Positions 1 through 35,230 of a DNA stretch of 35,230 nt are shown piece by piece. The position numbers and the translations under genes were made by a program. The DNA comes from a virus. Below the pieces are notes generated by a model. That model had not been told where the DNA came from. It did not search any database and was given only the letters and a program-made list of their open reading frames with translations. The stretch lies in IMG/VR virus record IMGVR_UViG_3300010354_000270, positions 1 to 35,230 of that record; one strand, written 5' to 3'. Every line of letters begins with the position of its first letter. Positions within the stretch are counted from its first letter, which is position 1.

Positions 1-425
1 AAGTCAAGCTAGCGTCGGCAGAAATTCTTGCTGATTGCTCAACGCTGTCAGCAGATGCTCTTGCACTTTCTTCGGCAGAAACACGAGAAGTCAAGCTGCC
101 ATCAGCAGAAATTCTTGCTGATTGCTCAGCGCTGTCAGCAGAAACACGAGCACTTTCTTCAGCGGAAACACGAGAGGTCAAGCTGCCATCAGCAGAAATT
201 CTTGCTGATTGCTCAACGCTGTCAGCGGATACTCTTGCGCTTGCTTCAGCAGATACTGCAGATGCTCTTGCACTTTCTTCAGCAGATACGCGAGAGGTCA
301 AGCTAGCATCGCCTGAAATTCTTAGGCTTTCTTCGTTAGAAATTGCTGAGTTTGCACCAGATGAACCGCCTTCGAGCGATGAAAGACGAGAAGTTAAGCT
401 AGCGTCGCCCGAAATTCTTGCTGAT
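1..425. repeat. 87-nt tandem repeats inside fibre gene
   Basis: Near-identical copies start at 1, 88 and 175, a period of 87 nt (29 codons), with shorter degenerate copies near 290 and 390. The repeats stay in frame with the minus-strand fibre gene. The low divergence of the first three copies suggests recent expansion. The array continues past the window edge. Confidence 0.85.
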
Positions 426-637
426 TCTTCGGCGTTAAGATTAGTTTTATAAGCGATTTCGCTTACCGCACTTGTTTCAGCATTATAAGCATAGACTTTT
501 CCTTCGGCATCAACCTTAATAAGGTCTACAGCCACACCACTTGAAACGGCCTTTAATGCCTCTCCATCCAACAATTCAATTTTACTGCCGTCAATCGCTT
601 TTGCATCTAAGTGTTTCTTTTTAATACGTAAGGTCAT
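1..637 (-). CDS. repeat-rich phage tail fibre-like protein (3' end outside window)
   Basis: The reading frame is open from the ATG at 637 to the window edge (212 codons), so the C-terminus is missing. The ATG follows a good Shine-Dalgarno site (AAAGGAG, about 6 nt upstream). Residues 1-75 form a non-repetitive head (starts MTLRIKKKHLDAKAIDGSK), and the rest is an Ala/Ser/Glu/Arg-rich array of 29-residue units of the type SAEESARASADSVEQSAR. Such units usually form long trimeric coiled coils or shafts in phage fibres. It is the last visible gene of a run of adhesin genes and has its own promoter and an upstream terminator, so it looks like a separate transcription unit. Fibre identity is inferred from composition and neighbours. 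Confidence 0.75.
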   Translation of the reverse strand, partial: MTLRIKKKHLDAKAIDGSKIELLDGEALKAVSSGVAVDLIKVDAEGKVYAYNAETSAVSEIAYKTNLNAEESARISGDASLTSRLSSLEGGSSGANSAISNEESLRISGDASLTSRVSAEESARASAVSAEASARVSADSVEQSARISADGSLTSRVSAEESARVSADSAEQSARISADGSLTSRVSAEESARASADSVEQSARISADASLT

Positions 638-672
638 CGCTAGCTCCTTTCCGGGTAATTCCGGTCGGAGTT

Positions 673-701
673 ATTTTAACACGATATAACAAACATATCT
701 A
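673..701 (-). promoter_or_regulatory. sigma-70-like promoter, extended -10 (TGTTAAAAT)
   Basis: Minus-strand -10 box TAAAAT (673-678) carries a TGn extension. A weak -35 box TAGATA (696-701) lies 17 nt upstream. The -10 box is about 36 nt before the start codon of the fibre gene at 637 and downstream of a terminator, as expected for a new transcription unit. Confidence 0.5.
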
Positions 702-763
702 TTTTTTAAACATTTATTTTTAGCTAAAATAATTTTTTTTATTTAATAATATTAAATATTTAT

Positions 764-793
764 AAAAAAAGGCCACCTTATAACAAGGTGGCC
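764..793 (-). terminator. Rho-independent terminator after the 819-1697 fibre gene
   Basis: Perfect 9-bp stem GGCCACCTT/AAGGTGGCC with a 5-nt loop at 771-793, followed on the minus strand by a run of seven T (764-770). It ends the transcription unit that includes the 819-1697 gene. Confidence 0.9.
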
Positions 794-818
794 TCGGTGG
801 GGGGGCTTTAAAATTTAT

Positions 819-1697
819 TTATATAGTCCAATATGTAATTCTAATTTGCTCACCAGCTTGGGCTGGCTCTAATCCCGTTAAAGAAAAATCGTTAATAAAA
901 GTAAGGCGAGTTTTATTATTTATAACAGAAACAGAAAAATCTTCGTTTTCAAAAATTCCTAATCTGTTTAAAAATACGACCATTGAATTTGGAATAATGT
1001 TAATAACAGGCAATTCAACAAAACCCTGCTCAATGTGTTCTTCAGTCAGAGTAATAAGTTGTTTTTTAATTAAAGATTGCGACAATAAATCTAATATTTC
1101 TTGTTTGTTAGCTGTTGCTTCTTCTTGCAATTCTTGAATAGACTGATTGACCGTGGTAATAAAATTTGCGTCGTTTCCGATTGCATCTGAAAGTTCTTTC
1201 AAGGTGTCCAGTAGTTGGGGTGCGCCATCTAAAACTTCTGCTATTTTTTGATCAGTATATGCTTTTGCGTCAAATAAAGCGTTGGCTATCGAGCCAACAG
1301 TTGTCTCATCTCCCTGGACGACTTGCATTTTTGTTTGCGTGTCTAAGATAACATCTGTTAATAAATCAAAATTATTTGTTTTTTCTGTAAATGATGCATT
1401 TAATTGAGAAATTAACTGGGTAACTTGTTCATGTCTTTGATTAAATAATACTTGTAATTGAGTAACATTCCCATCAATTCTTGTAATAGACTGATTAGCC
1501 GCTGTTTGCAATGCTGAGATAGCGTTAATTCTATCATCAATTTCCTGGTTTAATAATTGAGCTAAGGCATCATCAGAAGCTTGTCTGTTCTCAGCCTCTT
1601 GGTTTAATTGAGCTTCTCTAATAGAAGATTCAATTGACACAAGTTCTTCTATTAATTGCCTTACGCCGTCTTCCGTAAGCAACTCATTATTAGCCAT
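819..1697 (-). CDS. phage tail fibre/coiled-coil adhesin
   Basis: 292 residues. The N-terminal half is a long coiled coil rich in Gln, Glu and Asn (about residues 10-130). It is followed by the motif GAPQLLDTLKELSDAIGND, very typical of phage tail-fibre shaft proteins. The C-terminal 80 residues are a small beta domain ending ...GEQIRITYWTI, resembling the beta-sandwich tips found at the ends of many phage fibres. A strong terminator follows. Fibre function rests on these motifs and on four neighbouring adhesin genes; the receptor is unknown. Confidence 0.8.
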   Translation of the reverse strand: MANNELLTEDGVRQLIEELVSIESSIREAQLNQEAENRQASDDALAQLLNQEIDDRINAISALQTAANQSITRIDGNVTQLQVLFNQRHEQVTQLISQLNASFTEKTNNFDLLTDVILDTQTKMQVVQGDETTVGSIANALFDAKAYTDQKIAEVLDGAPQLLDTLKELSDAIGNDANFITTVNQSIQELQEEATANKQEILDLLSQSLIKKQLITLTEEHIEQGFVELPVINIIPNSMVVFLNRLGIFENEDFSVSVINNKTRLTFINDFSLTGLEPAQAGEQIRITYWTI

Positions 1698-1728
1698 TTA
1701 TGCCCCCACACCATCATAAACAAAAAAC

Positions 1729-2247
1729 TTATTCTTTATTAATAAAATCTTTAAACATTTCATTAACTAATTGTTCATAATTTTGTTGCAAAATTAATAT
1801 ACCATTTTGTGTTAACTCACTGTTCATAATAGCTGTTTTACTATCATCATGGTCTAAATTTAAAATTCCGTGCCCTAATTCATGAATTAAGGTTGAATCA
1901 AAAACAACTGTATCAGACAAAAGCCGCCTGTCAACGCTAATCTTCATTTTAGGAGTAAAAAACGAATATTCAATTAATCCTATTGTGTTAATGCTAGAAT
2001 TTTTATGTGGCTGATACCAAACATGGCCAACAACGTCGATTCTTACTAAATTTTTAAATCCAGTAGCGCAAATTTCTTCTATTTTAAATTCAAGGCATTT
2101 TTGTTTAAAATACAAAACAGGATAATAAGTTTCAGGAGCTTGGTATTTAGGTCCTTTAAACCTATAAACATCAACTCCATAAAAAACCAAAAAACCAATC
2201 AGTAATAAATAACTAATTAAAATTATAAACTTTTTTCTTAGCTTCAT
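1729..2247 (-). CDS. membrane-anchored metzincin-like zinc metalloprotease
   Basis: 172 residues from the ATG at 2247, chosen because GAGGG lies 5-6 nt upstream; an in-frame ATG at 2259 lacks a ribosome site. Residues 6-24 are a hydrophobic signal anchor after a basic N-terminus, so the rest should face the periplasm or exterior. The active-site helix HELGH is at residues 122-126 with a third candidate ligand His133. IMNS (141-144) fits a metzincin Met-turn. The gap between His126 and His133 is six residues instead of the usual five, so Asp132 or His133 could be the ligand. It stands alone among tail genes behind its own sigma-28-like promoter. Substrate unknown; a role in the host envelope, at entry or at lysis, is possible. 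Confidence 0.75.
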   Translation of the reverse strand: MKLRKKFIILISYLLLIGFLVFYGVDVYRFKGPKYQAPETYYPVLYFKQKCLEFKIEEICATGFKNLVRIDVVGHVWYQPHKNSSINTIGLIEYSFFTPKMKISVDRRLLSDTVVFDSTLIHELGHGILNLDHDDSKTAIMNSELTQNGILILQQNYEQLVNEMFKDFINKE

Positions 2248-2267
2248 AATAACCCTCATTTTAAAAC

Positions 2268-2293
2268 TTATCGGAAAATAAATTAAAAATCTA
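2268..2293 (-). promoter_or_regulatory. sigma-28 (FliA)-like promoter, metalloprotease gene
   Basis: Minus strand reads TAGATTTT-N10-TCCGATAA, compared with the consensus TAAAGTTT-N11-GCCGATAA (6/8 and 7/8 matches, spacer one short). The -10 box ends 20 nt before the ATG at 2247. The eleven bases TTTCCGATAAG recur exactly at 30456-30466. Confidence 0.5.
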
Positions 2294-2321
2294 TAAATAT
2301 TTTTAAATATTTTTTATATTT

Positions 2322-2561
2322 TCAGACACTTAGCTTTACGTCAATTCCTGTTTCTTTTTCAATCTGTTTTTTTTGTGCTGCAATAAAATCAGTTCCTAGC
2401 TTAACATGATGTTTTGACCATTCTGGCACTTCTTCAATTGAACCATCTTTTTTAAATAAAATCAACTTATCTATTTCTTTTTGATAACTATGGCCAGTTA
2501 CTATTTGTTTTTTCCAAAACCAAGAATTTAAATATTTATAAACAATTACATATTCTTGCAT
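2322..2561 (-). CDS. hypothetical protein, 79 aa
   Basis: Small protein with an aromatic N-terminal half (two Trp, several Tyr) and a charged C-terminal half; no family recognised. Its ATG overlaps the stop of the upstream tail-collar gene (TAATATG) and has GAGGG about 10 nt upstream, so it is probably translationally coupled to that adhesin. The pairing suggests an accessory to the tail-tip protein, such as a fibre chaperone or adaptor. That is inference from position only. Confidence 0.6.
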   Translation of the reverse strand: MQEYVIVYKYLNSWFWKKQIVTGHSYQKEIDKLILFKKDGSIEEVPEWSKHHVKLGTDFIAAQKKQIEKETGIDVKLSV

Positions 2562-2562
2562 A

Positions 2563-3489
2563 TTAAACTACCCTCATCAAATAAACAACATTAAAATATT
2601 GTGGACGAATATCAGAAATCGTACCTTGAGTAACCGTAGTATCTACAGTAATTGATTGCCAAGTTACAGTAGAAACAACGCTATTGTAAGTGGTTGAATA
2701 ATAACCAGGGAATCTTTGGCCAGTAGAAGCAACATTTCCTATAATTTTGGGATATTCACCGTTTGGCCCGCCTACATACCGAGATTCGGTTTTTAATATA
2801 CCTATAGTATCAGTCGCAGTACCGCTGACAGGCGCTTGCGGCAATCCTATTACGTGATCATGAAAGTTTTGGTCAGTATTCATAATATCTTTGTTAAAAG
2901 AAGCGGTTATTCCAGTGGTTGCTTTTGAGGTTGTTCCTCCTGTTTCGCCAATTGTATTAGAGCCTTGTAAAAATCTATTGTCTGTGAGATTTGGTATATT
3001 TCCAAAAAAAACACTATTAGAGCCAGTTGGAAATGATTGTCCATTGCACAATGCATAGCCATCTTTAATTTGTCCAGATGATGGCAGTGCCCATGCGGCA
3101 GAATTGCCTATAGGTATAATTGCCCCTAATGGCACAGCTCCTCGCCCTTCTAATGGCACAGCACTTAAATTGATCCATTTTGTACCGTTACTCATTAACG
3201 ATAAAGACTCGCCCTTTAATAGTGTTTTTGATGTAGAAGAGTCGATTAACTGGCCGCTAGTAGTATTAATTGTCAAAAGAATACCATTACTTAAATCACA
3301 TTTGATATTATAATTTTTTCCTGTAACTCCAACAGCGGTGGGTAATGTAATCGTATAAGGAGAAGAGCCGGTGGCAACTATTAAATCATCAGTAGAAGTT
3401 AATGTCGTTGCTGCTGATGTATCTATATTTTTTCTTGTTTCCATTGCGACTGCGCCATTAGCGTCGCTATAAATTACCGTAATTGCCAT
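2563..3489 (-). CDS. tail-collar-domain receptor-binding protein
   Basis: 308 residues. The C-terminal two thirds carry a phage tail-collar pattern: LGAIIPIGNSAAWALP (a what-is-it-made-of loop), then YALCNGQSF, NIPNLTDNRFLQG, a GETGGTT turn, a histidine pair in the loop NFHDHVIGL, and the terminal signature RPQYFNVVYLMRVV. This is the layout of short-tail-fibre or receptor-tip domains. The N-terminal 110 residues are a beta-rich attachment domain. It is one of two collar proteins in the window (the other is 4551-5429) with quite different sequence, suggesting different receptors or different places on the baseplate. A TAAAAT box at 3508-3513 may be its promoter. Confidence 0.85.
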   Translation of the reverse strand: MAITVIYSDANGAVAMETRKNIDTSAATTLTSTDDLIVATGSSPYTITLPTAVGVTGKNYNIKCDLSNGILLTINTTSGQLIDSSTSKTLLKGESLSLMSNGTKWINLSAVPLEGRGAVPLGAIIPIGNSAAWALPSSGQIKDGYALCNGQSFPTGSNSVFFGNIPNLTDNRFLQGSNTIGETGGTTSKATTGITASFNKDIMNTDQNFHDHVIGLPQAPVSGTATDTIGILKTESRYVGGPNGEYPKIIGNVASTGQRFPGYYSTTYNSVVSTVTWQSITVDTTVTQGTISDIRPQYFNVVYLMRVV

Positions 3490-3531
3490 ATAGCCCTTTA
3501 ATTTTTTATTTTATATATGTTATTATTAAAA

Positions 3532-4527
3532 TTAATTCCATTTAGTTAATCCTTCGCGTTCTTTCATAACTTCTTCAGCAGCTTGGTCGATTGGCATCTC
3601 TTCAATCTCATGCCTCAAGAGCGATTCAATAACGTGGTCAGGAGTCATCTGCTTCCCACGGAATGAATTCTTCTGATCTTCTGTAAGATAAATTCCACCA
3701 ATTTCTCTGACCAATTCAAACACTTCGTCATCGCTCGGTGGAAGAACTTTGATAATTTTATTGAATCGACCTGGGCGATTGGTGAGCTGTGGGCCCAACT
3801 GTTCAATGAAGTTTGTCGTGCAAACAACAAGAGTGGGAACACGAAACAATCCTTGAACGCCGTCAAGGAAGTTCAAGCAAGACGGGTTATAGATTGACGT
3901 ATTGTTGGCATAGTCACGCCGCCCAAAGTCTTCAATGATAAGAACAATGCGCTTCACATCTTCTTTGTATTCGCTCAAAAATATGTTTGTAAGTTTTTGG
4001 AAATCAACGTCGCCACCCACCTGCAAAACACAAGTGCCTTCCTGTTTGAGGAGGCTTCGGTAGAAGTGACGTATCATAGCTGATTTGCCCATTCCTGGTT
4101 CGGAATGAAGAAGGTATGCCCGTTTTGGTTTGTTGAATTTCTTTGAAATAGATTCGCTTTTATTCAGGAAGTTTAAAAACATTCTTTTCAGATTCAAGCT
4201 CGTTTCAGTCTCGTAGAATTTTTCTTCATCATTGCTTGGAATCTCTTTTAATCCAGCTTCCGAATCAAAAAACCAAAGCCCAGACCGAATCTGAAATTTT
4301 TGTTGAAATTCATATTTTGCTTCTTTTCTTTTTTTCTCTTGTTCTTTGAGAAAACTTTCAAGCTCTTCTACAGCGGGATCAACTTCTGTTTTTTGAATCT
4401 CACCATAATCAATCGCATATGTGATTAACTTGTCGCCTTGGAATGAGAAATTCATTCCAGACACAGGCAATTCAAGGTCTTTGTTTACGTCGCTGACATT
4501 CAAAACTTTCAACTTGTGATACTGCAT
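3532..4527 (-). CDS. AAA+ ATPase
   Basis: 331 residues. Residues 1-130 are a non-ATPase N-domain with a charged helix (about 50-75). The AAA+ module follows: Walker A SEPGMGKS (142-149), Walker B VLIIED (195-200), sensor-1 CTTN (236-239) and an arginine-finger segment NRPGRF (250-255). The combination resembles BCS1/FtsH-type remodelling ATPases rather than helicase loaders. No membrane segment or protease domain is seen. It sits between two tail-collar genes in the same orientation with short gaps (42 and 23 nt), so it is co-expressed with adhesins. A role in folding, assembly or remodelling of tail parts is inferred; a host-directed unfoldase is an alternative. Confidence 0.85.
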   Translation of the reverse strand: MQYHKLKVLNVSDVNKDLELPVSGMNFSFQGDKLITYAIDYGEIQKTEVDPAVEELESFLKEQEKKRKEAKYEFQQKFQIRSGLWFFDSEAGLKEIPSNDEEKFYETETSLNLKRMFLNFLNKSESISKKFNKPKRAYLLHSEPGMGKSAMIRHFYRSLLKQEGTCVLQVGGDVDFQKLTNIFLSEYKEDVKRIVLIIEDFGRRDYANNTSIYNPSCLNFLDGVQGLFRVPTLVVCTTNFIEQLGPQLTNRPGRFNKIIKVLPPSDDEVFELVREIGGIYLTEDQKNSFRGKQMTPDHVIESLLRHEIEEMPIDQAAEEVMKEREGLTKWN

Positions 4528-4550
4528 ACAATCTACTTCCCAATCAATAA

Positions 4551-5429
4551 TTATACTTTAATAATGTAATTCACGTTTGCGTTTAGTGGGCGAGTTTCAG
4601 CATCACCATTTCCAACCGTAATGGCTTGAGCGGCAGCCGAACCAGATGCGATTGAAATATTTGTCGTTCCTAGGGACTGTCCACCAGCCGATCCGTTCGC
4701 AAGAGATTTATCGGTTGCTCCCAAACTTTGACCCGCTGCGTTTAATGAAAAACCATGACCATGTTGAGAGTTTGAATCTGATACCGCATGTTGTCCATAT
4801 CCAAATCCATAAGTTCCACCACCAGCGACTCCAGAAGCCGTCCAAGTATTAAACGTATATGATAAATATCCTACAAGACCATCTGAACGATGAGTATGAG
4901 TACCGTCAGAACCTACCGAGCCACTAACCGAACTCGATGAATGTGAGTGCGATACGTCAGTCGTTCCTCCGGTTACAGTGCTTGAACCATGTGTATGAGC
5001 TAAATTAGTCGTTCCAGTTACAATGCTTGAATTAGCGGTAGCCGTTAGTCCATTTTTCTTTGTAGCATTTATTTGAACAGAGCCGACTGCATTACCAGTA
5101 TTTCCACCAGTGTTTGCAGCGGTTCGTGTTGTTTTGTCAGGGTCGTTTGCAGAATCACCAGAAACGCCTCGAAGAAAGCGACCACGCAAGTCTGGAAGAT
5201 GGAAAGTTGTCGAGCCATCACCAGAACCATGCGCTGTTCCAATTGCTGCAAACAAGTCAGCGTAGTCGGTTCTGCTTTTTGTTGAGCCGTCACAAAGTAA
5301 CCAACCAGTCGGTGCCGTAGCTCCACCATAAGGAAGAATTACACCAGAAGGCATCACTGGCGCGACACCGCCTGCAAGTTGAGATGCTTTTAAGTCGGCT
5401 ATTGATGCTAATAAAGATACAACTGCCAT
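4551..5429 (-). CDS. tail-collar-domain fibre/receptor-binding protein
   Basis: 292 residues with the classical tail-collar N-terminal block: MPSGVILPYGGATAPTGWLL (26-45), CDGSTKSRTDYADLFAAIG, TFHLPDLRGRFLRG. After it comes a low-complexity Gly/Ser/Thr/His region with repeated HTHGSS, HSHSSS and HTHRSD motifs, which in gp12-like tips coordinate metal ions between three chains. The end, TRPLNANVNYIIKV, is the collar terminal strand. It likely forms a trimeric receptor-binding tip. Its neighbours are the AAA+ ATPase and the long S74 fibre. Confidence 0.9.
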   Translation of the reverse strand: MAVVSLLASIADLKASQLAGGVAPVMPSGVILPYGGATAPTGWLLCDGSTKSRTDYADLFAAIGTAHGSGDGSTTFHLPDLRGRFLRGVSGDSANDPDKTTRTAANTGGNTGNAVGSVQINATKKNGLTATANSSIVTGTTNLAHTHGSSTVTGGTTDVSHSHSSSSVSGSVGSDGTHTHRSDGLVGYLSYTFNTWTASGVAGGGTYGFGYGQHAVSDSNSQHGHGFSLNAAGQSLGATDKSLANGSAGGQSLGTTNISIASGSAAAQAITVGNGDAETRPLNANVNYIIKV

Positions 5430-5440
5430 TTTTATTTTCC

Positions 5441-8368
5441 TTATTTTTCCTTTAATGTCTCAATTTCTGTTTTTAATACTCTAAGTTCGGCACGAGCATC
5501 ATTAAGTTCAGCTTTAAGTTCTTGAATACATTTCATTAAAGCGTATTGTAAATCTGTTTGATATATTGTTTTAAGAGGCTCTTCGTCTTTAGATAATTCT
5601 CCAAAACCATCTGTGCTGTTTACCAGTTCGGGAGCAACTTTTTCTACATCTTGAGCAATAACGCCAAGATTTAAATCCATATCATCGCCTTGGTCTTTGT
5701 ATCTAAAAGTTTTTACAGGTATTGCGCAAATTTTGTTGAGATAATTGCCAGCAAGATTAATATCTGTTTTTACACGCTCATCTGAAAGACCAACATTGTT
5801 TGCACTGTAATTACCGATACCTCCGTCATTTTTTACATAAAACCTATCACCGTTATAAGTAGCGTTTACGTTATACAATCGAAACGCTATAGGCCAATTT
5901 AAACTTTGGTTGTTTACTACAGAAACAACCGCATTAGAAAGAAAAGGTTTAATTTTTATACCCACGCCACTTGTTTCGGATGAGTCTGTTGTTCCGGACA
6001 ATACAAATCCACTTGAGTTTATTGTAAGATCTGCTCCTAAGTTAGTCGTAAAAAGATGACTCGTGGCATCGTAAGTCATTGAGGTGTAGGTGCTATTTGT
6101 TGGATTTACTGAACTTAATACAGAACCACCAGCATTTTGAGTGTTAATTAAAAAACGAGAGGCACCTTTAATATCAAAGTTATTAGTTATTGTACTAGAG
6201 GAATAGTCTCCAATTCCAAAATAACCATTACTATTAAATCTTGCACATTCAGAGCCGGTTCCGATACCGAATACAAGCTGTTGTCCAGAAGCGATTGTTT
6301 GTAATTTTGTTACACCCGTTCCATCACGCGCATAAGAAAATTCTGCAACTGGAGTGCCTTGCTCAGCTAACTGAAAGCCAACTTTATTGGTTCCACTAAC
6401 CGTTGCACTATTGATATTGGCAGAAATATACTCTCCGGAATTACCGTTCATAGTGATTTTACCAACAGCCGTAGACCCAGTAACAATTAAGTTCCCGCTA
6501 GCGTCGATGCGCATGCGTTCTGTGGTACCAGACCCGCCTACGTTAAATGTCATGTAATCGTTACCGTAAACTGCTGCGGTAATAGATGACTTTAGGTTAC
6601 CAGCATTAGCAAAACCAATTCCTGCAACATTTGTACCTGCACCACCTGCGCCGTTATCAGTGTAAACCGCGTACGTTGTGCCGCTTACTAAGTCTTTTTT
6701 TGCATGTAAGGTAGTACCAGGACTCGCCGTCCCAATCCCGACATTCCCTGCATCCGAGACAAACACATTTGTCGTACTGCCAGCAGCATTTTTTACCGAG
6801 ATACCGCTGGTGTCTTTTGCTTTTATTGAACTAAAAAAAACATTTTCTGAATCAACGGACAAGGGTAAGCTTGTTCCAACCGCAGGAGCGTTTATTGCAT
6901 AATTAATATATGCATCAATAAACCCAGCTAAAGAAGGTAAAGCGACTCGCACATTTGCTATGCCGCCGCTTACCAGCACATCCATAGCAAAACCAGCGGG
7001 CGGAGTATCTCCCACTGTCTGAGGTACGGCAATATTATAATCTGTTCCTAAACCATTTTTAGCAAATTGAGTTTGAAAATAAAATTTATAATCAGTCGTT
7101 GCATTAATATAAACCCATCCAGCTAACTCACCGGCCTCATAGGCTGTAATATTTTGTATTGGAGTTATTGCATTATTGGCTAAAGCGATTTGCGTTCTTG
7201 CGTTTACACTGCCAACAACGACACCGCGCTGGTTATAGAACATAATATCAACAGAAGTTGCGCCAATATTATGAACAATACCAATTGGTTTAGAAACATA
7301 ACCAATTGTGGTTACATCGGAGACAGTTAGTTTTCCGTCCGTTGTTGATAAAAATACTACTGAACCGCGAGCAGGTAAAACAGCTTCAATAAAAGCGTTA
7401 GCTGTAACTCCTGAAATTTCTCCAGATAAAGAAACTTCGGCTAAATTGTCATTTAAACGACGACCAATTAAGCCAGCAACTTCTGCTGTATTTGCTGCCA
7501 TTGCATTTGCTTTTTTCCAAGCAGTTGTATCAACGTATAAGGGCGTGCCGATTGGATAATCAGCTAAAATACCAATACCTGTTTGTGTCACTTGTTCAGT
7601 GGCTGCTCCACCGCTGCCTGTGCCGCCAACAATGCGCCATCTGCTATTTGAGTCGCTATCTGTCATATAGCTCAGCAATATGGATGCGTCGATTGGGATA
7701 GAAACTGGCCCACTAGTTCCTGTAATAATCCTAGTACTTGCCGTTGGGGTAGCGTCCTCATTAATCACTTGAAGGGCGGAGTTTGTTTTATTGACGAGCA
7801 TTAAAAGCTCGCCGACTTTGCCTGCTGTAATAGAACGCAATTCTGTCGATGCGCCCGTTAATTCAACGAGGCTTGATTTTTTCGGCTGAGTTGATAAATT
7901 TAAATCAGAAGTAGATAATGCAACTGAATTTGTATCGACAACCAAAGAAGAAATAACTTCTGAAGAAGAGCTGGAAAGCCCCCAACGAGAAGCGCTATTG
8001 TCGTAAGCAAAACAAATTGTTCCGCCGGGAGACAACGTATGCTCTTTACTAGTACCAATTAAAATACGATTATCAGCAGATGCTAAAGCATTTTCTTCTT
8101 TAAAAATAATATCAACAGAGCTGTCATTTTTTAAAACAATCATTTTGCCATTTCTGGCAGGTTCCGCTAATAAAGGAGCTAAAATGCCAGCAATTACTGT
8201 TTCACCGGGGGAGCCGCTTCCGACAGTTAAACGAATGAAACTTTTTTCACTTACATCTAAAGCAATCGAGGTAGAACCTTCAGCTAATGCAATTGATGAG
8301 CCTTGCTGCACTACCAGCTCATCTGTACGAATATGCTCAAATGAGGGTTTTTTTCCGATATTGGACAT
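5441..8368 (-). CDS. long tail fibre with S74 intramolecular chaperone
   Basis: 975 residues. Residues 1-500 are repeated beta-rich attachment or shaft domains; about 540-860 contain modules such as GNVGIGTASPGTTLHAKKDL, common in phage side fibres. The C-terminus is a peptidase-S74/autochaperone domain: SDERVKTDINL begins it with the Ser expected at self-cleavage, followed by GVIAQDVEKVAPELV and a coiled coil of about 50 residues ending ETLKEK. In such fibres the chaperone trimerises and folds the shaft, then cuts itself off at the Ser. It is the first gene of the minus-strand adhesin operon that continues through 4551 and 3532. Confidence 0.92.
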   Translation of the reverse strand: MSNIGKKPSFEHIRTDELVVQQGSSIALAEGSTSIALDVSEKSFIRLTVGSGSPGETVIAGILAPLLAEPARNGKMIVLKNDSSVDIIFKEENALASADNRILIGTSKEHTLSPGGTICFAYDNSASRWGLSSSSSEVISSLVVDTNSVALSTSDLNLSTQPKKSSLVELTGASTELRSITAGKVGELLMLVNKTNSALQVINEDATPTASTRIITGTSGPVSIPIDASILLSYMTDSDSNSRWRIVGGTGSGGAATEQVTQTGIGILADYPIGTPLYVDTTAWKKANAMAANTAEVAGLIGRRLNDNLAEVSLSGEISGVTANAFIEAVLPARGSVVFLSTTDGKLTVSDVTTIGYVSKPIGIVHNIGATSVDIMFYNQRGVVVGSVNARTQIALANNAITPIQNITAYEAGELAGWVYINATTDYKFYFQTQFAKNGLGTDYNIAVPQTVGDTPPAGFAMDVLVSGGIANVRVALPSLAGFIDAYINYAINAPAVGTSLPLSVDSENVFFSSIKAKDTSGISVKNAAGSTTNVFVSDAGNVGIGTASPGTTLHAKKDLVSGTTYAVYTDNGAGGAGTNVAGIGFANAGNLKSSITAAVYGNDYMTFNVGGSGTTERMRIDASGNLIVTGSTAVGKITMNGNSGEYISANINSATVSGTNKVGFQLAEQGTPVAEFSYARDGTGVTKLQTIASGQQLVFGIGTGSECARFNSNGYFGIGDYSSSTITNNFDIKGASRFLINTQNAGGSVLSSVNPTNSTYTSMTYDATSHLFTTNLGADLTINSSGFVLSGTTDSSETSGVGIKIKPFLSNAVVSVVNNQSLNWPIAFRLYNVNATYNGDRFYVKNDGGIGNYSANNVGLSDERVKTDINLAGNYLNKICAIPVKTFRYKDQGDDMDLNLGVIAQDVEKVAPELVNSTDGFGELSKDEEPLKTIYQTDLQYALMKCIQELKAELNDARAELRVLKTEIETLKEK

Positions 8369-8398
8369 TTCGGATTCCTTTTTAATAAACGTATCAAT

Positions 8399-8404
8399 AT
8401 TTTA
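8399..8404 (-). promoter_or_regulatory. candidate -10 box TAAAAT for the long fibre gene
   Basis: Minus-strand TAAAAT about 31 nt before the fibre start at 8368, the same box and distance as at other virion genes here. No convincing -35 is seen. The 8369-8597 gap has no gene; besides this site it holds AT-rich sequence, a perfect palindrome at 8531-8544 and the sigma-28-like site listed next. Confidence 0.35.
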
Positions 8405-8546
8405 TCTTACAGCGTTTTATTTATCAGCCTTGGTCAAAGTCCTTGCATTCTTAATTTAATAAATATAAGTTGCTTTTACAAGCAATAAAATATAAAAAAA
8501 CATAAAATACATAAGTGATTGTAATTATTAGTTTTTATAAAAACAT

Positions 8547-8573
8547 TTAAGATTTTTTGTTTTATTCCGAAAA
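8547..8573 (+). promoter_or_regulatory. sigma-28 (FliA)-like promoter, 8598 operon
   Basis: Plus strand reads TTAAGATT-N11-TCCGAAAA, 6/8 plus 6/8 matches to TAAAGTTT-N11-GCCGATAA with the exact spacing. It ends 24 nt before the ATG at 8598. This is the weakest of the five sigma-28-like sites by matches; support comes from spacing and position. Confidence 0.4.
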
Positions 8574-8597
8574 GAAAATGAAAATAAAGGAGGGTAT

Positions 8598-9140
8598 ATG
8601 ACAATTCAGCCATTAAAAAAAAACGACTTTTATTTTGACAATATTTTAAATGCCGTCTTGCAGGCAGACGGTACAATCAATCATCATGATTGTCATGAAT
8701 TGACCATGATTTGGCCATCTTACAGCGCAATTGACTTGCCAGACTCATCAATACACAGACTTATTCCTTGTAAGTTTGATTTATGGAATAATGAAATAGA
8801 ATACATAGACAATGTATCTAATAATATTATTAAAATTAATTTACTTAATGGAAATAAAACTGTATTCAATGGAGCTTCCTCAACAATTCATTCAACATCG
8901 CCATCTCCTTCTCAGCAAAATTGGGGTTGGAGTTCTAAAAACAATGAAACGTCTAAAAACACTCAAGAACCGTTTAAAAAAGGTACGGTTTTGTTTCACA
9001 AATCTACAAGAACAAAATGGACCTATGATATTGTTGATCCTTTGACCAAGCATTATGTATTAAGGTCTTTTTACGATAAAACCAAAGCCATGCAAGTTTT
9101 TGATAAAGATTTGTCAGAATATGAAGAACTTTTCTTTTAA
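8598..9140 (+). CDS. hypothetical protein, 180 aa
   Basis: First gene of a three-gene plus-strand operon, with a near-perfect ribosome site (AAAGGAGGG) before its ATG. Residues 1-90 are a mixed fold with several Trp and His; residues 95-130 are a Ser/Asn/Gln-rich linker. Residues 130-175 look like a small SH3-like beta domain (KGTVLFHKSTRTKWTYDIVD). No known family is recognised and no membrane segment or signal peptide is present. It lies between structural operons on the other strand, typical of accessory phage genes. Confidence 0.7.
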   Translation: MTIQPLKKNDFYFDNILNAVLQADGTINHHDCHELTMIWPSYSAIDLPDSSIHRLIPCKFDLWNNEIEYIDNVSNNIIKINLLNGNKTVFNGASSTIHSTSPSPSQQNWGWSSKNNETSKNTQEPFKKGTVLFHKSTRTKWTYDIVDPLTKHYVLRSFYDKTKAMQVFDKDLSEYEELFF

Positions 9141-9152
9141 TATGAGGTAATT

Positions 9153-9404
9153 ATGAGTAAAAAATGTCAAAAATGTGATTTTATGATTAATGAAATGTTT
9201 AGTAAAAAATATTGTTATGAGCATTTAGTTGAGTTTGTTGTTCAAGAGCTGCCTGTTTTTCAGCCAATACACATTCAAGCTATTTTGAATTTATTAATGG
9301 AACATTGCCATCCCACAAAACATCCGCCGCGCTTAAATGAACATGTACGAAAAGAATGGTCTGGTAACGATTCTGAAATTTTTTCTCAAGAGGAGGTTAT
9401 ATGA
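9153..9404 (+). CDS. small Cys/His-rich protein, 83 aa
   Basis: Starts 12 nt after the preceding gene with GAGG upstream of the ATG. CQKC (residues 5-8), Cys21 with nearby His24, and HCH (51-53) could bind zinc. The middle, ELPVFQPIHIQAILNLL, is an amphipathic helix. Family not recognised. The end overlaps the next start (ATGA). Confidence 0.6.
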   Translation: MSKKCQKCDFMINEMFSKKYCYEHLVEFVVQELPVFQPIHIQAILNLLMEHCHPTKHPPRLNEHVRKEWSGNDSEIFSQEEVI

Positions 9405-9835
9405 AAATAAATAATTTTTTATTATCTTTAGGGGGATTAGCAATTATAGGGATTACTGGAATCTCTATTTATTATATATTAACCCCAACTAAAACAAATT
9501 GTGTAGATGAAATAACAGAAATCACTAATGCATCCAATATAGAAATGGCTATAGTTATGGCTCCAGAAAAAATTTTAGAAAAAATCAAGCCTTTTGTTTT
9601 ACCAAAAACCGTAACGACGCCAACTAACGATATTGTTGTAATTGCGGGATCAATATCACATAAAAATAGTAGTAATACAGTTTTTTTTAAAGTGTTAATT
9701 GATGTAAACACCTCTAAAGACGACGTTATTTTTAAAGAAATAGATTTAAGTCTTCACAAACAAACCCATCAGTGTAGTCTGAATAAAAAGAACTACCAAA
9801 TCTATACAGGTAAAACACTGATAGGCGCTGAGTAA
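9401..9835 (+). CDS. membrane-anchored hypothetical protein, 144 aa
   Basis: One N-terminal transmembrane or signal-anchor segment (about residues 6-28), then a soluble domain of about 115 residues predicted outside the inner membrane, with two cysteines (about 34 and 126) that could pair. ATG overlaps the previous stop by 4 nt and follows AAGAGGAGG, so it is coupled. The plan resembles the 18676-19053 protein (N-anchor, short ectodomain, two Cys), though the sequences are not obviously alike. Function unknown; an envelope role is inferred. Confidence 0.65.
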   Translation: MKINNFLLSLGGLAIIGITGISIYYILTPTKTNCVDEITEITNASNIEMAIVMAPEKILEKIKPFVLPKTVTTPTNDIVVIAGSISHKNSSNTVFFKVLIDVNTSKDDVIFKEIDLSLHKQTHQCSLNKKNYQIYTGKTLIGAE

Positions 9836-9841
9836 AAACAA

Positions 9842-9877
9842 GTACACTAAATTTCAACTTTTTGGAACTTAGTGTAC
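9842..9877. terminator. hairpin between convergent genes (first)
   Basis: Perfect 9-bp stem GTACACTAA/TTAGTGTAC with an 18-nt loop just after the stop codon of the plus-strand membrane-protein gene. No T-run follows directly, so it may act with the next hairpin or protect mRNA ends. Confidence 0.5.
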
Positions 9878-9888
9878 GTAAAAGTGAA

Positions 9889-9916
9889 ACAAGCCGCAGT
9901 TTTAATTGCGGCTTGT
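9889..9916. terminator. bidirectional terminator hairpin
   Basis: Perfect 10-bp stem ACAAGCCGCA/TGCGGCTTGT with an 8-nt loop between convergent genes (plus gene ending 9835, minus gene ending 9942). T-rich sequence follows on both strands, so it can stop transcription from both sides. Confidence 0.75.
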
Positions 9917-9941
9917 TTAATATTCTAATCAAATCAATTAT

Positions 9942-10901
9942 TTAATACCCCAACACATATCCAAACACCAAAGGAGCTACGATAGTGGCGTCCGACTCAA
10001 TCATAAACTTGGGGGTTTCTTTTGATAATTTGCCCCAAGTAATCTTTTCGTTTGGAACAGCTCCCGAATAACTTCCATATGATGTAGTCGAGTCACCAAT
10101 CTGGCAAAAATAACTCCATAGTGGAATACTTGTGTCTTCTAAGTCTTGCTGGAGCATCGGCACTACGCAGATAGGAAAATCTCCAGCAATACCACCACCT
10201 ATTTGCAAGAATCCCACAGTAGAATCTTTGGTTGTCTCTTTATACCAACAAGCTAAATCCACCATGTATTCAATGCCGTTACGCATAACACGAGTTCCTA
10301 ATTCTCCAGTCATGCAGTAAGAAGCAAAGATGTTTCCTAGAGTAGAATCTTCCCACCCCGGTACGTAAATGGGTAAGTTTTTTTCACAGGCAGCTACAAG
10401 CCAACTGTCTTTAGGGTCTATTTGAGGTTTTATAATACCGTTCTTAATAACTTTATAAAGAAACTCGTGAGGGAAGTAAGACCTCCCGTCACGGCTAGCT
10501 CTTTTCCACTCAGCCAACACATGGGCCTCTATAAGGCGAATAGCTTCTGCTTCTGGGATGCAAGTGTCAGTGACACGGTTAAGGTGTTGTTTGAGTAGTT
10601 TGTTTTCTTCTTGAGGAGTTAGGTCACGGTAGTTGGGAATCACTTTGTAATGATTATGAGCAACGAGATTAAATAAATCTTCTTCAAGATTTGCGCCCGT
10701 GCATGAAATAGCGTGGACTTTGTCTTGGCGAATCATTTCAGCCAAGATAATACCTAACTCAGCGGTAGACATAGCTCCTGCAAGAGTCACCATCATCTTA
10801 TTACCGCCCTCAACGTGTTGTTTATAGGCTTTGGCTGCTGCCAAAACCTCACGAGAGTTGAAGTGTTTGTAATGTTTTTCAAGAAATTCAGAAAGTTGCA
10901 T
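9942..10901 (-). CDS. deoxyhypusine synthase-family enzyme
   Basis: 319 residues, clearly of the deoxyhypusine/homospermidine-synthase fold. Eukaryotic and archaeal members use NAD+ to move the aminobutyl group of spermidine to a lysine of eIF5A; bacterial DHS-like members act on other amines or are uncharacterised. Visible motifs are SCTGANLEEDL (66-76, NAD site), VPGWEDSTLG (180-189), IGGGIAGDFP (234-243) and TWGKL (288-292). The last holds Lys291 at the place of the catalytic lysine of human DHS, so the enzyme looks intact. The segment GDSTTSYGSYSGAVPNEKIT is like bacterial DHS-like proteins, pointing to a bacterial source. It ends an operon of tiny membrane proteins, its ATG beginning 2 nt after the previous stop. 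Substrate uncertain: polyamine chemistry is likely. Confidence 0.93.
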   Translation of the reverse strand: MQLSEFLEKHYKHFNSREVLAAAKAYKQHVEGGNKMMVTLAGAMSTAELGIILAEMIRQDKVHAISCTGANLEEDLFNLVAHNHYKVIPNYRDLTPQEENKLLKQHLNRVTDTCIPEAEAIRLIEAHVLAEWKRASRDGRSYFPHEFLYKVIKNGIIKPQIDPKDSWLVAACEKNLPIYVPGWEDSTLGNIFASYCMTGELGTRVMRNGIEYMVDLACWYKETTKDSTVGFLQIGGGIAGDFPICVVPMLQQDLEDTSIPLWSYFCQIGDSTTSYGSYSGAVPNEKITWGKLSKETPKFMIESDATIVAPLVFGYVLGY

Positions 10902-10902
10902 T

Positions 10903-11091
10903 TCACTTTCCTTTTTTTAATTGATTTATGATGTTGCTGAGAAACTTTTCTTTGCAGGTATCATAGTCTTTGTTGTCAACGCAATGAACATGAGTGGCTG
11001 CTGACATAAAATTAACAGCCAACTCAGATACATAAATCAAAGCTGTGGACAAAGCCAAAACACACGTCAACAGAGTTAGATTACTCCACAT
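10903..11091 (-). CDS. small membrane protein, 62 aa
   Basis: Residues 3-30 form one hydrophobic segment; the rest is a short hydrophilic tail with cysteines in HVHCVDNKDYDTCKEK, which would form a disulfide if exported. The start overlaps the end of the secreted-protein gene by 11 nt in another frame, and the stop abuts the DHS-like gene, so all three are translationally coupled. No family recognised. Confidence 0.6.
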   Translation of the reverse strand: MWSNLTLLTCVLALSTALIYVSELAVNFMSAATHVHCVDNKDYDTCKEKFLSNIINQLKKGK

Positions 11092-11398
11092 CTTTTGGTT
11101 GCTCCAACTTGGGACAATCTATTTGAAAATAATCTGCTTTAACGTCCTTGAAGTATAAAAATTCTTTACAAAAAGCTACTTTTTCAAAACAACTTGTTTT
11201 ATAAGAGCGTTTACCTACAATTTCAATTTTTAAAATTGCGCCTGTAAAACAATATTGTTCCCATGGGTCTAACTCTTTATCATAAAGATTACACATAGAT
11301 TTCTGAGCAATACATGCGCCAACTAATAAAGTTTTATTAGCAAAAGCTGTTTCTGAAAAAAAACTTAACATTATTAATATAATAAAAATTTTTTTCAT
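11081..11398 (-). CDS. secreted Cys-rich protein, 105 aa
   Basis: Clear Sec signal peptide: MKK, a hydrophobic core (IFIILIMLSFF), and a cleavage site after AFA near residue 20. The mature 85-residue chain carries six cysteines, consistent with disulfides in the periplasm. It overlaps the next gene by 11 nt. Overlap of a secreted protein with a membrane protein recalls spanin pairs, but there is no lipobox or coiled coil and neither chain resembles known spanins, so I do not call it one. Confidence 0.65.
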   Translation of the reverse strand: MKKIFIILIMLSFFSETAFANKTLLVGACIAQKSMCNLYDKELDPWEQYCFTGAILKIEIVGKRSYKTSCFEKVAFCKEFLYFKDVKADYFQIDCPKLEQPKDVE

Positions 11399-11404
11399 AT
11401 ATTT

Positions 11405-11566
11405 TTACTTTAACATTAATTTACTTAAATAATGAACAACAATAATCCAAATACACGCTATTGCGGTAACTTTTAAAAAAAACATACCCAAATGATAAAT
11501 TAAAAACGCCAAAGCATCTGATAGTGTTGGAGTTTTTTCTTCGTTTTTATTTGATTTTTTATTCAT
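11405..11566 (-). CDS. small membrane protein, 53 aa (holin-sized)
   Basis: Charged N-terminus MNKKSNKNEEK, then a hydrophobic stretch of about 32 residues (19-50) able to form one or two transmembrane helices, and a basic end. Starts at an ATGA overlap with the previous gene. Size and topology would fit a small holin or other membrane effector, but no endolysin is visible here. Function unassigned. Confidence 0.55.
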   Translation of the reverse strand: MNKKSNKNEEKTPTLSDALAFLIYHLGMFFLKVTAIACIWIIVVHYLSKLMLK

Positions 11567-11712
11567 AAAATTTTTCCCATAACGATGGCCTCATAAGCGT
11601 TGATGGCGTCTTGAGAAGACGTTTCTATTTCTAATAACTCATAGCGAGCATGACTGGTAAGTTTGGCCTGCATTAAATTAAAAATTCTATAAACAAACAA
11701 CTCAATAATCAT
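11563..11712 (-). CDS. hypothetical small protein, 49 aa
   Basis: Begins MIIELFVYRIFNLMQAKL, an amphipathic helical start, and continues with a mixed charged helix; no membrane segment is certain. ATG preceded by GAGGAG at 8 nt. Overlaps the next gene by 4 nt (ATGA). No family recognised; coding status rests on the ribosome site and tight packing in the operon. Confidence 0.5.
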   Translation of the reverse strand: MIIELFVYRIFNLMQAKLTSHARYELLEIETSSQDAINAYEAIVMGKIL

Positions 11713-11716
11713 CTAA

Positions 11717-11905
11717 TTACTCCTCAATGTCAGCAGTAGTCAGGTCAATCAGGCCGGCGTCAACCAACTCTTTAGCAACTTTTACATAGTGTCCTTGTAG
11801 ACTAAAAATCAACCCACTATCTACAAGATTTTGAAATAATACAGGAACTAGGCTGTTATCGAGGTTGCCATCTTCATAATCCATTAACATATTAAGCATT
11901 TTCAC
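11717..11905 (-). CDS. conserved small phage protein, 62 aa
   Basis: GTG start with GGGGG 4-5 nt upstream. The pattern MxxYExGxL...LFQNLVDSGLIFSLQGHY...AKELVDAGLI is one I recognise from many small tailed-phage proteins of unknown function (probably the family called DUF7417; name from memory). Helical, no membrane segment. Second gene of the small-protein operon. Confidence 0.65.
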   Translation of the reverse strand: MKMLNMLMDYEDGNLDNSLVPVLFQNLVDSGLIFSLQGHYVKVAKELVDAGLIDLTTADIEE

Positions 11906-11915
11906 AAATCCCCCT

Positions 11916-11975
11916 TTAAGAATAACGAGAAATTAAAATTGCAACCAATACGGCCAACAAAAGACTTATTAACAT
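11916..11975 (-). CDS. 19-residue membrane peptide
   Basis: A complete tiny frame, MLISLLLAVLVAILISRYS, almost all hydrophobic, preceded by a perfect ribosome site (AGGAGG, 7 nt before ATG). It is too short for normal gene finders. Size and composition resemble type I toxin peptides or small single-helix membrane regulators. First frame downstream of the sigma-28-like promoter at 12027-12053 and 10 nt before the next gene. Translation is likely from the ribosome site; function is unknown. Confidence 0.55.
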   Translation of the reverse strand: MLISLLLAVLVAILISRYS

Positions 11976-12002
11976 ATAACACCTCCTATAAAAAAATATC
12001 AT

Positions 12003-12039
12003 AAAAAAACAAAACCTCCAATTTATTTATCGGAGGTTT
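12003..12039 (-). terminator. Rho-independent terminator after 12067-12801
   Basis: Minus-strand stem AAACCTCC/GGAGGTTT (12032-12039 with 12012-12019), 12-nt loop, followed by GTTTTTTT. It lies 28 nt after the end of the helical-protein gene. The stem overlaps the sigma-28-like promoter for the next operon. Confidence 0.85.
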
Positions 12040-12053
12040 AATAAAAAACTTAA
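12027..12053 (-). promoter_or_regulatory. sigma-28 (FliA)-like promoter, small-protein/DHS operon
   Basis: Minus strand reads TTAAGTTT-N11-TCCGATAA: 7/8 and 7/8 matches to TAAAGTTT-N11-GCCGATAA with exact spacing. Transcripts would start near 12020, after the first terminator arm, so they would lack the hairpin. It would drive seven genes from 11975 to 9942. Confidence 0.6.
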
Positions 12054-12066
12054 TACATTTTTTAAA

Positions 12067-12801
12067 TTAAAATCCTAAAAACTTAAGAGAGTCTAGTTGA
12101 GCTGAATTACACTTTTTCTTTAATTCAGGCAGTCTTCCTGCCTCAAATACTTTTTGAACATAAAATTTAGCCAAAGCTACTAAGTTGGCCGCTTCAGCCC
12201 CGTCCGTTGTTTTAGCTAACCCTTGTAGTTTTGTAAGAGAAGCAAAAAACATAGATTCAACTTCCCCAGCATCTTTATTCCAAATCGCATCTTCGTCCAT
12301 ACCAGATTCGCGCATATCTTTTAAAAGCTCTTCTTGCAAATTTTGCCACCCCTTAACCTCTGACATACGATAATTCATTGCAATAACCATTTGATCTAAT
12401 TCGTATTTATGAAATTGAATTTCAATTTCTAATTCACGTCTTTTAATTTCATCTCGTCTAGAATCGCCCAATTCTTCCATATCAAGCATCAATTTTTCAA
12501 CTTGTAGTTTTTTAAGTTCAAAATCTTTTGCAAGATAAAAACTTTGTTCAAGTTGTACTTTTTGTTCTAGAATTGATTGATGAAATTTAGAATGAAGGGT
12601 TGGATGATAATCATCTGAAATAATAGATCTTTTTTGCGTATCTGTTCTCCAAATATGAACTTTTTCAAAAACTTGAGCAAAGTGTTCTTTATTTGCAACT
12701 AAAAATTGTTGGTCCTCTTTTTTTATAATCGACATTGGTTTAATGGTATCAAGAATGTTGGTAACCGCAGTATCCGCATTTTTTGCAATAATATTTGACA
12801 T
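12067..12801 (-). CDS. hypothetical alpha-helical protein, 244 aa
   Basis: Almost entirely helical with a long charged coiled coil (about residues 85-155, many Glu/Lys/Leu heptads). No signal peptide or membrane segment. It is a single-gene unit with its own strong promoter (TTGACA-N17-TATATT), GGAGG ribosome site and terminator, so it is probably made in quantity. Position after the propeller fibre suggests a virion or assembly protein, for example a fibre-attachment or scaffold-type protein. No family recognised. Confidence 0.65.
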   Translation of the reverse strand: MSNIIAKNADTAVTNILDTIKPMSIIKKEDQQFLVANKEHFAQVFEKVHIWRTDTQKRSIISDDYHPTLHSKFHQSILEQKVQLEQSFYLAKDFELKKLQVEKLMLDMEELGDSRRDEIKRRELEIEIQFHKYELDQMVIAMNYRMSEVKGWQNLQEELLKDMRESGMDEDAIWNKDAGEVESMFFASLTKLQGLAKTTDGAEAANLVALAKFYVQKVFEAGRLPELKKKCNSAQLDSLKFLGF

Positions 12802-12835
12802 GTAGCCTCCATATATAGCCCATAAGAGCTATGTT

Positions 12836-12864
12836 AATATAATAGCTAAAAATACTTATGTCAA
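12836..12864 (-). promoter_or_regulatory. strong sigma-70 promoter
   Basis: Minus-strand consensus -35 TTGACA (12859-12864), 17-nt spacer and -10 TATATT (12836-12841, 5/6). The -10 lies 35 nt before the ATG at 12801. The best sigma-70 match in the window. Confidence 0.85.
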
Positions 12865-12876
12865 GCGTAATACAAA

Positions 12877-15800
12877 TTAATTAATTTGTATATTATCTAT
12901 TGATATTTCAGTATATTTTTCTGTTCTTCTTAATTTACTTATTCCATTATATCCACCGAACGCAAGTGCTCCATTTTGTTTTCCAGCTCCTGCCAATTGA
13001 CTTCCGGCTGTTAAATTTCCTGACACTGTCCAAATATTTCCATTAAATTTTTCCGTTACCCCAAGATAGCTAGAACCTGAATATCCACCAAAAGCCAATG
13101 CGGCATTTTGTGTTCCTGCTCCAAAAAGTTCTGTTTTTGCTGCATTCAGGTTGTTAGCCAAAGACCACGCTCCGCCATTAAATTTTTCTGTTGTAGCCAC
13201 TATAACAGAAGCAGGGGAATTAAGACCTCCAAATACTAAAGCAGAGTTTTGTGTTCCTGCTCCAGCCAGTCCGTATCTTTTTGTACTTAAAGAAGCGCTG
13301 GCCGCCCAGCTTGTTCCATCAAATTTTTCAGATATTTCAATATTAGACCCCACGGCTAATGCAGCATTCTGTGTTCCAACGCCAGTAAAATTATCTCTAC
13401 CGTATGTTAAGATTCCTAAAGGGAGGACTGACCACGCGCTTCCGTTAAAATTTTCTGTTACATCTTGAATAGAGCTGTTGTCGGTACCTCCAAATGCTAA
13501 TGCTGCGCCCTGTGTTCCCACTCCCGCCAAACCTGATTTTTCTGTACTTAAATCACCTGTTAAAGACCATGAGTTTCCATTAAATTTTTCAGTTGTTTTA
13601 ATTTTATTAGCGGTATTGTTTTCTCCACCAAAAGCCAGGGCAGCATCTTGTGTACCAGCTCCTGCTAATTTATTTTTTTCTGCATTTAAATCGTTGGCCA
13701 AAGACCACACACCATTTCCAAGAGTTTTTGGAATAAATTCAATATTATAATTAAATTTTTCTGTTATTGAAAGTTGGTTAAATGCGTATCCACCCAAAGC
13801 CAAAGCAGCATTCTGTGTTCCTGCTCCTGCTAAACTATATCTGGCTGCACTTAAACTTCCTGCTGTAGACCATGTACTACCATTAAATTTTTCTGTTACT
13901 GCAGTTGCTATACCTGTAGTTCCGCCAAAAGCTAATGCAGCATTCTGTGTTCCTACTCCTGCCAATCCCTCTTTACCTACACTTAAATTCCCTGTTGTAG
14001 ACCACGCACTTCCATTAAACTTTTCTGTTACTGCAGTTACTGAACCTGTACTTCCACCAAAAGCTAATGCAGCATTCTGTGTTCCTGCTCCTGCTAAACC
14101 AAATTTAGCTGCACTTAAATTCCCCGTTGTAGACCATGCGCTTCCATTAAATTTTTCTGTTACTGAAGTTGCTATACCTGTAGTTCCACCAAAAGCCAAT
14201 GCAGCATTCTGTGTTCCTGCTCCTGCCAATCCCTCTTTACCTACACTTAAATTCCATGCACCATTTGTAGACCATGTACTTCCATTAAACTTTTCTGTTA
14301 CTGCAGTTCTTGAACCTGTATATCCACCAAAAGCTAATGCAGCGTTCTGTATACCAGCTCCTGCTAAACCATTTTTAGCCGCACTTAAATTCCCTGTTGT
14401 AGACCATGCGCTTCCATTAAATTTTTCTGTTACCGCAGTTCTTGAGCCCGTAAAACCGCCAAAAGCCAATGCAGCATTCTGTGTTCCTGCTCCTGCTAAT
14501 CCATTTTTAGCTGTATTTAAATAAGCAACCGTAGACCATTGATTTGATTGATAATTTTCTTTTTCTAGTTCTGTAATCCATAATGATTCTTGATTAGATA
14601 GTCCACCATTTATATCAAAATTTACATCTAATTGCAGTATTCCTGCTTCTGAGCCTAAATTCATTACTATGGGAGTGTTTGAGCTAGAAATATTTATACT
14701 ATTTAAAGTGCCTTTAAATATACCAAAAAACCCACATTTTAATTGACCGTTAAACTTTTCTGTTGCTGAAAGATAATTACTGCCATTTGTGGTTCCACCA
14801 AAAGCCAATACAGCATTCTGTGTTCCTGCTCCTGCTAAATTGTATTTAGCTGCACTTAACCCCCCTGTTGTAATCCACACACTTCCATTAAACTTTTCTG
14901 TTACTGCAGTTGCTGGTGGCACGGTTCCACCAAATACCAGTCCAGCATTTTGTGTACCAGCGCCTGCTGAATATTGTTTAGCTGCACTTAAATTCCCTGT
15001 CGTAGACCATGTACTACCATTAAATTTTTCTGTTACTGCGGTTGATATACCTGTAGTTCCGCCAAAAGCTAGTGCAGCATTCTGTGTTCCTGCCCCTACT
15101 AAAAGATATTTAGCTGCACTTAAATTCCCTGTCGTAGACCATGTACTACCATTAAATTTTTCTGTTACTGCAGTTGCTGCACTACCTGTATATCCACCAA
15201 AAGCCAAAGCAGCACCTTGTGTTCCTGCCCCTGCTAAACCAAATTTAGCTGCACTTAAATTCCATGCGCCATTTGTAGACCATGCACTTCCATTAAATTT
15301 TTCTGTTACTGCAGTTGCTGCACTACCTGTATATCCACCAAAAGCCAATGCAGCATTCTGTGTTCCTGCTCCTGCTAAATTTTGTTTAGCTGCACTTAAA
15401 TTCCATGCGCCATTTGCAGACCATGTACTACCATTAAATTTTTCTGTTACTGCAGTTACTGAACCCGTATTTCCACCAAAAGCTAATGCAGCATTCTGTG
15501 TTCCTGCCCCTGCTAATCCACTTTTAGCTGTATTAAGAGGACTCGTTCCGCTCCAAAAATCAAAAATTAATATATTATCCGGAATACTAAATGTTGTTGG
15601 GCCATTTAATACCGTTGATTCAAAATGATAATCTTCAATTGCATTAATTACTGGAGTGTATGGATCAGCACCAGTTCTAATTAAAAATTCTAAACCATCG
15701 GATGCTTTTAGATATAGCTTTCCATCTGTTTTTGCATACAATCTCACATAATTAGGATCAGGAACAGCAGCAGCAGTTATTCCGTTTAAATCTTCATAAT

Positions 15801-18513
15801 TGTTTATTTTTAAATTTGTAGCAGTTTTGTCAATAATTTGTTGATTACCAGCAGAAGTAATTACTTCTGATTCGCTACCAATAGCTCCAAGTTTAAATTT
15901 GCTTATAATACTAGAATCATAAAGAATATCAGCAATTGGAGAACCATCTCCTTCGATTGTTAATCCAGAATCATTTGCTGCAGCGGCAAGACCACCCTTA
16001 TTAACAGTAATATTTTTATCTTCAACATCAAGGGTTGCTGTATTTAATGTTGTGGTAGCTCCTTGAACAGCAAGATTTCCTAAAATTGTAATTGTATCGG
16101 CACTTGTGCCTAAATTTAAAGAATTAGATGTTGCTAATATATCAGTAGCTTGAATTTTTCTTGCAGAAAAATCCCCATTACTATCTCTTGCAACAATGGT
16201 ATCTCCTACGTTATATTCTGTAGCGGTTGTTGCGCTGTTTAAAACTTTACCAACAGTGCTAATAGTTGCCAACTTTGAATCAGAAATTGCCGCAGTAGCG
16301 CTTATATCGGCATCTACAATTAATGATGTTGATAGATTACCCAAAGCATCATTATGTACAACTCCAGCAGAGCTAAAACTGCTAATAATTGCATCATTTA
16401 TTGTAATACTTCCAGTTGTTTCAATATTTTGACTACCAAAATCAGGGTCAATTTTTGTCCCTGCAATAGCTGCTGATGCGTCTACGTCTGCGTTTGTTAA
16501 TAAACCAGAATTTAATACCCCTAGTGTTGTTTTTACAACGCCCGTTGTTGATAAATTGTGTAATGTAATTTCACCTGTATCTTTAATAGTAACAAGATTA
16601 GTCCCCGTATCACTAATAAACTTAAACTGAGAGGCTGTTCCAGCTTGTCCTCGCAACAAAACTCCGTCTGTAGGAGAGGCGGATACGGTAGCTCCATCGA
16701 TTGGCTCTACGCCAGTAACTTTTATAGATTTTGTTGTTGCGTTTCCAGTTGTTTCAATATTTTGACTACCAAAATCAGGGTCAATTTTTGTCCCTGCAAT
16801 AGCTGCAGAACCATCAACATCGGCATTAACAATTAATGAAGATGTAAAGTTTCCGTCAACATCGGAATGAACGACTCCTGTTCCTAAATCCGTTGTTTTA
16901 ATATTGGCAAATTCTACTGAAGAGGTTTTTTGCAAATCTTGGTCAAATGTAAGATTAGTATTAAATTTTACAGTTACATCATTTAACGATTCGCTAGTTA
17001 ATTGAAGGGTTTTTGCAGCGGATTGTGTTTTTAATTGAATAATTCCAGCATGTGCAGGTGCTTTTGCCTCCCAACTCATGCGGTCGCTAGCGACATGGAT
17101 ATAACCATTAAGCAACAATCTAGCCCCTAATGCAGTTGCTCCCGATTCATCAGCGGAAGAGTTTGTTCTTTTTGGATTAACTGCATCAATATATGCAGTA
17201 TTTACAGTTAATACTTTAAATGTTCCGTTATTATCACTGGACGTAAAGCCTGTAATTCTAAGATATTCTCCAGCAATTAAACCATCAACACCGTTTCCTA
17301 AAACATCAACGGTATATCTAATTATATTACCAGACTGCCAAGTAGCCGCTGTTAAATCTATTTGAGCACCGGCATATTCTTCCTGAACATACAAACCTGA
17401 ATCAGGCGAATCTTGACCCGAAGCATTAAAGTTAACAACAATATTTTTATCTTCGCTAACGTAATCAATTGGAGTTGTATAAGTAGCTCCAGTAATATTT
17501 ACAGTGGAGTTTGGTCCACCAAGATTAATTGTGTTAAAACCACTGCCTGTGCCAATAGCAATTGTTTTATTATCGTTTCCAGATAAAATACTAATATCAT
17601 TTGTGTTTGATTCAATTGTGTCAACAAGGACAGAGCCAGTTGTTTCAATATTTTGACTACCAAAATCAGGGTCAATTTTTGTCCCTGCAATAGCTGCGGA
17701 ACCATCAACATCGGCATTAACAATTTTAGAAGCGCTTAGTAAGCCACTGGCATCTGCATGCACTAGCCCAGGTGCAGAAGCACCCATAGCCAAAGAAGGA
17801 GCTAAAATTTGATTTGAACTAACAGGATTTAATAAAACATCGGCACCGACTTCGTTTTGCAAAGCAAAACTATTAATAGAGCCTGCGTCACCTCTAACGA
17901 CCACTCCCTTATTAGTATCTAAAAAAACCGAAGCGGCTGTTGGAACTCCGCCAGCGGTTAAAGTTAATAGCGGTGTTTTAGATTTAATCGTTAAAGTTAC
18001 TTCATCAAAAGTTGGATTTCCTGTAATTGAAAGGTTTTGAGATAATTTAATTTTTTGAGAATTAGAATCTAACTCTAATCCATTTAATGTCTGTGGACTC
18101 CATGCACCTGATTCAGAACCGGTTCTTAAAATTAATCTTGTGTGTTGATCAGCTAACAATGAAATAATCTCTGGCATAGCTAAAACTGCAGCATCAAAAT
18201 CCGTTACATTAGAGGCAGTTAAGATAAGTTCAGCCTCATCAACTTCTGCTTCATAAGTAACTTCATCTCCAATTTGATTTAAATTCCATTTAATAGTTCT
18301 TGTGTCGGCAAAAATTAAAAACGGCGGAATCGGAGTTGTTACCCAATCCGTTATTAATGAGGTGCCCTGTGCCACATAAAACTTTTTATTAATAATATCA
18401 TAAATGCCTTGTCCAACAAATTTTGGAATAGTATTTGGAGGTTGCGAAGACAATGTTACTCTAAGCTCATGAATATCATCGCCAACAAGGTCTTTGTGTA
18501 AAATTTCAGCCAT
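12877..18513 (-). CDS. giant virion protein with three kelch-type beta-propellers
   Basis: 1878 residues. Residues 1-980 are beta-rich attachment and shaft modules with three near-identical NADVDGSAAIAGTKIDPDFG segments. Residues about 985-1870 hold 18 kelch-like units with core AGAGTQNAALAFGG...TEKFNGSxWSTTGNLSAAK. Units 6, 12 and 18 lack the Trp strand, and that strand appears instead just before units 1, 7 and 13 (FWSGTSPLNTAK, QWSTVAYLNTAK, VWSLANDLNAEK). This is the pattern of three closed six-bladed propellers. A 65-residue insert separates the first two. Similar GTQNAALAFGG repeats are familiar from tail proteins of aquatic phages. It likely binds host glycans as a long fibre. Ribosome site AAGGAG before ATG. 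Confidence 0.85.
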   Translation of the reverse strand: MAEILHKDLVGDDIHELRVTLSSQPPNTIPKFVGQGIYDIINKKFYVAQGTSLITDWVTTPIPPFLIFADTRTIKWNLNQIGDEVTYEAEVDEAELILTASNVTDFDAAVLAMPEIISLLADQHTRLILRTGSESGAWSPQTLNGLELDSNSQKIKLSQNLSITGNPTFDEVTLTIKSKTPLLTLTAGGVPTAASVFLDTNKGVVVRGDAGSINSFALQNEVGADVLLNPVSSNQILAPSLAMGASAPGLVHADASGLLSASKIVNADVDGSAAIAGTKIDPDFGSQNIETTGSVLVDTIESNTNDISILSGNDNKTIAIGTGSGFNTINLGGPNSTVNITGATYTTPIDYVSEDKNIVVNFNASGQDSPDSGLYVQEEYAGAQIDLTAATWQSGNIIRYTVDVLGNGVDGLIAGEYLRITGFTSSDNNGTFKVLTVNTAYIDAVNPKRTNSSADESGATALGARLLLNGYIHVASDRMSWEAKAPAHAGIIQLKTQSAAKTLQLTSESLNDVTVKFNTNLTFDQDLQKTSSVEFANIKTTDLGTGVVHSDVDGNFTSSLIVNADVDGSAAIAGTKIDPDFGSQNIETTGNATTKSIKVTGVEPIDGATVSASPTDGVLLRGQAGTASQFKFISDTGTNLVTIKDTGEITLHNLSTTGVVKTTLGVLNSGLLTNADVDASAAIAGTKIDPDFGSQNIETTGSITINDAIISSFSSAGVVHNDALGNLSTSLIVDADISATAAISDSKLATISTVGKVLNSATTATEYNVGDTIVARDSNGDFSARKIQATDILATSNSLNLGTSADTITILGNLAVQGATTTLNTATLDVEDKNITVNKGGLAAAANDSGLTIEGDGSPIADILYDSSIISKFKLGAIGSESEVITSAGNQQIIDKTATNLKINNYEDLNGITAAAVPDPNYVRLYAKTDGKLYLKASDGLEFLIRTGADPYTPVINAIEDYHFESTVLNGPTTFSIPDNILIFDFWSGTSPLNTAKSGLAGAGTQNAALAFGGNTGSVTAVTEKFNGSTWSANGAWNLSAAKQNLAGAGTQNAALAFGGYTGSAATAVTEKFNGSAWSTNGAWNLSAAKFGLAGAGTQGAALAFGGYTGSAATAVTEKFNGSTWSTTGNLSAAKYLLVGAGTQNAALAFGGTTGISTAVTEKFNGSTWSTTGNLSAAKQYSAGAGTQNAGLVFGGTVPPATAVTEKFNGSVWITTGGLSAAKYNLAGAGTQNAVLAFGGTTNGSNYLSATEKFNGQLKCGFFGIFKGTLNSINISSSNTPIVMNLGSEAGILQLDVNFDINGGLSNQESLWITELEKENYQSNQWSTVAYLNTAKNGLAGAGTQNAALAFGGFTGSRTAVTEKFNGSAWSTTGNLSAAKNGLAGAGIQNAALAFGGYTGSRTAVTEKFNGSTWSTNGAWNLSVGKEGLAGAGTQNAALAFGGTTGIATSVTEKFNGSAWSTTGNLSAAKFGLAGAGTQNAALAFGGSTGSVTAVTEKFNGSAWSTTGNLSVGKEGLAGVGTQNAALAFGGTTGIATAVTEKFNGSTWSTAGSLSAARYSLAGAGTQNAALALGGYAFNQLSITEKFNYNIEFIPKTLGNGVWSLANDLNAEKNKLAGAGTQDAALAFGGENNTANKIKTTEKFNGNSWSLTGDLSTEKSGLAGVGTQGAALAFGGTDNSSIQDVTENFNGSAWSVLPLGILTYGRDNFTGVGTQNAALAVGSNIEISEKFDGTSWAASASLSTKRYGLAGAGTQNSALVFGGLNSPASVIVATTEKFNGGAWSLANNLNAAKTELFGAGTQNAALAFGGYSGSSYLGVTEKFNGNIWTVSGNLTAGSQLAGAGKQNGALAFGGYNGISKLRRTEKYTEISIDNIQIN
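12905..15560. repeat. 18 kelch repeats in three sets of six (about 135-150 nt each)
   Basis: In-frame DNA repeats within the giant fibre gene. Set 1 is about 14745-15560, set 2 about 13745-14541, set 3 about 12905-13715. Sets 1 and 2 are very alike at DNA level; set 3 is more diverged. A non-repeat stretch of about 200 nt lies between sets 1 and 2. Confidence 0.85.
16412..16472. repeat. 61-nt perfect direct repeat, copy A
   Basis: Identical to copies at 16745 and 17636. Encodes the AAIAGTKIDPDFGSQNIETT segment of the giant fibre protein on the minus strand. Confidence 0.9.
16745..16805. repeat. 61-nt perfect direct repeat, copy B
   Basis: Same sequence as copies A and C; similarity with copy C runs about 28 nt further with one mismatch. 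Confidence 0.9.
17636..17696. repeat. 61-nt perfect direct repeat, copy C
   Basis: Same sequence as copies A and B, about 900 nt from copy B, inside the N-terminal half of the giant fibre gene. Confidence 0.9.
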
Positions 18514-18554
18514 TTTAGCTCCTTAAGGGAGTTTAAAGATAGGTCTTTTAATGT

Positions 18555-18583
18555 ATTTTACGACAATTCAAAGAGTTTTTAAA
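18555..18583 (-). promoter_or_regulatory. sigma-70-like promoter of the giant fibre gene
   Basis: Minus-strand TTTAAA (18578-18583), 17-nt spacer, TAAAAT (18555-18560), about 41 nt before the ATG at 18513. Back-to-back with a plus-strand sigma-28-like promoter in the same 162-nt gap. Confidence 0.45.
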
Positions 18584-18586
18584 GAC

Positions 18587-18613
18587 TAAAGGTTTTAGAA
18601 TTAATGACGATAA
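18587..18613 (+). promoter_or_regulatory. sigma-28 (FliA)-like promoter, 18676 operon
   Basis: TAAAGGTT-N11-GACGATAA, 7/8 and 7/8 matches to TAAAGTTT-N11-GCCGATAA with exact spacing. It ends 62 nt before the ATG of the membrane-protein gene. With 12027 and 30457 it is one of the three best sites. Confidence 0.6.
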
Positions 18614-18675
18614 GAAGGTAGACAAAAACATTGTGTTTGTGTTGATTTGAGTTTAAATAGAAACAGGGGGCGATT

Positions 18676-19053
18676 ATGGATATGAGTAAGATTTTCATTT
18701 TGATTGTTCTTGGCGGAACAGCGCTCGTACTAAGCTACGGAATTATGAGCGAAAAACCCAAGCCCGCCTGCGTTGCGAACCTTAAAGAAAAATTTGAAGC
18801 AATCGGTACAGCAAAAAAAGTCATTCAAAATGTGGACAATGGTCTTTTGGTATTGACTCCAACTTCTACATCTAATACAAAAATCATTGGATTTTTGTCG
18901 CCAGTACAACTTAAAAGCCTCCCCGATGAGGTCAATAAGAACGGAATGAGGCTTTTATCTCTCAAGGAAACCGGCAAATGCACGCATGAAATGAGCGGTT
19001 TTGAATATATTACTTTTGAGGCGGAGTATAGCGATGACGTCAAACAACTTTAA
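18676..19053 (+). CDS. membrane-anchored hypothetical protein, 125 aa
   Basis: N-terminal hydrophobic anchor (about residues 5-23) followed by a soluble ectodomain of about 100 residues with two cysteines (about 32 and 107). No lipobox, no known family. GGGGG lies 5-6 nt before the ATG. First gene of a plus-strand trio under a sigma-28-like promoter. The last 20 nt overlap the next gene. An envelope function is inferred from topology. Confidence 0.65.
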   Translation: MDMSKIFILIVLGGTALVLSYGIMSEKPKPACVANLKEKFEAIGTAKKVIQNVDNGLLVLTPTSTSNTKIIGFLSPVQLKSLPDEVNKNGMRLLSLKETGKCTHEMSGFEYITFEAEYSDDVKQL

Positions 19054-19321
19054 ACCCGTATCAAGAATTAAAAAGATTGAACAAGAAAATGAAGTGCTTA
19101 AATACATTATTGCACAAACATTGTGGATGGCTAGACGTTACGCCGACGGCAGAAGCTCTTACGCCGTTGGTATGCTGAATGACGCTGTTCATGAGCTAGA
19201 CAGAGCGGAACTGTCTCATTTGTTTACAGGCGACCCCGCAGAAGACTACAAGCGATTTGCAGATGACGGAATGTTTGGACGCTACGACCCAGAAACTAGA
19301 ACTTTTAAGAAGGAGGAGTGA
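19034..19321 (+). CDS. conserved hypothetical phage protein, 95 aa
   Basis: Start set at the ATG at 19034, 8 nt after GGAG; the frame is open further upstream but lacks a ribosome site there. A helical N-terminus (IEQENEVLKYIIAQ) is followed by LWMARRYADGRSSYAVGMLN, a pattern I recognise from small phage proteins of unknown function. Overlaps the preceding gene by 20 nt, so it is translationally coupled. Confidence 0.65.
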   Translation: MTSNNFKPVSRIKKIEQENEVLKYIIAQTLWMARRYADGRSSYAVGMLNDAVHELDRAELSHLFTGDPAEDYKRFADDGMFGRYDPETRTFKKEE

Positions 19322-19323
19322 TT

Positions 19324-19797
19324 ATGGAAATCGGTATCAAGGGTATTTCTTATAGTGCAACTGAGCGTAAGTATTTGGTTAGAGTCAAGAAAGATTCTAA
19401 GAGAGTTTATGTTGGGCGCTATTCCTCTCTTGAAGAAGCTAAAGAGGCTCTAGAGTCATACGCAAACACTCCTGCTAAGGAGCCTTCAGGCACTCCCATC
19501 CTTGAGTCACTTAGAGCTACGTTTGCTCCTAAGAGTGCAAAAACATCTAAGCCGTCTAAAGTAAAGTTTTCAGAGCCAGTCAAGGTGACTAAACAGCCCA
19601 AGGCTATTGGTACTAAAAAAGTTAAATCCGCTCAACGGCCTCAAAAAGCTGTAGAGGAAACAACGGAGATTGGTTATCATAAAGTTGGCGAAGTCTTATT
19701 GCGTCGTATTTTGCGCCATTTGCTTACAGAAGCAGACAAAAGAGGGACATCAGTCTTTGATGTTGTAGTGCAAGAGGTTGCAAAACTCTCTAAATGA
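19324..19797 (+). CDS. AP2-like DNA-binding protein, 157 aa
   Basis: Start set at ATG 19324 (AGGAGG 7 nt upstream); GTG 19318 is possible but too close to that site. Residues 5-47 fit an AP2/integrase-type DNA-binding fold: GISYSATERKYLVRVKKDSK then RVYVGRYSSLEEAKEAL. A basic Lys/Pro/Thr-rich linker (50-115) follows, then a helical C-terminus (GEVLLRRILRHLLTEADKRG). In phages AP2 domains are often joined to HNH nucleases; none is present here, so a regulatory or DNA-organising role is more likely. A bidirectional terminator follows. Confidence 0.7.
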   Translation: MEIGIKGISYSATERKYLVRVKKDSKRVYVGRYSSLEEAKEALESYANTPAKEPSGTPILESLRATFAPKSAKTSKPSKVKFSEPVKVTKQPKAIGTKKVKSAQRPQKAVEETTEIGYHKVGEVLLRRILRHLLTEADKRGTSVFDVVVQEVAKLSK

Positions 19798-19824
19798 AAA
19801 GGCTCCTTTCGGAGCCCTTTTTTT
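19798..19824. terminator. bidirectional Rho-independent terminator
   Basis: Stem GGCTCC/GGAGCC (extended by AA/TT pairs) with TTTC loop at 19801-19816, followed by CTTTTTTT on the plus strand and TTTTC on the minus strand. Between convergent genes ending at 19797 and 19823. Confidence 0.92.
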
Positions 19825-20200
19825 ATGCCAACCAGCAATAAATTCTGCACTTTCCTTCTGCATCTCCCTGTCCGGTGTGCGAACCGAGAGAATATGCGGC
19901 AAACTTAGTGCGCGGCGGAAAAAGACACATTGGGCCAGCATAATTTTCAAGCGGCAAGCTTTGGCCAGCAGCAAGCCTTAATAGCGGCTGCCAAACACCA
20001 TCTAAACTTGATGGATTAGCAATTAAAATTTGAACTTCTTGGTCAGAATCATTATGAAAAATAACTTTGTGCGATTGATCGGCCAAAGTCATAAGCATAA
20101 CTGGAGCAGGCTCAGTCGCAGCAGCAAGTGCAGCTTTAGTTGCTTCACCGTAATCAAACTTTAATCCAATAAGTCCATTGTCAGAAAAAATATTTGGCAT
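19823..20200 (-). CDS. hypothetical virion-type protein, 125 aa
   Basis: Small beta-rich protein (VMLMTLADQSHKVIFHNDSD...), Ala/Leu/Gly-rich, without signal peptide or membrane segment. It follows the prohead protease by 9 nt with a TAAGGAG ribosome site, so the two form one operon. In many phages the gene after the protease encodes a scaffold, decoration or capsid protein; at 125 residues it is too small for an HK97-fold major capsid protein. A decoration-type role is possible but not shown by sequence. Confidence 0.6.
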   Translation of the reverse strand: MPNIFSDNGLIGLKFDYGEATKAALAAATEPAPVMLMTLADQSHKVIFHNDSDQEVQILIANPSSLDGVWQPLLRLAAGQSLPLENYAGPMCLFPPRTKFAAYSLGSHTGQGDAEGKCRIYCWLA

Positions 20201-20209
20201 TTTAACTCC

Positions 20210-20992
20210 TTATTGATTTAATGCAGTCCAGATGTCTTTCATGGAACGAGCGTCTCCGCATTTCTTGCAGCGATTGCTCCACTCTCTCGATGCCTTGAAC
20301 ATTCTTTCAGTGTCTCCACAGTTCCAGCATTTAACAGAACACGTACCACCTTTTAAAACATCTTCCAAAGATTTTTTCAACTCTTGAAGTTTTTGTTGAA
20401 GGCGAATTTCAGGACGATGTTTGAATGAATGTACAGCATCAGCAGACTTCATAAATTTTTGCAAATATTCTTGTGGAGGAGGCTCAATCGAAGACTTCAT
20501 AAGGTCATTCATTGGAAACATTTGAGCTTGTGGATTGCAGGGTTTAGCGGTAATAGCAACTGCATCCGCTGAAGACTGTTTAATAACTTTATGTTCGTTT
20601 GAGCCTTCTGGGCCGCCGCGTTTTAAAATAAGACCTTCAATTGACATGCCAATTTTTAAGGGAATATCAGGATTAGCAGCGGTATAACGAATAAGGGCAG
20701 CAGCAGCATCAGCGTTTGGGTGTCCATCGGCAAGTTCTCCTTCTACATACAAATAAGGAACTTTGACTAAGTCCCAACATTTTTTTTGACGAGGAGTTTC
20801 ACAGTCTTTTTCAGATAAAATCTTTTTATGGGAAGTAATACCGCCGACAATACACCATGCACCCTTTTGGTCGCTGTTGTGTTCGTCTGTAATCATTCTT
20901 AGGTTAGATGTATCAATGTTAGCAATTTCAATCAGTTCGCCTTGTTTATCGACCGATTGAACAGCTCCCAACCCAAAGACTTTTAACCCCAT
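20210..20992 (-). CDS. prohead maturation protease with C-terminal zinc ribbon
   Basis: 260 residues from ATG 20992 (TAGGAG 8 nt upstream; the ATG at 21022 lies in the promoter). Residues 1-155 have the layout of prohead proteases of the assemblin-like fold: His38 in DEHNSD, a conserved CWDLVKVPYLYVEGEL block and Ser117 in KIGMSIEG, the expected His/Ser pair. Such proteases cut scaffold and capsid proteins inside the prohead. Residues 165-215 are a charged helix, and 218-245 carry C-x3-CWNC...CKKC, a zinc ribbon not usual in this family. It is separated from portal and terminase by a plus-strand module. Confidence 0.75.
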   Translation of the reverse strand: MGLKVFGLGAVQSVDKQGELIEIANIDTSNLRMITDEHNSDQKGAWCIVGGITSHKKILSEKDCETPRQKKCWDLVKVPYLYVEGELADGHPNADAAAALIRYTAANPDIPLKIGMSIEGLILKRGGPEGSNEHKVIKQSSADAVAITAKPCNPQAQMFPMNDLMKSSIEPPPQEYLQKFMKSADAVHSFKHRPEIRLQQKLQELKKSLEDVLKGGTCSVKCWNCGDTERMFKASREWSNRCKKCGDARSMKDIWTALNQ

Positions 20993-21020
20993 TTTGCAAA
21001 CTCCTAGCAAATATAGAGAC

Positions 21021-21051
21021 ATTTTAACATTTCTTAGTTATTTCATGTAAA
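21021..21051 (-). promoter_or_regulatory. sigma-70-like promoter, protease operon
   Basis: Minus-strand TTTACA (21046-21051), 19-nt spacer and extended -10 TGT-TAAAAT (box 21021-21026), about 29 nt before ATG 20992. It faces away from the helicase promoter in the same gap. Confidence 0.5.
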
Positions 21052-21060
21052 TTTTTCAGA

Positions 21061-21089
21061 TTGACTTTAATTAAAAAAATTGGTAAAAA
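21061..21089 (+). promoter_or_regulatory. sigma-70-like promoter, helicase operon
   Basis: TTGACT (21061-21066), 17-nt spacer, TAAAAA (21084-21089). It ends 19 nt before the helicase ATG at 21109. Confidence 0.65.
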
Positions 21090-21108
21090 TTTAACGAACG
21101 GAGAGATT

Positions 21109-22557
21109 ATGTCTAAGACTACTTTTTCTTTTATTCCAAATCTTTATGGTGATTTTAAAGATAACGAAATCACCCTTAACGGATCATCAGATGTATTAAA
21201 AATTGTTAAAAACCTTTTAACAGTTGAAAACAAAGCTGCTATATCTAAAATTAAGCAACTCAAACGCCAAAAGCCCTATAACCACAAACATGCAATCAAA
21301 ATCCAATTAGAAATCCAGCAACTCGAAAAAGAAACCAAAGTTGAATTTTTTGGAGAAAACGAAGACGGTACTCTGAGCGTACCCCCTGGGTTTTGGTGGC
21401 TAGTCGAGAACATGGCTGGCCACAAAGTCAAAGAGTCAGAACTTAATGTGTCGCCCGTTGGTCCCAAGAAACCAAGAGACTATCAAATCGAAGCCGTCTC
21501 GACTGCCCTTAAACACAAAAGGGGTTGTATCGTATTGCCTACAGGTACAGGCAAATCAATGTGCATCAGTCTCATGAGTCGTGCTCTTATAGAAAGAGGC
21601 TACCGTGTATTAATTGTAGTCCCCACAGTTGAGCTAATTTCTCAGATGCTTAAAGACATTAAAGAGGTTGCTCCTAAGAGCTGCGGCATCGGTGGTAAGC
21701 ATAAGTTTAAAGAAGGTGTCGATATTGCCATTGCTACTGTCAATAGCGGCAGAAACTATTCAGACATCTTTGATGCCATCATCATTGACGAGGCTCACCA
21801 CTCTTCTTCTAATATGTATAAAGAGCTAGCTATCTTTGGCAGCAGAGCCAAGTTCATTTATGGCTTTACGGCTACTCCAGTCAGAGCCGACAATCTTGAG
21901 CTAGGGTTCCATGCAATTGTAGGGCCGACTATCTTCAGCCGAGACAGTAAGTGGGCAATTGACAATAAATATCTTTGCCCTGTTGCCATCACCGCCTTGA
22001 CTATTACTGGCTTGGGTAGAATTAGAGAAATGACACATCAACAGACGGCCTATAAGATGCTTTCTACGCACGAAAAAACACTCCATACGGTGCTGAATCT
22101 AGTCAAAAGTGGCCTAAATAAAGGTCTTAAGGTGTTGGTGTTGTTTAAGACAGTAGAACCTTCTGCAGAATTTTGTGAATATGCGACTGAAATGGGAGTG
22201 TTCTGTGAGCCTGCTCATAGTGGATACCGCAATCCTTTCTATAAGTTTAAAAAGGGTGAGACGAATCTATTAGTATCTAATAGTAGTTTGCTTGGAGAGG
22301 GTATCGACTTACCTGATGTTGACTTCATGATTTCTGTTGTTCAGAACTCTGCAGAGGCACTGACTCGGCAGGTAATTGGCCGTGGACTGCGTTATAAGGA
22401 CGGCAAGAAGTTGATATTCATTGACATTGCGACTGCTGGCTACGGTGTTTGGAATAGTGACAGTGAAAAGTTCTTTGATATTTTTAAACAATATGCTAAG
22501 AGTCGGTATGCTGTTTATGAGTCTATTACTGAAGATGTTGTTTATAAAGAAGTTTAG
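21109..22557 (+). CDS. superfamily 2 DNA/RNA helicase (UvsW-like)
   Basis: 482 residues from ATG 21109 (GGAGAG upstream; the frame is open upstream through the promoter). Motifs: RDYQIEAV (Q-like, about 123-130), GTGKS (146-150), DEAH (227-230), TATP (254-257), LLGEGIDLPDV (394-404) and QVIGRGLR (421-428). A 100-residue N-domain precedes them. Length and layout match T4 UvsW-type helicases, which unwind branched DNA and R-loops during replication and recombination. First gene of a plus-strand operon reaching 23447, set between head genes of the opposite strand. Confidence 0.92.
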   Translation: MSKTTFSFIPNLYGDFKDNEITLNGSSDVLKIVKNLLTVENKAAISKIKQLKRQKPYNHKHAIKIQLEIQQLEKETKVEFFGENEDGTLSVPPGFWWLVENMAGHKVKESELNVSPVGPKKPRDYQIEAVSTALKHKRGCIVLPTGTGKSMCISLMSRALIERGYRVLIVVPTVELISQMLKDIKEVAPKSCGIGGKHKFKEGVDIAIATVNSGRNYSDIFDAIIIDEAHHSSSNMYKELAIFGSRAKFIYGFTATPVRADNLELGFHAIVGPTIFSRDSKWAIDNKYLCPVAITALTITGLGRIREMTHQQTAYKMLSTHEKTLHTVLNLVKSGLNKGLKVLVLFKTVEPSAEFCEYATEMGVFCEPAHSGYRNPFYKFKKGETNLLVSNSSLLGEGIDLPDVDFMISVVQNSAEALTRQVIGRGLRYKDGKKLIFIDIATAGYGVWNSDSEKFFDIFKQYAKSRYAVYESITEDVVYKEV

Positions 22558-22569
22558 TGTGGAGAAATT

Positions 22570-22857
22570 ATGAATGGATTAACACCTCTTAGGTATAAAC
22601 TTTTTAAAGATTTAGGAGATTCAAATGATTCTTTTTTTGATAATTTAGGATATATATATCTGTCTCGATTTCCATCGAAAGATGATATTCTTGATGTTTT
22701 GCAACAAAATGGTGAATTAACAGAGTATGACCAAACACAAATTGATAATTTTTATATTGAACGTCCAGACGGTTGGGATTATAAAACAATTATGATCTTT
22801 TTTGATTATAATAAATTTTTTTGTGTTTGGAAAATAGAACCCGCACCATTTAAATAA
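22570..22857 (+). CDS. hypothetical protein, 95 aa
   Basis: 12 nt after the helicase gene, with GGAG before its ATG. Acidic and aromatic (many Asp, Phe, Tyr, Trp), soluble, no motif recognised. Co-transcription with the helicase suggests a DNA-metabolism accessory, but nothing in the sequence shows this. Confidence 0.65.
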   Translation: MNGLTPLRYKLFKDLGDSNDSFFDNLGYIYLSRFPSKDDILDVLQQNGELTEYDQTQIDNFYIERPDGWDYKTIMIFFDYNKFFCVWKIEPAPFK

Positions 22858-22866
22858 GAGGCAGGT

Positions 22867-23187
22867 ATGCAAGAAATAAGCCATAGCCCATGGTCATATG
22901 ATGAGTTACAGTTAATTGGCGCTGAATTAGGAGATACTGTTAATTTTTGCAATGAAAATGGAGATTTACAAAAAGGATTGATTGTTTTTTTAACAAAATC
23001 TTCTGCTTTTGTATTATTAGAAGATAAAAATATTTTTAAATTTAGTCGCACATCATTATCCACTGTCGATGGAGCTTGGGAACTTGTTGGTTTATCAGAT
23101 ATAGAAATTAAAATTTCTAGACAAGAGTGGATACTAGCAAAAAAACAAATTAAAAAAATGCAAGAAAAAAGAAAGAGGAAAAAATGA
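22867..23187 (+). CDS. hypothetical protein, 106 aa, SH3-like core
   Basis: Residues 20-75 look like a small beta barrel (GDTVNFCNENGDLQKGLIVF...), and the C-terminal 25 residues are very basic (KKQIKKMQEKRKRKK), suited to nucleic-acid binding. The ribosome site is AAGAGG. Stop and next start overlap (ATGA). Family unknown. Confidence 0.65.
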   Translation: MQEISHSPWSYDELQLIGAELGDTVNFCNENGDLQKGLIVFLTKSSAFVLLEDKNIFKFSRTSLSTVDGAWELVGLSDIEIKISRQEWILAKKQIKKMQEKRKRKK

Positions 23188-23447
23188 AAACATATTCAAA
23201 ACAAGAACTTAATGAATTAATTCAAGCAGGAGAGACTGGAAACCATTATTTGGTAATACATGCTCAAGATTTAATTAAATTAGCTCACGCAATTGCGTAC
23301 AATGCAAATAACGGCAGCGTTAATGGATTAGAATTATTAGGAGAAGCTTGGAAAGAAGCAGTTAACAAACATCTTGTTAAAGTATTTTCTGCTTACCTTA
23401 AGCAAGAAAAAATTCATATTATTAAAAGTAGAGAAGAAGATGCATAA
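23184..23447 (+). CDS. hypothetical protein, 87 aa
   Basis: Helical, soluble, overlapping the preceding gene by 4 nt and using its GAGG as ribosome site, so translationally coupled. Last gene of the helicase operon; it meets the minus-strand GT2 gene with only 9 nt between the stops and no clear terminator. No family recognised. Confidence 0.65.
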   Translation: MKTYSKQELNELIQAGETGNHYLVIHAQDLIKLAHAIAYNANNGSVNGLELLGEAWKEAVNKHLVKVFSAYLKQEKIHIIKSREEDA

Positions 23448-23456
23448 ATATTGTTA

Positions 23457-24044
23457 TCAAAAACCAACATTATAGGTAATATTTTTAGAAAAAACAATTT
23501 TTCCATTGTTTTTTTGTATTTTTTCTAAAAAGAAAAAATTTTCTAAAGGTCCGTTTTCAAACAAAATACTATTTTGCGTTATAAATGATTTTTTAACTGC
23601 AAAAGATATCCCCGTAAAGTGTGTTTTTATTTCAGAAATGTAAGTTGACGGTAAAACTTTTTGATTTTGAAAATCATAGCTCATTTTAAAAACAATACAA
23701 TCAGCGTCTGGATTGTTTTTAACTTCATTTGCAAATGAATCTATATAATCTGACTTAAAAGTATCATCATCATCTAAAAAACACATCCAATCTGTCATCA
23801 CTAAAGGAAACAGGATATTTCTAACAGCTCCCCCGTAATTTTTTCTGTCGCCAACTTTTTTTAAATACACATAATTAATTCTGGGGTCATAAAGCGGTTG
23901 AGGAGGATTACATCCATCAAAACCAACGCACGCGGTCCATTTAGAATTGTTTTGTTGAATTAAAGAATCTAAAGACTTACTTAATGTTGATCTTCCAATT
24001 GAAGGTATAATAACAGTTATTAAGCTATGCACAATATTCTCCAT
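23457..24044 (-). CDS. short family-2-type glycosyltransferase
   Basis: 195 residues with a GT-A fold start: VIIPSIGRSTLSKSLDSLIQ (12-31), then a nucleotide-sugar domain with the DxD motif CFLDDDDTF (about 88-96). It ends soon after the core, shorter than typical GT2 enzymes (about 230-300), so it may be a minimal form. It would transfer a sugar from a nucleotide sugar to DNA bases, a virion protein or host glycan; the acceptor is unknown. Its ATG overlaps the stop of the Mu gpF-like gene (TAATG), so it is made with head proteins, favouring a virion acceptor. Confidence 0.85.
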   Translation of the reverse strand: MENIVHSLITVIIPSIGRSTLSKSLDSLIQQNNSKWTACVGFDGCNPPQPLYDPRINYVYLKKVGDRKNYGGAVRNILFPLVMTDWMCFLDDDDTFKSDYIDSFANEVKNNPDADCIVFKMSYDFQNQKVLPSTYISEIKTHFTGISFAVKKSFITQNSILFENGPLENFFFLEKIQKNNGKIVFSKNITYNVGF

Positions 24045-25177
24045 TAATATTCGATTTCTATTTTTTCGCCTTCGGTTAATTTAACTAAACTACCAAAATT
24101 ATCTACTCTGTAGCCTTTTGGTACATATACAAGTGTGCAACGACATCTAAAATGCCTTAATGGTTGACAATTTTCCCATTCTTTCTTCTTTTTTCCTAAG
24201 TTATATCCCGCTGGCCTTAAAGCAGTCAGCCTAAAATACTTCAAAGAGCCATCGTCATTCCTAGACCAGTTCTTACACTCTTCTGATACCCTATCGTCTT
24301 CAATAGAGACAATAGTCACAATAATCTCTTTATCTCTTGAAGCAGCATGGCGCATGATAGTCTGACTTGTTGCTGTAGCGGATGCCATGCCGACTTCTGT
24401 CTTTACAACCAAGTCCCAGTTAGTGCCGTAGTCTTTAAAGGTATCTTTAAGAGTCTGCTTAGCCTTGGTGAGGCTTAGGCGGTGCTCAGCAACTGCCTGT
24501 ACTGCGTCTTTGACAGCTACACGGCGCTTCTTAGTCTCTTCTATTCCTTCAGCCAAGTTGTGAGCCACTCTATGGACTCTAGCCATATTGTCATGGTTGT
24601 GCTCTGTTACGAGGTTCTCTAAAGCCGTCAAAGCTTTAGTCTTCATATCAACCAACGTCTTGTCCAAGTACCTTCCTGTCTTCTCTTGGATAAATTTGAA
24701 AGTGTACTCAAGAAACGGGTCCTTGGCTGATTCTATTTTAATTTTTGGCAACTTAAGTGTTTTAGCAAAATAATCATTATGGGTGTCTACTGCGTCAAAA
24801 AAACCTTGAAACAACAAACCTTTAGGTAAATAAGTTTTTAATCCTAATTCTTCAACGGCGTCTTCAGCTTCTTTACCTGCGGCTTTCCCCAGTAAAGAAT
24901 ACTTCAAAGCCAACATGTACTTTTCAATTAGTTTACCAATAGTGTCATTGAGATTGATTTTCAAAAAAGGAACTTCTTTTTGCCACCCTTTAGGAATATT
25001 ATGAGGGTCTTCTGATTTTGCTAATTTTTCCGCACGAAGATATTTAGTAATATCTTCAATCATTTTGTCTACAACAATTTGGTATGCCAAATTACCATTC
25101 TTCTCCAATTGTTTAATAAATTGGAGATGTTTAATTACTTTTAAAACTGGCTTTACATTCTTACTCTGCTTCTTCAT
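24044..25177 (-). CDS. Mu gpF-like head morphogenesis/minor capsid protein
   Basis: 377 residues. The N-terminal 260 are mostly helical. The C-terminal 110 match the Mu F-like domain: a DDRVSEECKNWSRND motif, then a region ending CQPLRHFRCRCTLVYVPKGY, where the conserved Cys/His pattern usually sits. Proteins of this type accompany the portal and are carried in the head. It starts inside the end of the preceding gene (17-nt overlap) and stops on the GT2 start. Confidence 0.85.
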   Translation of the reverse strand: MKKQSKNVKPVLKVIKHLQFIKQLEKNGNLAYQIVVDKMIEDITKYLRAEKLAKSEDPHNIPKGWQKEVPFLKINLNDTIGKLIEKYMLALKYSLLGKAAGKEAEDAVEELGLKTYLPKGLLFQGFFDAVDTHNDYFAKTLKLPKIKIESAKDPFLEYTFKFIQEKTGRYLDKTLVDMKTKALTALENLVTEHNHDNMARVHRVAHNLAEGIEETKKRRVAVKDAVQAVAEHRLSLTKAKQTLKDTFKDYGTNWDLVVKTEVGMASATATSQTIMRHAASRDKEIIVTIVSIEDDRVSEECKNWSRNDDGSLKYFRLTALRPAGYNLGKKKKEWENCQPLRHFRCRCTLVYVPKGYRVDNFGSLVKLTEGEKIEIEY

Positions 25178-25811
25178 TGTCTTTTTTCTTTTTCTTTTTT
25201 TTTGTCATAGTATTTTCAGACATGCGAATCGGAGTTTCGCCTTTTTGAAACTCTTTTACATGTTCATGCCATTTTGCAGACAATCCAGTTAACTGAGTTC
25301 TTTTACCTGATTTATGCAAAGCATGTCCACCTGAAAAACCTTTGGGGGCTTGTATTTTAACTTTCTTTTTACGTCCAGGTTTGCCCGCCTCTTGCGGTAA
25401 TCCTTCAGCACCAATGACTTCTTCTACCCATGATTCTTGAGTATAAATATCTGCTGTAACTTCTGGCATAGCTTCATATACCGCTTCTTTAAAAAGTTGT
25501 ATATCTTCAATATCTGTACTTTTATTAATAATTTCACTTGTTTTATTTAAAATTTCTTTTACTTCTGTTTCTTGTAAAACATTTAACTGAGCAATCCTGC
25601 GGGCAGAATCAATCGCTTCCCCTTCTTCATCCATAAATTTCCAAAAACAATAATTTGAATGTAAATCATTTACAAAAAACGGACAAGTAACTTTATCATA
25701 TTGATTGCTTTTAATTGCATCAATAGATTCAACGGCTAATGGACAAATCGTCGAAGGAAATTTATCAAGCTTCCTCGGACACGTTTGCTGAAACCGAGTT
25801 GGTTTCGCCAT
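25161..25811 (-). CDS. Cys-rich HTH-like protein
   Basis: 216 residues from ATG 25811 (AAGGTGA upstream; GTG 25820 possible). Residues 10-60 hold CPRKL...ICPLA...TCPFF...YCFWKF, a zinc-binding-like pattern, followed by SARRIAQLNVLQETEVKEIL, which can be read as a sigma region 4-type helix-turn-helix. I recognise this Cys-block plus HTH plan from proteins of large aquatic phages. The rest is linker, a basic APKGFSGGHALHKSGK segment and a seven-lysine run near the end. It may be a transcription factor, placed among head genes. It overlaps both neighbours (47 and 17 nt). Confidence 0.6.
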   Translation of the reverse strand: MAKPTRFQQTCPRKLDKFPSTICPLAVESIDAIKSNQYDKVTCPFFVNDLHSNYCFWKFMDEEGEAIDSARRIAQLNVLQETEVKEILNKTSEIINKSTDIEDIQLFKEAVYEAMPEVTADIYTQESWVEEVIGAEGLPQEAGKPGRKKKVKIQAPKGFSGGHALHKSGKRTQLTGLSAKWHEHVKEFQKGETPIRMSENTMTKKKKKKKDNEEAE

Positions 25812-26067
25812 GACTATCACCTTTGTTTTTTTCTAAAAATGTTTTAACAGCTTCCATATATTCTTCATCTTTAGCTAATAAATACTCAACGTGTTCTTTT
25901 GTCCACGAAGATAATTTTGCTAAATCATGAATTTTTTGCCCCATTGATTGAACTTCCATTACCAAAAATCCATAAGACGATACCATTTCGTCTAGCATTT
26001 TAAAAAAATCTTCTTGTTTTTGATTATCTTGTTCTGCTGATTCAAGATTATTGAGCAAATCTGACAT
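25765..26067 (-). CDS. hypothetical acidic helical protein, 100 aa
   Basis: Entirely helical and acidic, rich in Glu/Gln/Lys, no motif recognised. The ATG follows AGAGGAG. Its end overlaps the HTH-like gene by 47 nt in another frame. It has its own sigma-70 promoter (26090-26118) and begins the unit leading to the Mu gpF-like protein. A scaffold-like role would fit composition and place, without direct evidence. Confidence 0.6.
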   Translation of the reverse strand: MSDLLNNLESAEQDNQKQEDFFKMLDEMVSSYGFLVMEVQSMGQKIHDLAKLSSWTKEHVEYLLAKDEEYMEAVKTFLEKNKGDSHGETNSVSANVSEEA

Positions 26068-26089
26068 ATTAAATATCTCCTCTAAAAAA

Positions 26090-26118
26090 AGGATAAAAAA
26101 TGTCTAAACAATTGTCAA
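26090..26118 (-). promoter_or_regulatory. sigma-70 promoter
   Basis: Minus-strand TTGACA (26113-26118), 17-nt spacer, TATCCT (26090-26095), 22 nt before the ATG at 26067. Perfect -35 box. Confidence 0.7.
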
Positions 26119-26135
26119 TTTTTAATAGCTTAAAA

Positions 26136-26297
26136 TTATTCTTGAGAATCAGGGTAAATATCAAAACGAACAATGTTTTTAAATTCATGTTTACGTGCTA
26201 AATGTTGCAACTCGCCTTCCAGCTCATCGTCGGGAACGTTTGTTGCCACGGTGTAAATTTCATCGTCAATGATTGCTTTAATAGAATACGTTAACAT
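26136..26297 (-). CDS. hypothetical protein, 53 aa
   Basis: Short complete frame beginning MLTYSIKAIIDDEIYTVATN and ending FDIYPDSQE. It alternates beta strands with one helix and resembles a ferredoxin-like half domain. AGGAACAGG precedes the ATG. Not recognised; coding status is based on the ribosome site and protein-like composition. Confidence 0.5.
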   Translation of the reverse strand: MLTYSIKAIIDDEIYTVATNVPDDELEGELQHLARKHEFKNIVRFDIYPDSQE

Positions 26298-26360
26298 AAC
26301 CTGTTCCTATATATTAAATTTTTAACAATTTTAAAAAGTAAAAATATAAACTATTTAATT

Positions 26361-26588
26361 TTATTCAATAATTCTTAAGTGCATAAATATTCCCTTACCC
26401 TTAACATAAGTGATAATGTTTTCTTCTCTTAACAAAAGACATACTTCGTCAAACAAATCTTCTGAATAATCATAAGCAAGACCAGCCTTAGAAGCTTTTG
26501 AATGCAAGTCTCTTAGACCAATAACTTTAGTATTCGTACTGTTTACAATTTTTTTAACTAATTCAGCAAGCTGTTGTGATTCTGTCAT
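26361..26588 (-). CDS. hypothetical small protein, possible winged helix, 75 aa
   Basis: Helix-helix-strand order with DLFDEVCLLLREENIITYVK and GKGIFMHLRI at the C-terminus, which resembles the recognition helix and wing of small winged-helix proteins. Starts 3 nt after the previous gene. DNA binding is inferred from this resemblance only. Confidence 0.55.
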   Translation of the reverse strand: MTESQQLAELVKKIVNSTNTKVIGLRDLHSKASKAGLAYDYSEDLFDEVCLLLREENIITYVKGKGIFMHLRIIE

Positions 26589-26591
26589 AAC

Positions 26592-26891
26592 TTACCGCCA
26601 TGACACATTGATGTAAGGTCTGCTAAGGCTGGCTTCAAAGCCCAGCTCTTTCATCTTCTCAATTACTTTTTTATTTACTTCTTCTTCCATAAGATTGGCA
26701 AGACGTAGTCTTTCTTTCTCCATATCATCCATCTTGTAGGACATATCATACTGGCCACGCTTGGCAGCAACCAGTGCGTCCTCTAAGAGAATATCTACGA
26801 TATGTCCTACAACGGACTTCATTCTAGACTCTTTAGCCTCTGGTTGATTGAAACTATCTGCCACTTGTTTAACTTCTACTGCTTTACTCAT
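26592..26891 (-). CDS. hypothetical protein, 99 aa
   Basis: Helical N-terminus, middle region VKRMKSVVGHIVDILLEDAL-like helices and a short beta end (ASLSRPYINVSWR). GGAGG lies about 9 nt before ATG. It follows the portal gene by 51 nt, so it probably belongs to the head operon. No family recognised. Confidence 0.6.
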   Translation of the reverse strand: MSKAVEVKQVADSFNQPEAKESRMKSVVGHIVDILLEDALVAAKRGQYDMSYKMDDMEKERLRLANLMEEEVNKKVIEKMKELGFEASLSRPYINVSWR

Positions 26892-26942
26892 AACTACGGC
26901 ACCTCCATATGACCCATCGGACGGAACAGAACAAAACTTTAA

Positions 26943-28940
26943 TTACTCTTCATCAATTTTTGAGTCATGAATTCTAAGCCACGATTTCAACATACTTTCA
27001 TGGTTAGTCTTAGCTGACTCTTCCCAGGCTTTCTGTAATTCAATATCTGATGACTTCTGAGTCTCTTCCGGCTGTTGTTCCTGTTGGGCTTGCTCTTGTT
27101 GACCGCCGCCTTGTGCTATTTGTTGCATTTGAGCCTGTTGAGCTTGAAGTTGCATCTTTTGCCCTTCAAGGCCAAGCGCCTGTTGCTGAGCCTGCATCTG
27201 CTGCATACCCATCTTGAGCTGTTGATACGCTTGATTGAGGTTAGGGTCAATAATGAAGTCGAACTCTGGGCGCTTGCTCGCACCTTCTTCACCAAAGTAA
27301 GTCTCCATAAACTTACCGTAAGTCATATAGCGAGCCACGTTACTGTGGAAAGTTGGAGCTAGAGGAACGTCACCGCCATACTCAAACTGTCTGTTCTTGT
27401 CAGAGTCACTAAACAGAGAGTTCATTGTAGCAGTTGTTTGTAGCTCTTGTACTTGACGGCTCAATACACCTTCGCGGGTTTCGTTACCAACACCGAACGC
27501 AGCTACCTTATAACGCTTCTTGGCTTCCGGAAAGTTTGCATAAACGGCATCATTGATGTCTTCCATGAGAATATCAACAAGGAGACGCAAGCCACGCTCT
27601 TCGCCTTGAACTAGCTCATAGTCACGGCTGCCTTGACCCATGCCTGCACTGTCGCCCAACTGACCAAACCCAGCTTCTGTAGGGGAGATTTGGAAGGCAG
27701 AACACAATGCGCGAATGACAGTCTGTTCGACCTGCATCCACTCCATGTCTTTTGGAGTCTCAGTTGTCTTAATAAGTTCAAGTTCAACTGGGCCGCCAAT
27801 GACGGGAATCACTGCGGAGTTGTCTGTTCTTGTGGCTAGGTTTTGAATCTCCATCTTGAAAGACTCAATATCTTCATCAGAGATTTTGACTGATGGGTCA
27901 GTTGGCCTAACAACAATCATTGACTTTGAGAGCTGCCCTTTAACAAACTGATTTCTCAAGTATGACAATGTATGTTGATGAATGTAGACGAGGAACAGTG
28001 CAAACTCAATTGGCCCCATAGGATAACCATTGAGGTCAAGGAATGACTGTACTTGATAATAAACAACCTTAAGGTCTTCTTCGGTAAAGAAGCCAGTCTG
28101 GACGCCGTCTACTTCTTGTACATATGCAATAGGCTTTTCATTGACTGGAATCTTGTTGTACTCGGCAGCGTCCGTTTCTGACTGCTGAGCAATATCACTT
28201 ACAGCCGTTACGTGAACTTTGGAGCCGAACTTGACTTGCTTGATAGTCTCAATAGGAGTTGGTCTGAATGCACAGATAGTTCCGTCGGCATTAAGAAGGT
28301 TTTGTCTGGCTGCACGCCCAAACGTCAACAATGCGCGGGCCTGTGCCTGAAAGTAGTCTTTAAGGCTGCAGTATTTAAATGTGGGGTCTGCGGCTTCGTA
28401 CATCTCGTCCAATATTTTCTTATCTTGTGTACCACACTTCAATACCCACTCAAGGATAGCCTTCTTTTCAGCTTCGCGGAGTTTGAGTTCTCTTTCAAAC
28501 GCCTCTTCTGTTTCAAAGTCTTCACGACGAATTTCTTCTAAGTCAATAACGCGCACGCCCTTATCAAACTTCGACTCAGACATAGCTCCAAATGAAGAAA
28601 TCTGAGCAACGCGAGTATTGATAATTGCCCCGATGTAGGGGTCGATAAGGGATAGTTCTTTAAGTTCTGCATCAGAGAGGCGCTTGGGTTCTTTTGAAAG
28701 AGAGTCGCCTACGCCAATACGAGTATTAAATCGAGAACCAAACTTAACTTTAGATTGTTTATAGCGGCGCTTTTTAAAGTCTTCTTCGGCAATCTTTTGA
28801 ATATCAGATTTACTAAGCATAGTTCTGCCGAGGCGTTGCTTAATAATACCAGCAACATCATCAATAGAATTGACGTTAATGTTTTCTTCTGAGCCAGAAC
28901 TGTCAGCCATTTTTATAGTAATTTTTTTATCGTCTGACAT
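26943..28940 (-). CDS. portal protein
   Basis: 665 residues. The portal forms the twelve-subunit ring at the head vertex through which DNA enters and leaves. The central part has the usual portal features: LIDPYIGAIINTRVAQIS near residue 100, a clip region with long beta strands, the stem helix IHQHTLSYLRNQFVKGQLSK, and the typical block VIRALCSAFQISPTEAGFGQ. The C-terminal 100 residues are Gln-rich (QQMQAQQQALGLEGQK and similar) and end in an acidic tail. Neighbours (structural protein, Mu gpF-like protein, terminase) agree. Confidence 0.92.
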   Translation of the reverse strand: MSDDKKITIKMADSSGSEENINVNSIDDVAGIIKQRLGRTMLSKSDIQKIAEEDFKKRRYKQSKVKFGSRFNTRIGVGDSLSKEPKRLSDAELKELSLIDPYIGAIINTRVAQISSFGAMSESKFDKGVRVIDLEEIRREDFETEEAFERELKLREAEKKAILEWVLKCGTQDKKILDEMYEAADPTFKYCSLKDYFQAQARALLTFGRAARQNLLNADGTICAFRPTPIETIKQVKFGSKVHVTAVSDIAQQSETDAAEYNKIPVNEKPIAYVQEVDGVQTGFFTEEDLKVVYYQVQSFLDLNGYPMGPIEFALFLVYIHQHTLSYLRNQFVKGQLSKSMIVVRPTDPSVKISDEDIESFKMEIQNLATRTDNSAVIPVIGGPVELELIKTTETPKDMEWMQVEQTVIRALCSAFQISPTEAGFGQLGDSAGMGQGSRDYELVQGEERGLRLLVDILMEDINDAVYANFPEAKKRYKVAAFGVGNETREGVLSRQVQELQTTATMNSLFSDSDKNRQFEYGGDVPLAPTFHSNVARYMTYGKFMETYFGEEGASKRPEFDFIIDPNLNQAYQQLKMGMQQMQAQQQALGLEGQKMQLQAQQAQMQQIAQGGGQQEQAQQEQQPEETQKSSDIELQKAWEESAKTNHESMLKSWLRIHDSKIDEE

Positions 28941-28955
28941 GTAAAATTCCTATTA

Positions 28956-29939
28956 TTAACAAGCAATTCCATTAAGGCTTGCTGCGCACCATAATCCCTC
29001 TACAGTTAAATTGCCGTCAGATAAATTTCTTACAACAATTTCTGAACATGTAATTGCGGCTGCAAATATAGCAGTATCATTTAATAAAGAAAGGTCAAGG
29101 GTTTTTTCATCTACAATAAGCTGCAAAGAGCCTTTTGCTTTAAGGGCAAAATAATAAATAGAATTTGTAAATACTTGAAACCCTTCTGTAATTCCAGAAA
29201 CAGTTTCCGGAACCAAAGAAGGTGCTTCAATTTCAATATAATCAGATGAAACAAAAGTAATTTTATAAGTTCCTCTATTTCCATAATTAAAGGCAGAAGA
29301 GCTAATTTTTAAAACGTCTGTTATTTGAACTCCAGTTGAAGAAAAAACTTTTAAAATATTTAAATAATCTACACCCAAAAGCACGTCGACTTCATTAACA
29401 AAAACTCCCGCATCATCTACGTCTAAATAGTTAGTGCCAACGCCAACAATTCTGACCGAAATGCCTTGATTTACTAAATTAAATGGAGATACAAGCCCCA
29501 AATCATTTTGTTTTTCAATTAAAAGAACGTCATTTATTTTAGCGTTAGCTCCAATTGGTACAGAAAATTGAACACGGGCCACAGTATCGTTAAGTCTTGT
29601 AACGCTAACAGTCGTTGTATTACTAATAGTTAGACTGCGACGAACTCGAAAATTAGGATTTACCCCTACCCCAGTCCAACGAATTCTCCATATATTTTCT
29701 TGTGCAAGGTTATTGTAAGGTTGTGTAACTTGAATTTCTGTTGTGGCATCCAAAGACAAGGATTTGCGCGTTGATGCTACAATTCTTTCTTCGCGGGGAT
29801 CGAGAACAACACTAAACCCTTCAGCCACATCTAAGGCTAATCCAGCAACATCAAAGGCTAATGATGCCGCAGAAGAGGCTTTTAACGGATTTTGAACCGA
29901 CGAAGCGGCTGTATTTAAACTCATGGATAGATAGGACAT
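28956..29939 (-). CDS. beta-rich structural protein, 327 aa
   Basis: Ala/Ser-rich N-terminus (MSYLSMSLNTAASSVQNPLK), then a chain of beta strands with several immunoglobulin-like or barrel modules and a C-terminal domain ending LWCAASLNGIAC. No membrane segment. It precedes the portal by 15 nt and has a good sigma-70 promoter of its own, so it should be abundant. It is probably a virion protein (head decoration, head-tail connector or tail component). It does not look like an HK97-type major capsid protein. Confidence 0.65.
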   Translation of the reverse strand: MSYLSMSLNTAASSVQNPLKASSAASLAFDVAGLALDVAEGFSVVLDPREERIVASTRKSLSLDATTEIQVTQPYNNLAQENIWRIRWTGVGVNPNFRVRRSLTISNTTTVSVTRLNDTVARVQFSVPIGANAKINDVLLIEKQNDLGLVSPFNLVNQGISVRIVGVGTNYLDVDDAGVFVNEVDVLLGVDYLNILKVFSSTGVQITDVLKISSSAFNYGNRGTYKITFVSSDYIEIEAPSLVPETVSGITEGFQVFTNSIYYFALKAKGSLQLIVDEKTLDLSLLNDTAIFAAAITCSEIVVRNLSDGNLTVEGLWCAASLNGIAC

Positions 29940-29961
29940 AAAAACTCCTATGTTCTTACCT

Positions 29962-29990
29962 ATTTTACTTTACGTTGTGTAAAAAGTCAA
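29962..29990 (-). promoter_or_regulatory. sigma-70 promoter of the structural/portal unit
   Basis: Minus-strand TTGACT (29985-29990), 17-nt spacer, TAAAAT (29962-29967), 22 nt before ATG 29939. It overlaps the 3' end of the 29965-30288 gene. Confidence 0.75.
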
Positions 29991-30288
29991 GAACAGAATG
30001 CTCTATAATTTTAATATCTTTTATGGTTGCTTCTGATAATTCTTTTATCATAAACGGAGTTTTTGCGCTTCCAAAAATCCAAAATTCTTGACAAGAATCT
30101 AAAAAAGATAAGCAGTTATTTAAAGCTAACTCTCTGTTTTTGATATCTGAAAAATTTAATAATTCTGAATACATAATTTGCCAACAAATAGGGTTGTATC
30201 CCATTATCAGCGCCTTTTTGCAAATTTGTTGAGCTTGTAGCAAAGAGTTTATGTCTCTCCAAGGCACCGAAATATATACTTTTTTCAC
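29965..30288 (-). CDS. nucleoside 2-deoxyribosyltransferase-like small protein (DUF4406-like)
   Basis: 107 residues, GTG start after AAAGGG. It begins KKVYISVPWRD, has the helix QICKKALIMGYNPICWQIMY and ends with a SCQEFWIFG strand followed by FMIKELSEA. This order (strand, A-rich helix, G-x-P, FWxFG, then E) is that of small phage proteins related to nucleoside 2-deoxyribosyltransferases. They may act on nucleotides or nucleotide sugars. The usual catalytic Glu is a candidate in MIKELSEA. Second gene of a unit under a sigma-28-like promoter. Confidence 0.6.
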   Translation of the reverse strand: MKKVYISVPWRDINSLLQAQQICKKALIMGYNPICWQIMYSELLNFSDIKNRELALNNCLSFLDSCQEFWIFGSAKTPFMIKELSEATIKDIKIIEHSVLDFLHNVK

Positions 30289-30319
30289 TTTTTTCCCTTT
30301 GTTGGCTTTGTAGCCAATT

Positions 30320-30436
30320 TTACATTAGGTTGACTATTTTAGTAATTAAAAAAAATAATGAAATTGTAAAAAGTGTTATTTTTATTAATAAATAAACAAA
30401 AACAAGCCCTAAAAGTGTTTTAATAAAAATAAACAT
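30320..30436 (-). CDS. 38-residue membrane peptide
   Basis: Starts MFIFIKTLLGLVFVYLLIKI and is hydrophobic almost to the end (IVNLM). AGAGG lies 8 nt before ATG. One or two membrane helices. It is the first gene downstream of the sigma-28-like promoter at 30457-30483. Not recognised; similar in character to the 19-residue peptide at 11916. Confidence 0.5.
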   Translation of the reverse strand: MFIFIKTLLGLVFVYLLIKITLFTISLFFLITKIVNLM

Positions 30437-30456
30437 ATAATTTTCCTCTAAATAGC

Positions 30457-30483
30457 TTATCGGAAAAAAAAAAATTAACTTTA
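30457..30483 (-). promoter_or_regulatory. sigma-28 (FliA)-like promoter, 30436 unit
   Basis: Minus strand reads TAAAGTTA-N11-TCCGATAA: 7/8 and 7/8 matches to TAAAGTTT-N11-GCCGATAA with exact spacing. The upstream end overlaps the stop codon of the HNH gene. It ends 20 nt before ATG 30436. Confidence 0.62.
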
Positions 30484-30816
30484 TTCTTTTTTTGTTTTTT
30501 GTAATTTTTTTGCAGCATCTTCTTTAACATTTGGGTTTTTATTTTTAAAATTGCCTAAATGTCCAATTTCAAGATGACAATTTTCTTTGCCCGCTTTATC
30601 ACATAAAACAATAAAATTATTAAAGTCTAATTCTAAGGCAGGATTTTCGTGAAATGGTTCAATGTGATGAACTTCAAGGTTTTCAGCGCCGCCACATGCG
30701 GCGCATGTATTATGTGTTTGTAAAAAAGTTTTTCTAATGGTAGGCCATTTAGAAGACCGTTTGGTAAGTAATTTTGCTTTGCCTTGCCAAACGTCTTTTA
30801 AATGCTTAACAATCAT
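30481..30816 (-). CDS. HNH endonuclease
   Basis: 111 residues. CAAC (about 38-41) and the core LEVHHIEPFHENP, DFNNFIVLC and NCHLEIGH give the His-His, Asn and His of the HNH motif with zinc-binding cysteines. Small HNH proteins beside the terminase often take part in DNA packaging, cutting concatemers together with the terminase. Starts 1 nt after the stop of the previous gene. Confidence 0.88.
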   Translation of the reverse strand: MIVKHLKDVWQGKAKLLTKRSSKWPTIRKTFLQTHNTCAACGGAENLEVHHIEPFHENPALELDFNNFIVLCDKAGKENCHLEIGHLGNFKNKNPNVKEDAAKKLQKTKKE

Positions 30817-30817
30817 C

Positions 30818-31081
30818 TTATTTCATTATTTCAGCGGCTTTAAGGGCTGCAATCAAAGCATCCATTTTTGCTTCAAGCGCATCAAGACGAGCTTCCGTTG
30901 CAGCCAAAGGAGCAGCATCGCCTGCACCAGCGGAACCGTCTGTTCCTACCATATTTGCAACGGCTCCGATAGCTGCTACAGATTCTGCTTGTTTATCTAA
31001 AGAAGCGACGACCTCATCAGCAACTTCTTGACTGGTAATTGCATATTTAAGGTAAAGTTTTGATTTATCAGATAACGCCAT
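30818..31081 (-). CDS. small coiled-coil virion-type protein, 87 aa
   Basis: Start set at ATG 31081 (AAGGAG 7 nt upstream), giving MALSDKSKLYLKYAITSQEV. Ala-rich, with a Gly/Ala linker (GTDGSAGAGDAA) and a C-terminal coiled coil EARLDALEAKMDALIAALKA. Position next to the terminase and its own -10 box suggest a head protein made in quantity. No family recognised. Confidence 0.65.
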   Translation of the reverse strand: MALSDKSKLYLKYAITSQEVADEVVASLDKQAESVAAIGAVANMVGTDGSAGAGDAAPLAATEARLDALEAKMDALIAALKAAEIMK

Positions 31082-31113
31082 GTTTTTCTCCTTGTTATAC
31101 GAAACCCTGTAGT

Positions 31114-31122
31114 ATTTTAGCA
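31114..31122 (-). promoter_or_regulatory. extended -10 promoter (TGCTAAAAT)
   Basis: Minus-strand TGC-TAAAAT about 33 nt before ATG 31081, straddling the stop of the terminase gene. -35 weak. Same box as at 673, 21021 and 29962. Confidence 0.5.
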
Positions 31123-33096
31123 TTAAAAACTAAATTTAATTAATCTTTTTTTTGGTTCCGAAGTAGAGGTAACTTCTCCACCGTCAATAAGATGCCCCAT
31201 TCCAGCCTTTTGATAAGCTTCTATAGTTTTTTCAGCTAGTTGAGATGGTATTAAAGGGACGCCCATGTCTTTATATGTCTCATACATGGCTGCTTCCATT
31301 TCTTTCTTATAGACTTCTTCGCGGGTCATGGGGGCCGCTTCTATCTTCTTAGACGCAATTCTAACTTCCACGGCTGTTCTGTATTTGTCTAGTCCATATC
31401 TACATGAGTCGATAAAATGCGTGTTATCGTCATCTTCATACCTACTTGTGTCGAACTCTCCGCGTGGGTCTTTCTTGTGCATCCACCCAATCATAGACTC
31501 AATTGCGTACTCCATTCCTGAGTCATTTTCTGCCTTACAGATAATCATATCGGCTTCCTGTCTCTCTACGTTCCATAAGAGAGACTGAATCTGGACTACG
31601 CCCGTTTCAATATGGGTTGGTTTCTTGTTCTTAACGGCAAATCCAAACGGCTGAAAGTAATGAGCTGAGCCAGCGTCTGCCATATCAGGGCAAATAATGT
31701 CTGGCGGAAACATCAAACATTCTTTTTCTCTGACAGTTTGTGCCCACTGAGAGTTAGGATAGCCAGTGGCTGCCCTAACATGAAGAGCGACGGCTCTGAC
31801 TTGAGATTGAGAATACAAAATAACCGACACAACTGCCGAATCTCTTACACCCCAGTCAATGCCAAAACTAACTTCCCACTTATTGGTCACAGCCCAAGCA
31901 TAAATATCTTGCTTGGTGCATTTTCTATTAGCCTTCCACGGTTGGCCTGTTACCCAAAGCCAAGTCTCTTCTATATTCCTGACATGTAACTGCCTATTGA
32001 ACGTAGGAAATACAAGGCCGCCGGTTTCAGGACGCCAATTTAGAATTTGAGCAATAATCTTATTGGCTTCTTTAGTTTCTTTGATGAAGTTACCAGTGAA
32101 GGCAATTGTTCTTAGAGTCTTGGATTTGCTCGTTTGCTTGGGAGCACGAGCCTGACACGCAATAAAGGCAGGGCATGTCACACAACCCTCATATGCGAGT
32201 ATCTCTTTGTATTTAACTTTGACAGCATCTGGCTCTTCTTGAAAAGTTTCTTCATCCCATCTGACCTTTAGGTTTTCTGTATGGAGATATGCTTTGAGTC
32301 GTTTTTCTCCGTGTGTTTCAGGTAGACACTTTCTCATAAAGTCTACTGCTGACCACTTGTCCAAACGAATATCTTTATCGTCGCCCTTTTCGGCCTCTTC
32401 CATCAATTCTTGAAGCGGACCTTGAGAAGTCTTACGAGAGGACAGCGAGATAGTGATAGGCTCAAACCCATGCTCATCTTGAGTGGGGTCAGCAACCATG
32501 GCAACTTCTGAGAGAATCTCTCTAGGTGTCAAGTCACACTCGTCTCGAATGATAATAGACGCACGCGAAGAGTTGGCTCCTTCAAGGGTTGCTGCAGTCA
32601 CGAATACGTCGGCATCGTCTTTTGATGTATATGAGTTTGCAGGAAGATTAGACAGACGAAGTTCGCCGGCTCGGTTGGTTTCAAAATGATCTTGAAGTTC
32701 TGGGATTCTTAAGAACTTTTTCAAATATTTGATTGCTTTATAAGACTGGTCTTTGATTGCGGCAATCTGCAAACATGACCTTCTAAAGTGAACCATCGCA
32801 AGCCAATGTATAACTGCAGACATAACCGTTTTCATTGAGTTGCGAGAGGCTGCGACTACAACGCGGTGGGCACCTTTGTTGGTCTTCATGGTGCAGTAAA
32901 TTTGCCAAACAGACTCCATAGGGTTTGATGTAGACATTTCATCTACTGTACAGTCTGGCAAGTCTAACTTCAGGAAAGTCTTAATGAATTGTTGAAGTTC
33001 TTCTTTTGTTTCACAAATAGTAAACAAGAGACGCTTGCGCATCTCTATCTTTTGTCGCTGCTCTTCAGTTAGTTCAGGTTCACGCTTTTTCGCCAT
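31123..33096 (-). CDS. terminase large subunit
   Basis: 657 residues. ATPase domain: Walker A-like SRNSMKT (84-90) and Walker B IIIRDE (181-186). Nuclease domain: GIDWGVRD (412-419, Asp414), ICPDMAD (Asp471/474) and HFIDSCRYGLD (Asp563). It packages DNA through the portal and cuts the concatemer. Between the two domains lies CVTCPAFIAC (305-314), a Cys cluster that could bind metal. The ATG lies inside the end of the GlpX gene (17-nt overlap), so it may depend on GlpX translation. Confidence 0.95.
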   Translation of the reverse strand: MAKKREPELTEEQRQKIEMRKRLLFTICETKEELQQFIKTFLKLDLPDCTVDEMSTSNPMESVWQIYCTMKTNKGAHRVVVAASRNSMKTVMSAVIHWLAMVHFRRSCLQIAAIKDQSYKAIKYLKKFLRIPELQDHFETNRAGELRLSNLPANSYTSKDDADVFVTAATLEGANSSRASIIIRDECDLTPREILSEVAMVADPTQDEHGFEPITISLSSRKTSQGPLQELMEEAEKGDDKDIRLDKWSAVDFMRKCLPETHGEKRLKAYLHTENLKVRWDEETFQEEPDAVKVKYKEILAYEGCVTCPAFIACQARAPKQTSKSKTLRTIAFTGNFIKETKEANKIIAQILNWRPETGGLVFPTFNRQLHVRNIEETWLWVTGQPWKANRKCTKQDIYAWAVTNKWEVSFGIDWGVRDSAVVSVILYSQSQVRAVALHVRAATGYPNSQWAQTVREKECLMFPPDIICPDMADAGSAHYFQPFGFAVKNKKPTHIETGVVQIQSLLWNVERQEADMIICKAENDSGMEYAIESMIGWMHKKDPRGEFDTSRYEDDDNTHFIDSCRYGLDKYRTAVEVRIASKKIEAAPMTREEVYKKEMEAAMYETYKDMGVPLIPSQLAEKTIEAYQKAGMGHLIDGGEVTSTSEPKKRLIKFSF

Positions 33097-34036
33097 GGCG
33101 TGTTTCTATGTATCTAGCAAATTTGTTTGACAAAACAATTGAATGAGTTGTGTTGTTAGTCACACCCTTTAGCAGAAAACTGTCAGTCACTCCAGTAGCA
33201 ATAAAGGCAACGTGCCCTTTTGCCAGCTCATTCAATGTATAAATCTTATTAATATCTTTAATACCCATATTCTTAGTTCTCTCTAGTAGCTCTGGAGTGT
33301 CGATAACTAAACGCGCCTGCATATCTCCATTGAGACACTTAATGGCAGCAGCAGCAATCACTCCTTCTGGTGCTCCGCCTATACCCATAAGCATATCAAC
33401 TTTGCTGTTCTTTAGGCAAGTAACAATAGCTTCTAGAATATCACCATCCTCAAATAAATGTATTTTAGCACCCAACTCATCAATTTCTTTGATTAAATTG
33501 TGATGTCTTGGTCTATCTAAGACAGCCACGGTAATATCTTCGATTTTGCGACTCGTGCATAAAGCAAAACTTTTAATGTTTTCCGTTGCAGAGCGGTCAA
33601 GACTAATAGACCCTCTGCCTTTGGGACCAACAACAATCTTCTCCATGTAGCAATCAGGAGCATGCAAAAAACATCCTTTGTCGGCGATTGCTATAACAGA
33701 CATTGCATTAGGTTTTCCGCTGGCAGTTAACTTAGTGCCTTCGAGAGGGTCCACCGCAATATCAGCTTCATGGTTACGAGGATGACCTGCACCAACTTGT
33801 TCTCCAATATAAAGCATAGGAGCTTCGTCTAGCTCCCCTTCGCCAATGACAATAGTTCCCAGAATTTCAGCATTATTAAGAGCGCGTCTCATGGCATCAA
33901 CCGCCGCTTTATCTGCTTCATAGGGGTTATTTTTTCCAATCCACGGAGCGCAAGCGACCGCTGCTGCTTCGGCTGCCCACAGATAATTCATAAGATAAGA
34001 AGCGTCTTCTCCAGTCGCAAGTAGTTCCATGTTCAT
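33080..34036 (-). CDS. glpX: class II fructose-1,6-bisphosphatase
   Basis: 318 residues, near the family's full length (about 320-340). The enzyme converts fructose 1,6-bisphosphate to fructose 6-phosphate and phosphate; cyanobacterial members also act on sedoheptulose bisphosphate. Metal and active-site motifs are complete: GEGELDEAPMLYIGE (65-79), DPLEGT (96-101), DKGCFLHAPDCYMEK and GIGGAPEGVIAAAAIKCLNG. The protein looks functional and host-derived. AGGAG lies 8 nt before ATG; 5 nt separate it from the preceding small gene. The 3' end overlaps the terminase start by 17 nt, so it is expressed with packaging genes. It would push carbon toward the pentose-phosphate pathway and sugar nucleotides. 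Confidence 0.96.
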   Translation of the reverse strand: MNMELLATGEDASYLMNYLWAAEAAAVACAPWIGKNNPYEADKAAVDAMRRALNNAEILGTIVIGEGELDEAPMLYIGEQVGAGHPRNHEADIAVDPLEGTKLTASGKPNAMSVIAIADKGCFLHAPDCYMEKIVVGPKGRGSISLDRSATENIKSFALCTSRKIEDITVAVLDRPRHHNLIKEIDELGAKIHLFEDGDILEAIVTCLKNSKVDMLMGIGGAPEGVIAAAAIKCLNGDMQARLVIDTPELLERTKNMGIKDINKIYTLNELAKGHVAFIATGVTDSFLLKGVTNNTTHSIVLSNKFARYIETRHGEKA

Positions 34037-34041
34037 TCTTC

Positions 34042-34203
34042 CTACTCCTGATTATCTGTGCCCAGTAATCGTCTTCTTCTGTAGAGGTATGATATTTCTT
34101 CAGCCACACCTCTCCACATAAACTGTCCGTTTTTTAATAAAATGTTTTCTTCGAGGATTTCCTCTACCAGTTCTCCCAATTCTTTGGATAACTCGGTTTT
34201 CAT
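34042..34203 (-). CDS. hypothetical protein, 53 aa
   Basis: Begins MKTELSKELGELVEEILEEN, an acidic helix, and ends with an Arg-rich stretch (YLYRRRRLLGTDNQE). Tightly packed between neighbours (11 nt upstream, 5 nt downstream). Unrecognised; coding status from spacing and composition. Confidence 0.5.
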   Translation of the reverse strand: MKTELSKELGELVEEILEENILLKNGQFMWRGVAEEISYLYRRRRLLGTDNQE

Positions 34204-34214
34204 TCTGTTTACTC

Positions 34215-34628
34215 CTATTCTTCTCCGTCAAAAAAGTTTTCAACATAAAGTTCATTTCTTAAATCTTGTGGATGAGTATGAGTGTCGCACGCAGCGTAAA
34301 GCCAATACCTGCCACGAATCCTGCCGGGTTCGCCACACTGTTCACAGACAAACTGACTCATGTCTTCGTACATCTGGATAATAGCCCAGTCTTCGTCAAA
34401 CGCACCCACAGCATAGGCTCTCAGAGTTCCATACTTCTCTTTAATGGTAGAAAAGTGCAGAGGATGTTCTTCTGAGATTGGAAATCCTCTGGCAAGACGG
34501 GAAGCCGTTAGCCTCTCAAACATCTCCCATACAAGAGGATACCAGCCTTCGCCTACGCCAACACCAGACATTTTAGTAAGTTCTGGAAATTTTTTATTAA
34601 AATCGTCGTATTCAATTTTTATTTTCAT
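34215..34628 (-). CDS. conserved phage protein, zinc-binding-like, 137 aa
   Basis: I recognise a pattern common to small phage proteins of unknown function: GVGVGEGWYPLVWEMFERL, IKEKYGTLRAY, then SQFVCEQCGEPGRI and CDTHTH. CEQC and the last Cys/His group could hold one zinc ion. No membrane segment. It begins a unit behind a sigma-70 promoter and precedes the GlpX and terminase genes. Confidence 0.7.
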   Translation of the reverse strand: MKIKIEYDDFNKKFPELTKMSGVGVGEGWYPLVWEMFERLTASRLARGFPISEEHPLHFSTIKEKYGTLRAYAVGAFDEDWAIIQMYEDMSQFVCEQCGEPGRIRGRYWLYAACDTHTHPQDLRNELYVENFFDGEE

Positions 34629-34659
34629 AAAATATTCCTTACAATTTATTTATTAATAT

Positions 34660-34688
34660 AATGTAATAATATTAATAATATTTGTCAA
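34660..34688 (-). promoter_or_regulatory. sigma-70-like promoter
   Basis: Minus-strand perfect -35 TTGACA (34683-34688), 17-nt spacer, -10 TACATT (34660-34665, 4/6), 32 nt before ATG 34628. Other -10 choices exist in this AT-rich stretch. Confidence 0.6.
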
Positions 34689-34735
34689 GAATAGTTTTTT
34701 TAAGATATCAAGCACTTGTTTTGCTGCGGCGTTTA

Positions 34736-35230
34736 TTATGCGATTACGTTTTCTATAAGTCTTTCATATTCTTTAATATTTTGAATATTTGATGGAAAAT
34801 ATCGTTCAGCAAATTGTCTAGATTTCTTTAGATATTTTTCATCAACATAGTCGATTGTATCAAAGTTTTCCGCAATATATTTAATGTGGTCAATCGCTAC
34901 ATCCGCATTATTATCTGGATAATACCAAGCTAATTCCTTCATCATTGAACTATTATGCACAACTGGAAAACCAAGCCAAGCTGCATCTAAATATAAATAA
35001 TTCAGCTCACACTGATTTTGATGTGATAATACAATATCCGTATGTTCAAATAAAGTCCAGGCTATAGGATATCTAGATTCAAAAAAACATTTTTTATTTT
35101 TATTAATTTTCATATTTTTTACAAAATCAATCATATCGGGCTTGTTTTTAATTTTTTCTCCGCCAAAAATACTAAAAAATTCTAAAACTTCGGGATATTT
35201 TCTTTCTAATAGCTCAGCAATAATAATTGG
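34736..35230 (-). CDS. DUF2827-type glycosyltransferase (5' end outside window)
   Basis: The frame stays open to the window edge (164 codons), so the start lies outside. The C-terminal part carries hallmarks of DUF2827 glycosyltransferases: IIIAELLERKYPE, FESRYPIAWTLFEHTDIVLS, then NYLYLDAAWLGFPVVHNSS and WYYPDN. GT-B-like, probably using a nucleotide sugar; acceptor unknown. Such genes occur in large phages and bacterial O-antigen clusters. Confidence 0.8.
   Translation of the reverse strand, partial: PIIIAELLERKYPEVLEFFSIFGGEKIKNKPDMIDFVKNMKINKNKKCFFESRYPIAWTLFEHTDIVLSHQNQCELNYLYLDAAWLGFPVVHNSSMMKELAWYYPDNNADVAIDHIKYIAENFDTIDYVDEKYLKKSRQFAERYFPSNIQNIKEYERLIENVIA

Follow-up and report, generated by a model that had tools for sequence, protein, structure and literature searches.

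A phage tail fibre predicted to end in three six-bladed kelch propellers closed by N-terminal tryptophan strands

Beta-propellers are already known from phages, both as single kelch domains in virions and as parts of receptor-binding proteins. The propellers of phi11 Gp45 and phiKZ gp131C have five and seven blades and are not built of kelch repeats, and Gp45 is a trimer that carries one propeller per chain. In Gp45, the receptor-binding protein of phi11, an N-terminal strand closes the last blade of the propeller (PMC4901313). The kelch protein CBB_552 has been found in virions (PMC5259590), and the isolate phage P-HM2 also has a kelch protein (PMC3037559). Many environmental phages carry kelch proteins without an assigned function, PHROG 27227 being one example. 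Here, we analysed a 35,230-nt stretch of viral DNA (IMG/VR record IMGVR_UViG_3300010354_000270; hereafter, the window) that encodes a large tail fibre (Table 1). We consider it probable that the C-terminal 900 residues of this fibre form a row of three six-bladed kelch propellers, each a closed ring, which together would act as a multivalent receptor-binding tip.

Table 1. Features of the fibre gene and its downstream neighbour in the window.
Feature	Position	Strand	Basis
Tail fibre gene, 1878 aa (residues 1-985 stalk, 986-1869 kelch tip)	12877..18513	-	ORF open throughout
Stalk, residues 1-985	15559..18513	-	Alignment to a relative's fibre
Kelch propeller 1, units 1-6, closing strand W987	14746..15558	-	Unit pattern and model
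68-aa linker, propellers 1/2	14542..14745	-	Similar-length linkers in related loci L001, L002, L004, L006, L007
Kelch propeller 2, units 7-12, closing strand W1326	13750..14541	-	Unit pattern and alignment
13-aa linker, propellers 2/3	13711..13749	-	Set spans
Kelch propeller 3, units 13-18, closing strand W1603	12907..13710	-	Unit pattern, alignment, structure-sequence matches
244-aa protein, helical by sequence, conserved kelch-gene neighbour	12067..12801	-	Directly downstream of fibre gene

The last 900 residues of the fibre comprise three sets of six kelch units (18 in all), spaced mostly 44-47 residues apart, with G-A/V-G-x-Q anchors that run from residue 1002 to 1842. The original prediction held that this array is interrupted, and the unit pattern bears it out: a Trp-bearing strand follows units 1-5, 7-11 and 13-17 but not units 6, 12 and 18, and directly precedes units 1, 7 and 13, with the closing tryptophans W987, W1326 and W1603 lying where they had been placed. 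For three missing-Trp units placed at random, the probability of falling exactly at 6, 12 and 18 is 1/816. Measured from the Trp strand to the end of the last unit, the sets cover residues 986-1256 (813 nt), 1325-1588 (792 nt) and 1602-1869 (804 nt), in line with the ~815, 800 and 815 nt given earlier, and the gaps that separate them are unequal (68 aa for sets 1/2 versus 13 aa for sets 2/3). Pfam Kelch_1 matches the region, the solved sequences closest to it are designed and human six-bladed kelch domains, and set 3 matches six-bladed kelch structures by sequence. In one alignment, sets 2 and 3 are 75% and 52% identical to set 1 and share its Trp pattern. Because the longest exact nucleotide repeat within the array measures 63 bases, short-read collapse during assembly is unlikely to account for the copy number.

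We modeled set 1 (residues 975-1275) with AlphaFold2 from a 113-row alignment of six-unit sets, an input with which the model could not itself choose another set size. The result was a six-bladed kelch propeller (pLDDT 94.6, pTM 0.90) with 24 strands, four in each of blades 1-5 and, in blade 6, three plus an N-terminal strand (model residues 12-16, fibre residues 986-990) that carries W987. The model supports the reading that this N-terminal Trp strand would be the fourth strand of blade 6 and the 24th overall, a pairing read from the strand count. The sets have six units with GG and Trp motifs and four strands each, and both the Trp column and the set 1 model place the closing strand at the opposite end of the set. 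Set 1 also matches solved six-bladed kelch domains: Foldseek returned six-bladed kelch folds (E 1.7e-17), the best solved match was NS1-BP (VIA-align Z 33.9, rmsd 2.4 over 259 residues), and among viral predicted structures (BFVD) the matches included several phage kelch proteins, two of them from phage CBB. For sets 2 and 3, propeller folds are supported by alignment to set 1 and the shared Trp pattern and, for set 3, also by the structure-sequence matches. In each propeller, the N-terminal Trp strand would complete the sixth blade and thereby close the ring.

The same period recurs among relatives, which we took from viral contigs and whose units we counted with a profile built from the units of this fibre. 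When set borders were cut wherever the Trp was missing, 40 of 41 sets (21 proteins) had six units. Units per protein peaked at 6 (54 proteins), 12 (43), 18 (7) and 24 (2) among 143 kelch proteins, a count that adds loci gathered via another gene and includes near-duplicate contigs. Many of the proteins with 4 or 5 units start or end at contig edges or contain units that the profile probably misses. Across 113 aligned sets, preselected for six units so that the alignment tests the Trp pattern and not the unit count, the closing Trp is present in 98% and the Trp after blades 1-5 in 97-100%, and a Trp after unit 6 occurs in 1 of 109. Comparative unit counts put set borders at multiples of six throughout the kelch family, with one to four propeller domains per protein in related phages. 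Two exceptions stand out, namely an inserted set of five units, complete with a closing Trp, within an 878-aa protein of L020 (7943-10579), either a five-bladed ring or an assembly collapse, and a truncated unit in L006; unless both are assembly faults, six units per set is not an absolute rule. The arrays may have grown through duplication of single blades as well as of entire six-blade sets.

These data also bear on whether the 18 units could instead be arranged as a single unbroken solenoid or as rings of a different size. An AlphaFold2 model of the whole array, built with 12 relatives, gave no confident fold (pLDDT 29.9) and hence did not display separate rings, which leaves such an arrangement some room; the closure Trp pattern, the set 1 model and the multiples of six in which units occur across the family all speak against it, and we regard this reading as scarcely credible. 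Velcro-type closure every six units, as originally proposed, is supported by the set 1 model and by the unit counts and Trp pattern of the relatives, and the borders at units 6/7 and 12/13 held with no solenoid appearing, as judged by structure for set 1.

The kelch gene sits among tail and fibre genes. The window contains portal and terminase genes (the terminase recognised via kinship to an annotated one), a fibre with an S74 domain and collar-like genes, and in relatives, a baseplate J gene lies near the kelch gene in L009 and a tail sheath gene in L008. A related 110-kb phage record, whose terminase is 88% identical to that of the window, has a fibre that aligns to residues 1-854 of the window fibre at 61% identity, does not align beyond residue 854, and has a C1q domain at its end (E 1.5e-8). 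Since this relative shares the first ~850 fibre residues and has C1q at its end, the alignment indicates, for this one relative, that the kelch part is an exchangeable tip on a kept stalk. This retention of the stalk with exchange of the head is the strongest evidence for placing the propellers at the fibre tip, although the C1q and kelch tips need not do the same job. The stalk itself (residues 1-985) had no match in NCBIfam.

Several other genes in the window are worth recording. A GlpX-type fructose-1,6-bisphosphatase gene (33080-34036, minus strand; Pfam E 2e-119) adjoins the large terminase gene, an odd place for a metabolic gene. A 319-aa protein (9942-10901, minus strand) is related to deoxyhypusine synthase and homospermidine synthase (NCBIfam E 8.4e-34, under the curated cut-off). 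At 2-637 (minus strand), ESARxSADxS is repeated in a coiled-coil-like array that contains a tandem repeat of 87 bases; several long proteins in L013 of the sister phage are related to this array.

Variation within the propellers is concentrated in particular loops. In sets 1 and 2, the DA and BC loops had a pN/pS of 1.45 (bootstrap 1.12-1.96) and the framework 0.24, ratios taken among paralogous units that loop misalignment, which could inflate them, and gene conversion can distort. Family-wide, the beta2-beta3 (BC) loop and the end of the beta4-beta1 (DA) loop showed the highest entropy and beta3-beta4 the lowest. In Keap1, the face that binds Nrf2 is formed by the DA and BC loops. At the sequence level, such loop variation over a conserved framework fits a diversified binding face. 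The tip would then bind the host surface through this variable DA/BC face, and several contacts per chain would add up to avidity. We infer three binding heads per chain, with which the tip position, the head swap and the variable loops on one face are all consistent.

Alternatively, the propellers could be spacers or decoration that provide length, stiffness or loose sticking, with the specific head located elsewhere, for example in the S74 fibre (5441-8368), a second large fibre in the window with a chaperone-of-endosialidase end; the kelch proteins of CBB, likewise, are virion proteins of unproven role (PMC5259590). We consider this unlikely, as the kelch tip lies at the fibre end and is swapped for a C1q head in the relative, and a spacer would not need one-face loops that vary with pN/pS above 1. 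A second alternative is an enzymatic one, in which the propellers would cleave or oxidise sugars on the host surface, like galactose-oxidase-type kelch proteins or phage endosialidases. The propeller fold is common to sugar-active enzymes and the BFVD matches include phage proteins named galactose oxidase, but all three sets lack Cys and His, which rules out the copper/Cys-Tyr centre of galactose oxidase, and we found its Cys-Tyr and His copper site in none of them. Moreover, the window's kelch protein matched no catalytic family and its variability resides in loops, not in a conserved site, which makes an enzymatic role highly improbable. A receptor-binding tip remains the reading that we prefer.

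This tip may have a dedicated partner in the 244-aa protein encoded downstream, which had no PHROG, Pfam or NCBIfam match. Its relatives adjoin a kelch gene in five of the loci collected first. We then considered 80 loci gathered with this protein as the sole query, which form 34 clusters at 75% identity: a kelch gene is found in the flank of 23 of the 34. It is the next gene upstream in 14 of 30 and the second one upstream in 9 of 26, with other offsets at 0-12%. In the closest relative, the neighbours of the 244-aa protein are other adhesin-like genes, including those of C1q and glycine-rich proteins, and the protein may therefore serve the tip slot instead of kelch as such. From its position, it is likely a fibre partner, chaperone or connector, and it would help the tip to fold or attach. 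The family counts over 80 relatives in viruses, and their genes often directly follow those for kelch proteins or other adhesins. In L003, the pair of kelch and 244-aa genes is followed by a 2OG-Fe(II) oxygenase gene and then two similar-sized genes (15872-17668), and a row of ~195-220-aa genes like this one recurs in other loci.

More broadly, these loci might represent a widespread class of phage adhesins with one to four six-bladed kelch propellers, one hypervariable face, and exchangeable tips with a dedicated helical partner, a generalisation that we offer tentatively. If true, blade and set duplication combined with loop diversification would yield a multivalent, evolvable host-binding surface. 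Should strings of propellers indeed serve as receptor-binding tips, the family typified by PHROG 27227 would gain a testable function and a candidate partner protein, and nature would offer a scaffold whose frame is kept while one face varies. Searching GenBank phages by tblastn with the kelch region, two relatives' kelch regions and the 244-aa protein gave no match, for which low-complexity masking of the repeats is a possible cause; the collection did respond to tblastn, since the terminase found one distant phage there. A genome scan with the window protein gave one weak bacterial match.

How, then, does this fibre compare with described systems? Two to four six-bladed kelch propellers with Trp closure as an exchangeable fibre tip appear to be new, given that we found no description, in the open-access literature searched, of a tail fibre with six-blade kelch sets in tandem. 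The kelch domains of Keap1, KLHL12 and NS1-BP and the designed SAKe6 have the six-bladed fold in common with set 1 (Z about 32-34), but are single propellers, cellular or designed, with 16-24% identity to the window. Like phi11 Gp45 and phiKZ gp131C, (putative) phage receptor-binding proteins with propellers, the window fibre is proposed to bind its host through this type of fold. Kelch propeller proteins, as in the window fibre, also occur in the jumbo phages CBB (CBB_550, CBB_552 and CBB_554), PhiPA3, Noxifer and PS119XW; the CBB proteins matched are 280-285 aa long, the size of one propeller, whereas the window fibre carries tandem sets at its tip. PHROG 27227 (phage proteins of unknown function, profile length 617) matches the window's kelch region (E 2.5e-161) and a marine six-unit set (E 1.9e-48); its profile is about two sets long, whereas the window fibre has three sets fused to a 985-aa stalk.
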